This document shows positions 1 through 64,000 of a DNA stretch of 64,000 bases, piece after piece; position 1 is the stretch's first letter; each line of letters starts with the position of its first letter. The stretch is from Salarchaeum sp. JOR-1. GTDB taxonomy: Archaea > Halobacteriota > Halobacteria > Halobacteriales > Halobacteriaceae. The notes under the pieces were generated by a model. That model was not told where the DNA came from, did no database searches, and saw nothing but the letters and a program-made list of their open reading frames with translations. The translations under genes and the position numbers were made by a program. The stretch covers positions 1,612,001 through 1,676,000 of the forward strand of contig NZ_CP042241.1 in assembly GCF_007833275.1 (NCBI RefSeq), read 5' to 3'.

Positions 1-1403
1 TCGAAACGACCACGGAATACGGGTCGCCCTCCTACGTCAGCGACTACCGCTCCCGGAGTTCCGAGCGGACTCGGAACGCCGTCGACCACGAGTTCGACGA
101 CGACGATTACGTCGCGTTCGAGAGCGCGCTCGACTTCGTGGAGGACGCGTCGAACGACGTGGTCGCCGTCGACCGCGTCGTCGGCCGCCACCCCGACACG
201 TCGTTCGTCTGCCGGCTGTTCGTCCCGAAGGCGTACGGCCGCATCGCGCTCGCCTGGGCGAAACTCCTCGAACCCGCGCCCGCGGACGCCGACCCCGACT
301 TCGTGACGGTGCAGGTGCCCGAGCGCGACGAGACGACTATCCGCGTCCTCCCCGAGGAAGGCGTCACCGCCGTCCTGGGGAGCGACTACACGGGCGAGGC
401 GAAGAAGTCCTTCCTCCGGCTCTACATGTACCGCGCGAAACAGCAGGGCGGCCTCGGCCTGCACGCGGGATCGAAGCGCGTCCACCTCGACGACGACGCG
501 GGCGAGCGCGACGTCGGCCAGCTCTTCCTCGGCCTGTCCGGGACGGGGAAGTCCACGCTGACGAGCCACGGGCTCTGGCTCGACGACCCCGAGGGCGCGG
601 AGATGCTGCAGGACGACGTGTGCGCGCTCCTCCCGAACGGCACCGTCACCGGCAGCGAGGGTGCGGGCCTCTACATCAAGACCATCGGCCTCGAAGCCGA
701 CGAACAGCCCGAACTGTACGACGCCGCCACCTCCGAGACCGCCGTGCTGGAGAACGTCGCGGTGGACGACGACGGCGCCGTCCACTTCGACGAACCCCGG
801 TACGGGTCGAACAGCCGAGCCGTCGTCCTGCGCGACGAACTGGAGAGCGCCGCGGACGACATCGACCTCCCTTCGGTCGACCAGGTGTTCTTCATCACCC
901 GGAACCCCCTGATGCCGCCGGTCGCGAAGCTCGACGAGGCCCAGGCGGCGGCCGCGTTCATGCTCGGCGAGTCCGTCGAGACGAGCGCGGGCGACCCCTC
1001 GCGGGCGGGCGAGTCCATCCGCGTCGTCGGCACCAACCCGTTCATCATGGGCTCTGCGGGCGAGGAGGGCAACCGCTTTCGCGACCTCATCAGCGACCTC
1101 GGCGTCGACTGCTTCGTCCTGAACACGGGCGTCGTCGGCACGGACACGCCCGCCGACGTGGGCGTCGAGGAGACCGTCGCATTGCTCGAAGCCGTCGCGC
1201 GCGGCACCGTCTCCTGGACCCAGGACGACGACCTCGGCCTCACCGTCCCGAGCCAGGTTCCCGGCATGGACGTCTCGAAGTTCTCCGTCCCCGAGCGCAC
1301 CAGCGACTTCGCCGACGCGCACCGGTCGCTCGCGCAGGAACGCCGCGAGTACCTCGAATCCTTCCCCGAACTGGACGACGACATCGTCGACGCGACCTAC
1401 TGA
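1..1403 (+). CDS. pckA: Phosphoenolpyruvate carboxykinase (ATP), 5' truncated by window edge
   Basis: Cytosolic enzyme converting oxaloacetate and ATP to PEP, CO2 and ADP, the entry step of gluconeogenesis. The open frame runs from base 3 without a start, so the N-terminus lies outside the window. The kinase P-loop GLSGTGKST is encoded near base 530, preceded by GLGLHAGSKR, and is followed by a metal-binding-like QDDVCAL and by FFITRNPLMPPVAKL and NPFIMGSAGEEGNRF typical of the haloarchaeal branch of ATP-type PEPCK. The stop TGA is at 1401-1403. The next gene is convergent, with two GC-rich hairpins in between. Family assignment rests on the P-loop and overall resemblance; about 100 or more N-terminal residues are missing. 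Confidence 0.9.
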   Translation, partial: ETTTEYGSPSYVSDYRSRSSERTRNAVDHEFDDDDYVAFESALDFVEDASNDVVAVDRVVGRHPDTSFVCRLFVPKAYGRIALAWAKLLEPAPADADPDFVTVQVPERDETTIRVLPEEGVTAVLGSDYTGEAKKSFLRLYMYRAKQQGGLGLHAGSKRVHLDDDAGERDVGQLFLGLSGTGKSTLTSHGLWLDDPEGAEMLQDDVCALLPNGTVTGSEGAGLYIKTIGLEADEQPELYDAATSETAVLENVAVDDDGAVHFDEPRYGSNSRAVVLRDELESAADDIDLPSVDQVFFITRNPLMPPVAKLDEAQAAAAFMLGESVETSAGDPSRAGESIRVVGTNPFIMGSAGEEGNRFRDLISDLGVDCFVLNTGVVGTDTPADVGVEETVALLEAVARGTVSWTQDDDLGLTVPSQVPGMDVSKFSVPERTSDFADAHRSLAQERREYLESFPELDDDIVDATY

Positions 1404-1513
1404 GGCCTCCCGAGAGTTATTTTCGCGAACGCCGAATAGAGTTATAGTCTCGCGAGCGCTCCGAACGAGTAGGTGCACGCGGGCACCTGCTCCCGTTTGT
1501 CATCCACATAGTC

Positions 1514-1531
1514 CGGCCCGCTCCCGGGCCG
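1514..1531 (-). terminator. GC-rich hairpin between convergent genes
   Basis: A perfect 7-bp inverted repeat CGGCCCG/CGGGCCG with a 4-nt loop lies just past the stop of the minus-strand phosphoesterase gene. A second hairpin, AGGTGC/GCACCT, sits at 1471-1488. Both lie between convergent genes, where a 3'-end structure is expected. Neither has the long T-run typical of archaeal termination, so the role is inferred. Confidence 0.3.
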
Positions 1532-1537
1532 CTTTCG

Positions 1538-2479
1538 CTACTCCTCGACCAGCGGGAAGCGCGCGAGCCGCGCCGCCGCGATGGACGTGAGTCCGCGCGA
1601 GGTCGTGGAGTCGCCGCCGCGGACGTTGTGCGCGAGTTCCATGCCGGTGGTGTCCGCCACGGGAACCAGGCGGACTTCGGTGCCGTCGGGGCCGACCTCG
1701 AAGAGGAGGTAGGACTGCGGGAACGAACACGTCGTCGGCGACATCACCTCGCGAACCCCGTCGATTGTCGCGACCGCGGGCAGGTGGAGGTGGCCGGTGA
1801 GGACGACCGGGTCGGTGCCGGTGGCGAGCGCGTCCACCAGGTCGTCCGTGTTCCGCGTGATCGGCGGTATCGCCATCTCCGCCTCGACCTCGTCACGGTG
1901 CGAGCGCAACTGGTCGTACGTCGGCGGGAGGTTGTGGTGCATAAGCACGAAGACGGGCCCCTCCTCGGCGAGCGCGTCCCGGAGGAAGTCGAGTTGCTCG
2001 GGGGGCACGTCGCCCTCGTGGGAGTCGAGCAGTCGGTCGTCGCCGCCCGAACTGTTGAGGCCGACGACGGTCACGTCGCCCACGTCCGCGCGGAACGGGA
2101 GGCTGCCCGGCGTGTACTGCTCGACGAACCGGTCGAGCGACGGCGTGTCGTGGTCGTCCCCGTCTTTGCGCACGTCGTGGTTCCCCGGAACCGCGTAGAA
2201 CGGCACGTCGAGCGACTCCAGAATCCCGTCCACGGTCTCGTAGTTCCATAGCTCGCCGTCCTTCGTCAGGTCGCCCGGGGAGAGGACGGCGTCGAGGTCG
2301 CGGCCCGCCATGTCCTCGACGGCGGCGCGGAAGTGCGCTTCAGTGTGCTCGAAGAGTTTCGATGTGCCCTCCGCCTCCGTCGAGAGGTGGGGGTCGGCGA
2401 CGACGGCGAACCGCGTCGTCTCGTCGCTGCGTGGTCGCGCGAACCGTGCCATCAGGCTGCCGGGGTGTGTCTCAGTCAT
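1538..2479 (-). CDS. Calcineurin-like metallophosphoesterase (Icc type)
   Basis: A 313-residue dimetal phosphoesterase. The ordered motifs are visible: ADPH near residue 29, SPGD near 68, PGNHD near 97, a metal-ligand HH in LMHHNLPP, and GHLHLP towards the C-terminus. This order matches the Icc/CpdA-like branch acting on cyclic nucleotides or other phosphodiesters; the true substrate is unknown. Its start ATG overlaps the stop of the upstream minus-strand gene by 8 nt, so the two are almost certainly co-transcribed and translationally coupled. An internal Met at residue 10 is an alternative start, but the overlap favours the first. Confidence 0.85.
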   Translation of the reverse strand: MTETHPGSLMARFARPRSDETTRFAVVADPHLSTEAEGTSKLFEHTEAHFRAAVEDMAGRDLDAVLSPGDLTKDGELWNYETVDGILESLDVPFYAVPGNHDVRKDGDDHDTPSLDRFVEQYTPGSLPFRADVGDVTVVGLNSSGGDDRLLDSHEGDVPPEQLDFLRDALAEEGPVFVLMHHNLPPTYDQLRSHRDEVEAEMAIPPITRNTDDLVDALATGTDPVVLTGHLHLPAVATIDGVREVMSPTTCSFPQSYLLFEVGPDGTEVRLVPVADTTGMELAHNVRGGDSTTSRGLTSIAAARLARFPLVEE

Positions 2480-2996
2480 CGAAGAATAGCTCGGGGTTGT
2501 CGAACTCGACTGTTCCGTAGTGCGTCTCGTCGAGCGCGCGAACGTGCGCGCGAAGCACGCCCTCCGAGCGGGCGTGTTCCGCGAGTCCGGTCGCGGCGTC
2601 CTCGGGGAACGCGCCGACGAGGAGGACGGCGTCCGCCGCCTCGGCGTTCCGCACCTCTATGACGAGGTAGCGCGTCCCGCCCGCGGACTCCGCGTACACG
2701 ACGTAGTCCGTGACGCCCTCCGCGACGAGTGTCTCGAAGTCCTCGCCCTCCTCGCTCGGGACGACGAACGCCAGGCCCACGGTGTCGGTTCCCTCGACGT
2801 CGGGGCCGACGGGGGCGAGGTGGCCGGCGCGGACCGTCGTCGCGTCCCACCCGTCCTCGACGAGGGCGTCGGCGCGCTGTTCGGCCTCGCTCAGGGTTCG
2901 TCCCCAGGCGTTCGTCTCCCGGATGTCGTTCGCACCCGGTGGATCGTCAGCCATCAGGTACGGAGTGGCGTCACCTCCACTCGAATCTTCCGTCAT
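2472..2996 (-). CDS. Conserved haloarchaeal protein (DUF7529-like)
   Basis: A 174-residue acidic protein without signal peptide or membrane segment. I recall similar haloarchaeal proteins under the name DUF7529, but that cannot be verified here. The N-terminal 20 residues look disordered (MTEDSSGGDAT), followed by an alternating alpha/beta pattern. First gene of a two-gene operon with the metallophosphoesterase (8-nt overlap). An A+T-rich tract starts just upstream at 3001; a TATA-like stretch near 3023 is at the right distance for a leaderless minus-strand transcript. Function unknown; the pairing suggests a partner or substrate-handling role for the phosphoesterase. Confidence 0.7.
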   Translation of the reverse strand: MTEDSSGGDATPYLMADDPPGANDIRETNAWGRTLSEAEQRADALVEDGWDATTVRAGHLAPVGPDVEGTDTVGLAFVVPSEEGEDFETLVAEGVTDYVVYAESAGGTRYLVIEVRNAEAADAVLLVGAFPEDAATGLAEHARSEGVLRAHVRALDETHYGTVEFDNPELFFDD

Positions 2997-3000
2997 TACC

Positions 3001-3113
3001 TACACCATACCTATATATTTATATTTATAAATAAATATGCCTACGTTGCATACAGTATCTTATATATAATGCGTGGGAAAGAGTCAAGTAGTTTGTTATA
3101 TATCTACTACACG
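3001..3113. promoter_or_regulatory. A+T-rich divergent promoter region
   Basis: About 110 bp of almost pure A/T in an otherwise GC-rich region, separating the minus-strand operon (start 2996) from the plus-strand transporter operon (start 3114). TATA-like stretches lie around 3010-3028, 3060-3069 and 3094-3105. The one near 3060 would start a plus transcript around 3090; the one near 3023 (read on minus) fits a leaderless start at 2996. Sites are inferred from spacing. Confidence 0.55.
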
Positions 3114-4964
3114 ATGTCGGGAGACACCACCCGTCGAGGCTTCTTGACTGCTGCAGGAACTGGCGTAGCCGCCGCCATCGCCGGCTGCTCGAGTTCCGGC
3201 GATAACACGACCCAGGACGACGGTACACAGACACCCGGGGGAGGGACGCTCGAGATGATGGCAACTGGTTCTATCCAGACGCTCGACCCTATCAACGCCA
3301 AGGGATCCGGCGCCGGATACAACCAGTACGGCGAACCCCTCATGCAGTTCCCTAACGGCCTCTATCCCCCGGAGGCCGCGCTCGTCGAGGACTACAGCAT
3401 GTCCGAGGACGGGCTCACGTACACGTTCAACCTCAAGCAAGACCTCACCTTCCACGACGGCCAGGAGTTCACCGCACAGGACGCCGTCTACACGTATCGC
3501 CGGATGGCCGAGTCGTCGAACTCCCGTAACAAGGACGACATCATCGGCCAGACGATGACCATCGAACACGAGAAGGACGCGAGTATCGCGGCACCCAAGG
3601 ACGAGGAAACGCTCGACGACATCGTCCCGAAGAGCCTCGCCGTCCGCGCACCCGACGACTACACGTTCGAATTCGACCTCGCAGCGCCCTTCGAGTACAC
3701 GCTCTTCCAGATTGCGGGCGGGAACTGGGCCATCCTTCCCGAGAACGCCGTCGGCGACATCGAGGGCTACGAGGGCAAGTACAGTTACAACGAGTTCTTC
3801 AGCACCGCGAACGGCGGCCCGAAGTACGCCGGGCTCGGCGCGTTCCAGGTCGACTCCTGGACGAAGGGAAGCGAAATCACGCTCTCCGCGTTCGAGAACT
3901 ACTGGAACGGCGAACCCGAACTCGACGAAATCCGCTTCACCGTCGTCACGAGCGGGAACACGCGACTCAACCGCTTCAAGGGCGGGAACGCGCACATCCT
4001 CGAAGGGATGCCGACCGCCTCATTCAACCCCGACAACGTCTCCATCGAGGAGACGAAGGGCAGCCGCAAAGTCGGGACGTACACGTTCGGCGACGGCACC
4101 GAGGTCAACTACGGCCAGATTCCCGCGCTCACGACGGAGTACCTCGTGTTCAACGCGCTCAAAGTGCCGATTCCGGTTCGGAAGGCGTTCGCGTACGCGC
4201 TGAACCAGCACGACGTCGCTGAGAACGTCTACAAGGGAACCGCGACGCCCGCCTACCACATCACGCCCCCGGACCCCTACCCGACATTCGAGGAGGGCGT
4301 CACCTCCCGCGAGACGTACACCCGTCACGCCGAGGAAGGCTATCAGTCCAACACCGAGTGGGCGGAGAACGGCTATCCGTACGGCTACGGCGAAACCATG
4401 CTCGACGCGGCGACACAGGTGATGGAGGACGCCGGCTACAGCGAGGACAACATGTTCTCCCTCACCGCGACCACCAAGTCCGGGGACGACGCGTACACGC
4501 AAGTCCTCACCACCCTCCAGTCGAAGCTCCGCGCCGCCCACGTCGACATGGAAATCACGGAAGCGAGCATGGGAACCATCATCAGCCAAGCCATCAACGG
4601 CAGCATGGAGGTGTTCGCGCTCGGTGACGGCATGGAGTATCCCGGCCCGCAGAACTTCCTCCGCTACCTCCACGGAAAGAACCCGAGCGGCCAGTTCACT
4701 CGGTGGGGCGCGGAAGGCAGCTACTACGACGAGGACATCTACCAGCTCGCCCGCAACACGTGGGAGGAGCAGTATACCGGCGACGACGCCACGGCCGAGA
4801 CGCAGGCTGAGGCGTTCCAGACCATCGAGGAGGTCAACTGGGCGTCGGTTCAGGAACTCCCGCTCGTCAATCCCATCAGTCAGCGCTTCTGGCACCAGAA
4901 CGTCGACGTGACGATGTACGGCGTGATGGAGAACCAGACCTTCGACGACGTCACCATCGAGTAG
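3114..4964 (+). CDS. Peptide/oligopeptide-type ABC transporter substrate-binding lipoprotein
   Basis: Family-5 extracellular solute-binding protein of 616 residues. The start chosen is the ATG at 3114, because it directly gives a Tat signal (TTRRGFLTAAGTG) and a lipobox (AIAGCSSS) for lipid anchoring outside the membrane; the longer open frame upstream runs through the neighbouring antisense gene. After a Ser/Thr/Gln-rich linker come the family features LDPINAKGSG, an LTYTFNLKQ core followed by TFHDGQEFTAQDAVYTY, and a long C-terminal lobe. It is the first gene of a five-gene operon with two permeases and two ATPases. Substrate (di-, oligopeptide or sugar-like) cannot be told from the sequence. 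Confidence 0.9.
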   Translation: MSGDTTRRGFLTAAGTGVAAAIAGCSSSGDNTTQDDGTQTPGGGTLEMMATGSIQTLDPINAKGSGAGYNQYGEPLMQFPNGLYPPEAALVEDYSMSEDGLTYTFNLKQDLTFHDGQEFTAQDAVYTYRRMAESSNSRNKDDIIGQTMTIEHEKDASIAAPKDEETLDDIVPKSLAVRAPDDYTFEFDLAAPFEYTLFQIAGGNWAILPENAVGDIEGYEGKYSYNEFFSTANGGPKYAGLGAFQVDSWTKGSEITLSAFENYWNGEPELDEIRFTVVTSGNTRLNRFKGGNAHILEGMPTASFNPDNVSIEETKGSRKVGTYTFGDGTEVNYGQIPALTTEYLVFNALKVPIPVRKAFAYALNQHDVAENVYKGTATPAYHITPPDPYPTFEEGVTSRETYTRHAEEGYQSNTEWAENGYPYGYGETMLDAATQVMEDAGYSEDNMFSLTATTKSGDDAYTQVLTTLQSKLRAAHVDMEITEASMGTIISQAINGSMEVFALGDGMEYPGPQNFLRYLHGKNPSGQFTRWGAEGSYYDEDIYQLARNTWEEQYTGDDATAETQAEAFQTIEEVNWASVQELPLVNPISQRFWHQNVDVTMYGVMENQTFDDVTIE

Positions 4965-5114
4965 CGCGGCCGAGGCGAATCCCCGCCTTTCAAACGACGC
5001 GAACCCCCAATATTTCGATACCCTATATGCATTCATACGGCGCGACCGAACGCCGCTCTGGTGTCCGCGAGTTCGGTCCAGCACCGCATACGACAACACG
5101 ACGGAGGGTAGACC

Positions 5115-6137
5115 GTGAGTAGACTCAAGTACCTCGGAAAGCGGGTGTTGATGATGATTCCAGTCGTCTGGCTGGGCGCGTCGATGACGTGGTTCATCAT
5201 TTTCATGGGGCCGATAGATCCCGCGGCCCGGCTGTTGAGCGAGGGCCAGACGCGGAACCCCGCCGCGTACCGGCGGGCGCAGGAACAACTCGGTCTGAAC
5301 CAACCGCCACTCCAGCACTACCTGGACTGGATGTGGAACCTCGTCACGTTCGACCTCGGACAGACGTGGTTGCTCTACCAGGGGTCGAGCGTGAACGCGC
5401 TCATCCTCGACTTCCTCCCGCGAACGCTCTTCCTCGGATTCTGGAGCGTTCTCATCGCCGTTCTCATCGGAATCCCGCTCGGGTTCTACGCGGGAATGCG
5501 CTCGAACACCGTCATGGACTACGTCGCGTCCATGGGCGGTATCGTCTGGCGTGCGATGCCGAACTTCTGGCTCGCCATCATGCTCCTCGTCCTCCTCCAG
5601 AACTCGGAAGCCTACTTCTTCGGCTTCAACTGGCAGACGTTCGGCGTGAATCTCGGCGCGCTCACCGGCGCCCCCGATATGTCGAAAATTTGGACTGTTG
5701 AGGGGTTCCTCGCGGCGACGAAGAAAACAATTCCCGCGGCGCTCGTGCTCGGGTCGGCGTCGATGGGGAACGAGATGCGTATCGGCCGCACCGCCGTCCT
5801 CGAAGTGAAGAACCAGGAGTACGTCGACCTCGCGCGGGCGAAGGGCGTCTCCGACCGCGCCATCGTCTGGAAGCACATCTTCCGGAACGCCCTCATCCCC
5901 CTGGTGCCCGTCATCACGAGCGAGGCGTTCCTCCTCATCGGCGGGAGCGTGCTCGTCGAAACCGTCTTCGGCATCAACGGCATCGGCTGGCTGTTCTACC
6001 GCGCCGCCATCCAGGGCGACCTCCCGCTCGTCGGCTCCCTGATGTACATCTTCATCCTCATGATTGTCGGAGTAAACCTACTACAGGACGTCCTGTACAC
6101 GTTCATCGACCCGCGCGTCGGACTGGAGGGGAACTAG
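5115..6137 (+). CDS. ABC transporter permease (DppB/OppB type)
   Basis: A 340-residue inner-membrane permease with six predicted helices. It starts with a short cytoplasmic stretch MSRLKYLGKRVL then a first helix, as in DppB. The cytoplasmic EAA-like loop that contacts the ATPases reads VDLARAKGVSDRAIVWKHIFRNAL near residues 240-262. The start is GTG at 5115, chosen because GGAGG lies 7-8 nt upstream (5103-5107) and it matches family length. It lies 150 bp after the binding protein and 1 bp before the second permease. Confidence 0.88.
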   Translation: MSRLKYLGKRVLMMIPVVWLGASMTWFIIFMGPIDPAARLLSEGQTRNPAAYRRAQEQLGLNQPPLQHYLDWMWNLVTFDLGQTWLLYQGSSVNALILDFLPRTLFLGFWSVLIAVLIGIPLGFYAGMRSNTVMDYVASMGGIVWRAMPNFWLAIMLLVLLQNSEAYFFGFNWQTFGVNLGALTGAPDMSKIWTVEGFLAATKKTIPAALVLGSASMGNEMRIGRTAVLEVKNQEYVDLARAKGVSDRAIVWKHIFRNALIPLVPVITSEAFLLIGGSVLVETVFGINGIGWLFYRAAIQGDLPLVGSLMYIFILMIVGVNLLQDVLYTFIDPRVGLEGN

Positions 6138-6138
6138 C

Positions 6139-7596
6139 ATGTCGGAGACCGCCACCAACGACTCGTCCGGCGTCACCGACAGCGAGCAACGCGCGCTCAC
6201 CGACACGCGATTCATCGCGTGGGCGCTAGCCGGACTCGTTCTGTTCGCCGTCGAAGCCCCCGCGCTCGTCACGTTCGTCACGGGCTTCCTCGCGGACGCC
6301 GTCGCGGCGTTCCCGTCCTCGTACGCGACAACCGCCGCCGATATCCTCGTCGGCATCGAACGCGCCGCGACGGATCTCCCGACACTCCTCTCTCGCGAAC
6401 TCGTGCCGAACGAGGGGTACTGGAACGGCGAACAGTGGGTCGGCACCTTCCTCGGCCTCTCGCCCGCCGCGTCCTGGGCGATTCGCGTCGCCCTCGTGTA
6501 CGCGTACGCGTTCGCGTGGCTCGGCTGGCTCGTGGCGGGCTACCGCCTCTACCGGCGGCGCTACCGGACGGCCGACTGGACGCCGCGCGACGACGTGGTC
6601 GACCGGTTCCGCGGGCACTCCTGGGGGAAGTTCGGATTAGTCGTCGTCTTCCTCTTCGTGACGATGGCCGTCTTCGCGCCGACGCTCGGCCCGACGACGG
6701 TCGACCAGAACATGCGGAACTCCTACGAGCACGAAATCAAGTACTGGGACGCGGACGCCCAGGAAGTGCAGTCGACGCTCGTCGGACAGGCGAACCGCGA
6801 CTCGGAGTCAGCCGGTAACTCCGCGAACGTCGGCCCGTTCTCCTACGACGACTACGGCCGCTACCATCCGTTCGGAACGATGCCCACCGGCAGGGATCTC
6901 TTCACGTTCATCGTCGTCGGGTCGCGAATATCGCTCATCATCGGCGTCCTCTCCGTCGCGTTGAGCGCGCTGCTCGCGACCTCGCTCGCACTCCTCTCAG
7001 CGTACTACAAGGGGCGCGTCGACCTCAGCCTCGTCCTCCTCTCTGACGCGGTGATGGCGATGCCACAGTTACTCCTGCTCATCATGCTCAGCAAGGTGCT
7101 CTCCGACACCTGGATTGGCGGTATCTACAGCGGCGGGTTCGTGCTCGCACTCATCTTCGCGGGGACGGGCTGGACGTACATGTGGCGGTCCGTCCGCGGA
7201 CCCGCCCTCCAGGTGTCGGAACGCTCCTGGATCGACGCCGCGAGAAGCTTCGGACAGACACCAGTTACCATCATGCGACAACACATGCTTCCGTACGTCA
7301 CCGGCTACCTGCTCATCTACGGCTCGATGACGCTCGGCGGCGCCATCATCTCCATCGCCGGCCTCTCCTACCTCGGGCTCGGCGTCGCACCGCCCACGCC
7401 CGAGTGGGGGCGCGCAATCAACCTCGGACAGGACTACGTGGCGACGGGGTCGTGGCACATCTCGCTCATCCCGGGCATCCTCATCACCATCGTCGTCACG
7501 GGCTTCAACGCGCTCGGCGACGGCATCCGTGACGCCATCGACCCGCAGTCCGACAGCGCGACCGGCGAGACCGCCGGCCGCGGGGGTGGCGCATGA
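6139..7596 (+). CDS. ABC transporter permease (DppC/OppC type) with N-terminal extension
   Basis: A 485-residue permease, much longer than the usual 300 residues. The first 150 residues hold about three hydrophobic segments with an outside loop, and are absent from bacterial DppC. The classical part begins near residue 155 (SWGKFGLVVVFLFVTM), carries a large external loop, then five helices. The EAA loop SWIDAARSFGQTPVTIMRQ lies near residue 370. Such extended permeases are common in haloarchaeal peptide-type systems. The stop overlaps the next gene by ATGA at 7593. Confidence 0.87.
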   Translation: MSETATNDSSGVTDSEQRALTDTRFIAWALAGLVLFAVEAPALVTFVTGFLADAVAAFPSSYATTAADILVGIERAATDLPTLLSRELVPNEGYWNGEQWVGTFLGLSPAASWAIRVALVYAYAFAWLGWLVAGYRLYRRRYRTADWTPRDDVVDRFRGHSWGKFGLVVVFLFVTMAVFAPTLGPTTVDQNMRNSYEHEIKYWDADAQEVQSTLVGQANRDSESAGNSANVGPFSYDDYGRYHPFGTMPTGRDLFTFIVVGSRISLIIGVLSVALSALLATSLALLSAYYKGRVDLSLVLLSDAVMAMPQLLLLIMLSKVLSDTWIGGIYSGGFVLALIFAGTGWTYMWRSVRGPALQVSERSWIDAARSFGQTPVTIMRQHMLPYVTGYLLIYGSMTLGGAIISIAGLSYLGLGVAPPTPEWGRAINLGQDYVATGSWHISLIPGILITIVVTGFNALGDGIRDAIDPQSDSATGETAGRGGGA

Positions 7597-8636
7597 GCGA
7601 GACGCAGCGCGTCACCGACGCACCCCTCCTGTCCGTCCGCGACCTGCGGACGGTGTTCCACACGGAACGCGAGGACATCCACGCCGTCGACGGCGTCTCC
7701 TTCGACATCTACGAGGGCGAGTCCGTCGGCCTCGTCGGCGAGTCCGGGAGCGGGAAGTCCGTCACCGCCCGCTCCATTCTCGGTTTGGTCGACGAACCCG
7801 GCCACATCGAGGACGGCGAGATTCAGTTCCGCGGGGACAACCTCGTGGAGGACGGCTGGGACGCCCACCGCGGCGACATCTCCATCGTCTTCCAGGATCC
7901 CAGTAACGCCCTCAACCCCGTCTACACGGTCGGAAACCAGATTCGTGAAGCGCTCTCCATCCACCAGGATCTCTCCGGGGCGGCGGCGCGCGAGGAAGCG
8001 GTCGACCTCCTCGAAACCGTCGGCATTCCGGACGCCGACCGCCGCGTCGAGGAGTACCCGCACGAGCTCTCCGGGGGGATGCAGCAGCGCGCGGTCATCG
8101 CCATCGCGCTCGCCTGCGACCCGGACGTGCTCGTCTGCGACGAACCGACCACGGCGCTGGACGTGACGATTCAGGCGCAGATCCTCGATTTGCTGGACGA
8201 CCTGCGGCGCGAGGAGGGGCTCGCGCTGCTGTTCATCACGCACGACATGGGCGTCATCGAGGAGGCGACCGACCGCGTGAACGTCATTTACGCGGGCGAG
8301 GTCGTCGAGCACGCGTCGACGGAGACGCTGTTCGAGAACCCGAAACACCCCTACACGCAGGCGCTCCTGAAGAGCATCCCGGGCCGCACCGACCCGGGGC
8401 AGGAACTCCCGACGATTCCGGGCGAGGTGCCGACGCCGACCGAACCCGCGACGGACTGCCGGTTCGCGCCGCGGTGTCCGAAAGCCTTCGACGCCTGCAC
8501 GCAGGTCCACCCCGAACCCATCGACATCGAGGAGACCGAGACCGAACACGAGGCCGCCTGTCTGCTCTACCCCGACGACCGCCCGCGACAGGAGGCCGTC
8601 GAACTGCACCAGTCGAAGACGGAGGACGACCGATGA
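7593..8636 (+). CDS. ABC transporter ATP-binding protein (DppD/OppD type)
   Basis: A 347-residue cytoplasmic ATPase that powers the transporter. Walker A is GESGSGKSV near residue 50, the signature ELSGGMQQR near 155, Walker B VLVCDEPTTALD near 175, and a switch His in FITHDMG. The C-terminal oligopeptide-family extension carries the cysteine cluster CRFAPRCPKAFDAC. Overlaps of 4 nt at both ends (with the permease and with the second ATPase) show tight translational coupling. Confidence 0.92.
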   Translation: MSETQRVTDAPLLSVRDLRTVFHTEREDIHAVDGVSFDIYEGESVGLVGESGSGKSVTARSILGLVDEPGHIEDGEIQFRGDNLVEDGWDAHRGDISIVFQDPSNALNPVYTVGNQIREALSIHQDLSGAAAREEAVDLLETVGIPDADRRVEEYPHELSGGMQQRAVIAIALACDPDVLVCDEPTTALDVTIQAQILDLLDDLRREEGLALLFITHDMGVIEEATDRVNVIYAGEVVEHASTETLFENPKHPYTQALLKSIPGRTDPGQELPTIPGEVPTPTEPATDCRFAPRCPKAFDACTQVHPEPIDIEETETEHEAACLLYPDDRPRQEAVELHQSKTEDDR

Positions 8637-9952
8637 CGCAGAACACGCTCGACGCACGCGACGCCGGAATCGAGGAACCGCTCGTGTCGGTCCGCGACCT
8701 GAAGACGTACTACACGGACGACTCCATCATCGCCTCGAAACCGCCCGTGAAGGCTGTCGACGGCGTCTCCTTCGATATCTACGAGGGCGAGACGCTGGGG
8801 CTCGTCGGCGAGTCCGGCTGCGGGAAGTCGACGCTCGGCCGGACGATGCTTGGGCTCGAAACCGCGACCGACGGCGACGTGCTCGTCGACGGGACGGACG
8901 TCGCCGACCTCTCGGGCCGCGAGCGCCGCGAGTGGGCGCGGAACGCCGGCATGGTGTTCCAGGATCCCGAGGAGAGCCTGAACGACCGGATGACCGTCGG
9001 CGAAATCGTCCGCGAACCGTTGGACGCGCACAGCGTCGGCACGCCCGACGAGCGCCGCGAGCGCGTCCGCGGCCTCCTCGACACGGTCGGGCTGAACGAG
9101 GAGCACTACTACCGCTACCCCCACCAGTTCAGCGGCGGGCAGAAACAGCGCATCGGCATCGCCCGCGCGCTCGCCCTCGAACCCGACTTCCTCGTGCTCG
9201 ACGAACCCACGTCGGCGCTGGACGTGTCCGTGCAGGCTCGCATCATCAACCTCCTGAACCGGCTCCAGGACGACCTCGGACTCACCTACCTCTTCATCAG
9301 TCACGACCTCTCCGTGATGCAGCACATCGCCGACCGCATCGCCGTGATGTACCTCGGGAACGTCGCGGAACTCGGATCCGCCCGCGACGTGTTCGACGAC
9401 CCCGAACACCCGTACACGGTCAGCCTGCTGTCCGCGGTTCCCGGCCGGCACGGGACGGACGTGGATCGCGTCGCGCTCCCGGGGACGCCGCCGAGTCCGC
9501 GCGACCCGCCGAGCGGCTGTCCGTTCAACACGCGGTGTCCCGCGAAGATCCGACCCCCGGAATACGACGACCTCTCAGTGGACGCGTGGGACGCCATCGA
9601 GGGGTTCCGCGAAGTCCTGCGGGGCCGGGCGCTCGGCCAGGACGGCGCGTTCGCGGACGTGAAGCGCCGACTCGGGTTCGTGGACGCGGACGTGACTGAG
9701 AGCGTGGACGAACTGTTCTCGAGCGTCGCGATCGACGGCGACGCGTGGGCGGTTATCGAGCGATCCATCGACCTCGCCGAGGACGCCCGGTACGCGGAGG
9801 CGGAGGCGCTGCTCGCGGACGAGTTCGGCGGCGTCTGCGAGGAACAGGATCCGGCGAACGAACTCGGCGACGGTCGCGTGAGCCGGTGTCACCGCCACCG
9901 ATCGGAGTACGAGGACGTCCAGTCCGTCATCGAACGACGCCGCGGCGACTGA
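8633..9952 (+). CDS. ABC transporter ATP-binding protein (DppF/OppF type)
   Basis: A 439-residue second ATPase. The ATG at 8633 overlaps the previous stop by ATGA and was chosen over a longer frame. Walker A is GESGCGKST, signature QFSGGQKQR, Walker B FLVLDEPTSALD, H-loop FISHDLS. A cysteine pair CPFNTRCPAKI follows. Beyond it is a further 110-residue tail containing GVCEEQDP and SRCHRHRSEYED, also seen in other haloarchaeal OppF proteins and possibly part of an iron-sulfur or zinc site. The frame continues past the TGA as a short cysteine-containing stretch (see findings). Last gene of the operon. Confidence 0.9.
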   Translation: MTQNTLDARDAGIEEPLVSVRDLKTYYTDDSIIASKPPVKAVDGVSFDIYEGETLGLVGESGCGKSTLGRTMLGLETATDGDVLVDGTDVADLSGRERREWARNAGMVFQDPEESLNDRMTVGEIVREPLDAHSVGTPDERRERVRGLLDTVGLNEEHYYRYPHQFSGGQKQRIGIARALALEPDFLVLDEPTSALDVSVQARIINLLNRLQDDLGLTYLFISHDLSVMQHIADRIAVMYLGNVAELGSARDVFDDPEHPYTVSLLSAVPGRHGTDVDRVALPGTPPSPRDPPSGCPFNTRCPAKIRPPEYDDLSVDAWDAIEGFREVLRGRALGQDGAFADVKRRLGFVDADVTESVDELFSSVAIDGDAWAVIERSIDLAEDARYAEAEALLADEFGGVCEEQDPANELGDGRVSRCHRHRSEYEDVQSVIERRRGD

Positions 9953-10119
9953 GCCCGCAGTTCCGCACGCTCACCGGCGTATCGCGACTACGACTGGCTC
10001 GATACGCCGACGTGCGGCGGGGCGGTCGTCTCCGTGCCCGGCGCGGTCTGCGCGGAGTGCTCGTCGCCCGGACGCGAAGACGAGGACTGCTTTCGGGAGG
10101 TGATGACGCGTCTCGAGGA

Positions 10120-10392
10120 CTATCGATAGAGCGAGTAGAGAATGGCGAGGAACCCCAGGAGAGTGAGTGTGGTCTGCGCGAGCACGCCGTAGAGGAAGTC
10201 GAGCGGCGTCACGAGGTCGATGACGCCGCCGAGTACCGCGCCGACGGTGATGGCGGTAAACCCGATGCAGAGCGCGCGCAAGGCCGTGTTCTTCGTCTGC
10301 ATGTACGCGCGGTAGGAGAGGTGGGCGATGGCCGCGCCCGCGAGCAACGTCAGTGCTTTCGTGGCGACGATCAGGGTTTCGACGGAGTTCAT
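10120..10392 (-). CDS. Small three-helix membrane protein (DUF7521-like)
   Basis: A 90-residue protein made of three hydrophobic segments (ALTLLAGAAIAHLSYRAY; ALCIGFTAITVGAVLGGVI; TTLTLLGFLAILYSLYR). The ATG at 10392 overlaps the stop of the upstream regulator by 4 nt, so the two form an operon. Pairs of an ArsR-like regulator with a protein of this kind recur in haloarchaea; the name DUF7521 is from memory. It may sense or transmit a membrane signal to the regulator, but nothing in the sequence proves this. Confidence 0.75.
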   Translation of the reverse strand: MNSVETLIVATKALTLLAGAAIAHLSYRAYMQTKNTALRALCIGFTAITVGAVLGGVIDLVTPLDFLYGVLAQTTLTLLGFLAILYSLYR

Positions 10393-10766
10393 GTCTGTTT
10401 TCTCACTTCGTTCCAGAGCGTGGCGAGCCGATCTTCGGGCCCGCCTTCCGGCCGGGACAGCGACACCTCGAACTCGCGCTCCTCGGTGAGCGCGACGGCC
10501 ACCTCGTCGAACCCCAGCCGGTACGTGGTCGCGTGGTGGCCGTCCTCCCGGAGTTCCGTGCCCTCGACGAGCAGCGACGCCTCCGAGAGGAGCTCCAGCT
10601 TGCGGTACGTGGTCGACGTGGGGATGTCGCAGGCCTCCGCGAGTTCGCCCGCCGTCATCGGCTCGTCGAGCGCGCGCACGATGCGGCGGCAGTCGGGGTC
10701 GCCGAGCGCGTCCAGTATCGCCTGGAGCTCGGACTCGCTCTCGCCGGACTGCGACTCCCGCGCCAT
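10389..10766 (-). CDS. Winged-helix transcriptional regulator (ArsR-like)
   Basis: A 125-residue DNA-binding protein. The HTH runs through residues 15-75: ILDALGDPDCRRIVRAL, then MTAGELAEACDIPTSTTYRKL as the recognition part, then the wing with TTYRL. No metal-binding cysteine cluster is visible, so it is probably not a metal sensor. It overlaps the downstream small membrane protein by ATGA. The target is probably its own operon or a distant gene. Confidence 0.82.
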   Translation of the reverse strand: MARESQSGESESELQAILDALGDPDCRRIVRALDEPMTAGELAEACDIPTSTTYRKLELLSEASLLVEGTELREDGHHATTYRLGFDEVAVALTEEREFEVSLSRPEGGPEDRLATLWNEVRKQT

Positions 10767-10834
10767 ACACCGACCTCGTCTCTCTGCCTACAAAGAATCG
10801 CCGCTTCCCGCGGCGGTTCTCACGCTCCGGGAAT

Positions 10835-11362
10835 CTACGCCTTCAGCTGGGCTTCGAAGTTCTCCCGGAGCTTCTCCAGTTTCGGCGGGATGGTCGCCTG
10901 ACAGTACGCGTCGTCCGGGTTCTTCTCGAAGTAGTTCTGGTGGTACGCCGCGGCCTCGTAGAACGCGTCGAGCGGTTCGACCTCGGTGACGATGCCGTCG
11001 TACTTCCCCTCGTCTTCGAGGGTCTCGATGAAGGACTCGGCGAGTTCCTGCTGGTCGTCGCTGTGCGTGAAGACCGCGGAGCGGTACTGGGTTCCCACGT
11101 CGTTGCCCTGCCGGTTCAGCGTCGTCGGGTCGTGAACCTTGAAGAACACTTCGAGGAGTTCGGGGTAGCTCACCACGTCCGGGTCGTAGGTGAGCTGGAC
11201 GACCTCCGCGTGGCCGGTGTCGCCCGTGCACACCTCCTCGTACGTCGGGTCTTCGACGTGCCCGCCCGCGTACCCTGAGGTCACGTCCTCGACGCCCGCG
11301 ATGCGCTCGAACGCCGCTTCCACACACCAGAAACACCCGCCGCCGAACGTCGCTTTCTCCAT
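10835..11362 (-). CDS. msrA: Peptide methionine (S)-S-oxide reductase MsrA
   Basis: A 175-residue repair enzyme that reduces methionine-S-sulfoxide in oxidised proteins. The catalytic motif GGGCFWCVEAAF is at residues 8-19, with the active cysteine at 11. GYAGGHVEDPTYEEVCTGDTGHAEVV and VFFKVHDPTTLNRQGNDVGTQYRS segments are the standard family blocks. Length matches the family. It stands alone, divergent from the glycosyltransferase gene. Confidence 0.96.
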   Translation of the reverse strand: MEKATFGGGCFWCVEAAFERIAGVEDVTSGYAGGHVEDPTYEEVCTGDTGHAEVVQLTYDPDVVSYPELLEVFFKVHDPTTLNRQGNDVGTQYRSAVFTHSDDQQELAESFIETLEDEGKYDGIVTEVEPLDAFYEAAAYHQNYFEKNPDDAYCQATIPPKLEKLRENFEAQLKA

Positions 11363-11452
11363 ACCCGGTCTTGGGGTTCTATCGGCTTAGGGGATTCGCC
11401 CCCGGAGACGCGGACGCCAACCGTTTTGTCGGGCGGGGGCGAAGGAGCGGTC

Positions 11453-12151
11453 ATGGCTCTCGCAGTCTCCGTCGTCGTCCCCGCGTACGCCGACGGGGAG
11501 CGACTCTCGATCTGTCTCGACTCGCTCGACGGACAGGACGCGGAGGTCGTGGTCGTCGCCGGAACGGACGCGGACGCCACGGCTGCTGTCGACCACGACG
11601 CGGTGGACGTCGTCGTCCGGGACGACGGTGGCGGCGCCGGCGCGGCGCGGAACCGCGGTGCCGCGGCGGCGAGCGGTGACGTGCTCTGCTTCACGGACGC
11701 GGACACCGTCGTCCCGGACGGCTGGGTCGCCGCTCACGCGCGCCACTACGAGGACGGGGGCGTGGTCGGCGTTGGGGGGCCTGCGCGGCCGCTCGAAGAC
11801 TCCGCGAGCGACCGCGTGCTGTTCAAACTCCTCTCAGATTACTGGTATCGCGTCTCGTGGCCGGTGGGGTTCGTGCAACTCCCGACGTTCAACTGCAGCT
11901 ATCGCGCGTCGACGTTCCACGCGAACGCCGGGTTCGACGAGGCCATTCCGTTCATGGAAGACACCGAGCTCTCGATGCGCCTCCGTGACGCGGGCGAGTT
12001 CGTCTACGACACCGAAACCGAAGTCCGAACCTCAGCGCGCCGCGAGCAGGACGAGGGCTACCTCTCGCTGTTCGCGACGTACGCGAAGGGCTACCTCGAC
12101 TACTACGTCCTCGACCGGTCTCCCGACGAGAGCTACTTCGAGTCCCGGTAA
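11453..12151 (+). CDS. Family 2 glycosyltransferase
   Basis: A 232-residue GT-A fold enzyme using an activated sugar. It begins MALAVSVVVPAYADGERL, the usual first beta strand, and has the metal/nucleotide-sugar DxD-like motif CFTDADTVVPDGWV near residue 84 and an acceptor-side FMEDTELSMRLRDAG (ED motif). No membrane helix is present. The ATG at 11453 was chosen because it starts directly at the first strand. Acceptor unknown; it could serve glycolipid or surface glycan synthesis. Confidence 0.85.
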   Translation: MALAVSVVVPAYADGERLSICLDSLDGQDAEVVVVAGTDADATAAVDHDAVDVVVRDDGGGAGAARNRGAAAASGDVLCFTDADTVVPDGWVAAHARHYEDGGVVGVGGPARPLEDSASDRVLFKLLSDYWYRVSWPVGFVQLPTFNCSYRASTFHANAGFDEAIPFMEDTELSMRLRDAGEFVYDTETEVRTSARREQDEGYLSLFATYAKGYLDYYVLDRSPDESYFESR

Positions 12152-12181
12152 GCGTTAGTGCCGGCCGTTCCAAGCCCGGGT

Positions 12182-13084
12182 ATGGCAGTCAGTCGCCGGG
12201 TCGCCATGGCGCTCGTCGGCGTGCTCGTGTTCGCGGTGTACGCCGCGGCGGCGGCGCTCGCGTACTGGGTGCTCGCGGGCGCCGTTCGCGCCGACGTGTC
12301 GCTCGCGTCCACGCTCGCAATCGTCGTCGTCGCCACGGTCGTGTTCGCGTACGCGAGCTACCGCTTCGGCACCCGGCGCGTCCTCCGAGAACTCGACGCC
12401 CGCCCGCTCGCCCGTGACACGTCGCCCGCGGCGTACGACCGCCTCGACCGCCTCGTCGACCGGATGGACGTGGGGACGCCGACGATCTACGTCGCGCGGA
12501 TGCCGATGCCGAACGCCATCAGCCTCGGCGGCCCCAGCGAGGGGGCTATCGTGTTCGACCGCGCGCTCTTCCGCCTCCTCACGCCCGTCGAGTTCGAGGG
12601 CGTGCTCGCGCACGAGCTCGCGCACCTCGAAAGCCGGGACAGCCTCGTGCAGACCGTCGCGTACAGCCTCTCCCGAACGGTCGTGAGCCTGCTCGCCGTC
12701 GCACTCCTCCCGGTGACGCTGCTCGCGACCGGCGTCAGTCGGCTGTTCGCCTGGGCGCGCGGCCGGCCGTTCGAGTCCTCCGGATTCGACGTCCACCGCC
12801 GTATCGGCGCGCTCGTCCTCGCCGTCTTCCTCGCGCTCACCCTGCTCGTGCGCGCGCACTCGCGCTCCCGGGAGTTCGCCGCGGACGAACGCGCCGTCGA
12901 AGTGACCGGGCGACCGGGCGCGCTCGCCACCGCGCTCCGGAAGATAGCGCGCGCGAGCGAACCCGCTGACGGCATCCTCAGCCCGCTCTACGTCCACACC
13001 GACGAGACCGACGACGAGCGCTGGTTCAGCACCCATCCATCGATGGACGAGCGTATCGAACGCCTCCGGAAACTCGCCGAGTAA
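12182..13084 (+). CDS. htpX: M48-family zinc metalloprotease (HtpX-like)
   Basis: A 300-residue membrane protease for quality control of membrane proteins. Two N-terminal helices (residues 8-35 and 40-60), then the zinc motif HELAHLES with HExxH near residue 144, two further helices, and the third zinc ligand in SREFAADERAVEVTG. The C-terminus ends in the typical FSTHPSMDERIERLRKL block. The ATG at 12182 is preferred over an upstream GTG at 12158, as it leaves a usual short cytoplasmic start. Faces of the membrane are inferred from the family. Confidence 0.9.
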   Translation: MAVSRRVAMALVGVLVFAVYAAAAALAYWVLAGAVRADVSLASTLAIVVVATVVFAYASYRFGTRRVLRELDARPLARDTSPAAYDRLDRLVDRMDVGTPTIYVARMPMPNAISLGGPSEGAIVFDRALFRLLTPVEFEGVLAHELAHLESRDSLVQTVAYSLSRTVVSLLAVALLPVTLLATGVSRLFAWARGRPFESSGFDVHRRIGALVLAVFLALTLLVRAHSRSREFAADERAVEVTGRPGALATALRKIARASEPADGILSPLYVHTDETDDERWFSTHPSMDERIERLRKLAE

Positions 13085-13131
13085 CTCGCCGCCTCAGCAA
13101 GCCCTTTTCGGCTCCCACCCGATTCCGCGGT

Positions 13132-13974
13132 ATGGTCGAGAACCAGAGCGACACGTTCGACATCGGCGGCGACCTCACCGTGCACCGACTCGGGTTCGGC
13201 GCGATGCGCGTCACCGGCGAGGACATCATCGGCCGGCCCGACGACGAACAGGCCGCGCGCGAAGTCCTCCAGCACGCCCGCGACGTCGGCGTGGACTTCA
13301 TCGACACCGCGGACTCCTACGGCCCCGGCGTGTCCGAGCGCCTCATCCGCGAAGCCCTCCACCCCTACGACGACGTGGTCGTCGCCACCAAGGGCGGCCT
13401 CCTCCGGAACCGCGACGGCGACTGGCTCCCGCAGGGCGACCCGGACTACCTGCGGAACGCCCACCTCGCCAGCCTCGACCGCCTCGGCGTCGACTCCATC
13501 GACCTCTACCAGTACCACCGCCCCGACCCCGAGGTCGACTTCGCGGAGTCGATTCACGCGCTCGCGGAACTGAAGGACGACGGCGTCATCGAGCACGTCG
13601 GCATCAGCAACGTCTCCGTCGAGCAACTGGAGACCGCGCGCGACATCGTGGACGTGGCGACCGTCCAGAACAACTACAACGTCGCGAACCGCGAACACCA
13701 GGACGTCCTCGACGCCTGCGAGGAGTACGACATCGGCTTCATTCCATACTTCCCTATCGGCGCGGGCGACCTCGACGAGAAGGAGTCCGTCGTCCGGGAG
13801 ATAGCCGACGCGCACGACGCATCCGTCTACCAGATCGCGCTCGCGTGGCTCCTCCACACGTCGGACGTGACGCTCCCCATCCCGGGCACGTCCAGCGTCG
13901 ACCACCTCGAGGAGAACGTCGCCGCGTCCGCCCTCGATCTCACGGACGACGAACTCGCGCGCCTCGACGCGTAA
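13132..13974 (+). CDS. Aldo/keto reductase
   Basis: A 280-residue NAD(P)H-dependent TIM-barrel oxidoreductase. The catalytic set is visible: Asp and Tyr in DTADSYGPGVSE, Lys in VATKGGLL, His in LYQYHRPDPE. The C-terminal nucleotide-binding part is LPIPGTSSVDHLEENVAA. Start ATG at 13132 gives the usual length. The substrate cannot be predicted. It lies between the HtpX-like and dehalogenase-like genes on the same strand with 40-50 bp gaps. Confidence 0.9.
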   Translation: MVENQSDTFDIGGDLTVHRLGFGAMRVTGEDIIGRPDDEQAAREVLQHARDVGVDFIDTADSYGPGVSERLIREALHPYDDVVVATKGGLLRNRDGDWLPQGDPDYLRNAHLASLDRLGVDSIDLYQYHRPDPEVDFAESIHALAELKDDGVIEHVGISNVSVEQLETARDIVDVATVQNNYNVANREHQDVLDACEEYDIGFIPYFPIGAGDLDEKESVVREIADAHDASVYQIALAWLLHTSDVTLPIPGTSSVDHLEENVAASALDLTDDELARLDA

Positions 13975-14015
13975 GCCACCCAACTGTTTTCCTCCGCGGG
14001 TGCGGACGCTCCCGT

Positions 14016-14900
14016 ATGGACACCGTTCAGGCCGACGACTCTCGGTTCGCGGACGTGCCGGACTACGACTACGAACCCGAGTACGTGGAGACGGGGGACG
14101 CCGAGATGGCGTACGTGGACACGGGCGCGGGCGCGGAGACGTTCCTCTGCCTGCACGGCGAACCGACCTGGGGCTTCCTCTACCGGACGATGATTCCCAC
14201 GCTCGAAGAACGCGGCCGCGTCGTCGTCCCCGACCTCCCCGGGTTCGGGCGCTCCGAGAAGTTCACCGACCGCGACGACTACACGTACCACCGGCTCTAC
14301 GACGCCCTCGAAACCTTCCTCGTCGAACTCGACCTCCGGGATGTAACGCTCGTCTGCCAGGACTGGGGCGGCCTGCTCGGCCTGCCGGTCGCCGCGAACA
14401 ACCCCGAGCGGTTCGCTCGCCTCGTCCCGATGAACACCGGCCTCCCCGACGGCACCGGCGGGATGCCCGACGTCTGGCACGAGTTCCTGGAGACCGTGGA
14501 GACCGCGCCCGCCCTCGACGTCGGCGAGGTGGTTGCCGGCGGCTGTGCGAGCGACCTCGACGACGCCGTCGTGGACGCGTACCGCGCGCCGTTCCCGAGC
14601 GAAGACCACCTCGCCGGCGCGCGCACGCTCCCCGGCCTGGTGCCGCTCGACCCCGACGACGAGGCCGCCGACCCGATCGCGGACGCCCGCGAGCGCTTCG
14701 CGGACTGGGAGAAACCCGTCTTCGTGCTGTTCTCCGCGGACGACCCGATCACGCGCCCCGCCCGCGGCGACCTCGCCGGCGTGTTCCCGACCGCGGACGA
14801 CCAGCCGGAGACGTGGATACCGGAAGCCGCGCACTTCCTGCAGGAGGACGCCGGGGAGACCGTGGCGGAGGAAATCGTCGCGTTCGTCGACCGAACCTAG
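14016..14900 (+). CDS. Alpha/beta hydrolase, haloalkane dehalogenase-like
   Basis: A 294-residue hydrolase. Features of the DhlA-type dehalogenases: the HGEPTWGFLY oxyanion region, the nucleophile elbow VCQDWGG with Asp in place of Ser and the neighbouring halide-binding Trp, FSADDPI around the catalytic acid, and AAHFLQEDAGE with the His base. The family cleaves carbon-halogen bonds by an alkyl-enzyme ester on Asp. The upstream 57 codons of the open frame lie in the aldo/keto reductase gene and were left out. Whether natural halogenated compounds are the substrate is not known. Confidence 0.87.
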   Translation: MDTVQADDSRFADVPDYDYEPEYVETGDAEMAYVDTGAGAETFLCLHGEPTWGFLYRTMIPTLEERGRVVVPDLPGFGRSEKFTDRDDYTYHRLYDALETFLVELDLRDVTLVCQDWGGLLGLPVAANNPERFARLVPMNTGLPDGTGGMPDVWHEFLETVETAPALDVGEVVAGGCASDLDDAVVDAYRAPFPSEDHLAGARTLPGLVPLDPDDEAADPIADARERFADWEKPVFVLFSADDPITRPARGDLAGVFPTADDQPETWIPEAAHFLQEDAGETVAEEIVAFVDRT

Positions 14901-15205
14901 ACGCAGACGTAGAACACGAGCATGACGGCAGTGAGGGTCGCGACGCCGACGACGAGGAAGCCGTACAGCGCGTCGCCGTCCTCCCGGCGGGCTTCGAGGA
15001 ACCGGTCGAGGCACCGCTCGGAGAGCAAGACTGCGAGCGACCCGGCGAGGATGAGGGCGACGGCGAGCGCGAGCCGGCCCGGCGTTCGGAGCGTGTTCCC
15101 CTGACCGGCGTACTGGGCGAGCGCGACGGCGCCACCGCTCGTCAGGCAGAACAGGACGTACTTCGCTGATTCCTTGCGGAGGAAACCGCTCACGCTGCCC
15201 GTCAC
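14897..15205 (-). CDS. Small membrane protein, unknown function
   Basis: A 102-residue protein with three hydrophobic stretches (KYVLFCLTSGGAVALAQYA; LALAVALILAGSLAVLL; GFLVVGVATLTAVMLVFYVCV). The GTG at 15205 was chosen since a TATA box at 15231-15240 lies about 27 nt ahead of it, as in a leaderless transcript; the longer frame upstream has no promoter-like context. It overlaps the convergent hydrolase gene by 4 nt. No family recognised. Confidence 0.6.
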   Translation of the reverse strand: MTGSVSGFLRKESAKYVLFCLTSGGAVALAQYAGQGNTLRTPGRLALAVALILAGSLAVLLSERCLDRFLEARREDGDALYGFLVVGVATLTAVMLVFYVCV

Positions 15206-15230
15206 GGTGTCTACTGTACTCGACGTAGTC

Positions 15231-15240
15231 GCTATAAGTA
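15231..15240 (-). promoter_or_regulatory. TATA box of the small membrane protein gene
   Basis: Read on minus, TACTTATAGC is centred about 28-30 nt before the GTG at 15205. This is the haloarchaeal spacing for a leaderless transcript, and decides the start codon of that gene. Confidence 0.5.
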
Positions 15241-15453
15241 TTCGGGCGGGGTGCGGCTCCCGGCCAGCCGGTGTGAAGCGGAGGTGTGTGACGTCTCCGC
15301 GCGGCCGACCGGTCTGTGATTCGTCGATACGACCCTGGCGTCCCACCGCCCGAGTCGCATCACCCAATCATGGTAGGGGAACTTCGCCCCTGCACTCCGA
15401 CTATAGTACCCTATAGGCATAGTTAGTTGCCGATTAAACGGGATAGGGGCGGC

Positions 15454-16488
15454 TTACCGGTCGGGCGTCTGCGAGGACGGAACCGTCACGGCGGGGAGGC
15501 CGGCCTCGATCTCGTCGCGGCGACGCTCGAATGCGCCGGGGAGGACGAGGCGGCCGCCGAGGTCGGAGCGCGGTTCGTCGCTGTCGTACCCGGGGTCGTT
15601 CGTCGCGAGTTCGAACAGGACGCCGCCGTGCTCGCGGACGTAGACGGAGCGAAACCAGTGGCGGTCTATCTGCCGGGTCGGGGAGAGGCCGCGCGACCGC
15701 ACGGCGTCGCGCATCGCGGACTGGTCGTCGTCGGTCGGCGTCTGGAACGCGACGTGGTGGACGGTTCCCCGGCCCTGCCGGCCGCCCGCGGCGGTCGAGA
15801 CCACGTCAACGTACCTCCCAACAGATCCGGCGGCGGCGAACCGCGTGCGCTCGTCGCCGGGCGTGTCGTCGGGCGACTGCTCGCTCCCGGCCCTCTCGAG
15901 GCCCATCGTCTCCAGGAGTTCCATCGTCGGTTCCGTGTCCGCTATCCGGAGCGTCACCGAGTGGAACCCGCGAATCGCGTGCTCCGCGGGCGCGAACTCG
16001 GTCCACGGCACGACGGGGTCGTCGTCCGGAATCTCGGTCTCCACGAGTTCCACCGGGAGGCCGTCCGGATCCTCGAAGGGGAGCACCGTCTCTGCTTGCG
16101 GCGCGTCGCCGCTCGCGTTTTCCGGGGCGGTTCCCGCCTCGTTCCCGAACCGTTCGACGCGCGCCTCGTACGTCACGCCGTGCTCGTCGAAGCGTTCCTC
16201 CCAGTAGTCCAGGCTCCCCTCGGGCACGCGGAACGCCGTGCGGGACACCTGCCCCGACCCGACCTTCCCCTGACGCATCTCCGCCCAGGGGAAGAACGTC
16301 ATGCTCGTTCCGGGCGTTCCCTCCGCGTCCGCGAAGAAGAAGTGGTACGTCTCGGGGTCGTCCTGGTTGACGGAGCGCTTCACCAGCCTGAGTCCCATCG
16401 TCTCCACCCAGAAGTCGAGGTTCGCCTGGGGGTCGCCGGCGATGCAGGTCACGTGGTGGATGCCCGGCGTGGGCGTTGGAGTACTCAT
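15454..16488 (-). CDS. Ring-cleaving dioxygenase, VOC superfamily (MhqO-like)
   Basis: A 344-residue protein of two glyoxalase/VOC modules. It begins TPGIHHVTCIAGDPQANLDF with the first metal His, then VKRSVNQDDPETYHFFFAD. The second module starts at IRGFHSVTLRIAD near residue 190, and HHVAFQTPTDDD and GVLFELATNDPGY carry further His/Glu ligands. Such proteins are annotated as metal-dependent extradiol ring-cleavage enzymes or hydroquinone-resistance factors. The ATG at 16488 was preferred to an upstream ATG at 16539 because it begins at the conserved part. Confidence 0.85.
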   Translation of the reverse strand: MSTPTPTPGIHHVTCIAGDPQANLDFWVETMGLRLVKRSVNQDDPETYHFFFADAEGTPGTSMTFFPWAEMRQGKVGSGQVSRTAFRVPEGSLDYWEERFDEHGVTYEARVERFGNEAGTAPENASGDAPQAETVLPFEDPDGLPVELVETEIPDDDPVVPWTEFAPAEHAIRGFHSVTLRIADTEPTMELLETMGLERAGSEQSPDDTPGDERTRFAAAGSVGRYVDVVSTAAGGRQGRGTVHHVAFQTPTDDDQSAMRDAVRSRGLSPTRQIDRHWFRSVYVREHGGVLFELATNDPGYDSDEPRSDLGGRLVLPGAFERRRDEIEAGLPAVTVPSSQTPDR

Positions 16489-16565
16489 ACCCCGGATGGG
16501 GGCTCCTCGGACTTGAGTGCGCGCTAACACTCGCGTCACCGGGTGGCGTGCGCTCGACTGGACGC

Positions 16566-16573
16566 TTTTTTAT
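16566..16573 (+). promoter_or_regulatory. TATA box of gatE
   Basis: TTTTTATC is centred 27-28 nt before the gatE ATG at 16598, which fits a leaderless transcript starting at or next to the start codon. Confidence 0.5.
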
Positions 16574-16597
16574 CGCTCGCACGCACACGACCCAGTA

Positions 16598-18466
16598 ATG
16601 AGTGAGTTCGACTACGAGTCCCTCGGACTGGTCGCGGGACTCGAAATCCACCAGCAACTCGACACCGCGGAGAAGCTGTTCTGCGGGTGTCCGACGACGC
16701 GCCGCGAACCCGAGGAGGCCGTGCGTTCGTTCACCCGATTCCTCCATCCGACGAAGAGCGAGCTCGGCGAGATGGACGAGGCCGCCCTGGAGGAGTCCCA
16801 GGTCGAGCGCGAGTTCGAGTACCTCGCGTTCGACTCCACGTGTCTCGTGGAGGAGGACGACGAACCGCCCCACCGGCTGGACGAGGAGGCGCTCGACACC
16901 GCGCTCGAAATCTCCCGGCTCCTGGACGCGACGGTGGTCGACGAGGCGCACGTGATGCGGAAGGTCGTCATCGACGGGTCGAACACGAGCGGGTTCCAGC
17001 GCTCCACGCTGCTCGCCCAGGAGGGCGAGATCGAGACGAGCGAGGGCACCGTGGGTATCGAGGACGTGATGCTCGAAGAGGAGTCCGCCCAGCGCGTCGA
17101 GGAGACCGAGTCCGGAGTTCGGTACGGACTCGACCGCCTCGGGATTCCGCTCGTCGAAATCGGCACGAAGCCCGACATCCGGTCGCCCGAGCAGGCCCGG
17201 GAGGCCGCCGAACGCATCGGCATGCTGTTGCGCTCGACGGGGAAGGTGAAGCGCGGTCTCGGGACGATTCGCCAGGACGTGAACGTCTCCATCGCGGACG
17301 GCGCGCGCGTCGAGATGAAGGGCGTGCAGAGTCTGGACGACATCGAGGACCTCGTGCGTCTCGAAGTCCAGCGCCAGGTTCGCTTGCTCGACATCGCGGA
17401 GTCGCTTCAGTCCCGGGACGCCTCGGTGGGCGACGTGCAGAACGTCACGGACACGTTCGAGGCCACGGACTCCTCGGTGATTCGGGGCGCGCTCGATTCG
17501 GGCGGCCGCGTGTTCGCGGTTCCCCTCTACGGCTTCGACGGCCTCGTCGGGACGGAACTCCAGCCGGATCGCCGGCTCGGCACGGAGTTCTCCGACCACG
17601 CGAAGCGCCACGGCGCGGGCGGCATCTTCCACACGGACGAACTGCCCGCGTACGGCGTCACCGAGGACGAAGTTGCGGCGCTCCGCGAGGCCGTGGACGC
17701 CGGCCCGGAGGACGCGGTCGCCATCGTCGCGGCGGGCGCGGACGTGGCGGAGGGCGCTATCGAGGCCGTCGCGGAGCGCGCCCGGGTCGCCATCGAGGGC
17801 GTGCCGGAGGAGACGCGGGGCGCGAACGAGGGCGGGACCACTGAGTACCTCCGCCCGCTCCCCGGCGCGGCCCGGATGTATCCGGAGACGGACGTTCCCC
17901 CGGTCTCGCCCGACCCGAGCGAGGTCGAACCGCCCGAACTCCTCACGGAGAAGGTCGAGCGCTACACCAACGAGTACGGTTTGAACGAGGACGTGGCGGA
18001 GCAGGTCGCGTACGGCCGGCGCTGGCGGCTGTTCGAGGAGGCCGTCGAGATGGGCGTGGACGCGAACCTCGCCGCCCGCACGCTCGAATCCACGGTGACG
18101 AAACTCCGCCGGGACGACGTGCCGACCGACCGCCTCACCGCCGACCACTTCCGCGGCACCTTCGAACTCGTCGTCGCCGACGAGCTCACGCAGGAGGGCG
18201 TCCCCGAACTCCTCGCGGCGCTCGCCGAATCCCCGGACTCCGACCCCGCCGTGCTGGCGGACGAACTCGGCCTCGGCTCCGTCGGTGAGGAAGAAGTCCG
18301 CGAGACTATCGTGGAGATCGTCGAGCGGAACGAAGACCAGATAGAAGACCAGGGGATGGGCGCGTTCTCCGCGCTGATGGGCGAGTGCATGGGCGCGCTC
18401 CGCGGGAAGGCCGACGGCGAACTCGTCTCGGACGTGCTGCGCGAGGAAGTGCAGAAGCGCGCCTAA
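16598..18466 (+). CDS. gatE: Glu-tRNA(Gln) amidotransferase subunit E
   Basis: A 622-residue archaea-specific subunit. With GatD it converts Glu-tRNA(Gln) to Gln-tRNA(Gln), so the organism makes Gln-tRNA by the indirect route. The N-terminal GatB-like cradle has GLVAGLEIHQQLDTAEKLFC and CGCPTTRR, DGSNTSGFQRS and GTIRQDVNVSI, followed by an inserted AspRS-like domain (VFAVPLYGFDGL, residues 300-400) and the YqeY-like helical tail ending near residue 620. gatD is not in the window. The start follows a TATA box at leaderless distance. It overlaps the convergent Lrp gene by 4 nt. Confidence 0.96.
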   Translation: MSEFDYESLGLVAGLEIHQQLDTAEKLFCGCPTTRREPEEAVRSFTRFLHPTKSELGEMDEAALEESQVEREFEYLAFDSTCLVEEDDEPPHRLDEEALDTALEISRLLDATVVDEAHVMRKVVIDGSNTSGFQRSTLLAQEGEIETSEGTVGIEDVMLEEESAQRVEETESGVRYGLDRLGIPLVEIGTKPDIRSPEQAREAAERIGMLLRSTGKVKRGLGTIRQDVNVSIADGARVEMKGVQSLDDIEDLVRLEVQRQVRLLDIAESLQSRDASVGDVQNVTDTFEATDSSVIRGALDSGGRVFAVPLYGFDGLVGTELQPDRRLGTEFSDHAKRHGAGGIFHTDELPAYGVTEDEVAALREAVDAGPEDAVAIVAAGADVAEGAIEAVAERARVAIEGVPEETRGANEGGTTEYLRPLPGAARMYPETDVPPVSPDPSEVEPPELLTEKVERYTNEYGLNEDVAEQVAYGRRWRLFEEAVEMGVDANLAARTLESTVTKLRRDDVPTDRLTADHFRGTFELVVADELTQEGVPELLAALAESPDSDPAVLADELGLGSVGEEEVRETIVEIVERNEDQIEDQGMGAFSALMGECMGALRGKADGELVSDVLREEVQKRA

Positions 18467-18951
18467 TCGCCCTCCGCGAGTTTTTCGAGGAGCGTGTCGA
18501 GGGAGTACGACTGGAGGGCGCGCTGTGCGTCCCGGAGTTCGTTGATGACGAACGTACTGTTGGTTCTATCGACCTCGTCGAGGGCTTCGAACTCGCCGAT
18601 GAGGCGCTCCACGTCGTCGGAGTCCGGGAGGTGGGCGACGACGACGAAGTCCGTCTCGCCCATCGTGAAGAAGCATTGCGTGACGCCCTCGATGGCGAGG
18701 ATTTCCTCGCCGAGTTCGTCGTATGGGCCGTTGTAGTCCGCGAGCACTTCGACGACGACGGTGACGTCGAGGCCGAACTTCTCGATGTCGATGTCGTAGA
18801 GGTCGTTCGTGATGACGCCGGCCTCCCGGAGGTTGTTGAGGCGGTAGTGGATCGTCGAGACGGGGATGTCTGTCTCCTCGTGGAGGCGTTCCGGGCTCCC
18901 GGTGCCGAGGTCGCTGATGGCCTTGAGGAGCCGAACGTCGCGTTCGTCCAT
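18463..18951 (-). CDS. Lrp/AsnC family transcriptional regulator
   Basis: A 162-residue DNA-binding regulator. The N-terminal HTH is MDERDVRLLKAISDL to VSTIHYRLNNLREAGVI (residues 1-45), followed by a ligand-sensing RAM domain (DVTVVVEVLADYNG to DFVVVAHLPDSDDVERLI). The C-terminal tail RALQSYSLDTLLEKLAEGD is longer than usual. The ATG at 18951 is preferred over one at 19041 since it starts at the conserved helix. It is divergent from the DMT-family exporter at 19104 with a 150-bp gap, and could regulate it (inference). Confidence 0.88.
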   Translation of the reverse strand: MDERDVRLLKAISDLGTGSPERLHEETDIPVSTIHYRLNNLREAGVITNDLYDIDIEKFGLDVTVVVEVLADYNGPYDELGEEILAIEGVTQCFFTMGETDFVVVAHLPDSDDVERLIGEFEALDEVDRTNSTFVINELRDAQRALQSYSLDTLLEKLAEGD

Positions 18952-19071
18952 ACCGTCGCTGTCGGCGGTGACCGGCAAGTAACCACCGACCACGAGACCT
19001 GGCGCTCTCTCCAACTCCCGGGGGCTGCACTGAACTATCATCCCGGGATACCGGATTCTGTTGTAGATGAG

Positions 19072-19077
19072 TTTAAG
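19072..19077 (+). promoter_or_regulatory. TATA-like box of the DMT transporter gene
   Basis: TTTAAG, centred 28-30 nt before the ATG at 19104, is the best placed TATA-like element for a leaderless transcript. The stretch TTATATATG overlaps the start codon itself and is too close to drive this start. Confidence 0.35.
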
Positions 19078-19103
19078 GACTTCCGGATGTGATGTAGTTA
19101 TAT

Positions 19104-20045
19104 ATGAAAATGAAAGGGATTCTGGGAGCCGGATTCGAAACCGCGCTCCTCTTCTGCCTCCTCGCGCTCGCCTGGGGCACGTCGTTCGTCGCCATCGAAG
19201 TCGGACTGCATCACGTCCCGCCCCTCCTGTTCGCGGGTCTCCGGTACGTCATCGCCGGCGGCGTCCTCCTCGCCGTCGCCCTCGTCACCGCCGACCGCCG
19301 CGTCCCCCGCACCCGCGACGAGTGGCTGCACGTCGGCGTCGTCGCCGTCCTCGTCGTCGGCGCGTACCACGGCTTTCTCTACCTCGGCGAACAGTACGTT
19401 CCCGGAGCCGTCGCCGCCGTCGTCATCAGCCTCACCCCCGTCCTCACCGCGCCGCTCGCGGGCGCCCTCCTCCCCGACGACTCCCTCGGCCTAATCGAAG
19501 CCGCCGGCCTCGCGTTCGGCGTCGCCGGCGTCGCCGTCATCGCTCTCCCCGGATCCAACGTCGGCTCCACGAACGTCCTCGGCGTCCTCCTCGTCTTCTG
19601 CGGCGCGCTCAGCTTCGCGCTCGGCAGCGTCGCCTCCCGCCCCCTCGACGCCGGCCTCCCCGTCCAGACCACCCAAGCGTGGGCGATGCTCCTCGGAGCC
19701 GGTGGCCTCCTGCTCGTCGGATTCCTGCGCGGCGAATCCCTCGCGGGGGTCGCGTGGAACGCCACCAGCGTCGGCAGCCTCCTCTACCTCTCGCTCGTCG
19801 CCGGCGCCGGCGGCTACCTCCTCTACTTCGTCCTCCTCGAACGCGCCAGCCCCACCGAGATCAACCTCGTCGGGTACGCCGAACCCGCGGTCGCGACGCT
19901 CGTCAGCTGGGTCGCGCTCGGTCAGGTCGTCGAAGCAACGACTATTCTGGGGTTCGCCGCGATACTCTTCGGGTTCGCGCTCCTCAAGCGCCGCGCACTA
20001 CTCTCGGTCGCCCGCGCCACGACCCGCGCCGCGCAAGGCGCCTAG
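19104..20045 (+). CDS. DMT-superfamily (EamA) transporter
   Basis: A 313-residue membrane exporter with ten predicted helices from two EamA repeats. Repeat 1 starts LLFCLLALAWGTSFVAIEVG; repeat 2 begins around residue 155 (LGVLLVFCGALSFALGSV). Proteins of this family export amino acids, drugs or metabolites; no substrate can be given. The second ATG, two codons on, could be the true start. The 3' end overlaps the convergent PAP2 gene by about 48 nt. Confidence 0.88.
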   Translation: MKMKGILGAGFETALLFCLLALAWGTSFVAIEVGLHHVPPLLFAGLRYVIAGGVLLAVALVTADRRVPRTRDEWLHVGVVAVLVVGAYHGFLYLGEQYVPGAVAAVVISLTPVLTAPLAGALLPDDSLGLIEAAGLAFGVAGVAVIALPGSNVGSTNVLGVLLVFCGALSFALGSVASRPLDAGLPVQTTQAWAMLLGAGGLLLVGFLRGESLAGVAWNATSVGSLLYLSLVAGAGGYLLYFVLLERASPTEINLVGYAEPAVATLVSWVALGQVVEATTILGFAAILFGFALLKRRALLSVARATTRAAQGA

Positions 20046-20813
20046 GTCGAACGTGAGCGGAATCCGCTGCGATATCTCGTGCGCGATGAGCACGAGCACG
20101 ACCGCGAACGCCGCGTCGAGCAGCCAGTGGATGCCGAGGTAGAACGTGGACACCACGATACAGCCCGCGGCGACCGTCACCGTCCACGCGTACAGGCGGT
20201 CGCCGGTCTTCCACGCGAAAATAGCCGCGAGCGTCGAGAGGCCCGTGTGGAGGCTGGGGAACGACTTCATCAGGGTGTCCGTCGCGAACGTCCCCGCCAT
20301 CACGATGGAGTTCAGGTCGTACAACAGCGGCCGCACCGACACCAGCGAGTACCCTGTCACCTTCACCGGTACGAACACGAAGAAGGGCGCGGCGAGCAGG
20401 ACGAGACACGCGTACGCCGCCGCGTACCGGTAGGCCTGCTCGCGGTCGTGCGCCTTCAGTTTGAAGTACGTGAACAGCACGACGAAGGGGAAGCCCACGA
20501 GGTACGCGAACACGAACAGCATCGTGAGCGGGCGCGCCGTCACCGTCTGGAACACGCCGACCGTCGCGCCCTCTATCGCGTAGACGGTGTCCGTGAACGC
20601 CGTCTCCACGTGGTACTTCGCGAGTTCGTTCACGCCGAACGTCAACAGCCACGCGACGCCGAGGTACTTCCAGTCCGTTCGGAGGAACTCGCGTATCTCG
20701 CGCCGAAGCTTCAGGTCTGGAAGGAAGACGTACGCGCCGAGCGCGAACGCCCCGAGCGACGCGATGGCGACGTACGCCATGTACTGTGTCTGCGGGGAGA
20801 GGGAGGAGGGCAT
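19998..20813 (-). CDS. PAP2-family membrane phosphatase
   Basis: A 271-residue protein with about six helices and the three phosphatase motifs: K/RP part in VSVRPLLYD, the second motif SFPSLHTG (PSxH type), and GIHWLLDAAFA with the catalytic His and Asp. The PSLHT variant resembles inositol phosphoceramide synthase-like or lipid phosphatase proteins acting on phospholipids at the outer face. ATG at 20813 was chosen; a longer frame to 20843 begins in A+T-rich promoter DNA. The gene's last 48 nt overlap the DMT exporter. Confidence 0.85.
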   Translation of the reverse strand: MPSSLSPQTQYMAYVAIASLGAFALGAYVFLPDLKLRREIREFLRTDWKYLGVAWLLTFGVNELAKYHVETAFTDTVYAIEGATVGVFQTVTARPLTMLFVFAYLVGFPFVVLFTYFKLKAHDREQAYRYAAAYACLVLLAAPFFVFVPVKVTGYSLVSVRPLLYDLNSIVMAGTFATDTLMKSFPSLHTGLSTLAAIFAWKTGDRLYAWTVTVAAGCIVVSTFYLGIHWLLDAAFAVVLVLIAHEISQRIPLTFDLGALRGAGRGAGDRE

Positions 20814-20849
20814 TGTCAGTCGTATATATGTATCTATATACAAAAACGT

Positions 20850-21566
20850 TTAGTCATCTGACTTCCTCTGCGCACGGCGCAAGATACCACGGAGCGTGTT
20901 CACCTCGCGTCCGGTCGGGTGCGCGCGCCCGAGGATGCGCCGCACCATCCGGAGCGTCTTCGGCTTCTTCTCCTCGGGGTAGTCGAGGTCGTCCAAGAAC
21001 TCGCCGAAGTGCTCGTAGAACGCCTCTATCTCCGCCTCGTCCGCGCGCTGTGTCGACACGTCGGGGAGCTGGGTGTCGTCGCGCGCGAGCTCTTGGAGCT
21101 CGTACAGCGCGACGGTCGCCGCCTGCCCGAGGTTGAGCGAGGGATAGTCGGCGCTCGCGGGAATCGACGCCACCTCGTCGATGCGTTCGAGTTCCTCGTT
21201 CACGAGGCCGACGCGCTCCCGACCGAACACCAGACACGTCTCCGTCTCCACGTCCCCGAGCGACTCGACGAGTTCGTCGGGCGTGCGGAACGGGAAGCGC
21301 GTGTGCTTTCGCGCGTCCTCGTTCGTGATGGACGTGAACCCCACCGTGTGGAAGTTCTCGACGAGGTAGTCGAACGCCACGATGTCGGCGTTCGGCAGCA
21401 CGTCCTCGCGGGCCTGCCCGGCGAACCCGTACGCCTCGCTGTCCCGACTCAGGTCCGGGGGGTCGACGAGGTAGAGGTCTTCGAACCCGAAGTTCTTCAT
21501 CGCTCGCGCGATAGTGCCGACGTTCCCCGACGTCTCCGCGTCCACGACCGCGACGACCGGCTTCAT
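20850..21566 (-). CDS. SPOUT-class RNA methyltransferase (TrmH/TrmJ-like)
   Basis: A 238-residue SAM-dependent methyltransferase with the trefoil-knot fold. It starts MKPVVAVVDAETSGNVGTIARAMKNFGF, the RNA-binding N-block, and has the knot motifs LVFGRERVGLVNEEL and IPASADYPSLNLGQAATVALYEL. A C-terminal helical extension (residues 165-238) resembles TrmJ, which 2'-O-methylates position 32 of tRNA. The start at 21566 is chosen over upstream codons because of the motif. The closest function is tRNA ribose methylation; the exact nucleotide is inferred. Confidence 0.88.
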   Translation of the reverse strand: MKPVVAVVDAETSGNVGTIARAMKNFGFEDLYLVDPPDLSRDSEAYGFAGQAREDVLPNADIVAFDYLVENFHTVGFTSITNEDARKHTRFPFRTPDELVESLGDVETETCLVFGRERVGLVNEELERIDEVASIPASADYPSLNLGQAATVALYELQELARDDTQLPDVSTQRADEAEIEAFYEHFGEFLDDLDYPEEKKPKTLRMVRRILGRAHPTGREVNTLRGILRRAQRKSDD

Positions 21567-21652
21567 GGCGCACGGTAGCCGGGGGTCGCGTAAAAACCGC
21601 GTGACACGCCGGAAGCGCCGACTCTTTGACGGTGGCACTCGCCCCATCCGGT

Positions 21653-22780
21653 ATGCGAACTGTCGACGCCGCCGGCCTCGGAATCGGGGACGACCACCCG
21701 CCCCGCATCATGGGCGTGCTGAACGTCTCCGCGGAGTCACCGTACTCGCCGAGCGTGTACGACGACCCCGCGGAGGCCGCGGCGTACGTCGAGGACGAAC
21801 TGCTCGCGGAGGGCGCGGACATCATCGACGTCGGCCTGGAGTCCGCGAACAAGAAGTTCGACGTGTTGAGCGCAGAACAGGAACTCGACCGGCTCGACAT
21901 CGCCCTCGAAACCATCGAGCGTGTCGAGGGCGACGCCGTCTTCAGTATCGAGACGCGGTACCACGAGGTCGCTGACGCGGCGCTCGCGGGCGGATTCGAC
22001 ATGGTGAACGACATCTGCGGGTTCGCCGATCCCGAGATGCCCGGCGTGTGCGAGGCGCACGACGCCGCGGTGGCGAAGATGGCGAGTCCGCCCGACCTCG
22101 AACGCCCCGGCGCGGTCGAGTCCGTCGAGGACATCTACGACGCGCTCGGCCTGAACGGCTTCACGGATAAGACAATCGTCGACCCCGCGTTCGGCGGATG
22201 GTCCGCGGAGAAAACCCTCGACGACGACCGGGAGACGTTCGAGCGCCTGCGGGAGTTCCGCGCGCTCGGCCGCCCCCTCCTCGTCTCCATCAACCGGAAG
22301 AACTTCCTCCGCGACCTCGCCGGACGGAGCACGGCCGAAGCGCTCCCCGTCAGCCTCGCCGCCACCTCGATGGCCGTCGAGCGCGGCGCGCACGTCATTC
22401 GGACGCACGACGTGGCCGAAACGAGGGACGCCGCCGTCATCGGGGACGCGTTCAGCCGCGAGCGCGCCCGCACGCCGACCGTCGAGGAACTGGACGTGAC
22501 CACCGTTCGGGAGGCAAAACGCCACCTCGAACAGCACGACGGCGCGACGGAGGACGCAGCGGGGAGCGTGTCGCGCGCGTTCAGCGTGCGCGGGCTCACC
22601 GCCGCCGATCGCGACACTCTCACCGCCGCCGCGTCCGCCGCCGGCGCGGTCGCGACCGGGGACGAAACCGTCTTCCTCGCGGGCACCGCCGCCAGTCTCG
22701 AAACCGTCGCGGACGCCGTCGCCGACGGCGCTGGACGGCTTCCCGACGTCGCCGCCGGCATCCGAAACACCCTGACGTAA
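21653..22780 (+). CDS. folP: Dihydropteroate synthase-family protein
   Basis: A 375-residue TIM barrel of the DHPS family, which joins the pterin pyrophosphate to p-aminobenzoate. Seen: PPRIMGVLNVSAESPY (strand 1), EGADIIDVGLESANK, GFDMVNDICGFAD, LVSINRKNFLRDLAG and GAHVIRTHDVAETRDAA. The last two match the family's SRK and RxHD blocks. However, the usual STRPG motif after the IDVG strand is replaced by ESANKKFD, and a C-terminal part of about 100 residues is added. Its neighbour mptE makes the pterin pyrophosphate. So a role in folate or pterin synthesis is likely, but DHPS activity is not proved; gene symbol is tentative. Confidence 0.75.
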   Translation: MRTVDAAGLGIGDDHPPRIMGVLNVSAESPYSPSVYDDPAEAAAYVEDELLAEGADIIDVGLESANKKFDVLSAEQELDRLDIALETIERVEGDAVFSIETRYHEVADAALAGGFDMVNDICGFADPEMPGVCEAHDAAVAKMASPPDLERPGAVESVEDIYDALGLNGFTDKTIVDPAFGGWSAEKTLDDDRETFERLREFRALGRPLLVSINRKNFLRDLAGRSTAEALPVSLAATSMAVERGAHVIRTHDVAETRDAAVIGDAFSRERARTPTVEELDVTTVREAKRHLEQHDGATEDAAGSVSRAFSVRGLTAADRDTLTAAASAAGAVATGDETVFLAGTAASLETVADAVADGAGRLPDVAAGIRNTLT

Positions 22781-22788
22781 CGAGAAAG

Positions 22789-22795
22789 CTTATAC
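22789..22795 (+). promoter_or_regulatory. TATA box ahead of the structured leader of mptE
   Basis: CTTATAC, centred at 22792, predicts a transcript start near 22819. This is 90 nt before mptE's ATG, and just at the 5' foot of a strong hairpin. Confidence 0.5.
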
Positions 22796-22818
22796 CTGCG
22801 GCGGAAAAATCCGCGAGC

Positions 22819-22908
22819 GGAGGCTGACCCCCCGCGTGGGTAGGGGTACACACTGCGGAGGGGTCGGCTCGGACTCCCCGAATTTCTACACCGACGAGCG
22901 ACTGCCAC
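22819..22908 (+). ncRNA. Candidate structured leader or small RNA upstream of mptE
   Basis: A 90-nt stretch without an ORF, between a TATA box and mptE. It can fold into a long hairpin: GGCTGACCCC (22822-22831) pairs with GGGGTCGGCT (22860-22869, with two G-U pairs), then CCGC (22832-22835) with GCGG (22855-22858), then GTG (22836-22838) with CAC (22851-22853), leaving a loop with GGTAGGGGTACA. Most haloarchaeal mRNAs lack a leader, so this may be a separate small RNA (for example a guide RNA) or a regulatory 5' UTR. The identity is not known. Confidence 0.4.
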
Positions 22909-23589
22909 ATGGACTACGATACCTGGAACCCCGTCTACGAACGCATACTCGCGGATTTCGGCTTCAGCCGCGAGGCCGACGAACGCGCCCGCGCCCGCAT
23001 CAGCGAGTACGCACGGCCGTTCGACATGAATCGCCTCGACGCGCGCGGTGAAACGGTCGCAATCGCGGGAGCCGGCCCGTCGCTCGGCGACGAGCTGGGG
23101 CTCGCCCGAACCGCTGACCGCGTGTTCGCCGCCTCGACCGCCACCGACGTCCTCGCCGACGCCGACATTCGGGTGGACGCGATGGTCACCGACCTCGACA
23201 AGAACCCCGACACAGCCCGCGACCGCACCCTGAACGGCGAACCGGTCGTCGCGCACGCCCACGGGGACAACATCCCCGCCATCGCGGAGTGGCTCCCCGC
23301 GTTCGACGCCGACCACGTGCTGTGCACGACGCAGGCCGAACCCCGCGACGCCGTGTACGACTTCGGCGGGTTCACGGACGGCGACCGCGCCGCCTTCCTC
23401 GCCGACGAACTCGGCGCGGCCGAACTCGTCTTCCCGGGCTGGGACTTCGACGACCCCACCGTGGACGCGATGAAAGCGAGGAAGCTCGGCTGGGCGGAGC
23501 GGCTGCTCTACTGGCTCGAAACCCGGCGAGACGAGGCGTTCGGCGTACTCGACGGCCGCCGAGACAGTCTCTCTCTACCGTCGCGATAG
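22909..23589 (+). CDS. mptE: 6-hydroxymethyl-7,8-dihydropterin pyrophosphokinase (MptE, DUF115)
   Basis: A 226-residue archaeal enzyme that pyrophosphorylates 6-hydroxymethyl-dihydropterin for folate-type cofactors. It starts MDYDTWNPVYERILADFGFS, typical of the family, and shows AIAGAGPSLG (phosphate loop), MVTDLDKNP, VVAHAHGDN and ELVFPGWDFDDP blocks. It follows the DHPS-like gene and its own promoter and structured leader. Pathway partner of the DHPS-like protein by context. Confidence 0.92.
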   Translation: MDYDTWNPVYERILADFGFSREADERARARISEYARPFDMNRLDARGETVAIAGAGPSLGDELGLARTADRVFAASTATDVLADADIRVDAMVTDLDKNPDTARDRTLNGEPVVAHAHGDNIPAIAEWLPAFDADHVLCTTQAEPRDAVYDFGGFTDGDRAAFLADELGAAELVFPGWDFDDPTVDAMKARKLGWAERLLYWLETRRDEAFGVLDGRRDSLSLPSR

Positions 23590-23605
23590 GAGCGATGTGA
23601 CGCTG

Positions 23606-24013
23606 CTATCGGTCGGTACGCGTCGTAGGATCGGGAGTCGTCTTTCGTCTTGATTTCTGGACGCCACGAAGATAGCTTGTGACTGGGACGGCGAGTAATA
23701 CGACTGTTCCGAGGACACGAGCCACGGGTATGTCAACTAACGGCTGGATTTCGCGGTGTACGAGTACGGCCTCGACTGCAAGCCCACCGACGCTGAGACC
23801 TAAGACGAATACCCAGAGCCACATGGTCGCGTATCCGATCTGGTCAAGATGGTTGGTTTTCACAGCGTGGCCGAGAAGTACGACCACAGAGAGGAGCGGC
23901 ACGACAACCAGGGGACGAACCGGATTCACCACCAGGATACTCGAACCGAGGGTGAGCGCCGCGAAATAGACCGCCACCGAGAGAATGCGGTGAATCCGTC
24001 GCGTCTCACTCAT
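23606..24013 (-). CDS. Four-helix membrane protein, unknown function
   Basis: A 135-residue protein with four hydrophobic segments (ILSVAVYFAALTLGSSILVV; PLVVVPLLSVVVLLGHAV; MWLWVFVLGLSVGGLAVEAVL; VLGTVVLLAVPVTSYL) and a basic C-terminal tail rich in Arg, Lys and Thr. No family recognised. It lies downstream of the oxidoreductase gene on the same strand with a 46-bp gap, and could be read with it. Confidence 0.65.
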   Translation of the reverse strand: MSETRRIHRILSVAVYFAALTLGSSILVVNPVRPLVVVPLLSVVVLLGHAVKTNHLDQIGYATMWLWVFVLGLSVGGLAVEAVLVHREIQPLVDIPVARVLGTVVLLAVPVTSYLRGVQKSRRKTTPDPTTRTDR

Positions 24014-24059
24014 GTCTACGATATGCTTCGGAGTGCCCTCGTCTTCTTCGGAAGCTTCC

Positions 24060-25031
24060 CTAGGGTTCGAGGACGACCTTCCCCTGCGTCTCGCGGTTTT
24101 CGAGAGCCTCGTGGGCTTCCTTGGCGTCTTCCAGATCGAACGTCTGCCCGACGACGACTTCGAGTTCGCCGTCGGCGAGCATGCCGGAGAGTTCGGGGAC
24201 GGCCTCGTAGACGCGCTCGGGGTCGCGCGCCATCGCCTGCCCGAGGTGGAAGCCGATGACGGACTTGTTCCCGAAGAGGAGGCTCGCGGTGTCGATTTCG
24301 CCGGGCGTGCCGGAGGCGGCGCCGTACGCGACGACGCGCCCGAAGTGGCTGAGCGCCTCGACGCTCTTCGCGCTCGTCTCCCCGCCGATGCCGTCGAGCA
24401 CGAGGTCGACGCCCGCGCCGTCGGTCAGGCCGTCGATTTCCTCGACGAAGTCGGTCTCCGTGTAGTCGATGGTGTGGTCGCAGCCCAGGCGCTCGGCGAG
24501 GTCGCGCTTCGACTCGGTGCTCGCGGTGCCGAACACTTCGGCGCCGTGGTCGCTCGCGAGCTGGACGGCGGCGGTGCCGACGCCGCCCGCCGCGGCGTGC
24601 ACGAGCACGCGCTCGTCGGGTTCGAGGCCGCCCCACTCGTGGAGGCAGTGGTGGGCGGTGAGGAACTGGACGGGGAACCCGGCGGCTTCGGCGAACGACA
24701 TCGACTCCGGCACGTCGAACAGCGCCATCGCGTTCGCGGTGACGTACTCCGCGTAGGCGTTCTCGCCCGTCATCGCGACGACGCGCTCGCCGGGCTCGCG
24801 CGACACGCCCTCGCCGACGGCGTCGATGACGCCCGCGGCCTCCATCCCGGGCGTGTACGGCGGTGTAGGGCCGCCCTGGTAGTGGCCGCGGCGCTGCATC
24901 ACGTCGGCGAAGTTCACGCCGACCGCTTCCACGTCGATGCGGACTTCGCCCGGCCCGGGGTCGGGCGTCTCGCGGTCTTCGACGCTGATGACGCTACTGT
25001 CGCCGAACTCGCTGACGCGTACGGCTCGCAT
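24060..25031 (-). CDS. Quinone oxidoreductase / zinc-independent MDR
   Basis: A 323-residue NADPH-dependent medium-chain reductase of the quinone oxidoreductase branch. The N-terminal GroES-like domain carries AVGVNFADVMQRRGHY and PGMEAAGVIDAVGEG. The Rossmann fold has VHAAAGGVGTAAVQLA near residue 145. The zinc cysteines of alcohol dehydrogenases are absent, as expected for QOR. The C-terminus ends in the standard ETQGKVVLEP. The ATG at 25031 is chosen over one four codons upstream because it gives the usual MRAVRV start. Confidence 0.9.
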   Translation of the reverse strand: MRAVRVSEFGDSSVISVEDRETPDPGPGEVRIDVEAVGVNFADVMQRRGHYQGGPTPPYTPGMEAAGVIDAVGEGVSREPGERVVAMTGENAYAEYVTANAMALFDVPESMSFAEAAGFPVQFLTAHHCLHEWGGLEPDERVLVHAAAGGVGTAAVQLASDHGAEVFGTASTESKRDLAERLGCDHTIDYTETDFVEEIDGLTDGAGVDLVLDGIGGETSAKSVEALSHFGRVVAYGAASGTPGEIDTASLLFGNKSVIGFHLGQAMARDPERVYEAVPELSGMLADGELEVVVGQTFDLEDAKEAHEALENRETQGKVVLEP

Positions 25032-25061
25032 ACCCGAACCCACGAGGGCCGTCCGGAAAAA

Positions 25062-26069
25062 CTACCGATTCTCGGGGGCGACCGCCGCGAGCGTCTCGTC
25101 TATCTGGTCGCGGTCCGCGCTCCGCGGCAGTCCCACGTCTATCTCGTTCAGGCCGTCGATGGCCTCCCACTCCGCGAGTTTCTCCGCGACCTCGTCTGGC
25201 GTCCCCGCGCAGACGAGGTCGTCGAGGAGTTCCTCACGGACGAGCGAGAGCGCGTGCTCGCGGTCGTCGTCGTTCCACGCGTCGTGCACATCGTTCGCCA
25301 CGTCCTCGTAGCCCTGGCGGACGAGCGCGTCCCGGTAGAACGTCCCCATCCCGCCGATGTAGAAGGCGACGTGCTGGGTGGCGAGCCGACGCGCTTCCGC
25401 GCCGTCCTCCAGCGCGCAGCACGTGAGGAGCAGTGAGACGTCCACGTCGCTCGGGTCGCGGTCGCCGAGGTCGGCGCCGCGTTCGAGGTCGGAGAGGCGT
25501 TCTTCGAGGCCGTCCTGGGTGAGCATGAGGCCGTGCCAGCCGTCCGCGAACCGCCCCGCGAGTTCGACCGCTTTCGGCCCCATGCCGGTCACGTCGATGG
25601 GCGGCGCGGTCTCCGGCGGGTCGCAGCGCAGCCGGAACCCGCGGAGGTCGAAGATGTCGCCGTCGTAGTCCACGGGGTCGCCCGCGACGACCTTCCGAAC
25701 GATGTCGACGTACTCGCGGGTGCGGCGGAGCGGGCGCTCGAAGTCGGCGCCGTGCCAGTTCTCGATGACCGCGGGCCCGCTCGGGCCGACTCCGAGTCGG
25801 AACCGGCCGTTCGAGGCCTCCTGGAGCGTCGCGGCGGTCTGGCCGACGAGCGCGGGCGACCGCGAGTAGGTGTTGAGGATGCTCGTGCCGATACCGACTT
25901 CGCTCGTGCGCTCCGCGATGAGCGAGAGCGTGGTGACGGCGTCACGCCCCCAGGTTTCGGGGAGCCACGCGCGCTCGAATCCGAGTTCTTCGGTGCGGAC
26001 GCCGAGGTCGACGAGGGCGTCGAGGCTGGGCTGTGCGGCCACGGGCAGGTGAACCGAGCGGTGCGTCAT
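25062..26069 (-). CDS. F420-dependent LLM-class oxidoreductase
   Basis: A 335-residue TIM-barrel protein of the luciferase-like monooxygenase family that uses coenzyme F420 in archaea. Visible: LGFERAWLPETWGRDAVTTLS, VGIGTSILNTYSRSP, ASNGRFRLGVGPSGPAVIENWHG and MGPKAVELAGRFADGWHG. Length and blocks match the group annotated as 5,10-methylene-H4MPT reductase-like, although that activity is usually not the real one in haloarchaea. Monocistronic by spacing. Confidence 0.88.
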   Translation of the reverse strand: MTHRSVHLPVAAQPSLDALVDLGVRTEELGFERAWLPETWGRDAVTTLSLIAERTSEVGIGTSILNTYSRSPALVGQTAATLQEASNGRFRLGVGPSGPAVIENWHGADFERPLRRTREYVDIVRKVVAGDPVDYDGDIFDLRGFRLRCDPPETAPPIDVTGMGPKAVELAGRFADGWHGLMLTQDGLEERLSDLERGADLGDRDPSDVDVSLLLTCCALEDGAEARRLATQHVAFYIGGMGTFYRDALVRQGYEDVANDVHDAWNDDDREHALSLVREELLDDLVCAGTPDEVAEKLAEWEAIDGLNEIDVGLPRSADRDQIDETLAAVAPENR

Positions 26070-26119
26070 CGACTCTCACTGGCGGGATTTACCATACCTC
26101 AAATTTTCACCGAGTTACC

Positions 26120-26662
26120 TTAACGATTGATACCGAGAATTCCGTCGGTCGTCGCGACGCGAGCGAACTCGCCGTCGAGGTGCGCGAGCGCGAGCCGGTG
26201 GACGGTCTCGGGGTCGAATCGCTCGCCGTCGAGGGATCGGTCGAACGTCGCCGTCGCGTCCCGCGCGACCGTCACCGCGAATCCGCGGTTCTCCGCCATC
26301 CGCGCCGTCGTGGAGACGCAGTGGTCGGTGGTGAGACCGGCGAGCACGAGCGACTCGACGCCGCGCTCGCGGAGCCAGTCGCCGAGGCCGGTGTCGACGA
26401 ACGCGCCGTTCACGCGCTTCACGAACTCCGCCTCCCCCGCGCGCGGTTCGAGACCGGGCTTGTACGCGAATCCGGGGTCGCCGCGCTTCAGCGGCGAGTC
26501 GGGGTCGGTGGAGTCGTGGCGGACGTGGACGACCGGGTCGTCGCGCTCGCGCCACGCGTCCAGGAGTCGGCGGGCGTTCGCCTCCGCGTCGGGGTTGTTC
26601 CGCTCGCCCCAGGCGGGGTCGTCGAACCCCACCTGGAAGTCCACGAGGACGAGCGCGGTCAC
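26120..26662 (-). CDS. Isochorismatase-family cysteine hydrolase
   Basis: A 180-residue hydrolase of the nicotinamidase/isochorismatase fold. The catalytic triad is visible: Asp in [12 protein letters not shown] near residue 8, Lys in [10 protein letters not shown], and Cys in [20 protein letters not shown]. The start is a GTG at 26662 that overlaps the stop of the upstream gene as GTGA, which both fixes the start and shows coupling. The substrate is not predictable; nicotinamide or an N-carbamoyl compound is possible. Confidence 0.87.
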
Positions 26663-27480
26663 TGCTCGACCTCGCGCGCGATTCCGGGGTCGATGCTGGG
26701 CGCGACCTTCGGGTGGTCGCTCGACACCGCCATCGGGCACTCGTCGGGAGCCTCCGTCTCGTCCTCGCGGAGCATGTACTGCGGCCACTCGCGGTCGCCC
26801 TCGACGCCCCAGTCCCCCAGGTCGGCGTGCGGGCAGACGCCGTCGTAGGCTTCGAGGTTGTCCTGAATCACGTCGCGGGCGCGCTGGCCGGCCTCGGTGT
26901 CGCCGGTGACGCCCATGGATTCGAACAGGCCGCGCGGCTGGAACGTGATTTCGAGGCCCACGGGACAGTGCCGGCTCCGGTAGGTGTCGTAGAATGGCGC
27001 GCGACAGGTCGGGAACATCGGTTCGCCCGCGAACGAGAACTCCCAGTAGGGATCGTCGGGGTCGGTCGGGATGGCGTCGGGCCACGGTTCGGGGTCGTGG
27101 ACGTGGAGGAACTGGAGGACGTGCCAGAGCGCGTCGTGGTAGTCCGCCTCGGAGAACGACCGCTCCGGCGGTGCGAAGAAGGCGACGAGTGACGCGCGGT
27201 CGCTGTGTTCCTCGTAGCGCTCGACGTACTCGACGAGCGTGTCCCGCAGGTCGAGGAGGGCGTCCGCGTCCGTGAGCGACGGTACGACTGTGTAGAGGGG
27301 GTCGCCCGCGCGCACCGACTCCCGGCCGAAGTAACACGGGAACTGTTCGCCCTCGTACGTCCCGGTGAGCCCCTCGTGGAACGTCTCCCAGTGCTCGCGC
27401 GCCCACGCCGGATACGCGTCCCCGGCGCGCGCTCGCATCGTCTCCTGGTCGAGCAGTACGCCCATCCCGGGTTCGTTCAT
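26659..27480 (-). CDS. YqcI/YcgG-family protein
   Basis: A 273-residue protein of unknown biochemical role. The family's FPCYFGRES block is near residue 47, with an aromatic and His-rich part ([21 protein letters not shown]), [15 protein letters not shown], and the ending [14 protein letters not shown]. Conserved Cys and His suggest a metal or heme-like site (inference). Overlaps the isochorismatase by 4 nt, so the two are made together. Preceded by an A+T-richer stretch with promoter-like sequences. Confidence 0.82.
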
Positions 27481-27649
27481 GTACTGCTATCTTCTCCCGA
27501 ACCGCAATAGGGTTTCGAGATCCACAGGTGTTCTCACGACGCGGGAACGAACACCTAATACGCATTCGTAGAACCACAGGAAATACAATGTATCGAGTCG
27601 ATTTATACGGAAATGTTTTACTCTCCCCTCTCCCAGACGACATTGTACA
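27481..27649. promoter_or_regulatory. A+T-rich intergenic region between divergent transcripts
   Basis: About 170 bp of lower GC than both sides. ATTTATAC at 27601-27608 is a good TATA-like element for the plus direction, with a predicted start near 27632. Nothing coding is visible in the first 160 bp. Confidence 0.4.
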
Positions 27650-27814
27650 ATGACTGGACGTTCGTCTACAAACTATGCGGAAAATACTTCGAAACTGAAT
27701 AGAAATTCGGAAGAGACAACTCGTTCGTACTCCGAATCGAGTGTATTGGTTCCGAGTGATGGTTTAACGACGGGCTACGCGGACGTCGTGGGCGCGTTCG
27801 GTGGCACACCATGA
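27650..27814 (+). CDS. Possible small protein, 54 residues
   Basis: An ATG-started frame of 54 codons, rich in Ser, Thr and Asn ([15 protein letters not shown]...) with ending VVGAFGGTP. Its TGA overlaps the ATG of the next small gene as ATGA, the usual mark of a coupled pair, and a TATA-like element lies about 45 nt upstream. Base use in the first 30 codons is unusually A+T-rich. No family is recognised, and it could be a chance frame. Confidence 0.3.
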
Positions 27815-27990
27815 CGGACGACGCCACGCCGGGTGAGACGGCGGCGATTCCGCTGCGCGGGAGCGGAATCGCAATCTACGACCCGGAGCGACCCGGCGCG
27901 TGGATTCAGTCCGACTACGCCGTCGAACCCGCGGACGCCGAGCGCCCCGACGAGAACGTCCAGTCTCCGAATCCGGAGTGGGAGTGGTAG
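27811..27990 (+). CDS. Small haloarchaeal protein (DUF7331-like)
   Basis: A 59-residue acidic protein. The centre GIAIYDPERPGAWIQSDYAV is typical of a group of small haloarchaeal proteins that I recall as DUF7331. It ends with a Trp/Glu-rich tail NPEWEW. Codon use is like the core genome. Function is unknown. Overlaps the preceding small frame by 4 nt and is convergent with the acyl-CoA ligase, whose stop is one base away. Confidence 0.65.
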   Translation: MTDDATPGETAAIPLRGSGIAIYDPERPGAWIQSDYAVEPADAERPDENVQSPNPEWEW

Positions 27991-27991
27991 C

Positions 27992-29557
27992 CTAGGATTG
28001 GTCGCGCTCGACGAGTTCGTACTTCTGAACCTTCCCGGTGGTGGTGCGCGGGAGTTCCTGCACGAACTCGACCTCCCGCGGGTGCTTGTACTCCGCGAGA
28101 TTGTCGAGACAGTACTGCTTGAGCTCGTCCGCAGTCACCTCGCTATCGGGCGCTTTCACCACGAACGCCTTCACCGTCTCGCCCCGGCGGTCGTCCGGAA
28201 TCCCCACAACCGCGGCGTCCGCGACCCCCTCGTGTTCGAAGAGGAGTTCCTCGACCTCGCGCGGGTAGACGTTGTAGCCCGCGGTGTTGATCATGTGCTT
28301 CTTCCGGTCGACGATGTAGTAGTAGCCGTCCTCGTCGTAGTAGCCGATGTCGCCGGTGTGGAACCAGCGCTTGCCGTCCGCCTCCGTGAACGCCTCCGCG
28401 TTCGCGTCCGGAAGGTTGTAGTAGCCCTTCATGACGTTCGGCCCGGAGATGACGAGCTCGCCCGTCACGTCGTCCAGCGCGTCGTCGTCCTCGTCGACGG
28501 GGCCTTCCTCGACGGGATCGAGGGCGTTGAAGTCCTCGTCGACGATGCGGGAGTCGATACCCTCCAGTGGCTGTCCGATGCTGCCGACACGCCGTCCCTC
28601 CTCGGGCGTGTTGAAGTGCGTGACCGGGCTCGTCTCGGTGAGCCCGTACCCCTCGTAGATCTTCGGCTCGAACAACTCCTCGAACTTCCGCAAGACTTCG
28701 ACGGGGATACCGGATCCGCCGACGCCGCACATCCGCACGGACGAGAAGTCGAACTCGTCGGTGTTCGGCTGATTGATGAGGTCGTTGTACATCGCGGGCA
28801 CGCCGTGGAAGAGCGTGATATCCTCCGCCGCGACCAGGTCGGTGGCCTCCTGGGCGTCCCACTCCGGGAGCGGATAGTACGCGCCGCCGTTGAACAGCGT
28901 CGAGTTCATCGTGACGGTCATCCCGTAGATGTGGAACAGCGGGAGCGCGCCGAACGACTTGTCGTCGCTGTTCACGCCGCCCGGAGCGAGCGACGCGGCC
29001 TGCGATGCGTTCGACCCGAGGTTCTCGTGCGTGAGCTGGACGCCCTTCGGCTGCCCCGTCGTCCCGGACGTGTACGGCTGGCAGGCGTCGTCGTCCGCGT
29101 CGCGCGGAACCACGTCGAGCGTGTCCTCGGCGAGGAACTCGTCGAAGGGCGTCGCGGCGTCGTGCTCGCCGCCCACCGAGACGACGTGCTCCACGTCGGT
29201 GTCGTCCACGACGTCCTCCACGAACGGCACGAGGTCCGCGAGCGCGACGACGACCTTCGCCCCCGAGTCGTCGAGCAGGTGGCTGATCTCCCGCGACTTG
29301 TACTGTGGGTTCATCGGCACCACCACGCCGCCCGCGCGGAGCGTGCCGTGGAACGTCGTCACGAACTGCGGGAGGTTCGGCAGGTACACCGCGACGCGGT
29401 CGTCCGCGCCGAGGCCGCGCTCGTCGAGCGCCGCCGCGAACTGGCCGGTGCGCTGCCAGAACGCGCCGTAACTGATTTCGTTCCCTCGGAAGCCGATGGC
29501 CGTCGCGTCGGGGTCGTCCGTTACCGCTGTTTTTACATTCGTCACAAGATTTGCCAT
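27992..29557 (-). CDS. Long-chain fatty-acid--CoA ligase (AMP-forming)
   Basis: A 521-residue adenylate-forming enzyme that activates fatty acids to acyl-CoA. Seen: the ATP loop YTSGTTGQPKGVQLTH near residue 170, YGLTETSPVTHFN near 310, RWFHTGDIGYYDEDGYYYI near 395 and DRKKHMINTAGYNVYPREVE, and the catalytic Lys in TGKVQKYEL at the end. The ATG at 29557 is preferred to one at 29641, as the longer part has no family match. It is divergent from an enoyl-CoA hydratase gene at 29650, which fits a beta-oxidation-type function. Confidence 0.9.
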   Translation of the reverse strand: MANLVTNVKTAVTDDPDATAIGFRGNEISYGAFWQRTGQFAAALDERGLGADDRVAVYLPNLPQFVTTFHGTLRAGGVVVPMNPQYKSREISHLLDDSGAKVVVALADLVPFVEDVVDDTDVEHVVSVGGEHDAATPFDEFLAEDTLDVVPRDADDDACQPYTSGTTGQPKGVQLTHENLGSNASQAASLAPGGVNSDDKSFGALPLFHIYGMTVTMNSTLFNGGAYYPLPEWDAQEATDLVAAEDITLFHGVPAMYNDLINQPNTDEFDFSSVRMCGVGGSGIPVEVLRKFEELFEPKIYEGYGLTETSPVTHFNTPEEGRRVGSIGQPLEGIDSRIVDEDFNALDPVEEGPVDEDDDALDDVTGELVISGPNVMKGYYNLPDANAEAFTEADGKRWFHTGDIGYYDEDGYYYIVDRKKHMINTAGYNVYPREVEELLFEHEGVADAAVVGIPDDRRGETVKAFVVKAPDSEVTADELKQYCLDNLAEYKHPREVEFVQELPRTTTGKVQKYELVERDQS

Positions 29558-29649
29558 TGGTGCTACCGAAGTCCACGTTGGTTGCTCACAAGAAACTTGC
29601 CCTGGCGGCCGACGGAAAGCTAGACGTAGCCCGCCCACCACCCCCCGGT

Positions 29650-30435
29650 ATGACGTACGAGAACGTCGCAGTCCGACGCGAGAACGGAGTCGCCTACCTC
29701 ACGATGGAGGGCGCGAACGCCCTGAACGCGCTCGACGACGCCACCACCGACGGCCTCATGGCCGCGGTCACGGACGCCGTCGAGGACGACAACGTGCGCT
29801 GTCTCGTCCTCACGGGCGCGGGCGACGCGTTCGGCGCGGGCGCCGACCTCGCGCGGTTCGACGGCGACGCGTCCGACGCCCCCGAACTCCGACGGCTCGC
29901 GTCCGCGCTCCACGATGTCGTCCTGCAACTCCACCAGGCCCCGAAGCCGGTCGTCACGGCGGTGAACGGCGTCGCCGCCGGGGCCGGGTTCAGCCTCGCG
30001 CTCGTCGGCGACGTCGTCCTCGTCTCCGAGGACGCCGCGCTCTCCTACGCCTACCCCCGCGTCGGCCTCACCGGCGACGGCGGTTCGACGTTCTTCCTCC
30101 CGCGGCTCGTCGGCCTCCGCACGGCGAAGGAGATCGCGCTCCTCGACGGCGACCTCACGCCCGAGGAAGCCGTGGATCTCAACGTCGCCACGGAAGCGGT
30201 TCCCGCCGACGACTTCGACGACCGCGTGACCGAACTCGCGGAACGCCTCGCGGACGGGCCGACGAAGGCGTTCGGCGCGACCAAGCGCCTCATGACGGAG
30301 TCCTTCGAGCGCTCCCTGCCCGAGCAACTCGCGGCCGAGACGGAGGCGATGGCCGACGCGACCCACACCGAGGATTACGCCCGCGGCCACGCCGCGTTCT
30401 TCGAGAAATCCGACCCCGATTTCGTCGGGAAGTGA
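29650..30435 (+). CDS. Enoyl-CoA hydratase/isomerase family protein
   Basis: A 261-residue crotonase-fold enzyme. The oxyanion hole segments are visible: GAGDAFGAGADLARF near residue 58 and VAAGAGFSLALVGDVV near 108, with YAYPRVGLTGDGGSTFFLPRLVG after it. The first catalytic Glu of classical hydratases is replaced here (the loop reads GDGGSTF), so isomerase or another reaction is possible. The ATG at 29650 lies 5 nt after the GC-rich CCCCGG; the longer frame was rejected. Neighbour of the acyl-CoA ligase and a thioesterase. Confidence 0.88.
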   Translation: MTYENVAVRRENGVAYLTMEGANALNALDDATTDGLMAAVTDAVEDDNVRCLVLTGAGDAFGAGADLARFDGDASDAPELRRLASALHDVVLQLHQAPKPVVTAVNGVAAGAGFSLALVGDVVLVSEDAALSYAYPRVGLTGDGGSTFFLPRLVGLRTAKEIALLDGDLTPEEAVDLNVATEAVPADDFDDRVTELAERLADGPTKAFGATKRLMTESFERSLPEQLAAETEAMADATHTEDYARGHAAFFEKSDPDFVGK

Positions 30436-30473
30436 CGCCAAGGGTTTAGGTGGCCGGCGGTCTCCCCCACTGC

Positions 30474-30902
30474 ATGGACGAAGCGGCGTTCCTTCAGGCC
30501 CACATCGACCAGCACGGCTTCCTCTCCTTCCTCGGCCTCACCGTCGAGGACCTCGAACCCGGGCGGCTCCGCCTCCGGGTGCCGTACGACGAGAAGCTCA
30601 CGAACACCGGCCCGGGCGCGAACGGCCAGGTGCACGGCGGCGTCGCCGCCACCATCGCGGACACCGCGGGCGGCCTCGCCGTGCGCTCGACGCTCGACGA
30701 ACCGACCCAGACCGGGGTCGCCACCATCGACCTCAACATCTCCTACCTCCGCCCCGCCGCGGACGACCTCGTCTGCACCGCGAACGTCGTCCGCACCGGC
30801 AGCACCGTCGGCGTCGCCGAGATGACCGTCGAATCCGAGACCCCCGACGGGAAACTGAAGGAGGTCGCCGTGGGCCGGGGGTCGTTCCGCATCTTCGACT
30901 AG
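30474..30902 (+). CDS. PaaI-family hotdog thioesterase
   Basis: A 142-residue acyl-CoA thioesterase. The hotdog core carries NTGPGANGQVHGGVAATIADTAGG, with the conserved HGG and the Asp near residue 60, and ATIDLNISYLRPA. It hydrolyses acyl- or aryl-CoA esters. Start ATG at 30474 (39 bp after the hydratase stop) was preferred over an earlier codon. Probably in one operon with the hydratase gene, which fits release of CoA from fatty-acid or aromatic intermediates. Confidence 0.88.
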   Translation: MDEAAFLQAHIDQHGFLSFLGLTVEDLEPGRLRLRVPYDEKLTNTGPGANGQVHGGVAATIADTAGGLAVRSTLDEPTQTGVATIDLNISYLRPAADDLVCTANVVRTGSTVGVAEMTVESETPDGKLKEVAVGRGSFRIFD

Positions 30903-30941
30903 GCCGGTAGGCTTTCCCCGGTCTCGGTCGTCGATCCCGGC

Positions 30942-32342
30942 ATGCAGGTCTTCTGGCACCGCCGCGACCTCCGCGCGCACGACAACCTCGGACTCGCGGC
31001 CGCCGCCGACGAGGACGACGTGCTGCCCGTGTTCGTGTTCGACGACGACGTGCTTGCCCACGCGAGCCCCGTTCGCGTCGCCTTTCTCCTCGACGCCCTC
31101 CGCGACCTCCGCTCGTGGTACCGCGACCGCGGGAGCGATCTCGTCGTCCGCCGGGGCGACCCCAGCGGCGTGATTCCCGACCTCGCCCACGAGCACGACG
31201 CCGACCGCGTCGTCTGGAACCACGACTACACCGGTCTCGCGCAGGAGCGCGACGACGTCGTTCGGGAAGCGCTCGACGCCCGGAACACCGCTCACGAGCA
31301 GTTTCACGACGCCGTCCACCACGAACCCGGGGCGATTCGAACGAACGCCGGCGACCCCTACTCGGTGTACACGTACTTCTGGAAGAAGTGGCGAGACCGC
31401 GAGAAGGCGGCTCCCGCGGATCCACCCGCCGCGGACGCGCTCGCCGACGTGTCCGGTGGGGAACTGCCGTCGCTCGCCGAGTTGGGGTTCGGCGAACCGG
31501 AGGCGGACTACCCCGCGGCCGGCCACGCCGCCGCCGTCAGCCGCCTCGACGACTTCTGCGAGCGCGACATCTTCGACTACGACGACGGCCGCGAGTACCC
31601 CGCACGGGAGGGGACGAGCCGCGTCTCGCAGGACTTGACGTACGGCACGCTCGGCGTGCGCGAGGCGTACGCCCGCACCGCGAAGGCGATGCAGGCGGCG
31701 GACGGCGCGGACGACGAAACCGGGGTGGAAGAGTTCCGGAGGCAGCTCGCGTTCCGAGAGTTCTACCAGCAAGTCCTCTACTTCCACCCGCGCGTGGTGA
31801 CCGAGAACTACAACGACTACGAGAACCCGATCGAGTGGCGGAACGACGAGGACGAAATCGCGGCGTGGAAAGCCGGCGAAACGGGCGTCCCAATCGTGGA
31901 CGCGGGGATGCGCCAGCTGCGCGAGGACGCGTACGTCCACAACCGCGTGCGGATGATCGTGGCCTCGTTCCTCACGAAGGATCTCCTGGTGGACTGGCGG
32001 GTCGGCTACGACCACTTCCGCGAGTACCTCGTCGACCACGACACCGCGAACGACAACGGCGGCTGGCAGTGGGCGGCCTCCACGGGAACCGACGCCCAGC
32101 CCTACTTCCGCATCTTCAACCCCTGGACGCAGCAGGCGGACTACGACCCGGACGCCGAGTACATCCGCGAATACGTTCCCGAACTCGCGGACGCCGACAC
32201 CGAGGATATCCACGGCTGGAACGACCTCAGCGAGAACGAACGCGAGTCGGTTGCGCCCGACTACCCCGCGCCCATCGTCGAGCACTCGGAGCGCCGCGAG
32301 CGCGCGCTGGAGCTGTTCGAGGCGGCGCGCGGCGAGGACTGA
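30942..32342 (+). CDS. phr: Deoxyribodipyrimidine photolyase
   Basis: A 466-residue flavoprotein that repairs UV-made pyrimidine dimers with blue light. The N-terminal antenna domain starts MQVFWHRRDLRAHDNLGL. The FAD domain has SRVSQDLTYGTLGVRE, TGVPIVDAGMRQLREDAY, HNRVRMIVASFLTKDL, and WRVGYDHFREYLVDHDTANDNGGWQW. The end of the last segment bears the dimer- and FAD-binding residues. FNPWTQQADYDPDAEYIREY completes it. The length fits class I photolyases. Natural for an organism exposed to strong light. Confidence 0.95.
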   Translation: MQVFWHRRDLRAHDNLGLAAAADEDDVLPVFVFDDDVLAHASPVRVAFLLDALRDLRSWYRDRGSDLVVRRGDPSGVIPDLAHEHDADRVVWNHDYTGLAQERDDVVREALDARNTAHEQFHDAVHHEPGAIRTNAGDPYSVYTYFWKKWRDREKAAPADPPAADALADVSGGELPSLAELGFGEPEADYPAAGHAAAVSRLDDFCERDIFDYDDGREYPAREGTSRVSQDLTYGTLGVREAYARTAKAMQAADGADDETGVEEFRRQLAFREFYQQVLYFHPRVVTENYNDYENPIEWRNDEDEIAAWKAGETGVPIVDAGMRQLREDAYVHNRVRMIVASFLTKDLLVDWRVGYDHFREYLVDHDTANDNGGWQWAASTGTDAQPYFRIFNPWTQQADYDPDAEYIREYVPELADADTEDIHGWNDLSENERESVAPDYPAPIVEHSERRERALELFEAARGED

Positions 32343-32405
32343 CTCCGCTCGGAGCCAGTTTTATGTGACGGGGTTCGAACACGAACTTGTGAGGCGAGTT
32401 ATCGC

Positions 32406-33005
32406 ATGTCGCTAGGCGAGGCACGCAGACCCGAGACGACGCGCGAACGGTACAGTCAGATGGCCGACGCGGCGAACCCGGCGTTCACAGCGGGCGCGAT
32501 TGCTGTTCCGCTCCTGCTGCCCGTGCTGGGGTACGTCTCGGGCGACCACCGCGTCATGTTCACCATTCACCTCTTCCTCGGCGCGTTCTGGTTCGGGACC
32601 TCCGTGCTCGGCGCGGTCGTCCTCGGCCCCGTCATGGGCGGCCTGCCGGACGAGGCGAACGAGGCGTTCGCGGAGCGCTTCGTCCCGAAGATGAACGTCC
32701 TCATGGAGCCCGTCTCCGTCGGCGTCGTCGCCTCCGGTATCGGGTTGGCCGCCATGATGAACATGTGGCAGTCCCCGACGACGACGCTCTGGATCGCGCT
32801 CGCGCTCGCCGTCGCCCTGCTCGTTCTCGGGTTCGGACCGCTGCACTGGTTCACGACCGGGATGTTCGACGAACTCGCGGCCGACGACACCGACTACGAC
32901 CGACTCGCGGAGCTGAACCAGACGTACGGGATGCTCAGCCTCGTCGAACTCGCCCTGATGGTCGCCATCGTCGCCACGATGTCAGGACTGCGCTGGGGAA
33001 TCTGA
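32406..33005 (+). CDS. Membrane protein, four to five helices
   Basis: A 199-residue protein with hydrophobic segments ITAG-like near residue 28 (AGAIAVPLLLPVLGYVSG), IHLFLGAFWFGTSVLGAVVL, VSVGVVASGIGLAAMM, LWIALALAVALLVLGF and LVELALMVAIVATM. The His in the second helix and His in PLHWFT may bind a heme, as in CopD- or DUF2269-like proteins, but this is inference. A GAGGCG purine-rich box stands about 8 nt before the ATG at 32406; the Met at 32460 is an alternative start. Confidence 0.7.
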   Translation: MSLGEARRPETTRERYSQMADAANPAFTAGAIAVPLLLPVLGYVSGDHRVMFTIHLFLGAFWFGTSVLGAVVLGPVMGGLPDEANEAFAERFVPKMNVLMEPVSVGVVASGIGLAAMMNMWQSPTTTLWIALALAVALLVLGFGPLHWFTTGMFDELAADDTDYDRLAELNQTYGMLSLVELALMVAIVATMSGLRWGI

Positions 33006-33043
33006 AACCACACACGTATCCGTCCGGCTCCGCTCTCTCGGGT

Positions 33044-33511
33044 ATGGCAATCGAAACCGGCGACACGGTCACGTTCGAGTACACGGGCCGACTCGACGAC
33101 GGCACCGTCTTCGACACCTCCCGTGAATCCGTCGCGACCGAGGAGGGTCTCGCGGAGGAACAGCCCGACCGCGAGTACGACCCGCTCACGGCCGAGGTCG
33201 GCGCAGGGCAGATCATCGAGGGAATGGAGGACGGCCTCGTCGGCCTCGAAGCCGGCGAGACCGCGACGCTCACGATTCCGCCCGAGGAGGCGTACGGCGA
33301 GTGGAGCGAGGAGCGCGTGCAGGAGTTCGAGACGGAGGAACTCACCGAGGCGCTCGGCCAGCGTCCCGAGGACGGCCTCTACCTCGAAGCGCAGAACGGC
33401 CAGCCCGGCGAGATCACGCACGTCGACGACGACGTGACGAAAGTCGACTTCAATCCCCGGCTCGCGGGCGAAACCCTCGAATTCGAAGTGGAAGTCGTCG
33501 ACGTCGAGTAA
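33044..33511 (+). CDS. FKBP-type peptidyl-prolyl isomerase (SlyD-like)
   Basis: A 155-residue protein-folding enzyme. The FKBP core is split by an insert-in-flap domain: MAIETGDTVTFEYTGRLDDGTVFDTS, GAGQIIEGMEDGLVGLEAGE, IPPEEAYGEW, then the insert (ELTEALGQRPEDG) and the end NPRLAGETLEFEVEVVDVE. This order is that of archaeal SlyD-like FKBPs. Metal-binding His tail is absent. ATG at 33044 gives the family start. Confidence 0.93.
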   Translation: MAIETGDTVTFEYTGRLDDGTVFDTSRESVATEEGLAEEQPDREYDPLTAEVGAGQIIEGMEDGLVGLEAGETATLTIPPEEAYGEWSEERVQEFETEELTEALGQRPEDGLYLEAQNGQPGEITHVDDDVTKVDFNPRLAGETLEFEVEVVDVE

Positions 33512-33677
33512 CGGTCGCCTCTCGATTTTTCGCAGGAGCGCCGATGTCGACGAAGACCTGGCGCCCCTCACACGCACTCGGGAACGCAGCAGGCCCGGAG
33601 ACTGTCAGTGGCGGATGATAACATGAACCGCCTCAAGGTTTAACAGCTATCCGAGACACATATCAGATGGTGATACC

Positions 33678-34280
33678 ATGACTGACTACGAACTTCCCCC
33701 GCTTCCCTACGAGTACGACGCACTCGAACCGCACATCAGCGAGCAAGTGCTCACGTGGCATCACGACACCCACCACCAGGGCTACGTGAACGGCTGGAAC
33801 AGCGCCGAAGAAACGCTCGAAGCAAACCGCGAGGACGGCGACTTCTCCAGCTCCGCGGCCGCCATCCGCAACGTCACCCACAACGGCAGTGGACACATCC
33901 TCCACTCCATCTTCTGGGAGAACATGAGCGAGGACGGCGGCGGCGAACCCGCCGGCGCGCTCGCCGGTCGCATCGAGGAGGACTTCGGCTCCTACGAGGC
34001 GTGGAAGGGCGAGTTCGAAGCCGCGGCGTCCGCCGCCGGCGGCTGGGCACTCCTCGTCTACGACAGCCACTCCAACCAGCTGCGTAACCTGGTGGTGGAC
34101 AAGCACGACCAGGGCGCGCTCTGGGGCGCGCATCCCATCCTCGCGCTCGACGTCTGGGAGCACTCCTACTACTACGATTATGGCCCCGACCGCGGCGACT
34201 TCATCCAGAACTTCTTCGACGTCGTCGACTGGGACGACGTCGCGGACAAGTACGAGGACGTCGTCGCGACGTTCGAATAA
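33678..34280 (+). CDS. sod: Superoxide dismutase (Mn/Fe type)
   Basis: A 200-residue enzyme turning superoxide into oxygen and peroxide. The N-terminus has LPPLPYEYDALEPHISEQVLTWHHDTHHQGYV, which bears His ligand 1 and the active-site His-Tyr pair. HNGSGHILHSIFWENM carries ligand 2, and LDVWEHSYYYDYGPDRGDF the DxWEH ligands 3 and 4. Composition fits the Mn form used by haloarchaea. GGTGATA lies just ahead of the ATG. Confidence 0.96.
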   Translation: MTDYELPPLPYEYDALEPHISEQVLTWHHDTHHQGYVNGWNSAEETLEANREDGDFSSSAAAIRNVTHNGSGHILHSIFWENMSEDGGGEPAGALAGRIEEDFGSYEAWKGEFEAAASAAGGWALLVYDSHSNQLRNLVVDKHDQGALWGAHPILALDVWEHSYYYDYGPDRGDFIQNFFDVVDWDDVADKYEDVVATFE

Positions 34281-34311
34281 GTCGGGAAACCCGCCAGTTT
34301 TCTTTCGCGCG

Positions 34312-34743
34312 CTACGGAGGCCGGAGTTCGGCGAGCGGGTAGTCCGCGAGTTCGTCCGCCAGGAGTTCGGTAAGGTCTGCGAAGTCGTAGCCGCCCTCGC
34401 GGCGGTCGAAACTGCAGAGGACGCCGACGCGTTCGTCGCCTCGGGAGACGAACGTCCGGTACTGCTCGAACGTGTCGAACCCGCGGACGGTGTAGTAGAA
34501 CTCCGCGTAGTGGAGGTTGTCGTACGTCTCGCGGGTGACGAATCCGTAGCGTTCGTTGTCGATGTAGCGTTCCGCGTCGGCGTCCGCCAATTCGTCCGCC
34601 ACGTCCTCTCGAATGAACAGGGGTTCCTGGGTGTCCCCGTCGAACACCCAGAGGTCGCGGAGCGCGCCCCCGCCGAACGTCTCGACGACCGCGAACAGCG
34701 CTGTTTTCCCCGGCGTGGACTGTCGTGTGTCATCTAGGTTCAT
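34312..34743 (-). CDS. Conserved haloarchaeal protein, unknown function
   Basis: A 143-residue acidic soluble protein with many aromatic residues (YDNLHYAEFYYTVRGFDTF). It starts MNLDDTRQSTPGKTALFAVVETFGGGALRDLWVF and has SRGDERVGVLCSFDRR. No known catalytic motif. Convergent with sod (31-bp gap). I do not recognise the family with certainty. Codon use is like its neighbours, so it is likely real. Confidence 0.65.
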   Translation of the reverse strand: MNLDDTRQSTPGKTALFAVVETFGGGALRDLWVFDGDTQEPLFIREDVADELADADAERYIDNERYGFVTRETYDNLHYAEFYYTVRGFDTFEQYRTFVSRGDERVGVLCSFDRREGGYDFADLTELLADELADYPLAELRPP

Positions 34744-34849
34744 CGCAGGACACTGGGTGTTAGAGACTCACTCACATAACAGTTCGTCAGCGGTGCGTCT
34801 TGCACTCCGAGTCCGTGGGTTTTTGCCGCGTGCGAGCGCACCTCCGGGT

Positions 34850-35116
34850 ATGCCTCGGCCGAAGTCCGACTTCGACACGTTCCATCCCTGCGACTTCTAC
34901 GAACCGGACGAACTCCTCGACGACGACGAGATGTACACGGTGTACGAGATAGCGCGCCTCCTCCAGGGGCTCGACCCGGACGCCGCGCTCGACGAGGGAA
35001 CGGAGGAAATCCTGCTCGACTGGGCGATTCCGTGGGTGATGCGGAACAGTGACACGCTCGTCATCGCGGAACCGGAGAGCGAGGACGAACCCGGCTACTA
35101 CGGGCTGAAGGAGTAG
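34850..35116 (+). CDS. DUF5827-like small haloarchaeal protein
   Basis: An 88-residue acidic protein. MPRPKSDFDTFHPCDFYEPDELL at its start and YTVYEIARLLQGLDPD with LDWAIPWVMRNSDTL after it are, from memory, the DUF5827 family, found only in haloarchaea. No function is known. The ATG at 34850 was chosen over a longer frame that runs into the antisense gene. Convergent with the zinc-ribbon gene, 2 bp away. Confidence 0.75.
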   Translation: MPRPKSDFDTFHPCDFYEPDELLDDDEMYTVYEIARLLQGLDPDAALDEGTEEILLDWAIPWVMRNSDTLVIAEPESEDEPGYYGLKE

Positions 35117-35118
35117 CT

Positions 35119-35379
35119 CTAGGTGGTGACCATCCACCCGGGGTCGCGGCCGGTGCGCTCGATGAGGTCAGACCGGCACGCCGGACAGACGTCCGGCGTT
35201 CGCGTTTCGCTTCGGGGGACGTAGACCGCGCCGCCGCACTCGACGCACGCGTCCGCGACGACTGTCGTGCAGTCGGCGCAGACGTTGAAGTCGTCGACCG
35301 TGAGGTCGCGCAGGGGTTCGAGTTGCTTATCGAGGAGATACTCGTCGATGACCGCCTGACAGTTCTGGCACGGTTGCAT
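35119..35379 (-). CDS. Small four-CxxC zinc-ribbon protein
   Basis: An 86-residue protein with CQNC at residue 4, CADC near 34, CVEC near 45 and CPAC near 67. Four CxxC knuckles can bind two zinc ions. Between the first two knuckles is a helical part DEYLLDKQLEPLRDLTVDD. Small zinc-finger proteins of this kind are numerous in haloarchaea. Possible protein- or nucleic-acid-binding role; not specified by the sequence. Confidence 0.72.
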   Translation of the reverse strand: MQPCQNCQAVIDEYLLDKQLEPLRDLTVDDFNVCADCTTVVADACVECGGAVYVPRSETRTPDVCPACRSDLIERTGRDPGWMVTT

Positions 35380-35445
35380 AGCGATGCGTCCTACCGCATG
35401 CTACCGAGTGACATATGTCTGTCGCCCGTGCGAAACACTGCCGCC

Positions 35446-36018
35446 CTAGCGAGTCTTCGCGCCCTGGCGGGCGAGACGAACGTCCTCGACGGGGTTCCGG
35501 GTGACGCTCGGGCCGTGCCCGCAGTGCATCACGCCGAGACCATCTGCAAGCCGGGATTCGAGGCGTTCGATGGACTCGACGAGCGTCCGCCGGTCGCCTT
35601 CTTCGAGGTCGGTGCGGCCGAACCCGCCGTTCGCGAACACGAGGTCGCCCGCGAACAGCGCGCGCTCGTTGTAGAGACAGACGTGATCGTTCTTGTGCCC
35701 GGGCGTGTGCAGAACGGTGTACGACTCGTCCCCGATCCGCACCTCGCCCTCGTCGTCGAGTCCGCGGTCGACACCTGGCTGGCTCGCGTCGAACCCCCAC
35801 GCGTCCACGCCGAACGCCGTTTTCACGTCGTCGAGGTTGCCGACGTGGTCTGGGTGGGTGTGCGTCAACACCACCGCGTCGAGGCCGTCCGTCCGCTCCT
35901 CGATGCGACTCACGACGTCGTAGTCCGCGCCAGCGTCCACGAGAACGGTGCGCTCGCCCCCGACGAGAAACGCGTTACTGGTGAACGTGTCGATGCCCGC
36001 GGAGAGGTTTTCGACCAT
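35446..36018 (-). CDS. MBL-fold metallo-hydrolase
   Basis: A 190-residue metallo-beta-lactamase-fold hydrolase. The HxHxDH motif is VLTHTHPDHVGN near residue 52. Further metal ligands come from LHTPGHKNDHVCLYN, ALFAGDLVFANGG and the final MHCGHGP. The family includes glyoxalase II-like and other hydrolases; the substrate is open. ATG at 36018 gives a compact domain. Confidence 0.9.
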   Translation of the reverse strand: MVENLSAGIDTFTSNAFLVGGERTVLVDAGADYDVVSRIEERTDGLDAVVLTHTHPDHVGNLDDVKTAFGVDAWGFDASQPGVDRGLDDEGEVRIGDESYTVLHTPGHKNDHVCLYNERALFAGDLVFANGGFGRTDLEEGDRRTLVESIERLESRLADGLGVMHCGHGPSVTRNPVEDVRLARQGAKTR

Positions 36019-36052
36019 ACTGTCCCCTCGGAGATGCGCCCGGAAATACCCT

Positions 36053-36391
36053 TCAGACCGGCGCGCTCGCGAGCACGAGTTTGGAGAACTCGTCGCGGTT
36101 CTGAATCTGCCGTTCCTCCTCGGGACTGATGCGGATGGCTTCGTCCGTATCGAGGCTGACGGTGTGGTCGCCGAAGTCCACGTCCACGCCGCCCGTCACG
36201 ACGTAGTAGATCTCCTCCTGGTCGTCGTCGAGGTGGGCGTGGCTCATCGTCTCCTCGCCGGCTTCGAGCGCGAGCACGGTGAACCCGAGGGACTCCGTGT
36301 CGAGTTCGTCCCGCAGCATCCACATCTCGCCCTGCACGTCGTCCGGAAGCACCGATTCGGCGTCGCTCACGTGTGCGTTCGTGTGCGGCAT
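36053..36391 (-). CDS. Cupin-domain protein
   Basis: A 112-residue single cupin barrel. Motif 1 is SHAHLDDDQEEIYYVVTG with His, His and Glu metal ligands, and motif 2 lies in DEAIRISPEEERQIQN, where the usual His is not obvious. The start MPHTNAHVSDAE follows the ATG at 36391. It sits upstream of the MBL-hydrolase gene on the same strand (34-bp gap), so the two may be one transcript. Confidence 0.85.
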   Translation of the reverse strand: MPHTNAHVSDAESVLPDDVQGEMWMLRDELDTESLGFTVLALEAGEETMSHAHLDDDQEEIYYVVTGGVDVDFGDHTVSLDTDEAIRISPEEERQIQNRDEFSKLVLASAPV

Positions 36392-36476
36392 AGATGACGG
36401 TGCGGACGCCGGCCGGATAAACGTACTCGCCGCACCCACCCCAGGCTTTTCACGGCGGGGAGCCGTTCCGGCACGC

Positions 36477-36662
36477 ATGAGTGACTCGCAAGCGCGCTTC
36501 GAGGTGTACGAGGACGACGCGGGCCAGTGGCGGTGGCGGCTCGTCCACCGGAACGGCAACATCCTCGCGGACTCCGGCGAGGGGTACGCGTCGAAACAAA
36601 AGGCCATACAGGGACTGGAGAGCGTGAAGGAGAACGCGCCGGGCGCGCCGGTCGAGGAGTAG
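36477..36662 (+). CDS. DUF1508-family small protein (YegP/HVO_2922-like)
   Basis: A 61-residue single-domain protein. ARFEVYEDDAGQWRWRLVHRNGNIL followed by SGEGYASKQKAIQGLESVK is the complete DUF1508 repeat. Bacterial YegP has two copies, the haloarchaeal kind one. Function unknown. ATG at 36477 is the only reasonable start. It ends directly against the convergent ABC ATPase gene. Confidence 0.88.
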   Translation: MSDSQARFEVYEDDAGQWRWRLVHRNGNILADSGEGYASKQKAIQGLESVKENAPGAPVEE

Positions 36663-37421
36663 TTACTCGACGCCGAGCGCGGTCGTGATGCGGTCGCGGT
36701 AGTCGACGAGCCACTCCGCGCGCTCCCGCGGCCGGTCTGCGGCGATATCGACGGTGGTCTCGACTGTTCCCGGTTGGCCGCCGAGCACGACGACGCGGTC
36801 TGCGAGGTAGGCGGCTTCCTCCACGTCGTGCGTGACGAGGACGACGGTGAGGTCGCTGTCCCGCCAGAGGTCGAGCAGGAAGTCCTGCTGTTCGTACTTC
36901 GTGAGCGCGTCGAGCGCGGAGAACGGCTCGTCGAGCAACATCACGGTCGGGTCGTACGCGAGACCGCGGGCGAGCGAGACGCGCTGCGCCATCCCACCGG
37001 AGAGTTCGCTCGGTCGGGCGTCCGCGAACCCCGCGAGGCCGACGCGGTCGAGGAGTACATCGACGCGCTCCCGTGCGGCCTCGTTGTCGGGGTCGACGCC
37101 GCGCGGGAGGCCGACGGCGACGTTCTCCCGCACCGTCTTCCACGGGAGCAGCCGCGGCTCCTGGAACACCATACCGACGCGGTCGCCGCCCTCGGTGCGC
37201 ACGTCCGTTCCGTCCACGCTCGCCGCCCCCTGGAACTCGGGTTCGAGGCCGGCGAGCACGCGGAGGAGCGTGCTCTTCCCGCAGCCGGAGTGGCCGACGA
37301 CGGAAACGAACTCGCTGGGGCCGACCGACACCGACACGTCGCGGAGCGCCACGGTGTCGCCGTACGACTTCGTCAGGTCGTCGACTGCCACCGCGGCGGG
37401 TTCGTCACCAGTCGACGACAC
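36663..37421 (-). CDS. ABC transporter ATP-binding protein (SsuB/TauB type)
   Basis: A 252-residue ATPase of a nitrate/sulfonate/taurine-type importer. Walker A is GHSGCGKSTLL near residue 38, signature ELSGGMAQR near 140, Walker B VMLLDEPFSALD, H-loop VLVTHDVEEAA. Its start overlaps the permease gene end by 17 nt. It is the last of three genes of one operon on minus (binding protein, permease, ATPase). Confidence 0.9.
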   Translation of the reverse strand: MSSTGDEPAAVAVDDLTKSYGDTVALRDVSVSVGPSEFVSVVGHSGCGKSTLLRVLAGLEPEFQGAASVDGTDVRTEGGDRVGMVFQEPRLLPWKTVRENVAVGLPRGVDPDNEAARERVDVLLDRVGLAGFADARPSELSGGMAQRVSLARGLAYDPTVMLLDEPFSALDALTKYEQQDFLLDLWRDSDLTVVLVTHDVEEAAYLADRVVVLGGQPGTVETTVDIAADRPRERAEWLVDYRDRITTALGVE

Positions 37422-38184
37422 GGTTCTCCACCTCCTTGACGGCGAGGTCGGTGAGGTTGCCGAACAGCGCGAACAGCACGATTGCGCCGACGATCAGATC
37501 CGGTCGCGAGAGCACGCGCCCGGTCTTCATCAGGAAGCCGAGGCCCTGGCTCGCGCCGATGAGTTCCGCGGCGACGACGAACATCCACGCGAGGCCGACG
37601 CCGCTCCGCACGCCCACGAAGAGGTTCGGGAGCGCCGCGGGGAAGACGACGGACGTGAGGGTCTCGTACCGGCTGAGGTCGTACACTTCCGCGACCTCTC
37701 GACGCGCGTCGTCCACCGCGTGCAGGCCGGTGGAGAGGTTGAGGTAGACGGGGAAGAACGCGCCGACGGCGATGAGGAGGACTTTCGCCACCTCGCCGAT
37801 GCCGAACCAGAGCAGGAACAGCGGCACCCACGCGAGCGACGGGATGTTCTTCAGGCTCTGGAAGAGCGGGTCGAGGAGCGCGCTCGCGGTCCGCGAGATA
37901 CCGGTGAGTGTGCCGAGGAGGACGGCGACGGTCATTCCGACCACGCACCCGAAGAAGACGCGCTGCACTGTGATGGAGGCGTGCGTCGCGAGTTCTCCCG
38001 ACGCCGCGAGCGAGTACAGCGTCTCCAGCACGGAGAGCGGTTTCGGGAGCTGGTAGGGTGGGAACACGCCCGTGACGACCGCGACGTGCCAGCCGACCAC
38101 GAGGAGCGCCGGGACGACGAGGCCGATGAGCCAGCGGGCGCGGTCGAGCGACACGCTCCCGAACGCGTACGTTCGCGTGCTCAT
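37405..38184 (-). CDS. ABC transporter permease (SsuC/TauC type)
   Basis: A 259-residue permease with six helices. The EAA loop VAEVYDLSRYETLTSVVFPAALP lies near residues 155-177 and is followed by GVRSGVGLAWMFVVAAELI, a block typical of the sulfonate/nitrate type. The ATG at 38184 overlaps the stop of the binding-protein gene as ATGA. Confidence 0.9.
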   Translation of the reverse strand: MSTRTYAFGSVSLDRARWLIGLVVPALLVVGWHVAVVTGVFPPYQLPKPLSVLETLYSLAASGELATHASITVQRVFFGCVVGMTVAVLLGTLTGISRTASALLDPLFQSLKNIPSLAWVPLFLLWFGIGEVAKVLLIAVGAFFPVYLNLSTGLHAVDDARREVAEVYDLSRYETLTSVVFPAALPNLFVGVRSGVGLAWMFVVAAELIGASQGLGFLMKTGRVLSRPDLIVGAIVLFALFGNLTDLAVKEVENRVVDW

Positions 38185-39164
38185 TCGCTCACCACCGGTC
38201 TGGCTATCGACGGTTGCACGAGCTCGCCGATAGCCGTCTGGAGGTCGACGCTCGACTCGACGAAGCCCTTCTCGTGGAGGATGGGTGCGAGGTCGGAGAG
38301 CAGCGCCTGGTGTTGGTCGCCGGGGATGGGCGCGGAGAGGTCGGTGCGGTCGGTGAACACCTTCCGTGCGACCGGCTTCGACATCTCCGAGGCGTTCGCG
38401 AGGATGGACACGGTCTTCTCGGGGTGCTCGATGGCCCACGTCCGGCCGCGTTCGTACGCCCGCAGCACGCGTTGTACGTCCTCGGGGTGGTTCTGGACGA
38501 AGCCGTTGAGGAAGTTCAGGGTGCCGTTCGTGTTGAACGCGGGCTTCCGGAAGAACAGGTCGACGTCGTGTTCGAGCTGGAGTTCGGCCATGTGCGGGTC
38601 GAGGCCCGCCCACGCGTCCACCTCGCCCTGGAGGAGGGCGTCCTGGCCTTCGGGGTGCTGGAGGTTCACGATGTCCACGTCGGACTCGCTCACTCCTGCG
38701 GTGTCGAGCGCCTGCAGGAGGAAGAAGTGAGGATCCGTGCCGAGCGTCGCGGCGACGGATTTCCCCTCGAGGTCGGCGACCTCCGAGATATCGCTCTCCG
38801 ACTTCGCCACGAGCGCCGTCCACTCGGGCCGCGAGTAGATGTAGCCCGTGCGGATGGGCACGCCGTTCGCGCGCGCCATCAACGCCGCGATACCGGCGGT
38901 GGACGCGGCCTGCGCCTCCCCACTCTGCGAGTACTGGTTCGCCTGATTGCTCCCGAGGCTCAACACCCACTCGACGCTCGCGTCACTGTCCGCGAACGCG
39001 GCCTCGACCCATCCCTTCTCCCGGAGCACGAGGCTCACGGGGTTGTAGTAGGCGTAGTCGAGGGTGACGGTGCGCGAGCCGCCGACGATTCCGCTTCCGA
39101 TGCAGCCAGCCGTCAACGACGCGGCCGCCGCACCGGTCGCGCCGAGGAACGCTCGTCGATTCAT
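38181..39164 (-). CDS. ABC transporter substrate-binding lipoprotein (SsuA/TauA type)
   Basis: A 327-residue binding protein for an alkyl-sulfonate, nitrate or related anion. A Tat signal MNRRAFLGATG and lipobox SLTAGCIGS start it, so it is exported folded and lipid-anchored. The core blocks are YYNPVSLVLREKGWVEAAF, LSLGSNQANQYSQSGEAQAAS, and LEGKSVAATLGTDPHFFLLQAL. ATG at 39164 is chosen for the Tat signal; a frame up to 39242 is rejected. First gene of the ABC operon. The ligand is inferred only from the family. Confidence 0.9.
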   Translation of the reverse strand: MNRRAFLGATGAAAASLTAGCIGSGIVGGSRTVTLDYAYYNPVSLVLREKGWVEAAFADSDASVEWVLSLGSNQANQYSQSGEAQAASTAGIAALMARANGVPIRTGYIYSRPEWTALVAKSESDISEVADLEGKSVAATLGTDPHFFLLQALDTAGVSESDVDIVNLQHPEGQDALLQGEVDAWAGLDPHMAELQLEHDVDLFFRKPAFNTNGTLNFLNGFVQNHPEDVQRVLRAYERGRTWAIEHPEKTVSILANASEMSKPVARKVFTDRTDLSAPIPGDQHQALLSDLAPILHEKGFVESSVDLQTAIGELVQPSIARPVVSE

Positions 39165-39401
39165 CGTATCCCACCATCGGGCTAGCAGTGTCAAAACCCG
39201 AACTACCGCGTCAGCCGTTACGCCCGTCTCGTTCCCCGTCAATCCCCGTCTTCGACCGAGTGGGGCCGCGAGACCGCGGGAGGATGGCGTTTCCCGGTTC
39301 GCCAGCCACCCGCGACACCTGCAATACCTGCCGGGCGGCCGCGTGCGGGTGGTTCCGACGAACCCTTAGACATTTAGTTCGCCGGGGCCCAGTCTCCGGA
39401 T

Positions 39402-40496
39402 ATGACTCGGGACGCAGCCGTCTGCACACTCCTCGTCGTGACCGTCCTGCTCGCGGGCGTGGCACCCGCGAGCGGGCTCGGCGACGCGAGCAGCGTCGGG
39501 ACGGCTGACGCCCCCTCCTTTTCGAGCGTCCACTTCATCATCACTGTCCACGAGGACGGGTCTGCGGAGTGGACGTTCCAGTACCGGACGCCGCTCGAAA
39601 ACGACTCCCAGCGCGCGGACTTCCGCGAGTTCGCCGCGCGGTTCGAGAACGAGACGCTCGCGCTCTACGAGGACTTCCGAGACCGGGCGCGAGCGCTCGT
39701 TGCCGACGGGGAGAACGTCTCCAGTCGGTCGATGAACGCCACGGACTTCTCGCGGTCGGCGTACATCACCGGTCTGAGTAACAACCTCGGCGTGGTCGAG
39801 ATGTCGTTCACGTGGACGAACTTCGCGCGCGTGGCGGGCGACCGAGTGCGCGTCGGAGCCCTCTTCGAGGGCGGCCTGTACGTCGGGGCGGATCAACGGC
39901 TGGTCATCGAAGCCGGTGACGGCTTGCGGTTCGCGTCCGTCAGGCCGCACCCGGACTCGATGTCCGGGCAAACGGTCGCGGCGAGCGATTCCGTGACGTG
40001 GTTCGGGCCGATCGAGTTCGCGGACGAACGCCCACAAGCCACGCTCACCACCGCTCCGCTCACCACGACAACGGCAACGACTCCGACCACTGCCGGGACG
40101 CCGACATCCGGCGCTGCCCCCGCCGGCCCCCCGTGGCTAGTGTCCGTCCTGCTTGCCGTCGTCCTCGTGCTCGCCGCCGTCGTCGGCGCCGTCTGGTGGC
40201 GGTACCGCCGCGAAGAAGTCGCGGACGCGGGCGGGGCGGGTGGCGCAACGACCGAACCGGCGGTGCCGGACGAGGAGCTACTCTCGGACGAAGACCGCGT
40301 GCGCGGCCTGCTGGAAGACCACGGCGGACGGATGCGGCAAGTCCAGATCGTCGAGGAGACGGACTGGTCGAAATCCAAGGTGAGCATGCTGCTCTCCGAG
40401 ATGGAGGACGCGGACGAGATCAGCCGTCTCCGCATCGGCCGGGAGAACGTCGTCAGCCTCCCCGGTCACGAACCCGGTTCCGAACGCGAGGAGTGA
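39402..40496 (+). CDS. Membrane-anchored winged-helix regulator
   Basis: A 364-residue one-component regulator. Order: a signal peptide (VCTLLVVTVLLAGVAPASG), an outside domain of about 190 residues (FIITVHEDGSAEWTFQYR to SDSVTWFGPIEFAD), a Thr/Pro-rich linker, one membrane helix (WLVSVLLAVVLVLAAVVGAVWW near residue 250), then a cytoplasmic winged helix (GGRMRQVQIVEETDWSKSKVSMLLSEME with wing IGRENVVSL). This haloarchaeal design links an outside sensor to DNA binding. Target genes are unknown; the divergent SsuABC-like operon is a neighbour. Confidence 0.83.
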   Translation: MTRDAAVCTLLVVTVLLAGVAPASGLGDASSVGTADAPSFSSVHFIITVHEDGSAEWTFQYRTPLENDSQRADFREFAARFENETLALYEDFRDRARALVADGENVSSRSMNATDFSRSAYITGLSNNLGVVEMSFTWTNFARVAGDRVRVGALFEGGLYVGADQRLVIEAGDGLRFASVRPHPDSMSGQTVAASDSVTWFGPIEFADERPQATLTTAPLTTTTATTPTTAGTPTSGAAPAGPPWLVSVLLAVVLVLAAVVGAVWWRYRREEVADAGGAGGATTEPAVPDEELLSDEDRVRGLLEDHGGRMRQVQIVEETDWSKSKVSMLLSEMEDADEISRLRIGRENVVSLPGHEPGSEREE

Positions 40497-40781
40497 CCGC
40501 GCGCCCGCCACGAAGGATTGTCCTCCGGTGGACGCGTGTGGAGCAGCCGCCGCTCTCGCGGCGCAACTGTGGAGCGGTTGCACGACTCCGGGCGAGCGCT
40601 CTCCCGCGACCTGAAGCCTCCATCACCGTTCTGAAGGGAAACAGCGAACTCGTGCGAGCGGGTGGCGAGACGCGGCCGGACGACGCGGGCCGTCCCCCGG
40701 GTCGGCTGGACGCGCTTCTCCGTGAGCGTTCGTCCGGCGGGCGCTTCGAAGTCGCGGGCGTCGAGTCGCCCGACGAGTGAG
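40497..40781. other. Gap with no convincing gene
   Basis: A 285-bp stretch between the regulator and the exchanger. A plus frame ending at 40780 has a protein-like end (FEVAGVESPDE) but no start codon or promoter of its own; its upstream part is antisense-like Arg/Pro-rich. It may be a gene remnant. No repeat or RNA seen. Confidence 0.3.
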
Positions 40782-41813
40782 TTACGCCCCTCTGATGAGG
40801 CTCGTAACGCCGAGTGACTCCGCGACGACCCACGCGACGAACAGCACGTAGCTCGCGAGCAGCGTCGCCGCCTCGGCGGTGGTGAGGGAGAGGCCGGTGC
40901 GGAGCGCGGTGAACAGAAGGAGAGTGGCGAGCGTGAGCACAGCGAACATCGGCACCGCGACCGCGAAGTTCACGGTGACCGCGCCGACGATGAGCACGCC
41001 GACGGGGACGGCGACGAGGAGGTCGAACGTGTTCGACCCGAAGACGTTCCCAAGACTCGTCGCGCCGTTCCCGTCCCGGGCAGACTGCACGCTCACGAGC
41101 GTGTCGGGAAGGCTCGTTGCCGCCGCGACGACCGTCACGCCGAGCAGGAACTCGGGGACGCCGAACGTGGTTCCGAGGGATTCGACGGAGTGAACGAGCT
41201 GTTCGACCGCGACGAGGATGACGAGCAACCCAACGGCGAGTGTCGTCCACGCGCGCCGCGCAGAGACGCTCGGGTTTCCGGGCGTGCCTGCGTCGCTCAC
41301 GTCCTGCCACTGAATGAAGAGGTAGAGGCCGTAGAGGAGGAGCGGAATCATCGCGAGCGGCCGCGTCAGGTCGCCGTCGAGCGTCGGTCCCGCGACCGGC
41401 GCGTAGATGACCGCGAGCGCGAGCGTCACGATGAGCGCGGACACCGCGAGCATGTAGAACTGGGCTTCCTTGTAGACGATGGTGCGACTCGCGGACAGGT
41501 CGTCGTCCGACGCTAGCCCCGAGAGCGCGGGAATGACGAGGACGTTGAAGATGGCGGACCCGACCACCGCGCCGATACCGATGTCGAACGCACCCGCGAG
41601 CGCCGCGAACACGACGCTCGCCAACTCGGGGAAGCTCGAACCGACCGCGACCACCACCGACCCCTGCACGACCGCCGGAAGGCCGTAGTACGCCGCGAGG
41701 TTCTCCGCGGACGCCTCCAGCCAGCCGCTTCCCACCCAGACGAGCGCCGTCGCGACCACCAGAACGAGCACGTTTACCGCCGGTGAGGACGGCACTAGAC
41801 CCCAGAGGACCAT
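40782..41813 (-). CDS. Sodium/calcium exchanger (CaCA family, YrbG-like)
   Basis: A 343-residue cation/Ca2+ antiporter with about ten helices. Both alpha repeats are visible: VAVGSSFPELASVVFAALAG and GSAIFN (residues 52-85), and VVAAATSLPDTLVSVQSARDG and GNVFGSNTFDLL (about 230-265). These repeats hold the ion-binding acidic residues; the second has Asp in place of the usual Glu. The large middle loop between helices is short, as in prokaryotic members. Exports Ca2+ with Na+ entry in the family. Confidence 0.9.
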   Translation of the reverse strand: MVLWGLVPSSPAVNVLVLVVATALVWVGSGWLEASAENLAAYYGLPAVVQGSVVVAVGSSFPELASVVFAALAGAFDIGIGAVVGSAIFNVLVIPALSGLASDDDLSASRTIVYKEAQFYMLAVSALIVTLALAVIYAPVAGPTLDGDLTRPLAMIPLLLYGLYLFIQWQDVSDAGTPGNPSVSARRAWTTLAVGLLVILVAVEQLVHSVESLGTTFGVPEFLLGVTVVAAATSLPDTLVSVQSARDGNGATSLGNVFGSNTFDLLVAVPVGVLIVGAVTVNFAVAVPMFAVLTLATLLLFTALRTGLSLTTAEAATLLASYVLFVAWVVAESLGVTSLIRGA

Positions 41814-41914
41814 TATCCACCCCCTCTCACGTCCACGGGAATCAAGCCACCGAAACTACTCGCGGCCGCCGTGTCGAATGGCAGGGAACCACAGACCGCT
41901 TCCAAAAAGTGAGG

Positions 41915-41922
41915 TTTAAATA
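41915..41922 (+). promoter_or_regulatory. TATA box of tRNA-Glu gene
   Basis: TTTAAATA with a purine-rich BRE-like stretch ahead (AAAAAGTGAGG). Transcription would start near 41946, giving a short 5' leader before the mature tRNA at 41978. Confidence 0.5.
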
Positions 41923-41977
41923 TGGCCGGTGCCTCGGATCAACTGAAGCGGGGATCCCCCGTGACGAACGCACCAGT

Positions 41978-42052
41978 GCTCTGTTGGTGTAGTCCGGCCA
42001 ATCATCTTGCCCTCTCACGGCAAGGACCAGGGTTCAAATCCCTGACGGAGCA
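41978..42052 (+). tRNA. tRNA-Glu (anticodon CUC)
   Basis: A 75-nt cloverleaf. The acceptor stem GCTCTGT pairs with ACGGAGC (one G-U), with discriminator A at 42052. The anticodon stem TTGCC/GGCAA encloses the loop C-T-CTC-A-C, so the anticodon is CUC (Glu). The T arm is CAGGG-TTCAAAT-CCCTG. No intron. No CCA is encoded. It is followed after 56 bp by an integrase module, so its 3' part is probably the attachment site. Confidence 0.95.
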
Positions 42053-42073
42053 CTTTCACCCCGCTCCTTTCCT

Positions 42074-42265
42074 GCGATTTCACTACTCGTGACGTGGAAA
42101 ATTAATCCATGTCCAACGGCAAGCACGTCTCCGATCCGCGAATCGCCCCCGCGCCATCTGGCGATTTCACGAGAACTACCGTTGCCATTTCGGCAAGCGG
42201 AAACACCGACCTGATTCCGACGCCTTCGGGCGAATTCACGAACTTCAATGCCCCCAGCGGCAAGC
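42074..42265 (+). repeat. Two interleaved sets of short direct repeats before the integrase
   Basis: GCGATTTCAC occurs at 42074 and 42161, and as GCGAATTCAC at 42230. CGGCAAGC occurs at 42117, 42191 and 42258. The two alternate, so the stretch reads as three degenerate units of about 90, 70 and 50 bp. They sit between the tRNA and the integrase start, where arm-type sites for integrase or excisionase are found in other systems. They also fall partly in a small ORF. Confidence 0.6.
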
Positions 42266-42291
42266 AACGGGGTGTGGAGGACGACCGATGA
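42109..42291 (+). CDS. Small repeat-bearing protein ahead of integrase
   Basis: A 60-residue frame starting MSNGKHVSDPRIAP. It contains repeats PSGDFTRT, PSGEFTNF and PSGKQ, spaced about 24 residues. Its TGA overlaps the integrase ATG (ATGA at 42288), so it could be the first gene of the integrase operon, for instance an excisionase or regulator. But it lacks HTH features, and the repeats could be DNA sites instead. No family known. Confidence 0.45.
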   Translation: MSNGKHVSDPRIAPAPSGDFTRTTVAISASGNTDLIPTPSGEFTNFNAPSGKQRGVEDDR

Positions 42292-43394
42292 GCGACCTCG
42301 ACGACATCTCGGTCGTCACTGAACCGTCCGCCGAGTACCTCAACAAACGACAGCGCGTTGACTATCGTAACCAGCGCGAGGACTGCCTCGAGTGGCTCCT
42401 CCACTTCGGGAAGAACCCCGACAAAGCCGAGGGCTACGCGTTCACGACGGTCAAGTGTCGTTCCCACCGCATGGACCAGTTCTACCGGTGGGTCTGGGAG
42501 CAAGAAAACGGGTACACCGGCACGCCCACCCGGGACCACGCAGACGCGTATATGCGCCACCTCGCCAAGCAGGACAAGTCCAACGCGCACAAGTCCAACT
42601 CCCGGAAGGCAGTGATGATGCTGTTCAAGTGGCGCCACCACGAGCACGGAACGGACCCCTGGGATCCCGAGTTACAGTTCTCCACGAACGGCGGCACGAC
42701 CAACCCTCGGGACTACCTGACGCTCGAAGAGCGCTCCGCCATCCGCGAGGCCGCGCTCGAGTACGGGAGTCTCCCCGGCTACACGGTCGTCAGTGGCGCC
42801 GAACGCGACAAGTGGCTGGCGTACCTCGCCCAGCGCCTCGAGAAACCCAAGGAAGACATCACCAGAGAAGACTGGGAACAGGCCAACGGCTGGGAAATCC
42901 CGAGCCTCGTCTGGGCGAGCCTCGACGCCGGCCTCCGCCCCATCGAGGTGCAACGCGCAACCACGAACTGGGTCGATATCGACAACGCCGTTCTCCGGAT
43001 TCCGAAAGAGGAGTCCTCGAAGAACACCGACAACTGGATCGTCGGCCTCCAGGACCGGACTGCGGACGTCCTCGACCGGTGGCTCGACCACCGCGACGTC
43101 TGTGACCGCTACGAGGACACGGACAAGCTCTGGCTGACCCAACGCGGCAACGAACACACCTCGCACTCGCTCAAGTACCTCGTGAACAAGCTCTGTGAGA
43201 TCGCGGGCATCGACACCGGCGACCGAAGTATGACCTGGTACTCGATCCGCCACTCCACCGGCACGTACATGACCCGCGAAGAGGACCTCGCCGCCGCACA
43301 GGCGCAGCTCCGTCACAAGAGCCCCGAGACGACGATGAAGTACGACCAGACGCCCGTCGAAGACCGCCGAAACGCGCTGAACCGAATGGAGTAG
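42288..43394 (+). CDS. Tyrosine-type integrase adjoining tRNA-Glu
   Basis: A 368-residue site-specific recombinase. The SAM-like core-binding domain covers residues 20-130 (YRNQREDCLEWLLHFGKNP to KAVMMLFKWRHHEHG). The catalytic domain has Arg I in DAGLRPIEVQRATTNW, WYSIRHSTGTYM with Arg II (the usual first His of HxxR is Tyr), the late His in LRHKSPETTMKY and the Tyr nucleophile after it. Directly downstream of a tRNA gene and on the same strand, it is the likely agent of integration at tRNA-Glu. It is a paralogue of the next gene. Confidence 0.88.
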   Translation: MSDLDDISVVTEPSAEYLNKRQRVDYRNQREDCLEWLLHFGKNPDKAEGYAFTTVKCRSHRMDQFYRWVWEQENGYTGTPTRDHADAYMRHLAKQDKSNAHKSNSRKAVMMLFKWRHHEHGTDPWDPELQFSTNGGTTNPRDYLTLEERSAIREAALEYGSLPGYTVVSGAERDKWLAYLAQRLEKPKEDITREDWEQANGWEIPSLVWASLDAGLRPIEVQRATTNWVDIDNAVLRIPKEESSKNTDNWIVGLQDRTADVLDRWLDHRDVCDRYEDTDKLWLTQRGNEHTSHSLKYLVNKLCEIAGIDTGDRSMTWYSIRHSTGTYMTREEDLAAAQAQLRHKSPETTMKYDQTPVEDRRNALNRME

Positions 43395-43411
43395 CCTGCC
43401 TCCCAGCGCCT

Positions 43412-44677
43412 TCACTCCGCGATCGACCCTGTGTCGCCGTTCAACTCTCTAACCAACTCCAACAGCACGCTCACGTTCCCACTCAGGATCTGGCCAACCT
43501 CACTCTCACTGAGTTCGCCGCTAGCGCGTGCCGCTCCGAGTTCTCGAACGCCACTCACCGACGTCCGCTGCACCTCGCGGACGATCTCGGAGTAGTGATC
43601 GTCCGTCGTGTCGAGATCCCTGTGCCGGAGAACGTCACCCGCCATTTCGAGGCTGTCGTACTCCTTGAGGTACGTTCCTGCCGTCCGCCGGACGCTGTAC
43701 CACGTGATATTGCGGCCGTCCCTATCGATCCCGGCCTCGTCGCATAGCTTCTCCAGGAGGGCGTTCAGTGTTTTCGAGGTGTACCGATTCCCGCGCTCGT
43801 TCAACCAGAGGGCGTCAGTGTCGTCGTACTTCTCGTACTGTTCGCGCTCGTCCAGCCACGTCGCCAACTGTTCCTGCGTCGGCGGCGACAACGAGAGCTC
43901 GGTCGATTCGCGCTGCTTGGACGCTTTCTCCTCCGGAATATCCAGGACGCCCCGTTCGAGGTCGAGCCAATCGACGGTGGCCCGATGAATTTCGATCGGC
44001 GGGAGGGCCAGGTCCTGGGCCGTCATCACGAGCGACGGGATCTTGGCGCCGTTCTCTTCGTGCTCCCAGTCCTCGGGACTCACCCGTGATTTCGGCTTGT
44101 GGAATCGCTGAGCCAAGCGAGCATTGATCTCGTCTCGCTGCTCAGGTGTGGCCTCCTCGTAGTCCGGGAGCTCGTTGAGACGTTTCGCCGCCTCCGTTAA
44201 GCGGCCGAACTCCTCGAGGTCGAAAATGTCCGAGCTGTCATACGAGGACTGGCCGAACGTCTCCTGCGGCTCCCACTCCGCCCATTCGTCAGCGTCGAAC
44301 TCCCGTGCCTTCCAAACGGCGTACTTCTGAAGCGTATTTACGAACTTCCGTTTGCTATTCCCGCCGTACGGCTCGCCGCCCTGCGTTCGAAACTCGTCGT
44401 TCTCCAATAGATCGACGAACGCAGATGCCTGGGCAGGGGTAACCAGAGCGGAATCAAGTTCTAACTCCTGCCAGAGCGCACGATGAATCTGATCCAGCCG
44501 CCACACGTAGTTCGCAGCGACGCTGTCCGACAGACCGTTCCCAGCCTCCGGGTTTTTCCCCTCCTCCTGCATCCACTCGTAGAACAGCTGCCAATCAGCT
44601 GCGATGACGACCCAGAGGTCGTTCTCCAGCACGTTTTTCGTTTTCCGGCTGACCGGGTCCGTTGGGTCAAACGCCAT
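43412..44677 (-). CDS. Tyrosine recombinase paralogue lacking catalytic Arg I
   Basis: A 421-residue protein, clearly homologous to the preceding integrase along its length (WEHEENGAKIPSLV against WEQANGWEIPSLV; ITWYSVRRTAGTYL against MTWYSIRHSTGTYM). At the Arg I position it reads DLALPPIEIHRATVDW: the Arg is Pro (CCG codon). Arg II, the late His (VLRHRDLDTTDDHY) and Tyr remain. An extra C-terminal tail of 60 residues follows. The ATG at 44677 is chosen since GGAGGTG stands 6 nt upstream; one at 44692 lies before this box. It is probably not a normal recombinase; it could regulate or be decaying. Confidence 0.82.
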   Translation of the reverse strand: MAFDPTDPVSRKTKNVLENDLWVVIAADWQLFYEWMQEEGKNPEAGNGLSDSVAANYVWRLDQIHRALWQELELDSALVTPAQASAFVDLLENDEFRTQGGEPYGGNSKRKFVNTLQKYAVWKAREFDADEWAEWEPQETFGQSSYDSSDIFDLEEFGRLTEAAKRLNELPDYEEATPEQRDEINARLAQRFHKPKSRVSPEDWEHEENGAKIPSLVMTAQDLALPPIEIHRATVDWLDLERGVLDIPEEKASKQRESTELSLSPPTQEQLATWLDEREQYEKYDDTDALWLNERGNRYTSKTLNALLEKLCDEAGIDRDGRNITWYSVRRTAGTYLKEYDSLEMAGDVLRHRDLDTTDDHYSEIVREVQRTSVSGVRELGAARASGELSESEVGQILSGNVSVLLELVRELNGDTGSIAE

Positions 44678-45205
44678 ATTCCACACCTCCATTGCTGTCT
44701 ACCGGACGTGTGGCGTGGGTGCCGAAGCTTACTGTGATCATCAGCGCCAGTGTATCGATGGCACAGGGATAAGGGTTAGGTCAAGGGGGTGAACCCACTG
44801 GGGGAGAGCTTTTCCGAACCTCTGAACCGAGCGATATCTGTCGAATTCCATTTCCCTGTAACGGTTGGAATCCCACCTACTGAGTTCGTGAAATGAAAGA
44901 CCGGATGGGACCAATCAATCCGGTCGTATGGCCCCGCTGCATACCAAGAAACGCCCCGAGACAAAGTACAGCGTATGTGGATCAGTCTGAGGCAAATCCA
45001 AAACCACATATAAAAGATGAGGGAAGACCGACTTTGCACTCGAAGCGAGACTGAAATAGCGCCTCAAACGTGTCCAGAGCGAACTCGAGGAACTGCGAGC
45101 ATTGAGTCTGTCGATGTAGACGTTTCCAAGTCGTTCGAAGGGTGTGGGCTTGCACATGACTTTTGCAGGTCAACTCTTTTTACACGGGGTTTCAATCAAT
45201 ATTCC
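44678..45205. other. Low-GC intergenic stretch with hairpin
   Basis: A 528-bp region without a convincing gene. A perfect 7-bp inverted repeat GACCGGA/TCCGGTC with a 13-nt loop lies at 44899-44925. Base composition falls clearly below that of the region before. A TATA-like element at 45176-45182 belongs to the next small gene. No tRNA, IS or CRISPR feature seen. Confidence 0.4.
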
Positions 45206-45466
45206 ATGAGCGAGGACTTTGAGACGGAACTCGCTGCCAAGTTAGAGAGTCGGTTCTCAAACGACCAGGATGTAATCTCCGACGTAATTGAGCAAGTACA
45301 AGAGGCACGTCGCCACGAATACACCGACCATCTGGACTTGCACAACGCCGACAGTGTCGTCTCAGGGATTGAGAACTGGTCACAAGATCAAGGGCTAGCT
45401 GCTGGGTGGAATCGGTGGATTGGGGTAGGCGTTCCGGATACAGATACAACGCATCTCACAGTATAA
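45206..45466 (+). CDS. Small unknown protein, 86 residues
   Basis: Begins MSEDFETELAAKLESRFSND and has an acidic helical first half and a Trp-containing end GLAAGWNRWIGVGVPD. A TATA-like CTTTTTA at 45176-45182 is 27 nt ahead of the ATG, so a leaderless transcript is likely. No domain recognised. It stands alone between the recombinase gene and the large ATPase gene, which is convergent to it. Confidence 0.5.
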   Translation: MSEDFETELAAKLESRFSNDQDVISDVIEQVQEARRHEYTDHLDLHNADSVVSGIENWSQDQGLAAGWNRWIGVGVPDTDTTHLTV

Positions 45467-45856
45467 CATATCCACGACGCAACCTTCGGCAGCTGAACGG
45501 CTCTTCTACATTTCGCACGCAAATACTGCCAAGTGATGGTACGATCTGTTCAGTGACGAAGAGCTGCACTCGCAGGAGAGGCTTGAATCCCAATCAACTA
45601 TTTGATGAGTTCTTGAAGTCGTACAATTACGTTTTGACGCGTGTCACAACCGAACCAACTCACGGAGCATGCCAATCCGCCATACGGAACAGTCACTCCC
45701 TAGTTTCCTGGTTTTTCCCCGCCGGTAATCTCACCAAAATCAGCCCCCCGTTGGAGATGTTTGAGTTTCGGGTGGCTCACAACTCACTCGATTTCGATGG
45801 TACGAGAGTTGATAATTGAGCACGACGATGAGCGTGTCTTCGCTCTTCGTGTTTGT
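45467..45856. other. Gap with no convincing gene
   Basis: 390 bp at the 3' side of both the small gene and the large ATPase gene. A plus frame crosses it (45406-45819) but has no promoter and an improbable composition. Short protein-like bits such as SAAERLFYISHANTAK suggest an eroded gene. No repeat found. Confidence 0.3.
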
Positions 45857-48800
45857 TCACGAGGTGTCGATATAGATCAATAACCCATCGTGATCGTATC
45901 CTTCCGTTTGGAGTGGTCGGAGTCGTGATGGAAGCTCTTCCAGTTCGTTCGTGAGGTCGATCGCACGGCGGTCTGGTTTGACACCAAGGAGTTTCCAATC
46001 ACCCCCGTAGAGGGGGTCCTGATCCGCATCATTTTCGAGGCGGACCTTTCGATACACACTGAGCTGATTGCGCGTTAGATGAATCTTGAATCCGGTTTCA
46101 TCCTCCGGGAGACTCTTCACTTCGTAACGCACCGGTTCGAAGCCAGACGCTGTTTCTTTGAGCCCAATCAAATCATATCCAGCGCCATCCCAGGTTCGAG
46201 AAATATGGAGGCCGCGTTCAAGAACCTCGCTGTCCCGAGTCTCTTCCCACTCACGGAGGGCTGTCTGAAGTGTCTCAACGCTTTTCCCGGAACCCGGAAT
46301 CGCAGAAACGAGTGCATCGGAGACCGTCGCAAAGTCGCCGTTCTCAGCCGCCTGATCGAGATACCTCGCGGTTCTCTCGGTAATCCACGATAGAGCGGCC
46401 TGCTCGGCTTCATCGCCAACTGCCTTGGTTTGCTCCCATTCAGCTTCCAAATCTTCCAACTCAACGATGCCGCTCCCTGTTTCATTCGGGCTTGACTGTT
46501 CTACCTCGGGCCTCGCCAACCCGACCTCATCGGACGTAACGACCTCTTCGACGGGGTCATACCGCGGAGAGAACTCCCGCAACTTTGTCTCAAGCTCATC
46601 TGCGTCCGGGATTTCAGCGCTTGGGATGGACGCCCCAAACGGGTCGCGGCGGAGCCATTCTATCACGGCTACTTTGGGGTCGAAGACGACCCGTTGACAC
46701 GCCGTTTCGCGGACATACTTGTCAAGGTGATTCGCTATCTCGGATTCAGAGATGGCAAGCCCTGTGTGTGCCTCGATGAGGTGCTGGAGATAGGCACATA
46801 GTCGATTCTCCCATGACGAATACCAACCCTCCCAGTCCGCTCGATGATGTTCGACACACGAGAAGTGAGGGCGGAACGGTTCTTGCTCGTCTGTGAGTTC
46901 CAGCCCACGAAGCGTTTCTTCGACATCCTGGTGCGTTACGTCTCCCGGAGCGCTACTCATAGCGATGTCTTCAGGACCAATATGTGAGAGTCGCGTCCAC
47001 GAGTCGCGCAGTTCCAGGCCGAGTGCTCCAAGCGCCTCCCGAATTCGGTCCCGTAACGCTGCATATTCGTCGTCGTCAAGCTGTCGAAGATGACGGTCAT
47101 ACGCCTCGACAAGTGACATCGCATCGTGCTTCTCAAGAATCCGTTCCACGCGGTCAGTCCCGCCTGACTCAAACGCGCCAAGAACATGAGCAAATGACGA
47201 TCCAACCCCTCCGCGATTCTCCTCAAGCAGGAGTTCGACTAGAGGCTCTCCGAATTCGTCGAGCGGTGGCGGTCCTTCTTGCCCTTCCGGAGTGTCGAAG
47301 ATTATCGTCGGTGGGGTATCCTGAAGGAACAGTGCGTGGTTGTAATCGCCTTTGAATTGCGGATCCGAACGTCGTGTCTCGTCACCTAACATAGCCTCAA
47401 ACTCAACCCAAGCATCATCGACATGCCTGATGACACGACTCCGCCAACGGTTCGCAGCCTCCGCTGGATCCACATCGACTTGCGTCGTGGTTTCTGCTAA
47501 CGCGAGCAGATGTGGAACAACTTCCTCGATTTTCGCGTCGAGTGTCTCGACGGCAATCCCATCCTGACTGCCCTGGTGAATAGGATGGACGTGACGCGTA
47601 ATCTCGAACGCGAGGTCGTTGAGTGGGGCATACCCCGTGAGAGTATCCCGCCCGATAATAGCCGTGACAAGGGGAACATCGGGGAAGAACCGACGCATGC
47701 GTTCCCGCTCGACAGTATCAGTGGGGATCCAGACACCGTCACTGTCGGTCCACTTGAGAGGCCTATCAGAGAGTGCTCGCTTGTCTGGAACTCCTTGATA
47801 GACGAGGAGAGGGATATCTAGTTCTTCCTCTTCGGATTCGTGCTCGCGCGCGATCGTGTTGAGCAATCGATCAACAAGCTGCCGGAGTGCCTGCCGTGCC
47901 CTCGGCGTTTCCTCGATGACAGAGAGCATCGGGGCAGTCAATTCGTGCAGTTGTTCAAGCAATCTGAAAGCCGGCTCAGCATTATTCTTGCTCAAACTAT
48001 CCATATCGGTGCCCGGGACGGCACCGAGGGCCGTCAGCAACTCTGACTCGATCGGCGCTTCTTTTGAGAGACTCCACAGCACGGGCGGGAGTTGTCGCTG
48101 CTGTCCCGATACTAACGTCACCTTTGCGGGCGGAATCTGTGTCGGTGGGTCCTCTATAATTACGGGCGGTTCAGCAACCACATCGCCTTCCGAGTCGGTT
48201 CCCCCAACTGGGAACCAGGCATTGTCCCGTAGTTGCGGAATTAACTCCAGTGGACGACGGCCACCGCCTTCGGACGTCTCCATTTCTAGGCGTTCCGCTG
48301 TGATGAGTTCCTCCAACCACTCCCACGCGGCGTCGAGTGACTGTACCCACGCGGTTGGTTCCTCGTCATCGTCCTGTCGCGGTTCCTCTCCGAACTGAAG
48401 AGGGCTCCACTGTGAGCCAGCCGTACTCAACGCCGGCGGCGTCTCCGTCACAATCCCATTGTCGCCCCCTTCGACCAGAGTTAACGGGACCCCGTCTTCC
48501 GGTGGAGCCGGCGTTACGCCGAGAAACAGCAGAAAGTCATCGAGATCAACGTCAGCCGGCGGTGACGGTAATCGATTCGTCGCCACACGATCCAGCGTCA
48601 ACTGCCGGGCGGGTTCCCACTTGCCAGCTGTCGTGGGGAGAAATAGCGTAGCAATAGACCGACCGGCTGTCCGTGCATTCTCACTATATACGTGATTCCG
48701 CAACGCGCGCCATCCTGGACCGTACTCATCAGACTCTGCGGGTGAAACAGTCCCTCCTTGAGAGTCCAGCGCGTACAAATTCATAGCAAACTGAATCAAG

Positions 48801-50800
48801 TCAGACTGCAATTCAGCCGCCTCTTCAGTATCCTCAGCGAGAGGTGAGTATGTCCACGTGTCGAGGTCGTGGGGAAGCTGCCGGAGTTCACGAAGTACTT
48901 CCCAGCGATTGAATTGGCTCGCGCCGAGCGGCTGCGGTGACTCCTCGCTTCTGAATCCGGGCGGGAAATCAAATGAGGTCACCGCGCGATTCGCTTCCCG
49001 AAGCGCACGTGGCAACTCGAGATCCGTCTCCTCAGAGCGCCGTAGAAATAGCCGACGGGTGTGGCGTTCTCCACGCCCGACCGTCGCATCAGCCTCGGAG
49101 CGCTCCGGTAACGGGACTGCCGGCACGTCCTCATCAGGCGGCAGTTCTTTCTGCGCGGTGACAGGAGCGACGCGTCCTCGGTGATCACGGAGTGCATCAC
49201 CCATCGCGGCCGCTGTTGTCCGCCATGTCTTCGTACTGCTAGAGTACTTACAGGCACGGTCGATCCAACCCTTGGACGCCGTCCAAAAATCGCGGTACGT
49301 CTGAACTGGCCACTGTTCCCTAGCGTCGAAGAATGCCGTTGCCAACACTGACCACTGTTGATACCGTTCGACATCTTGTGAGTTGTCACTCAGGAACAAC
49401 AACGACTCAAGATGGTCAACAATTATCTCACCTGCCTCGGACTGGCTGGTAGCTGGATCCAAGAACTGCCACAGATCGGGCCGGGGCGACGTCGGCGACT
49501 CCTCCCCTGAAGCTGTCTGCACCGCTGTGGGTTCAATCCAATCCCATTCGATCACGTCACTCGATACTCCCACGTCTGCGAGAACCTTGTTTAGGTGAAT
49601 TTCGGCAGCCACCTCAAGCAAGGCTTCATTGTACGCCCCGATCGTCTCATCATCAAGTCGCAGGCTCGTACGATCCGTTCGAAGTTGGAAATCACCCTGC
49701 ACATCAATGCCGAACGGACTGCTGATCAGTGTTGGTAGATATCCGTAAACCCGCGATTGTGACGAACCAGAGGACTCCCCCGCATCAAGGGATGGGTCCG
49801 TTGGCCACGCGACGGCAGCACCGGGTGCTGATAATTCGTGTTCCGCCTCTTTGGCGAGTGCTACCAGCGGCTCCGAGTCTGTTTTCCAGTGGCTGATCGA
49901 CAGCGAGTCTTGTCCGGCCTCGGTGTCGTGTTCTGGCCAGGTTCCTTTGGTGAACGACTGCCACGGCGTCTCAAACTGCACGGACAGGTTCTGTCGATCC
50001 TCGAATAACCCGACGAAATTCAAGTGCCCTTGCTGGATCGCCTCAACCGACTCTCGGAGTTCGTCTATCCGTGGTTCTAAAATCGGAACGACGACGACCG
50101 TATTCAAGCCGTGGAGATCCGCAGGGGTTGGCGGCTGCTCAGCATCAAGCGGCAGCGGAAAGTGGAAGCTCGGGCGGCGGTCCTCCTCACCAACCTGAAC
50201 ATCAATGTTGCCCAAGTATGTTTGATGCCCAGCCCGGACTTCTGGGACCTCCAATCTGGTTGTCCAAGTAGCGCGGTCAAGCGGAGAGTGCATCTCGAGT
50301 CCCCACCATCCCGATCGATGGGCGAACTGGCTCCAGACGCGGACGAAGTCACCGAGCCAGAACACTGACCGGAACCCGATTCCCTTGTTCCCGACGCTCT
50401 CCTCCGGCAGCTTATTCGACGTGTGCAGTGAACACAGCGCGTTGAAATCCGGGCGGCGGTCGTCACTCGTTTCAGGAGGGTTTCCGTAATCGTACTCTGG
50501 ATTGACGCGAATTGGCGTCCCGTCATTCCCGACAACGAGCGCATAGTCCGTCGCTTCCCATGCAACCTCCCTGATTTCCACGGTCACCTTCGAATCTGCG
50601 CGATCCAAGGCATTCTGTAAGAGTTCGAAGAGTACTCGACCCGAATACTGGCGCCGAATAGACTCCTCGTTCTGTAGTTGTTGATATGAGACCTCCCCGC
50701 TCGTATCTTCGTAATTCGAGAAGTGGCGCCGAAACACCGACGCAACATCATCCGAATCCGGTACGAACCCCGCCGAATCCGAATACTCAGAGAGATTCAT
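45857..50800 (-). CDS. Giant sacsin-like GHKL ATPase with NO VEIN-type C-terminal domain
   Basis: A 1647-residue protein. N-terminus: a Hsp90/GHKL ATP-binding fold with VLFELLQNALDRAD (N-box, near residue 60), VVGNDGTPI (DGxG-like box) and VGNKGIGFRSVF (ATP-lid glycine motif, near 137). The middle 1300 residues have no known motif. C-terminus: a DUF3883/NO VEIN-like domain from about residue 1510, with AGYDLIGLKE followed by VRYEVKSLPED, which fits a PD-(D/E)xK nuclease pattern (D...ExK). Large proteins of this design occur in microbial genomes near restriction or defence genes. Base use is lower in GC than the core. Action as an ATP-controlled nuclease is inference. Confidence 0.85.
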   Translation of the reverse strand: MNLSEYSDSAGFVPDSDDVASVFRRHFSNYEDTSGEVSYQQLQNEESIRRQYSGRVLFELLQNALDRADSKVTVEIREVAWEATDYALVVGNDGTPIRVNPEYDYGNPPETSDDRRPDFNALCSLHTSNKLPEESVGNKGIGFRSVFWLGDFVRVWSQFAHRSGWWGLEMHSPLDRATWTTRLEVPEVRAGHQTYLGNIDVQVGEEDRRPSFHFPLPLDAEQPPTPADLHGLNTVVVVPILEPRIDELRESVEAIQQGHLNFVGLFEDRQNLSVQFETPWQSFTKGTWPEHDTEAGQDSLSISHWKTDSEPLVALAKEAEHELSAPGAAVAWPTDPSLDAGESSGSSQSRVYGYLPTLISSPFGIDVQGDFQLRTDRTSLRLDDETIGAYNEALLEVAAEIHLNKVLADVGVSSDVIEWDWIEPTAVQTASGEESPTSPRPDLWQFLDPATSQSEAGEIIVDHLESLLFLSDNSQDVERYQQWSVLATAFFDAREQWPVQTYRDFWTASKGWIDRACKYSSSTKTWRTTAAAMGDALRDHRGRVAPVTAQKELPPDEDVPAVPLPERSEADATVGRGERHTRRLFLRRSEETDLELPRALREANRAVTSFDFPPGFRSEESPQPLGASQFNRWEVLRELRQLPHDLDTWTYSPLAEDTEEAAELQSDLIQFAMNLYALDSQGGTVSPAESDEYGPGWRALRNHVYSENARTAGRSIATLFLPTTAGKWEPARQLTLDRVATNRLPSPPADVDLDDFLLFLGVTPAPPEDGVPLTLVEGGDNGIVTETPPALSTAGSQWSPLQFGEEPRQDDDEEPTAWVQSLDAAWEWLEELITAERLEMETSEGGGRRPLELIPQLRDNAWFPVGGTDSEGDVVAEPPVIIEDPPTQIPPAKVTLVSGQQRQLPPVLWSLSKEAPIESELLTALGAVPGTDMDSLSKNNAEPAFRLLEQLHELTAPMLSVIEETPRARQALRQLVDRLLNTIAREHESEEEELDIPLLVYQGVPDKRALSDRPLKWTDSDGVWIPTDTVERERMRRFFPDVPLVTAIIGRDTLTGYAPLNDLAFEITRHVHPIHQGSQDGIAVETLDAKIEEVVPHLLALAETTTQVDVDPAEAANRWRSRVIRHVDDAWVEFEAMLGDETRRSDPQFKGDYNHALFLQDTPPTIIFDTPEGQEGPPPLDEFGEPLVELLLEENRGGVGSSFAHVLGAFESGGTDRVERILEKHDAMSLVEAYDRHLRQLDDDEYAALRDRIREALGALGLELRDSWTRLSHIGPEDIAMSSAPGDVTHQDVEETLRGLELTDEQEPFRPHFSCVEHHRADWEGWYSSWENRLCAYLQHLIEAHTGLAISESEIANHLDKYVRETACQRVVFDPKVAVIEWLRRDPFGASIPSAEIPDADELETKLREFSPRYDPVEEVVTSDEVGLARPEVEQSSPNETGSGIVELEDLEAEWEQTKAVGDEAEQAALSWITERTARYLDQAAENGDFATVSDALVSAIPGSGKSVETLQTALREWEETRDSEVLERGLHISRTWDGAGYDLIGLKETASGFEPVRYEVKSLPEDETGFKIHLTRNQLSVYRKVRLENDADQDPLYGGDWKLLGVKPDRRAIDLTNELEELPSRLRPLQTEGYDHDGLLIYIDTS

Positions 50801-51014
50801 TCATCCTCCAAAAGAACTCTTTGACCAACCTCGCACTGCGCATACCCACGAGTGTCACCGCCAAGCATTGAGTGTTTTTCCCTCACAACAACCGACCCAA
50901 GCGAGGTGATTTCACGTCGACGAAAGATACGAGTCGATTGCTACCGTCTGCACCCAGCTTCAGATTCCGCACCATGCGAAATCTCTAAAGCGCTCTCTCA
51001 GGACAATCACTACA
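50801..51014. promoter_or_regulatory. Divergent intergenic region of the giant ATPase gene
   Basis: 214 bp between the divergent starts at 50800 (minus) and 51015 (plus). It must carry both promoters. No strong TATA box is seen; AAATCTCTAAAG near 50978-50989 is a weak candidate for the plus side. Divergent arrangement allows common control. Confidence 0.35.
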
Positions 51015-51353
51015 ATGACCCCGGGGAAGGATCTCGACTCTGAATGGACTGTTGAATGGGCTACGCCCACCCCAAAGGAGGACGACTATCTCGATACGCT
51101 AACGCTAACTCGTGAACAAGCGAGGGAATACGGCGACGAGCTTGTGATGTCACTACGAGTGGACGAAGGGTGGCTGCACGATCAAGGACTCGACCCCGAC
51201 GAACCGTTTGCTTGGAAGATCGACAGCGGAGATGTAGTGACGAAACCGATCACCCGGCAAACGTTCGAAGGAGTTGCGGAAAGCAATCGTGACGACGCGA
51301 GTTATGCTCGCCACGTCTTGGAGTCCCGCGCCAAACGACGAATTCGAAAGTAA
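51015..51353 (+). CDS. Unknown protein divergent to the giant ATPase
   Basis: A 112-residue protein. Its acidic centre DDYLDTLTLTREQAREYGDELVMSLRVDEGWLHDQGL is followed by a charged end RHVLESRAKRRIRK, which could bind nucleic acid. No family recognised. It shares a divergent promoter region with the giant ATPase gene, so it may be a regulator or partner. Confidence 0.6.
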   Translation: MTPGKDLDSEWTVEWATPTPKEDDYLDTLTLTREQAREYGDELVMSLRVDEGWLHDQGLDPDEPFAWKIDSGDVVTKPITRQTFEGVAESNRDDASYARHVLESRAKRRIRK

Positions 51354-51464
51354 CAATAGCAAACTGAGCATCAGCCGATCCCTACCTCGAATAGTCTGGT
51401 CACACAGCCATTCTCTTCTTACAGGTACACTCGATTTTTCTGAGCGCTATAGATCTGCCGACCG

Positions 51465-51474
51465 GTATTTAAAC
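51465..51474 (+). promoter_or_regulatory. TATA-like element reading into the antisense of a recombinase gene
   Basis: GTATTTAAAC with GACCG upstream is one of the best TATA/BRE-like elements in this block, but points plus, towards the 3' end of the minus-strand recombinase gene. No plus gene follows. It could start an antisense RNA. Confidence 0.3.
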
Positions 51475-51501
51475 CGCAAACAGAGATGAGAAATCGGACT
51501 A

Positions 51502-52860
51502 TTATGCCTCAGAATCATACTTAGAAATCGTTGTCTGCCGCGAGATATACTCATCTTGATCAACCACCTCGCTGACTAAGTCCGGGAGGTCACCAATTTC
51601 GAGGATGTCGTCGAAGTATTGCCTCCCAAGTTCTCGAATATGCCTCCGGTTCCGCTTAGCGCTAAGGTAATTTTTCTCATCCACTTCTGGCGTTTTCGTT
51701 CCCGCTTCCTCCGACACGAATTTGATTTGCTCTCGGTTCTCCTGAAGCGCCTCCTTGTACAGATTCTTCCAGAGCTGTCGGAAATTCTGGATCGTCGGGA
51801 AACTGCCATCATCAACACGTACACCGGCCTCTTTCGATAGCTCCTCAATCCAGTTATTCAGCGTTGATGGGGTTCGACAGCCACTGTCTGATTGCGGACT
51901 CGGCACCAGCTTCCCGTTCCCACCTATTGCCTCAATATAATCGACGTATGCCTCGAGGAAACTAGCACCCATCATAATCGGAATCTTCTGAGGACCCTCA
52001 TCTAGCCGTAGATTTTTCCGCTCGACGAAATGAACATACGGATCATCCCCAAACTCTAACTGCTCAGTCACGTCAATTCGTTCAATCTCGTTAGACCGAG
52101 GGCCAACCGCCATCATAAATATGAGCAGTACCTTCATCCAAAGCCGCCATTGCTTCAGGTCGTAGCCGCGAACCGGGCACTCCTCAAGTGCGTCCAACGT
52201 GTGCCATAGATCCCTGATTTGTGCTTCAGTAACGGGGGATGGATCGCCTCGGCTCCGGCGAAATTGAAACTCGTCCAAAGCTTCTTCGACCGGATTAATA
52301 TTGATTCGGTACTGGTTTTTCACGATGCGATAGTATCCAGAGAAATATTTTGTGTAGTTCTGCATCGTGCCGTCTGCCGACTGCTCATCCAGATATTGGA
52401 TGATTATCTTCGCAGACTGAATATTTGTTGTTCGTTCTTCTTCGGACTCGTAATGTCCAATCTCCAAAATCTCGATATCTAGATCCTCATTATGAATTGC
52501 TTCATAGACTCTGTTGATTGTCGTCTTAACCGAGTCAATGGTCGAATCTGCGAATCCCAGATTGTTTTCTAAACTCTGTATATAATACTCGAGTGACTGT
52601 ACGGTTTGGTCGTCATCGGTTGGCCACTTCCCATTGGACCGAGCTCCGAATCCCTGATCGCGGAGGAATTCGTGGAGAGTTTGCCCGTAGATCTCTTGGC
52701 ACTTGTTGTTGAGCCCCTCAGCTGAATACCGTGTGTTAGCGGTAATGTACTCCCACGCGGGGAGATGATCACGGGGGAGCCCGTCATGGCGAAGTTGCTC
52801 CCGGAGAATCACAGGGAGCTGTTCTTCGAGTGTCTTCTTATCAATGCGATTTCGACTCAT
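51502..52860 (-). CDS. Divergent tyrosine recombinase-like protein
   Basis: A 452-residue protein of lower GC. Residues 1-80 form a charged helical N-domain (ITANTRYSAEGLNNKCQEIYG). A core-binding domain covers 85-200 (SLEYYIQSLENNLG). The catalytic domain shows Arg I in MMAVGPRSNEIERIDV, Arg II in IQNFRQLWKNLY (the usual His is Asn), and a C-terminal block EKNYLSAKRNRRHIREL that may hold the Tyr nucleophile. It is thus an unusual member of the tyrosine recombinase family. A 51-codon gene lies 10 nt upstream on the same strand. Confidence 0.75.
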   Translation of the reverse strand: MSRNRIDKKTLEEQLPVILREQLRHDGLPRDHLPAWEYITANTRYSAEGLNNKCQEIYGQTLHEFLRDQGFGARSNGKWPTDDDQTVQSLEYYIQSLENNLGFADSTIDSVKTTINRVYEAIHNEDLDIEILEIGHYESEEERTTNIQSAKIIIQYLDEQSADGTMQNYTKYFSGYYRIVKNQYRININPVEEALDEFQFRRSRGDPSPVTEAQIRDLWHTLDALEECPVRGYDLKQWRLWMKVLLIFMMAVGPRSNEIERIDVTEQLEFGDDPYVHFVERKNLRLDEGPQKIPIMMGASFLEAYVDYIEAIGGNGKLVPSPQSDSGCRTPSTLNNWIEELSKEAGVRVDDGSFPTIQNFRQLWKNLYKEALQENREQIKFVSEEAGTKTPEVDEKNYLSAKRNRRHIRELGRQYFDDILEIGDLPDLVSEVVDQDEYISRQTTISKYDSEA

Positions 52861-52870
52861 TGATCGCTGG

Positions 52871-53026
52871 TTACTCGTTTTCGGCTTGTTCTAGCGCTTC
52901 CAGGATTTGGGCGGCATCATAGGCGAACGGCAGATCACTCTCTGCAATCGCCTCCAAATCCTCCTGTAGCTCTTCCGCAGCTTCAAGCGCGGACTCGTGA
53001 GGGTCCGAAGGCGTGTCTGTGCTCAT
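52871..53026 (-). CDS. 51-residue acidic partner protein of the recombinase
   Basis: A short gene: MSTDTPSDPHESALEAAEEL to ILEALEQAENE, almost all helix-forming and acidic. GGAGGG lies 5 nt before the ATG at 53026, a clear ribosome-binding site. Its stop is 10 nt before the recombinase ATG, so both come from one mRNA. It may be a recombination directionality factor, an inhibitor or a DNA-mimic; no family known. Confidence 0.68.
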   Translation of the reverse strand: MSTDTPSDPHESALEAAEELQEDLEAIAESDLPFAYDAAQILEALEQAENE

Positions 53027-53116
53027 AGGACCCTCCGTTCTGTCTGCATCATTCGGGGCGCGTTCAATTCCATAGTTGTTCTAATTTTGAGTAACTGTGA
53101 CTTTGACTTCCTACAA

Positions 53117-53125
53117 TTTATAATT
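53117..53125 (+). promoter_or_regulatory. TATA box of winged-helix regulator gene
   Basis: TTTATAATT centred 27-29 nt before the ATG at 53150, fitting a leaderless transcript. It lies in the divergent region shared with the recombinase operon. Confidence 0.55.
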
Positions 53126-53149
53126 AGTGGTGCCCTACAAGGAACCAGC

Positions 53150-53614
53150 ATGACGGATAATGACGCAGACGAGGCAGACACGACCGACTCAGACACCAAC
53201 CCTTACCCGGATCAGGACTTCGGGCCAGTCCGCACGATCGGCGAAGAGCAGCGAGCGTTTCTGAAGAAAAAAGGTGCCGTAGAAATTCTCGCTTTACTCG
53301 CGGATGGTCCCAAACGGTTTTCCGAAATCGACGATTCTCTGGTCATCAGTCACGGAACTGTTTCTAGCCGATTAACCGAAGGAGCGAGGTTAGGGCTCCT
53401 AAGCGAAGAGATACACTATCCAGATGAAGGTGGCAAAATAAAACTCTACGAGCTCACTTCCATAGGGCGCACATTTGCTGAAATCGCTACGGACCACGAC
53501 ATCGACGAAACCACTGAACAAAGAAAGAAAGCAAAGGAGCGACACGAAGCTGCTCTCTCGGAATTCCAGGAAGAAATCGAGGAACGAACCTCTGAAAACG
53601 ACGAGTCCGAGTAG
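53150..53614 (+). CDS. Winged-helix regulator (HxlR/MarR-like)
   Basis: A 154-residue protein. After an acidic disordered start (MTDNDADEADTTDSD) comes a winged helix: AVEILALLADGPKRFSEIDDSL, recognition part SHGTVSSRLTEGARLGLL, and wing GGKIKLYELTSIGR (residues 40-115). A coiled, charged tail (EQRKKAKERHEAALSEFQEEIEE) may dimerise. The start is supported by a TATA box at leaderless distance. It lies between a divergent recombinase operon and a second recombinase gene, both good candidates for its targets. Confidence 0.82.
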   Translation: MTDNDADEADTTDSDTNPYPDQDFGPVRTIGEEQRAFLKKKGAVEILALLADGPKRFSEIDDSLVISHGTVSSRLTEGARLGLLSEEIHYPDEGGKIKLYELTSIGRTFAEIATDHDIDETTEQRKKAKERHEAALSEFQEEIEERTSENDESE

Positions 53615-53666
53615 ATATCTCCCGTTCAGCAATGCTCGCCCAATCGACGCTCCCGTGTGCTGAGTC

Positions 53667-53698
53667 AACTTTGGAATCTTCTTGTAGACTCCAAAGTT
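53667..53698. repeat. Inverted repeat upstream of minimal recombinase gene
   Basis: Perfect 9-bp arms AACTTTGGA (53667-53675) and TCCAAAGTT (53690-53698) around a 14-nt spacer. The right arm ends 23 nt before the TATA-like TTTATAAA at 53722. No T-run follows, so an operator or recombination site is likelier than a terminator. Confidence 0.55.
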
Positions 53699-53743
53699 CA
53701 AAGGGGAACAACCGTCTATCGTTTATAAAGGCGGTGCGCCAGG

Positions 53744-54361
53744 ATGAGTGAATACGCAAATTCCCAAGTTCGTGCGAAAGTGTGGGTGACGCCCGACCAA
53801 GTCGAGTCTCTCCGCTCAGCGTGTTACGCGATGGGAGCCGACTACTTGCAGCAACGCAACGAGGCCATCGTTGCGACGATGTACGATACTGGGCTTCGCG
53901 TCGGCGAGCTCGCCCAACTCGATGTGGAACTTCTTCGAAACACCAACTCAGAACTCTACCTCCCGACGGAGATCCAGAAGGACTACCCAAACGAGAACTC
54001 GCCACCACCCGTCACACTCGAGCTTGCGGAAGACACCGCACGGCTGCTGTCGGCCTACCTCACCAACCGCTGGAAAGACACGCCCGCACTCTTCCCCGCT
54101 CGCTCCTCAGACCGCATCTCCGAGCAGGGCATTCGGATCATGCTCCACAAAATCGCGGACGAAGCAGGCATTCGCCCCTACAAGATCGATGGGAGCAGAG
54201 GCACATCCGACGACGTCACGCCGCACGCGCTCCGTCACGGGGTCGCTTATCGGATGATGAACACCGAAGACGGGAACACGCTCTACGATGTCCGCAATCG
54301 ACTTCGTCACCGGAGTATCCAAACCACCGAACGAATCTACGACCACATGCTGAAGGTGTAA
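53744..54361 (+). CDS. Minimal (catalytic-domain-only) tyrosine recombinase
   Basis: A 205-residue recombinase consisting almost only of the catalytic domain. The complete active site is visible: Arg I in DTGLRVGELAQLD, HALRHGVAYRM with His and Arg II, RLRHRSIQTTERIYDHML with the late His and Tyr nucleophile. The core-binding domain is absent, which recalls archaeal XerA-like or phage-type short integrases. TTTATAAA at 53722 is its TATA box, placed directly after an inverted repeat. It may invert, excise or resolve DNA. Confidence 0.85.
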   Translation: MSEYANSQVRAKVWVTPDQVESLRSACYAMGADYLQQRNEAIVATMYDTGLRVGELAQLDVELLRNTNSELYLPTEIQKDYPNENSPPPVTLELAEDTARLLSAYLTNRWKDTPALFPARSSDRISEQGIRIMLHKIADEAGIRPYKIDGSRGTSDDVTPHALRHGVAYRMMNTEDGNTLYDVRNRLRHRSIQTTERIYDHMLKV

Positions 54362-54455
54362 CCGCAGAGGATCGAACCACACCTGCCAGTGCGGAAACGA
54401 GCTGCGCGTTTCTACAATCATCTGAAGCAGAAATAATTCAGCGTACAATAGACAT

Positions 54456-55067
54456 ATGTCGCTTCAGGTGTTACCCCACGGTAAGAGGGCCTCACGAATG
54501 GACATCACTGACATCCCAGACGACGCGTACGCTGGCGACGAATCACCGCCAGACATCGACGAACTGGAGTCACCCGAATCACTGCTCAAGGGCGGACCGA
54601 TCCGCGAGCGACTCCTCGACATCGTCACCGGGCTGCGTACCCCCACCAAGGTATCCACTATCGCTGACCTCGCTGACTGCGATACCGAGACGGCCCGCGA
54701 CTACCTGGAGTGGTTCAACGAGATGGGACTGGTCCACCGCCACGACGGCCGCCCAGTCCGATACGAGCGCAACGACGCGTACTTCCAGTGGCGACGCATC
54801 GACCGCATCCGCGAGAACTACTCCGAACAAGAAATCGTCGAGGCACTTTCGGACACCATCGACCAGATCGACGACTACAGAGACCAATTCGACGCAGACG
54901 ACCCCGACGACGTCTCCCTCGTCGAAGCCAGCCGGGACATGCCCACTGAAGACGCGTGGGAGGCCCTCTCCGAGTGGAAAACACTCGAACGCAGAGCGGC
55001 CCTCCTCGACGCCGCGCGGCGTGACCAGCCAGCCGCTGGGAGCACCCCTGGTCACATCGATGCCTGA
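54456..55067 (+). CDS. Winged-helix protein, putative antitoxin (DUF7342-like)
   Basis: A 203-residue protein. The HTH lies in the middle: RTPTKVSTIADLADCDTETARDYLEWFNEMGLVHRHDG, then RYERNDAYFQWRRIDRIRENYSEQEIVEAL, resembling haloarchaeal DUF7342 (from memory). The end overlaps the start of the TumE-like gene by 8 nt, which marks it as the coupled antitoxin-type partner. An internal Met (54498) is an alternative start. Confidence 0.75.
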   Translation: MSLQVLPHGKRASRMDITDIPDDAYAGDESPPDIDELESPESLLKGGPIRERLLDIVTGLRTPTKVSTIADLADCDTETARDYLEWFNEMGLVHRHDGRPVRYERNDAYFQWRRIDRIRENYSEQEIVEALSDTIDQIDDYRDQFDADDPDDVSLVEASRDMPTEDAWEALSEWKTLERRAALLDAARRDQPAAGSTPGHIDA

Positions 55068-55497
55068 CAACCCGGACGACTCTCCCCGTACCGGCCCTAT
55101 CGATGCTGAACTTCTCGACCGGATTGCCGTGCACCTCACTCGAAGCGCTCGCTTCGACGAAGTCCACGCACGGCCGTCATATGCACCGAACGCTGTCGTC
55201 GCCGACTACGACCTTGGGTACTTCCCGGATGGGGTCACGCGTGCCTATCTTCGAATCCGGTGGTTCGAGACTGACGACTTCAGCATCCACTACTCCGAGC
55301 AATACCAGACGGAGAACTCGTGGGAGTGCCGCTGGGACCGCCACCCCAACGACCACAACACCCGAGAACACTTCCACCCGCCCCCAGACGCCCCCACACC
55401 AGGCGACGACGCCGACTATCCAGACGAGTGGCAAGACGTACTCGCCACCGTACTCACCCGCCTCGACGAACGCATCGAGGCATTCTGGACCGAGTAA
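55060..55497 (+). CDS. TumE-like toxin (DUF6516)
   Basis: A 145-residue protein. ARPSYAPNAVVADYDLGYFPDG, then AYLRIRWFETDDFSIHYSE and WECRWDRHPNDHNTREHFHPPPDAP, match the TumE/DUF6516 family of toxin-antitoxin components as I know it. The His/Asp-rich segment may be the active site. It is translationally coupled to the upstream winged-helix protein (8-nt overlap). TumE's toxicity is established for other members only. Confidence 0.75.
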   Translation: MPDNPDDSPRTGPIDAELLDRIAVHLTRSARFDEVHARPSYAPNAVVADYDLGYFPDGVTRAYLRIRWFETDDFSIHYSEQYQTENSWECRWDRHPNDHNTREHFHPPPDAPTPGDDADYPDEWQDVLATVLTRLDERIEAFWTE

Positions 55498-55574
55498 CGA
55501 CCCGTGAAAACGAGGATTGGCTGCATCCGATTCAGGGAAACTGATTACTGCCGTCCGGGTGTACCGCCGCATCG

Positions 55575-55955
55575 ATGCCCCAGATATTCGACTTCTACTG
55601 CACGAATCCGGACTGTGAGTTCGAAATGCCGTCCGGCTGGGGGTACTACATGTACGCGACTGCGGACGACGGCGAACGCGTCCACTGCCCGCATCCCGGA
55701 GAGATGGGGCGAGCGCGAGAAGTGATCGGCGAGGACGCATCCCAGGCGGAGATTGACCGCCGCACTGGGTTCAACACCTACTGCTTCTGTATCCACTGTG
55801 AAACGCAGGTGGATCTGGACTTGGATCGGGATGAGAAAGCGTGTCCGGAGTGCCGGTCAAACGCGGTCAAGACCATCGATGAACTCGTGGACGAGCAATG
55901 CCCCGTCTGCGAAGATGGCACATTCATCGCTGAAGATACGGGTGCGATTGCCTAG
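55575..55955 (+). CDS. Multi-zinc-knuckle protein
   Basis: A 126-residue protein with Cys in FYCTNPDCEFEM, VHCPHPG, TYCFCIHCETQ, ACPECRS and CPVCEDG. They could form two or three zinc sites. The arrangement recalls zinc ribbons of RNA or DNA-binding proteins. No known family. It is in the same direction as the toxin pair and the MNT gene. Confidence 0.68.
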   Translation: MPQIFDFYCTNPDCEFEMPSGWGYYMYATADDGERVHCPHPGEMGRAREVIGEDASQAEIDRRTGFNTYCFCIHCETQVDLDLDRDEKACPECRSNAVKTIDELVDEQCPVCEDGTFIAEDTGAIA

Positions 55956-55998
55956 CCTCACGTGACCGTATAAATGAGACGCAGTATTCTATATGAAG

Positions 55999-56006
55999 TT
56001 TAAGTA
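55999..56006 (+). promoter_or_regulatory. TATA box of nucleotidyltransferase gene
   Basis: TTTAAGTA centred about 28 nt before the ATG at 56030, a leaderless arrangement. Confidence 0.45.
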
Positions 56007-56029
56007 TCTGGCCGTCCGAACGGTTTTGT

Positions 56030-56722
56030 ATGGAAAGCAGATCGAATACTGACGGAGGAAATGGGGCGACGATATCGGTCGATATCCCCGCACAGGACGC
56101 GGACATATTCAAAAGTCAGGCCGTCCACGACATTCTCTCCTTTTTAACTCGCTATCATACCGACGAGTTCTCCATCACCGAACTGACGGACACAGTAGAC
56201 TACTCCCAACCGACCGTCACCAAGGCCGTCGATATCTTAGCCGCCAACGACCTCGTGACCGACCGGCGCGACGGGAACACGCGGCTGGTCCAAATCAACC
56301 CCGAACGGTTATCCCGGCCGGACGATCCGATCCTGCACATCCCGCAGGCCGAATTCCACACACCAGTCCGTACAGCCGTCGATGAATTAGTCGAACAACT
56401 CGACGACATCGTCGGGATTATGCTGTACGGGAGTGTCGCGCGTGGCGACGCTGACCGTCGGAGTGACATTGACCTGTGGGTCCTCGTCGAAGACGACCGG
56501 ATGGCGAATCAGCGAACCGCGAACCGCGTTCGACAAGACCTCGAAGACCAAGAATTCGACACCGGCCGGTACGCATACGAAATCGACGTCGAATCACTGC
56601 CAGCAGTCCCGAGCTACACTGACGAGCTCCGTGACGTACTCGGCGATGGCCTCGTCGTCTACGACTCGGAGAAATTCGAGACCGTCCGAGAGATGGTCTT
56701 CCACGGTGATCTCGATGAGTAG
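56030..56722 (+). CDS. Winged-helix + MNT nucleotidyltransferase
   Basis: A 230-residue two-domain protein. Residues 25-100 form a winged helix (FSITELTDTVDYSQPTVTKAVDILAAN with wing DGNTRLVQIN). Residues 115-220 are a minimal nucleotidyltransferase: MLYGSVARGDADRRSDIDLWVLV carries GSxxRG and the DxD metal site. In MNT-HEPN modules the MNT protein is the antitoxin that AMPylates the HEPN toxin. Fusion to its own DNA-binding domain suggests it also controls its operon. The HEPN-like gene is directly downstream. Confidence 0.87.
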   Translation: MESRSNTDGGNGATISVDIPAQDADIFKSQAVHDILSFLTRYHTDEFSITELTDTVDYSQPTVTKAVDILAANDLVTDRRDGNTRLVQINPERLSRPDDPILHIPQAEFHTPVRTAVDELVEQLDDIVGIMLYGSVARGDADRRSDIDLWVLVEDDRMANQRTANRVRQDLEDQEFDTGRYAYEIDVESLPAVPSYTDELRDVLGDGLVVYDSEKFETVREMVFHGDLDE

Positions 56723-56743
56723 CGCTCCGACCCACAAGCCATT

Positions 56744-57229
56744 GTGGACGCTCTCGCCGCAGCCATCGACGCCTTCAACGAAGAAGGATACGGTGTCCCA
56801 ACGCGCGAAGACGCAATCAATTCCGACGCCGACTGGAAAACCCAGCTGACGAAAGCATGCCGGCTGCTGACGGCGGTCGATACACTCTCCGATCAAGGCT
56901 TCTACACCGCGACAATCGAACTGTGCTTCGGCGCGACCGAACGCTCCGTCGAAGCCTACGCCCTCGCCGAAGGCGGCGACGATCTTGAGGACTTTCACGA
57001 CCACACCACCTGCTACGACCGCGCAACCGCCCTCGGTCTCCTCTTCGAGCCAACGACACGTGACCTCCGGCAACTGTACGACACCAACCGCACAGACAGT
57101 TACTACGGCGGCTGGCGTCCGACAGCACGCCAAGCGGAGACAATGCAGCAACTCGCTCGTAGCGTCCACGAGTACGTCACCGACCAGATCCGGGAAGGCG
57201 GTGTCTGCGTCTGTGACTCTCTGGATTGA
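56744..57229 (+). CDS. HEPN-like protein, start disrupted
   Basis: A 161-residue helical protein: ACRLLTAVDTLSDQGFYTATIELCFGATERSVEAYALAEGG, then FHDHTTCYDRATALGLL and YDTNRTDSYYGG, similar to HEPN proteins that accompany MNT enzymes. The classical RX4-6H RNase motif is changed here to an R..YY form. The GTG at 56744 is the first start in frame, but protein-like codons (DPQAIVDAL) continue upstream to the MNT stop. A coupled ATG at 56715 would join this frame if one base were restored. So the native start may have been lost. Confidence 0.72.
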   Translation: MDALAAAIDAFNEEGYGVPTREDAINSDADWKTQLTKACRLLTAVDTLSDQGFYTATIELCFGATERSVEAYALAEGGDDLEDFHDHTTCYDRATALGLLFEPTTRDLRQLYDTNRTDSYYGGWRPTARQAETMQQLARSVHEYVTDQIREGGVCVCDSLD

Positions 57230-57386
57230 CGGGCCTCGGTTCACATCCAGCCGATTCCTGTGAGTAACATGAGGGAGGCCGGCAACGCCGAGCGCGATTA
57301 TGGCGAGCCCCACATGTCACATCCTGAGCTACCTTACGAGTGTCGCGCAGACATTTATTGACTGACAGACGTAATGCCACGGTATC

Positions 57387-58429
57387 ATGCAACACGCGTT
57401 TCGGGTCGGGCAACAATACCGCGACACCGGGAGTTACCGCAACCCGGACGACCAGTTCCTCCGATGGATCCGCGGCCCCCTCGACAGCGGCATCAAGAAC
57501 ACCGGTGGCATCCGTGATCTCAGTGCGGATCGGTCTGAAACCCCGCAGCTCTCGTGCTCGTCTCGAACGATAGCGGCATCTCCCAGCACGACGACCCGTG
57601 GGAGGACACCCTCGCTGTCAACGCCGGGTACATCAGCTACTGGGGCGACGCGAAAGCGGACAACCCCTACGACGAGTCTGCGCAGAATCAGAAGATCAAA
57701 GCCGCCTTCGACAACGCCGCGGCTGGTCGGCGCGAGAACGTCCCGCCGGTTCTCGTCTTCCGCAAACCCGAATCAGGCGTCGTCGAGTTCTGCGGCCTCT
57801 GCGTTCCCGATCACCTTGACGTGCGCGCGTACCGTGCTGAGGACGGGACGCAAGTCCCGAACTACCAGTTCCACTTCTCAATCCTCAACACCAACGCCGT
57901 CCCCGTCACGTGGTTGCACGAGCGCGCTCAGCAGAACGACGACAGCGCGGCACCCGACGTCTGGCAGCAGTGGGTCCAAGCCGGAGAGGTCGCCCAGTGG
58001 CCGACCGGGGAGCCCCTCAACCAGAGCGGTCGGGTGCGCCGGTATGAGACGTCCGAAGTCACTGTGAGCGACGCCTTCCGGGCAGACACGCTCGAACGCT
58101 ACGGTCACGAGTGCGCCCTGACTGGCATTCGAGAAGATGCGTTGCTGGATCTCGCGCACGTCCTCCCCCGGAGTCAGCACCCTGACTTAGCCGAACACCC
58201 GGAGAACGTTCTCGTGTTGAACTCACTGCACCACCGCGCGTTCGACGCCGCGCTGTTCACCATCGACAGCGACTACCGCATCCGAACGAGTCCCTCATTC
58301 GATCCGGCTCATCCCTTCCTCCGCGAAACTATTCTCGACCGGCACGGCGACCAACTCTCGTTCCCACCGACTGTTGAGATTCGGCCATCGTTCCTCGAAG
58401 AACTCAACGCGGGTCTCTCATGGCTCTAA
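57387..58429 (+). pseudogene. HNH endonuclease with one-base frameshift
   Basis: The N-terminal part is MQHAFRVGQQYRDTGSYRNP to ADRSETP in the frame of 57387. The rest, from AALVLVSNDSGISQHDDPW on, is in the frame of 57554. Adding one C in the run at 57541-57544 joins them into about 347 residues. The first 230 residues are an uncharacterised domain (AVNAGYISYWGDAK) that could read modified DNA. The HNH part has GHECALTGI, LDLAHVLPRS, HPENVLVLNSLHHRAFDAALF. Restriction-type nuclease by likeness. The break may be decay, phase variation or a sequencing error. Confidence 0.75.
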
Positions 58430-58557
58430 TTCACTCTTCCAATAGGACGGCTGTTCTCGTGTCGGATGGCGTCTCGACCGGCGTTGATGCCTTCGTGGTC
58501 AATCTCGAGAAACTTCACTCAACGCCGGACCGACAGCTAACTCGAGTCATGCGCGTC

Positions 58558-59649
58558 TCAGTTCAGCCGTGAAATCGCCCAGGCTGCTCGTTCGCGCACT
58601 GTCTCGTCTAAGTCGTTCTCTTTCACGTCCTCAAGTTCCTCGATAGGCACGCTCACGTTCGCATTCCCGATCAGCGAGCACACGTTCGCCCGGACTTCCG
58701 GACTCGGATCCTGCAACGCAGCCGCTAACCGATCCTGCTGGGCTCGAATCGCCGCCGGATCTGCCTCCCCTGCTCGCTGAAGTGCGATCGACGCGTTCAC
58801 ACGCGCCTGAATATTGGTGTCGTCCAGCCGCGCAGCGATCCGATCAGCATACTCAATCACGACTGCTGGATGTTCCTGCGCAAGATCGCCGAGCAATCCG
58901 ACCGCATTATTCCGAACGCGTTTCGCGTCAGCGTCCAGTACCGCCACCAGTTCCTCCACAATGGCTTCTGCGGCATCCGGATAGTTCGACGCGATCTTCC
59001 CGAGCGCCGCTAACGCATTCGTCTGCGTCGTCTCATCCTCACTTTGCATCGCCTCGATCAAAGCATCAATCGCCGGAAACACCTCCTCAGGATACGCTTC
59101 CGCGACGCAGGACAGTGCGTACACCGCGTAACTCTGCGTTGCCTCCGTCTCTGCCGTCGCCGCCGCTTCCAAGGCCGGGACGGCGTCGAGGACGTTGGCC
59201 GGGTCCGCCTCCGCGACCTCCATCAAGCAACGCGTCGCGGCAGCCTGGGACATCGAGTCCTGACTCGCATACGCCGCTAGGTCTCCCACGTACTCGTTCA
59301 GCACCGCTGGGTCGTCCGTCGCTGCCTCGTGGAGTACTTGGAGCGCCGCTCGGTCGAGCGCCGACGGCTCGTCAGCCAGTAACGCGACCGTCGCCTCAAC
59401 AGCAACATCGCGGGCGTCGTCCCGGTGCTCTACTGTGGTCATTGCCAAGCGGAGCGCTTCACGGCGATCAACGGTTTCCGTGTCCGCGACCGCGTCAGAC
59501 AGCATCGTCCGAAGTGTGTCCTCATCCACCGACCCGGGGTCGTCTTCGAGCTGTTTTCGAACCGCCGCGAACGCCGCCCCCGTGAGTGGATCCGCGAGAC
59601 GCTCGTACGGAACCGGATGCAACGCCTCTAGTGGTCCGTCAACCGTCAA
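58558..59649 (-). CDS. HEAT-repeat protein
   Basis: A 363-residue all-helical repeat protein. Repeats of about 35-40 residues are seen, such as TQSYAVYALSCVAEAYPEEVFPAI, TQTNALAALGKIASNYPDAAEAI and VRNNAVGLLGDLAQEHPAVVIEY, RVNASIALQRAGEADPAAI and VRANVCSLIGNANVSVP. Such solenoids bind other proteins. No catalytic site. It stands alone on minus between the HNH gene and the permease. Confidence 0.82.
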   Translation of the reverse strand: MTVDGPLEALHPVPYERLADPLTGAAFAAVRKQLEDDPGSVDEDTLRTMLSDAVADTETVDRREALRLAMTTVEHRDDARDVAVEATVALLADEPSALDRAALQVLHEAATDDPAVLNEYVGDLAAYASQDSMSQAAATRCLMEVAEADPANVLDAVPALEAAATAETEATQSYAVYALSCVAEAYPEEVFPAIDALIEAMQSEDETTQTNALAALGKIASNYPDAAEAIVEELVAVLDADAKRVRNNAVGLLGDLAQEHPAVVIEYADRIAARLDDTNIQARVNASIALQRAGEADPAAIRAQQDRLAAALQDPSPEVRANVCSLIGNANVSVPIEELEDVKENDLDETVRERAAWAISRLN

Positions 59650-59831
59650 TCGATATGTTCGGCGGGCTGGTCGCCTTGCTCATGAAACCCGAAATAACTG
59701 CCATCTGTCAGAATCGGTGTGATGGATACAACGCGCGAGTCGGTCACGAGAGCCTGGTGGCTAACGGAACCACCCGAATTGGTAGAAACACACCAAATCT
59801 TTACCGAACAGAGTAAGATATTCTTCAAGGT

Positions 59832-61163
59832 ATGGTCGAAAAGCTCGGGCTGAAAGAGGTTGTGGCGATGGGTGTCGGCGGGATGGTTTCGGGCGGGATA
59901 TTCGCTGCTCTTGGGGTTGCGATGCAGCAAGCCGGTAACGCTGTCCCGATATCCTACATCCTCGCTGGCGGTATCACGCTTTTGACCGCCTACTCTTACA
60001 TCGAACTCACGCTTTACTTCGAGGAGAACGGCGGTGCGTTCTCATTCGTCGAACACGTCGTTGACAACCCCCACATAGCAGGGTTCTTCGGCTGGGTGCT
60101 AATCGCTGGTTATATCGGGACTATGGCCATGTACGCGTTCGCCTTCGGGGCGTACTCGGTCGGGCTTCTGGAAGATGTGCTGGGTGTCGGGATGCCCTGG
60201 TTTGCACGTCCTGCGATATCGGTGGGTGTAGTCGTGTCGCTCATTGGGGTAAACCTGGTGGGAGTGCGGGAGTCGGGATTCCTCCAGGACGTCCTGGTAT
60301 ACATCAAGGCCGCGTTTCTGCTCGGGATCGCGGTTCTCGGTGTACTGGCCTTCGAGGGAGATTTCCCGGATTTTGCCAGGTTCTTCAATGAGGGCCTGAT
60401 TAGCCCGATAACCGGATTCGCAATCATCTTCGTGTCCTACGAAGGATTCCAACTCCTGACCTATGACTATAATGACATTGAGAACGCGAGGAAAAACCTT
60501 CGCCGTGGAATGTACATTTCGATTATTACTGCCATCGTCATCTACGTCTCGGTATCGTTTATGGCCACCCTCCACCTCACACCCACGATAGTGCAGAAAT
60601 ACGGGGAGTACGCCCTGGCAAAGGCGGTTGTGCCGTTCCTCGGCAGTATCGGTTTCGTGGCGGTCGTGGTTACCGCAATACAGAGCACAGCGTCGGGTAT
60701 CAACGCCACATTGTTCGGGTCGTCACGGCTCGCACACCGTATAGCAACCGAGAACGAACTTCCGCGGCTTTTCTCGTTCAGGAACAAGAAGGACATCCCT
60801 ACATACGCACTCTTGGTTACAGGAGGGTTGACTGCAGTTCTTACAGCGGTTGGCAGTCTGAAACAGATAGTCGAATTCGGATCCATAGCCTTCCTCATAG
60901 CGGACAGCGCCGCCAACTACACCGCGCTCCGCCTCGCCAAGGAAACCGGGATCCGCAGGAGTATCCCGCTGATAGGCCTACTAGGAACTGTAGTCGCTCT
61001 TCCTCTTGTCCTCTTTCACCTTTACATCACGGAGTTCCATATTCTCGTCTCAATCGTCGGTCTCTTCACCGCGTTGCTTTTACTAGAGTTCCTATACATC
61101 GAGCGGGAGCAGGTGGAATGGGCTGCAAAAAGCGTGGAGGAAGACCTCCACCTCGAAAAGTGA
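59832..61163 (+). CDS. APC-family amino acid permease
   Basis: A 443-residue membrane transporter with about 12 helices. The substrate-binding first helix GVGGMVSGGIFAALGVAM and ENGGAFSFVEHV are typical of the amino acid/polyamine/cation family; VSYEGFQLLTYDYNDIEN is the family's loop after helix 6. Codon use is lower in GC than the core genes, so the gene may have been acquired. A probable near-leaderless promoter is the TTTACC area near 59799. The ligand is not predictable. Confidence 0.88.
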   Translation: MVEKLGLKEVVAMGVGGMVSGGIFAALGVAMQQAGNAVPISYILAGGITLLTAYSYIELTLYFEENGGAFSFVEHVVDNPHIAGFFGWVLIAGYIGTMAMYAFAFGAYSVGLLEDVLGVGMPWFARPAISVGVVVSLIGVNLVGVRESGFLQDVLVYIKAAFLLGIAVLGVLAFEGDFPDFARFFNEGLISPITGFAIIFVSYEGFQLLTYDYNDIENARKNLRRGMYISIITAIVIYVSVSFMATLHLTPTIVQKYGEYALAKAVVPFLGSIGFVAVVVTAIQSTASGINATLFGSSRLAHRIATENELPRLFSFRNKKDIPTYALLVTGGLTAVLTAVGSLKQIVEFGSIAFLIADSAANYTALRLAKETGIRRSIPLIGLLGTVVALPLVLFHLYITEFHILVSIVGLFTALLLLEFLYIEREQVEWAAKSVEEDLHLEK

Positions 61164-61174
61164 CGTCTCGGTGA

Positions 61175-61238
61175 TTCTTAACTGAATTCGGTGACCCCCA
61201 AGATGGCGTTCATTCGGCTCTGCCGGCTTAGTTAAAGA
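61175..61238. repeat. Imperfect inverted repeat, IS-end-like
   Basis: TTCTTAACTGAATTCGG (61175-61191) and, in opposite sense, CCGGCTTAGTTAAAGA (61223-61238) share a TTAACT..AA...CGG core. The right part, continued by CGAATG to 61243, resembles the end of haloarchaeal insertion sequences. No transposase is next to it, so it could be a remnant or a terminator of the permease gene. Confidence 0.35.
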
Positions 61239-61410
61239 CGAATGTCCAGTGTCTGATAAAGATGCCTGACCTCTCCACCAAATCGAATCACCGCTATGCG
61301 AGTGGAATATAGACGGTGCGCCTGCTGACTACAGCCTCTATATCTCGCGGGCGGTAAGAGAACCATCACCGATCCACCAGTTCAGATCGCACGATCCTGA
61401 ACTCGTCAGT

Positions 61411-62082
61411 TCACCGTTGACGGAGTACTAGTTCCGGGAGCCGAACGGAGAAGCGCTCATCGCCTCCCGCGGTTTCGAACCAGAACGCCGGCGGCCCCTT
61501 CAACGGCGTCATCGACGGCCGGTCCGGCTCGAAATGCGTGACCAGATGCGTCTTCTGTTCTCCGTTCGTTCGGTGCGTGAGTTCGAACACATACCCGTCA
61601 GCAAGAGCGTCTCGAACTGCATCACCCGATTCAAACCCACCATCCGGACTCAGGTCACTCGAGGACGGCGGCGACAACCCGACCTCTCCCCGCCGAACGT
61701 GCTCAACGAAATCCCAGGCGTGGTAGTGTTCCCAGCCATCGACGTGCCCTAAATCGAGATCGTCGATGACGATATGGCCCTCGGCGTCCGGGAACAACTC
61801 ACCGAGAATCTGGAGCCGCTCCTCGCGTTCCGGCCACCACTCGTAGTACCCGGACTCGTCTTGCTCACCCAGCGCGTCGATATGTCCGTCACGCCGCCGA
61901 ATCGACTCCACCGTGCCCGGGATGTCTGCTTCGTCAACGAGGTCCTGATTCCCAATCGCCCAGACTTCGTGACCAGTCTCGTGTGCCCAGTACCGCACCC
62001 ACTCAAGCGGCACCGCGTCCCGACGCGGGTGCGGATTCACGTCCACCGTCCAGTCCCGGTCGAACGCCAACACGTACATCAC
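61411..62082 (-). CDS. HAD-superfamily phosphatase-like protein
   Basis: A 223-residue protein. Near the N-terminus AFDRDWTVDVNP has the DxDxT nucleophile motif of HAD phosphatases, and AIGNQDLV and IVIDDLDLGHVDGW fit the second strand and the acidic metal motif. A C-terminal 70-residue extension (DGYVFELTHRTNGEQ) follows. The ATG at 62082 overlaps the stop of the ADP-ribosylglycohydrolase as ATGA, so the two are coupled. Substrate unknown, perhaps a product of the partner. Confidence 0.75.
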   Translation of the reverse strand: MMYVLAFDRDWTVDVNPHPRRDAVPLEWVRYWAHETGHEVWAIGNQDLVDEADIPGTVESIRRRDGHIDALGEQDESGYYEWWPEREERLQILGELFPDAEGHIVIDDLDLGHVDGWEHYHAWDFVEHVRRGEVGLSPPSSSDLSPDGGFESGDAVRDALADGYVFELTHRTNGEQKTHLVTHFEPDRPSMTPLKGPPAFWFETAGGDERFSVRLPELVLRQR

Positions 62083-62987
62083 GCCACCTCCACGAGTTGC
62101 TCAGCCAGCGTTTCGAGCTCGTCGGCTTCACCAATAGTACGCAACCATCGATCAGGAAGGGAAGACGCTCCGAACCGCGCGCCAGCCACCGCGCCCGCGA
62201 TCGCACCAATCGTATCGGTATCACCACCGCGATTCACCGCCGTCACAATCGCCTCCTCGAGGCTGTCACAGCCGAGTCCGTCGTGGAGTGCTGTCTGGAG
62301 CGAGTGCACGACATAGCCCGATGTCTCCAACGAACCAGGAGTGTCCCCTTGAGCGAGCGGCCTGAGCGCAGCCACGAGTTCGTCCGGTGCACTCGCGTCG
62401 ACGTAGTCCAGGGCATCCCGCAATGGCGTACTTGTGCCTTCCAGGAGACCAGCCACTGTGAGGTTCAGAATCGCGCAGCCATAGGTACACCGCGGATCAG
62501 CATGGGTGATTTGTGAGGACTGGCGGCTCACTTCGACAAGGTGCTCCCAGTCGGTCGCGTATGGGATAGCGAGCGGTGGGCACCGCATCACGCTGCCGTT
62601 CCCGGCGTTCTGTCCTTCTCGACTCTGTTCCCACACGTGTTGGCCTGCCTCGTCCCAGGTGTCGCCGTGTTTGAGGCGACTGAGCGTCCGCATCGTCATC
62701 CGCCCGATGTCGAACGGGTCACTCTCGTACCACGCCACGAACCGCTCGGCGACATCCGCTGGGTCAAACCCCTGGTGTTCGACGAGGCTTCGCGCGATAC
62801 ACAGCGCCTGCTCGGTGTCGTCCGTGATCGTTCCAGCGGGCTGATTCCACGTGCCGTGCCCGACCATCTCGTCAAGACGGCCGTACTCTGCGCTGATCTC
62901 CGACGCCGCGGCGAACTCAACCGGTCGCCCAAGCGCATCCCCACACGCAAGCCCCAACAACACCCCGCGAGCGTTGTCTCCATCCAT
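62079..62987 (-). CDS. ADP-ribosylglycohydrolase-family protein
   Basis: A 302-residue all-helical hydrolase that removes ADP-ribose from proteins or small molecules. The two-Mg site is visible: GLACGDALGRPVEFA (N-term), ITDDTEQALCIA near residue 54, and VNRGGDTDTIGAIAGAVAGARFG near residue 250. NAGNGSVMRCPPLA is also typical (DraG/ARH class). Coupled to a HAD phosphatase-like gene by a 4-nt overlap. Confidence 0.93.
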   Translation of the reverse strand: MDGDNARGVLLGLACGDALGRPVEFAAASEISAEYGRLDEMVGHGTWNQPAGTITDDTEQALCIARSLVEHQGFDPADVAERFVAWYESDPFDIGRMTMRTLSRLKHGDTWDEAGQHVWEQSREGQNAGNGSVMRCPPLAIPYATDWEHLVEVSRQSSQITHADPRCTYGCAILNLTVAGLLEGTSTPLRDALDYVDASAPDELVAALRPLAQGDTPGSLETSGYVVHSLQTALHDGLGCDSLEEAIVTAVNRGGDTDTIGAIAGAVAGARFGASSLPDRWLRTIGEADELETLAEQLVEVA

Positions 62988-63030
62988 ACGTACCCCAACG
63001 ACAACATCTTGGAAAAACGTGGGATAGCTA

Positions 63031-63300
63031 TCACTCGCCGGGGTTGGTTCCCGTGCGGAGATTCTCCCGGTACTCGCCCCACGCCTGGTACATCTCCACC
63101 CGCTCCGCTTCGGTCATCGTCTCGTGGTCGTCCTCGTCGTAGAACGGCAACTCCTCTTTTTCCGGCATCGCCATCACGACGCCGAGCGGATAGAGTTGCT
63201 CGTAGTAATTCTCCAACACCCACGCTTCCCCGTGCTCAGCGACAGCTTGCCGGATGTACTGGGCAGCCTCCGGGTATTCTTCTTCGAGATTAGTGGTCAT
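63031..63300 (-). CDS. Small unknown acidic protein
   Basis: An 89-residue protein: MTTNLEEEYPEAAQYIRQAVAEHGEAWVLENYYEQL, then MPEKEELPFYDEDDHETMTEAERVEMYQAWGEYRENL. It is helical and rich in Glu, Tyr and Trp. No family recognised. A GTG at 63333 would add 11 residues. It is 43 bp upstream of the ADP-ribosylglycohydrolase, so may be its operon partner. Confidence 0.6.
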   Translation of the reverse strand: MTTNLEEEYPEAAQYIRQAVAEHGEAWVLENYYEQLYPLGVVMAMPEKEELPFYDEDDHETMTEAERVEMYQAWGEYRENLRTGTNPGE

Positions 63301-63354
63301 TGGCAGACGCAGGTATTGCTGCTCTTCGGCCACTTCGAGCCACGCGCGAAACGG

Positions 63355-63711
63355 TCAGGCGCTCGTGAATTCGGCGAGGGAGTGGTTCGGGCTGTCAGTG
63401 TTCCACTTCCCGATCTGGATGAGTTCGAACGTGTCGAGGCGCTCCTCAACTTCCTCGTCGAGTTGTGCCTGCACCGCCGGTGGGAGACTCTCGACGGGGA
63501 GGGCGGTGAGTGCGTGCTGGGTGAGGCGGTAACTGGTAGCGAGGCTCGTCGGGGCGATAATGATGACATCTGCGCCATCGACGTCGTCGAGGGCGAGTTG
63601 GGCATCCCGATACTGGAGCACGGTTGCGTCCAGTTCGTCGACGGGAAACAAGTCGGTCGCATCCCCGTAGTCAATGCTCGCCCCCGCCGACCCAAAATGT
63701 CCTCTGGGCAT
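63355..63711 (-). CDS. Unknown protein, possible nuclease/Rossmann-like fold
   Basis: A 118-residue protein from the Met at 63711 (MPRGHFGSAGASIDYGDATD). It has DVIIIAPTSLATSYRLTQHALTALP, which looks like a nucleotide-fold strand-loop-helix, and a charged end. A Met at 63735 would add eight hydrophobic residues, but those codons lie in an A+T-rich TATA-like stretch (63719-63728). No family is recognised. Same direction as the next two genes. Confidence 0.5.
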   Translation of the reverse strand: MPRGHFGSAGASIDYGDATDLFPVDELDATVLQYRDAQLALDDVDGADVIIIAPTSLATSYRLTQHALTALPVESLPPAVQAQLDEEVEERLDTFELIQIGKWNTDSPNHSLAEFTSA

Positions 63712-63829
63712 AACCAAGAATAAATATATTCTCATTACGCATTAACTTTGTGGTGGGGGACTTCCGTTCCCTCGACTCCACCACTTCCCTCGCCCCCAGT
63801 TTGACTACCCCAGCATCCCACCAGCCGTT

Positions 63830-64000
63830 ATGCCCCGCGATCTCCACGACTGCACCGCGGCCGAACTCGCCACACACTCCGTCGAATCCCTCGACCGCGA
63901 CACCGCTCCAAGTGACGCTGCCGCGTGGCTCACCGAGAACGGCTACGACGCCGCCCCAGTCTACGCTGACGACGACCCAGTCGGCTTCATCCACAAGGAC
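63830..64000 (+). CDS. CBS-domain protein, 3' truncated by window edge
   Basis: 57 codons are present: MPRDLHDCTAAELATHSVESLDRDT, then DAAAWLTENGYDAAPVYADDDPVGFIHKD, the first half of a CBS pair as in stand-alone CBS proteins (nucleotide sensing). The Val/Tyr-Asp-Asp strand and GFI are the usual signature. The rest lies beyond the window. The ATG at 63830 is the only sound start. Confidence 0.7.
   Translation, partial: MPRDLHDCTAAELATHSVESLDRDTAPSDAAAWLTENGYDAAPVYADDDPVGFIHKD

Follow-up and report, generated by a model that had tools for sequence, protein, structure and literature searches.

A tyrosine integrase and its paralogue lacking the first catalytic arginine at tRNA-Glu islands of haloarchaea: a candidate two-recombinase module

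The analysed stretch of DNA, a window of 64,000 nucleotides from Salarchaeum sp. JOR-1, carries two paralogous tyrosine recombinase genes, A and B, in convergent orientation; the pair adjoins tRNA-Glu(CTC) and marks one end of an island of 89.9 kb. Judged by the sequences compared, a single loss of the first arginine of the catalytic set (Arg I) took place at the base of the B clade, and B appears to have been kept with A since. Our preferred reading, to which we give a probability of about one half, is that B is a dedicated co-recombinase of A in a two-recombinase module that moves large defence islands. Arg I is held to be indispensable in most tyrosine recombinases, and the B clade dropped it once and kept the other catalytic residues; standing beside a normal paralogue, it offers a natural test of the role of Arg I, and the pair also lends itself to testing what controls the direction of archaeal integration. 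Since the pair bounds a BREX/Argonaute island here, and restriction or nuclease genes adjoin several of the others, it also bears on the spread of archaeal immunity.

The gene pair, its tRNA target and the island

Integrase A (42288–43394, plus strand) is a protein of 368 amino acids with the full catalytic set R217, K245, R321, H343 and Y352. Integrase B (43412–44692, minus strand) comprises 426 amino acids when read from its first ATG at 44692, from which its residues are numbered here; it keeps K259, R335, H357 and Y367, and Pro231 (CCG, 44000–44002, minus strand) replaces Arg I. Translation of B more likely begins at 44677, since the ATG there is preceded by GGAGGTG and the same start exists in the Halosimplex copy. 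BLASTP aligned residues 35–349 of A with 39–363 of B (121/327 identities, 37%, E = 1e-63), leaving out the N-terminal 34 residues of A and the tail, and both proteins scored above the cut-off of 27.1 bits for Phage_integrase (PF00589, Pfam), A with 55 and B with 44.5 bits. NCBIfam returned Xer and invertase models far under their cut-offs, and PHROGs gave 'integrase' only. The Arg I motif reads GLRPIEV in A and ALPPIEI in B. The original prediction of two convergent paralogous integrases, one of them without Arg I, is borne out by the ORF positions, the identity and the CCG codon, and the tail of 60 residues that it assigned to B proved to have 59 when counted after the catalytic Tyr, compared with 16 in A.

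The target gene, which is also the left att site, is tRNA-Glu(CTC) at 41978–42053 (plus strand, ARAGORN). On the attL side, a 44-bp direct repeat covers 42011–42054 (plus strand), with identity starting at the anticodon loop, and its second copy lies 89.9 kb downstream (G000:C2:1743927-1743970); because this repeat is exact and present at both ends, the element was taken to be 89.9 kb long. The anticodon stem-loop holds a core, TTGCC-CTCTCAC-GGCAA (42007–42023, plus strand), which is the putative crossover site. The interval between the tRNA and A (42074–42287, plus strand) contains spaced GCGATT...GGCAA repeats, which are probable arm-type binding sites. A 60-aa ORF (42109–42291) spans these repeats and overlaps the start of A. 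A B-specific operator in this interval was considered and rejected, as GCGAT half-sites are also present in A-only elements at tRNA-Glu and so probably belong to A. The GGCAA halves were more numerous in elements with B, which is a lead only. The same tRNA gene adjoins A in 21 of the 24 B loci described below; two of the remaining loci (L057, L122) have a 3′ fragment of the tRNA only, and the third (L113) ends at the contig edge. Elsewhere in the same genome, another A-type integrase is located beside tRNA-Ser (L051, G000:C2:1333000-1345000), and the 12 kb covered there showed no other member of the family.

The GC content is 0.575 in the window's part of the island, compared with 0.673 before the island. 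The cargo includes BrxL, PglZ, PglX and BrxC (BREX), Argonaute and a TmtA-like protein. The latter (45860–50800, PADLOC) has 1647 amino acids and gave no Pfam match at E 0.001. The rest of the island (L143–L146, G000:C2:1676001-1750000) holds BREX genes, Argonaute adjoining a PLD-domain protein, and UvrD/PDDEXK genes. Within the island there is also a 210-aa ORF (53729–54358) in which the Phage_integrase domain is almost whole and very little N-terminal sequence precedes it. Fourteen other genomes were searched for the tRNA end, and in seven of them a second same-strand copy was found on the contig, giving putative spans of 17.6 to 139 kb in six and of 288 kb in one. Ten large proteins encoded beside B elsewhere consisted of two Eco57I-type methylases, one Mrr, one UvrD-PDDEXK, two PLD-type proteins that scored no higher than the cut-off, two transposases and two proteins that gave no match.

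A clade without Arg I and its pairing with A

Relatives were collected with the window's B protein (146 relatives), with a B alignment across 392 genomes of the order, and from a named genome collection, giving loci L033–L072 and L103–L139. Once repeated places are merged, the B loci number 24: the window, eight named records (Halosimplex aquaticum, Salinibaculum sp. KK48, Haloquadratum J07HQX50 and LUM.47, Halorubrum vacuolatum, two strains of Natrinema hispanicum and a Pacearchaeota-labelled contig) and 15 further genomes (seven repeat named-collection records). The 17 loci of the named collection comprised 15 with B and two with another integrase (L111, L119). In a 392-genome sample of the phylum, the only genomes with matches of B strength (E < 1e-150) were three of the window's order that had been found before. 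The contig labelled Candidatus Pacearchaeota (L115) carries an A–B pair that groups with the Natrinema copies, and is probably haloarchaeal contamination. The B gene is intact at 21 of the 24 loci (20 non-redundant) and broken at L069, L121 (= L110) and L118.

In a quickly built tree of 101 family members, supported by SH-aLRT and without bootstrap, B formed a single group (21/21 rows, SH-aLRT 95), and the loss of Arg I required one change (80 Arg and 21 non-Arg rows), Arg being present in 80/80 non-B rows. Arg I was likewise present in 59/59 proteins of the A set. All 22 readable B proteins have another residue at this place: among the 20 intact non-redundant ones Ile occurs in seven, Ala in six, Thr in four, Pro in two and Leu in one, and the two readable broken ones have Leu and Ile. 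What stood from the suggestion that the Pro form may define a conserved clade is the absence of Arg, which is conserved clade-wide; Pro itself occurs only in the window's B and in the Halosimplex copy, which is 97% identical to it. The Pro-x-Glu that follows the Arg I place was kept in all 20 intact non-redundant B proteins, as were Lys259, Arg335, His357 and Tyr367. The H-to-Y spacing is 9 in A, and in B it is 10 in 18/20 and 9 in two (L114, L127). A His-containing C-terminal peptide is common to 18/20 B proteins, but not to the window and Halosimplex copies, whose tail is shorter.

A further residue, Arg261 (43910–43912, minus strand), situated at position +2 from Lys259, is unvarying across the B clade. 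Arg at this place was found in 22/22 B proteins and in 0/21 of the A proteins partnered with B, but also in 13/39 other A proteins and 7/24 of the remaining rows, which indicates that it is allowed in relatives with Arg I and fixed in proteins that have lost it. In the AlphaFold models the loop with Lys and Arg had high confidence for B, with block means of 87 and 85, and low confidence for A, with 57; this comparison is weak because the two models were made from different alignments.

A convergent A-type integrase was present at 24/24 B loci, a frequency that is not a population estimate, since the loci were partly picked for their paired look and many of the stretches reach just 3 to 14 kb past A. 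The distance between the two genes is at most 100 bp in 22 loci, 1.0 kb in one (L122) and 1.7 kb in another (L055), and A is itself broken in two (L057, L117). The A proteins partnered with B require one change on the tree. The distances among A and among B proteins were correlated (Mantel r = 0.63, permutation p = 0.0001 for 19 pairs; r = 0.38, p = 0.0007 for 14 pruned pairs), a result that linkage by itself would also produce. At 14 A loci beside tRNA-Glu(CTC) the stretches examined contained no other family member, which indicates, as far as these stretches reach, that A can occur alone. At A-type loci of other tRNAs, B was found in 0/46 within the stretches examined.

The dN/dS values of six close B pairs were 0.12, 0.13, 0.15, 0.18, 0.27 and 0.33, and that of the window and the distant L053 was 0.50, some ORFs having been taken from stop to stop so that a few upstream codons are included. 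In the four pairs compared for both genes, A gave 0.02, 0.03, 0.06 and 0.11, and B 0.12, 0.13, 0.18 and 0.27. As these values are purifying and higher for B, the gene is kept, but less strictly than A. Over the tRNA, A and B (41978–44782), the DNA of the window matches that of Halosimplex aquaticum at 96.3% identity (dN/dS 0.02 for A and 0.12 for B), and elsewhere in the 13-kb Halosimplex locus only three short matches to the window occur (132, 125 and 32 columns; 81, 78 and 91%). Since the identity is otherwise confined to these three genes, the module sits in different cargo in the two genomes. A Pro change limited to one genome and accompanied by other signs of decay, the outcome named in the original prediction as speaking against it, was not what we found: the loss of Arg I extends over the clade, arose by one change on the tree and concerns a gene under purifying selection. 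As the same pair recurs in many related archaea, B looks like a retained working partner of A rather than a dead copy.

Possible roles of B

According to the reading we prefer, A and B would move large defence islands into and out of the anticodon stem-loop of tRNA-Glu(CTC), with A acting as a canonical tyrosine integrase and B as its paralogous dedicated partner. B most likely joins the synaptic complex of A at the att sites in a mixed A/B tetramer, and may be needed for one direction or for one strand exchange, as GinC is in the bacterial GInts. It may still cleave DNA, in which case Lys-x-Arg would supply the missing positive charge in the manner of the displaced arginine of IntDOT, although that arginine reportedly sits at another position than Lys+2 of B. 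Two paralogous tyrosine recombinases also work in one complex in XerC/XerD, as proposed here for A and B, but both of these have Arg I and both are chromosomal. A partner role of B is well supported by the clade-wide loss of Arg I, the purifying selection and the A gene adjoining it in 24/24 loci, and a co-recombinase was ranked before a regulator because Arg I is the only one of the catalytic residues of A that was lost and because B is tied to one integrase.

Judged by the published descriptions, GinC is the closest precedent for B. It is reported to be without the first Arg of RHRHY, and each of ginA–D is described as essential for both excision and integration of the GInt islands (PMC5385486). 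The GInts of Pseudomonas and other bacteria resemble the A/B island in having several recombinases at one island end, one of them without the first Arg, and in their variable cargo, which ranges from 2.5 to at least 70 kb; they differ in having an operon of three recombinases and GinD, and are reported to be absent from archaea (PMC5385486). With two convergent recombinase genes at tRNA-Glu, the A/B module falls outside a definition based on a three-recombinase operon. IntDOT, the CTnDOT integrase, is described as having Arg I replaced by another, downstream conserved Arg, and B with its unvarying Arg261 may be comparable in this respect; unlike B, IntDOT serves as the integrase of its own element and binds arm sites through a separate domain (PMC8138268). 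Several observations argue against a co-recombinase: Cre and Flp with Lys at the Arg I place are described as practically inactive in recombination, although Flp R191K still cleaves (PMC4499138), the H-to-Y spacing is 10 in 18/20 B proteins, three of the 24 B genes are broken, constraint is weaker than on A, some relatives that have Arg I also carry the Arg at Lys+2, and at 14 tRNA-Glu(CTC) loci only A was seen in the stretches examined.

The original prediction had gone further than partnership and proposed that B modulates A as a recombinase-derived regulator. A protein of this kind would bind core or arm sites uncut and repress A or its own promoter, in the manner of MrpR with its SPbeta prophage, or set the direction of A; we consider this somewhat unlikely, though it is the strongest competitor. 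It would agree with the loss of Arg I across the whole clade, and repressors with a tyrosine-recombinase fold are known, namely MrpR/YopR of SPbeta and SroF of phi3T (PDB 8a0a, 9rgl, 9rd5). MrpR, in which Arg I is replaced and Lys and Tyr are kept as in B, is described as acting only as a repressor, without recombination (PMC10516654), so the residues kept in B do not prove catalysis. MrpR retains only three of seven catalytic residues, however, and it also differs from B in having no paralogous integrase partner, SPbeta being excised by a serine recombinase (PMC10516654). B lost Arg I only: Tyr, Lys, Arg II and His III are present in 20/20 intact proteins, which together with the unvarying Arg at Lys+2 and the precedent of GinC (PMC5385486) makes the regulatory part of the prediction less likely.

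The predicted structure of B (mean pLDDT 84) matched true recombinases best: XerA (Z 22.0, rmsd 16.1, 265 aligned), XerH (Z 19.0, rmsd 4.6, 299 aligned), the integron integrase (Z 17.6, rmsd 5.3, 277 aligned), the Tn1549 integrase (Z 17.4, rmsd 5.3, 288 aligned) and Cre (Z 17.2, rmsd 4.1, 283 aligned). The repressors were among the matches as well, but scored lower, SroF with Z 13.4 (rmsd 3.2, 166 aligned) and 13.3 (rmsd 7.0, 267 aligned) and YopR/MrpR with Z 11.2–11.3 (rmsd 18, 259 aligned). As far as the model goes, a fold shared with both recombinases and repressors leaves the function of B undecided. A sequence search of solved structures yielded seven sequences, one of them labelled RaiA and the others related to Xer, integron and integrase proteins.

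An operator for B could be sought in second copies of the tRNA core. The exact 17-bp core was found in inverted orientation upstream of B in 3/24 loci (L055:4662-4678, L058:3497-3513, L059:4551-4567), and weaker copies occur at L127, with two mismatches to the core of its own tRNA and the same variant spacer, and at L057, with three mismatches. A copy with five mismatches at L069 lies at the place matching that of its close relative L057, but means little alone, since five-mismatch hits also occur elsewhere (L121, L125). In shuffle controls, matches with at most three mismatches occurred in 0/200 stretches and with at most four in 4.5%, and one shuffle of 23 loci gave no core match with at most three mismatches in 269,659 bases. 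In a comparison set of 22 loci with the core, among them the B locus L069, there was one second exact copy (L047), in direct orientation. The second cores beside B could be operators or secondary recombination sites. In 18/24 B loci, including the window, no convincing core-like site was present in the upstream stretch examined, and as they are absent at most loci, these sites were left out of the proposed mechanism.

A further-reaching form of the preferred reading is rather improbable as a whole: in an obligate mixed A/B recombinase at tRNA-Glu, B would work without Arg I by a Lys-x-Arg pair, the cuts of the two subunits would differ chemically, and this difference would set the direction of island movement. 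We find it more doubtful still that B is a fully active, independent recombinase acting on a second site or in a second reaction outside the complex of A, with the function of Arg I moved to Lys+2. The distribution of K-x-R between B and its partner A proteins, the confidently modelled loop of B and the inverted second cores of some elements would suit such an enzyme, but its strict link with A would be needless, the loop comparison draws on two different alignments, and the displaced arginine of IntDOT is said to lie elsewhere.

Sharing of active sites is very unlikely. The Tyr of B would then act in trans, in the pocket of A that has the full set of arginines, as the Tyr of Flp does and as was proposed for the SSV1 integrase. 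A study cited in PMC8371274 reports cleavage in trans by an archaeal integrase, and the Tyr of B, its longer spacing and the tail are conserved in the B clade; the spacing is longer by one residue only, however, and Lys, Arg II and His III are also kept in the pocket of B. Least probable of all, and rejected on the purifying dN/dS values, is a decaying duplicate without function, for which the broken B copies and the weaker constraint could be cited, but four catalytic residues are conserved throughout the clade, the pairing is complete, and A is occasionally broken too.

Relatives outside the B clade

Membership in the HSTV2-like integrase family of haloarchaea (PMC8371274), for which a protein must share 30% identity or more with the named member across 60% or more of its length, was tested pairwise and without SiLiX clustering. 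The integrase of a record taken as HSTV-2 (L147) is 49.6% identical to A over 361 residues, which places A in the family, and 30.9% identical to B over 330 aligned positions of 426, which makes B a borderline member. This integrase differs from B in having Arg I, and no second family member was present in the 17 kb of the record examined. In IMG/VR, a scan with the window's protein confirmed no relative, and one with the B alignment yielded a single record, presumed to be HSTV-2. The B protein of L120 matched four plasmid records (the best-ranked at 35.9% identity; 41.3% over 46% of the query) and 49 phage records, the best-ranked of the best 20 having 33.0% identity; no relative of 60% identity was among the four plasmid and the best 20 of 49 phage records. 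Among the matches listed for archaeal, paired or inactive recombinases, the titles and abstract openings, which included few subscription papers, held no description of an A/B pair.

A second clade of partner recombinases was seen near A in 12 cases, some assigned by best BLAST hit only, and nine of these are convergent with A (examples are L071:6783-7919, L072:7889-9118, L045:6689-7951, L162, L167 and L168). All 12 have Arg I, and nine of the 12 carry Gln in place of His III.

Follow-up and report, generated by a model that had tools for sequence, protein, structure and literature searches.

In plants, NO VEIN is a developmental gene with the same architecture as the Tiamat-like protein described here. 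Tiamat (TmtA) itself is said to have been presented by Millman et al. in 2022 as a single-gene defence system. Its mechanism is given as unknown in surveys of 2023 and 2026 (PMC10482375, PMC12926258), and it was reported in 20 of 382 complete archaeal genomes and also in Halococcus (PMC13321033, which cites Millman 2022). Plant DNA has been flagged as Tiamat in metagenomes, where plant sequences are caught by the Tiamat models (PMC12409356). In R-M operons, DUF3883 is joined to SNF2 helicases, and it was described there in 2013 as a novel REase domain (PMC3710099). A search of the literature for sacsin in an anti-phage context found nothing on point. We looked at a TmtA-like gene in a 64-kb stretch of haloarchaeal DNA, which as a whole is called the window below. 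In our judgement its product is probably a haloarchaeal Tiamat (TmtA)-like member, that is, a protein encoded by a single gene on a mobile element, directed against viruses or invaders and working as an ATP-gated nuclease. The family is already catalogued (Tiamat/TmtA) with its mechanism unexplained, and this is not a new kind of system. The earlier note on this DNA had spoken of a little-described system, which holds for the mechanism but not for the family, since Tiamat/TmtA is catalogued and DUF3883 was already called a REase domain in 2013.

The gene is located at 45857-50800 on the minus strand and encodes a Tiamat-like (TmtA) protein of 1647 aa, combining a GHKL ATPase with a NO VEIN/PD-(D/E)XK-like domain according to a TmtA profile match and its motifs. 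The ORF starts with an ATG, and a Shine-Dalgarno-like GGAGG is present 4 bases upstream. An ORF of 1647 residues had been announced earlier with no strand given; a reading on the plus strand was ruled out, the frame being full of stops. Together with the window protein, eight full-length haloarchaeal relatives (about 40-57% identity) cover a length range of 1633-1686 aa, so that the gene is intact and both its ends look right. The Halorubrum/Haloarcula versions (L025, L026) are 56-57% identical to the window protein. For residue conservation, we aligned 22 homologues from haloarchaea and bacteria, the latter mostly Pseudomonadota and Myxococcota, with identities of 21-57%. In this alignment 71 residues are invariant, and they cluster around the GHKL motifs and around GxxAE/D/ExK: 44 of them fall in residues 1-400, 15 in the middle and 12 in residues 1449-1647.

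The relation to Tiamat was defined against the PADLOC-DB models and their core members. The TmtA model PDLC03971 matched residues 16-1376 with E=3.8e-97 and 324 bits, and seven other TmtA models matched too. By comparison, the bacterial core proteins of PDLC03971 (Streptomyces/Paraburkholderia-type) match it over their full length with E=0 and about 1730 bits. These core proteins have a SACS ... NOV_C architecture (L050, L086), with both domains exceeding the Pfam cut-offs in L050, and this sacsin-type ATPase plus NOV_C architecture was found here as well, the ATPase through NCBIfam P_loop_sacsin (48.2 bits) and NOV_C through homologues only. In a tree of the ATPase part, the haloarchaeal group that includes the window protein is nested next to bacterial groups, and a branch with 100/98 support separated the haloarchaeal clade and its proteobacterial kin from the PDLC03971 core. 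We therefore speak of a Tiamat-like protein and not of a Tiamat, because of this split and of the difference between 324 and about 1730 bits. Judged from these sequences, the function of the clade may have diverged from that of the core. To our knowledge, no experiment has been reported on any member of this clade. Going further, the haloarchaeal/proteobacterial clade could be a defence family with a function of its own. Its members would be ATP-switched restriction factors that work alone: an Hsp90/MORC-like clamp, acting through a sensor of about 1000 residues with a new fold, would license a PD-(D/E)XK nuclease without a modification partner. We put this forward tentatively, as a rather unlikely possibility. 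If true, it would explain how Tiamat works in general and would supply plant NO VEIN with a counterpart in prokaryotes.

At the N-terminus, residues 16-410 (49571-50755, minus strand) form an Hsp90/MORC/sacsin-type GHKL ATPase with a transducer-like part, as seen with P_loop_sacsin, Foldseek and the invariant residues. GHKL/Hsp90 motifs had been noticed there from the sequence, and the 22-homologue alignment confirmed them. The N-box RVLFELLQNALDRA (residues 55-68; 50597-50638, minus strand), with E59 and N63 as its ExxxN, the DG motif N92-D93-G94 and the glycine lid SVGNKGIGFRSVF (residues 135-147; 50360-50398, minus strand) are mostly invariant across the 22 homologues, the N-terminal invariants including E59, N63, D66, N92-D93-G94, G137-K139-G140-G142 in the lid, D370 and R377. 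By analogy with Hsp90, E59 is predicted to be the catalytic residue and N63 to bind Mg. When the whole protein was compared with Pfam, SACS was found at E=0.083 and almost nothing else, and P_loop_sacsin gave E=1.1e-12, its score being just below the cut-off of 50. An AlphaFold model of residues 1-1000 (mean pLDDT 72.5) matched SMCHD1, Hsp90, TRAP1, GyrB and MORC2 in Foldseek with E values from 8e-7 to 6e-5. The ExxxN N-box, the DG motif, the glycine lid and, in the predicted model, the Bergerat fold that mark GHKL proteins are all present.

The C-terminus, residues 1449-1647 (45860-46456, minus strand), is a divergent NO VEIN/DUF3883 domain with a predicted PD-(D/E)XK nuclease-like fold of alpha-beta-beta-beta-alpha-beta order, on the basis of motifs, model and hhalign. 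The D...ExK pattern reported earlier was recovered as GxxAE (residues 1462-1466; 46403-46417, minus strand), which would bring the first acidic residue of the PD-(D/E)XK site, the motif II aspartate D1543 in GxD (46172-46174, minus strand) and the ExK motif E1560-V-K1562 (46115-46123, minus strand). The four predicted catalytic residues E1466, D1543, E1560 and K1562 are invariant in 22 of 22 homologues, down to about 21% identity, and belong to the 12 C-terminal invariants (G1462, A1465, E1466, L1531, H1532, G1541, D1543, V1557, E1560, K1562, W1602 and L1604). An AlphaFold model of residues 700-1647 (mean pLDDT 72.5, pTM 0.47) showed a helix at 1448-1486, strands at 1544-1550, 1553-1563 and 1570-1576, a helix at 1577-1588 and a strand at 1601-1607. 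GxxAE1466 is then found in helix 1, D1543 at strand 1 and E1560-x-K1562 in strand 2, which is the order of the PD-(D/E)XK core; with the invariant motif residues, this makes the predicted fold nuclease-like. The assignment to DUF3883 stood through the homologues but not through the window protein itself, which does not reach the gathering score of Pfam NOV_C (PF13020): among the 22 homologous C-termini, 8 gave a NOV_C match (best 7.8e-6), and hhalign of the homologue C-termini with the NOV_C-bearing C-termini of core TmtA proteins aligned the D...ExK...N-E stretch (E=1.1e-6, probability 91). Foldseek of the C-terminal model gave weak, non-significant matches to MspJI, SwaI and EcoRV (E 1-5) and to phage PD-(D/E)XK or VRR-NUC proteins (E 0.4-4), and a sequence search of the PDB with the C-terminal profile gave nothing significant. 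The nuclease assignment is thus based on motif invariance, predicted topology and homology to DUF3883, and not on a fold match.

Such an architecture could also belong to a sacsin- or NO VEIN-like Hsp90-family ATPase whose C-terminus binds nucleic acid without cutting it, acting in protein quality control or regulation. The likeness of the N-terminus to Hsp90 and sacsin is in keeping with this, as are the plant sequences caught by the Tiamat models (PMC12409356). A dead C-terminal domain is nevertheless unexpected, since its four predicted catalytic residues are kept by homologues that diverged to about 21% identity, and a housekeeping chaperone is disfavoured by the patchy distribution and the island context of the gene, both presented below. 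Altogether, we regard a chaperone or regulator as distinctly unlikely. The plant DNA flagged as Tiamat is presumably NO VEIN itself, a reading based on the architecture of NO VEIN.

Between the GHKL and transducer-like part, which reaches to about residue 410, and the nuclease-like domain, which begins at about 1450, lies a middle region (residues 411-1448; 46457-49570, minus strand) with 15 scattered invariant residues and with no match to a family or fold. In Pfam and in Foldseek against the PDB and viral models, no known family or fold was found for it. A motif-free stretch of 1300 residues had been claimed here; it exists but is slightly shorter, at about 1040 residues. An AlphaFold check of the middle part had also been proposed, and the model of residues 700-1647 gave no Foldseek match below E=0.15. 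It did align over long stretches with STAT and anthrax lethal factor (E 0.15-1), but with rmsd values of 14-29 A and probabilities of at most 0.16 these matches were dismissed as chance. Since no domain can be recognised in the middle and few of its residues are invariant, the sensing of invaders by this part is a pure inference.

The TmtA-like gene belongs to an element of 89.9 kb inserted in tRNA-Glu (G000:C2 1654011-1743970) and lies at one end of it. The left end of the element is in the window, from 42011, and the rest extends beyond the window end. The integration site is tRNA-Glu(CTC) at 41978-42053 on the plus strand. Its 3' half forms a 44-base att repeat (42011-42054), an exact copy of which is found 89.9 kb away at G000:C2 1743927-1743970. 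No intact tRNA was found at this distal copy, and there is no second att copy inside the 64-kb window. Between the repeats the GC content is 0.48-0.62, mostly 0.53-0.62, compared with about 0.67-0.71, or roughly 0.68, outside. In a genome of the same genus (G025), the tRNA-Glu locus is present and the element absent, but this comparison is only partly informative, as the sequence past the tRNA is also unlike the 8 kb beyond attR here. The recombinases claimed as neighbours were confirmed as three tyrosine recombinases: one at 42288-43394 on the plus strand, about 235 bases from tRNA-Glu (Phage_integrase 1.1e-14), which is likely the integrase of the element, a second at 43412-44692 on the minus strand (Phage_integrase 1.9e-11), and another, found with Pfam, at 53744-54361 on the plus strand. 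Upstream of the TmtA-like gene, at 51502-52860, is a divergent recombinase-like protein of 452 aa, relatives of which are located near the TmtA-like gene on a Halorussus plasmid (L022) and, upstream of ParA, in L033. As for the TA modules claimed, a wHTH-nucleotidyltransferase was found at 56030-56722 on the plus strand, but it scores below the NCBIfam MntA cut-off (36.8 against 60) and its neighbour at 56744-57229 has no Pfam match. The HNH nuclease is an AspBHI_N-HNH protein, a predicted modification-dependent restriction endonuclease (57554-58429, plus strand; PF18062 1.5e-31, PF13391 3.6e-11). The element also carries genes for a HEAT-repeat protein (window 58558-59649), a relative of which lies close to the L034 homologue, and for an ADP-ribosylglycohydrolase (62079-62987).

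Beyond the window, the element encodes all six type 1 BREX-like proteins, BrxA, BrxB, BrxC, PglX, PglZ and BrxL (L107:7011-13938 and L108:2632-7634; G000:C2 about 1683010-1697634), and a PDC-S02-like gene sits between BrxC and PglX. A 3266-aa ORF of helicase-REase type (L109:2109-11906; G000:C2 1711109-1720906) contains a ResIII helicase, homing-endonuclease-associated HNH repeats, DUF4011, an AAA_11/12 helicase, REase_MTES_1575 and a PH-like domain, and resembles two restriction-type helicases joined in a single polypeptide. It is followed (L109:12021-16731) by an EVE-AAA protein and a 456-aa partner without a Pfam match, in a McrBC-like layout; a homologous pair (69-71% identity) flanks the TmtA-like gene in L025, L029 and L030. 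The region L110:508-10959 encodes a Piwi-domain protein (616 aa), a PLD protein and then a cassette of 686-aa, 301-aa and 1151-aa (UvrD-like) proteins, which is about 80% identical to a cassette beside the homologue in L025, L029 and L030 and, for its first two genes, in L026.

To see whether the gene keeps constant company, the survey of genes beside homologues that had been suggested was run. The distribution is patchy: a full-length relative was found in 8 of 391 other genomes in the order-level sample, and none in the 25 other genomes of the same family. Relatives are plasmid-borne in Halorussus, in Natronosalvus and in the bacterium Candidatus Thiodictyon syntrophicum (33% identity, 99% coverage), and plasmid homologues lie near ParA/Orc1 genes. 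A chromosomal homologue (L034) adjoins PglX (E=0), and other neighbours are a DrmD/BrxHII-type helicase (L032), a PD-Lambda-4_A-like protein (L027), a GajB-like helicase (L025), a TIR protein (L023) and DUF262 (L022). We call these neighbourhoods defence-rich as a reading of the matches and not as an enrichment statistic, the PADLOC and neighbour names being annotations. The neighbours thus change from one homologue to the next, and the setting is a plasmid or a defence island and not a stable housekeeping context. A constant operon partner was rejected, as only the TmtA-like gene itself recurs across 13 neighbourhoods (12 homologous and the window). This lack of a partner favours an enzyme that works alone and is activated by a trigger over a restriction pair protected by methylation.

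It also bears on a role as an accessory of restriction, in which the protein would act with the BREX or the modification-dependent enzymes of the island, for example by degrading what they stall, instead of standing alone. The BREX genes in the same element, the PglX beside the L034 homologue and the AspBHI_N-HNH gene 7 kb away would all suit such a role, but no neighbour recurs and no BREX gene was found among the annotated plasmid neighbourhoods of homologues, so we hold it to be very unlikely. Somewhat less remote, yet still unlikely, is a weapon between elements: with its biochemistry unchanged, the protein would exclude competing plasmids or integrative elements in a Wadjet-like role, and any antiviral effect would be secondary. 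Its gene is on an element itself and on plasmids near ParA/Orc1, and a search of 50,697 phage records gave no homologue, a result that also led us to reject a phage origin; however, classical antiviral systems (BREX, Piwi) abound on the element and the chromosomal homologue lies beside PglX.

These comparisons demonstrate, at the level of sequence, the domain architecture, the conservation of the putative catalytic residues, the mobile defence-island context and the lack of a constant partner. An ATP-gated antiviral nuclease effector, as the earlier note had proposed, is the best-supported reading because the homologues lie outside a housekeeping context and the C-terminus is nuclease-like, and as a prediction the mechanism of an ATP-gated nuclease has good support. 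In this mechanism, the GHKL module would bind ATP and close its lid, probably dimerising as in Hsp90, MORC and MutL. The long middle, directly or via a bound ligand, would recognise foreign nucleic acid or some sign that the cell is infected. Once ATP is bound or hydrolysed, this would release or position the C-terminal PD-(D/E)XK domain, which would cut nucleic acid with E1466, D1543, E1560 and K1562, and the invader would be destroyed or the infection aborted. With 22 aligned homologues having invariant ATPase and nuclease residues, and with tractable haloarchaea among the homologue genera, whether Tiamat is an ATP-gated nuclease becomes answerable by a few point mutants. The value of the window gene is that of a well-conserved, testable archaeal Tiamat-like branch on a mobile defence island, the 89.9-kb element being a tRNA-integrated vehicle that brings BREX, Piwi, restriction enzymes and the Tiamat-like gene together in a haloarchaeon.

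Compared with known systems, the window protein is closest to Tiamat as defined in PADLOC-DB, with which it shares a sacsin-type ATPase, a long middle, a NO VEIN C-terminus and an occurrence as a single gene in defence islands. It differs in that the best matched stretch omits its C-terminal 270 residues, that it and its haloarchaeal relatives (1633-1686 aa) are shorter than the 1782 positions of the model, and that a 100/98 branch sets its clade apart from the model core, its antiviral role being predicted from sequence. With the GHKL ATPases Hsp90, MORC, SMCHD1 and sacsin, it has in common the ExxxN N-box, the DG motif, the glycine lid and the Foldseek similarity (E 8e-7 to 6e-5), but it is about 10% identical to them and is fused to a long middle without a match and to a nuclease-like C-terminus. 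The NO VEIN C-terminal domain DUF3883 (PF13020) has GxD, ExK and LSxNE-type motifs like those of the window protein, which is too divergent for Pfam and in which a longer insert separates the GxxAE helix from the D strand. Finally, the DUF3883-SNF2 proteins (PMC3710099) have the same type of C-terminal domain, also a predicted nuclease, joined there to a helicase and here to a GHKL ATPase.
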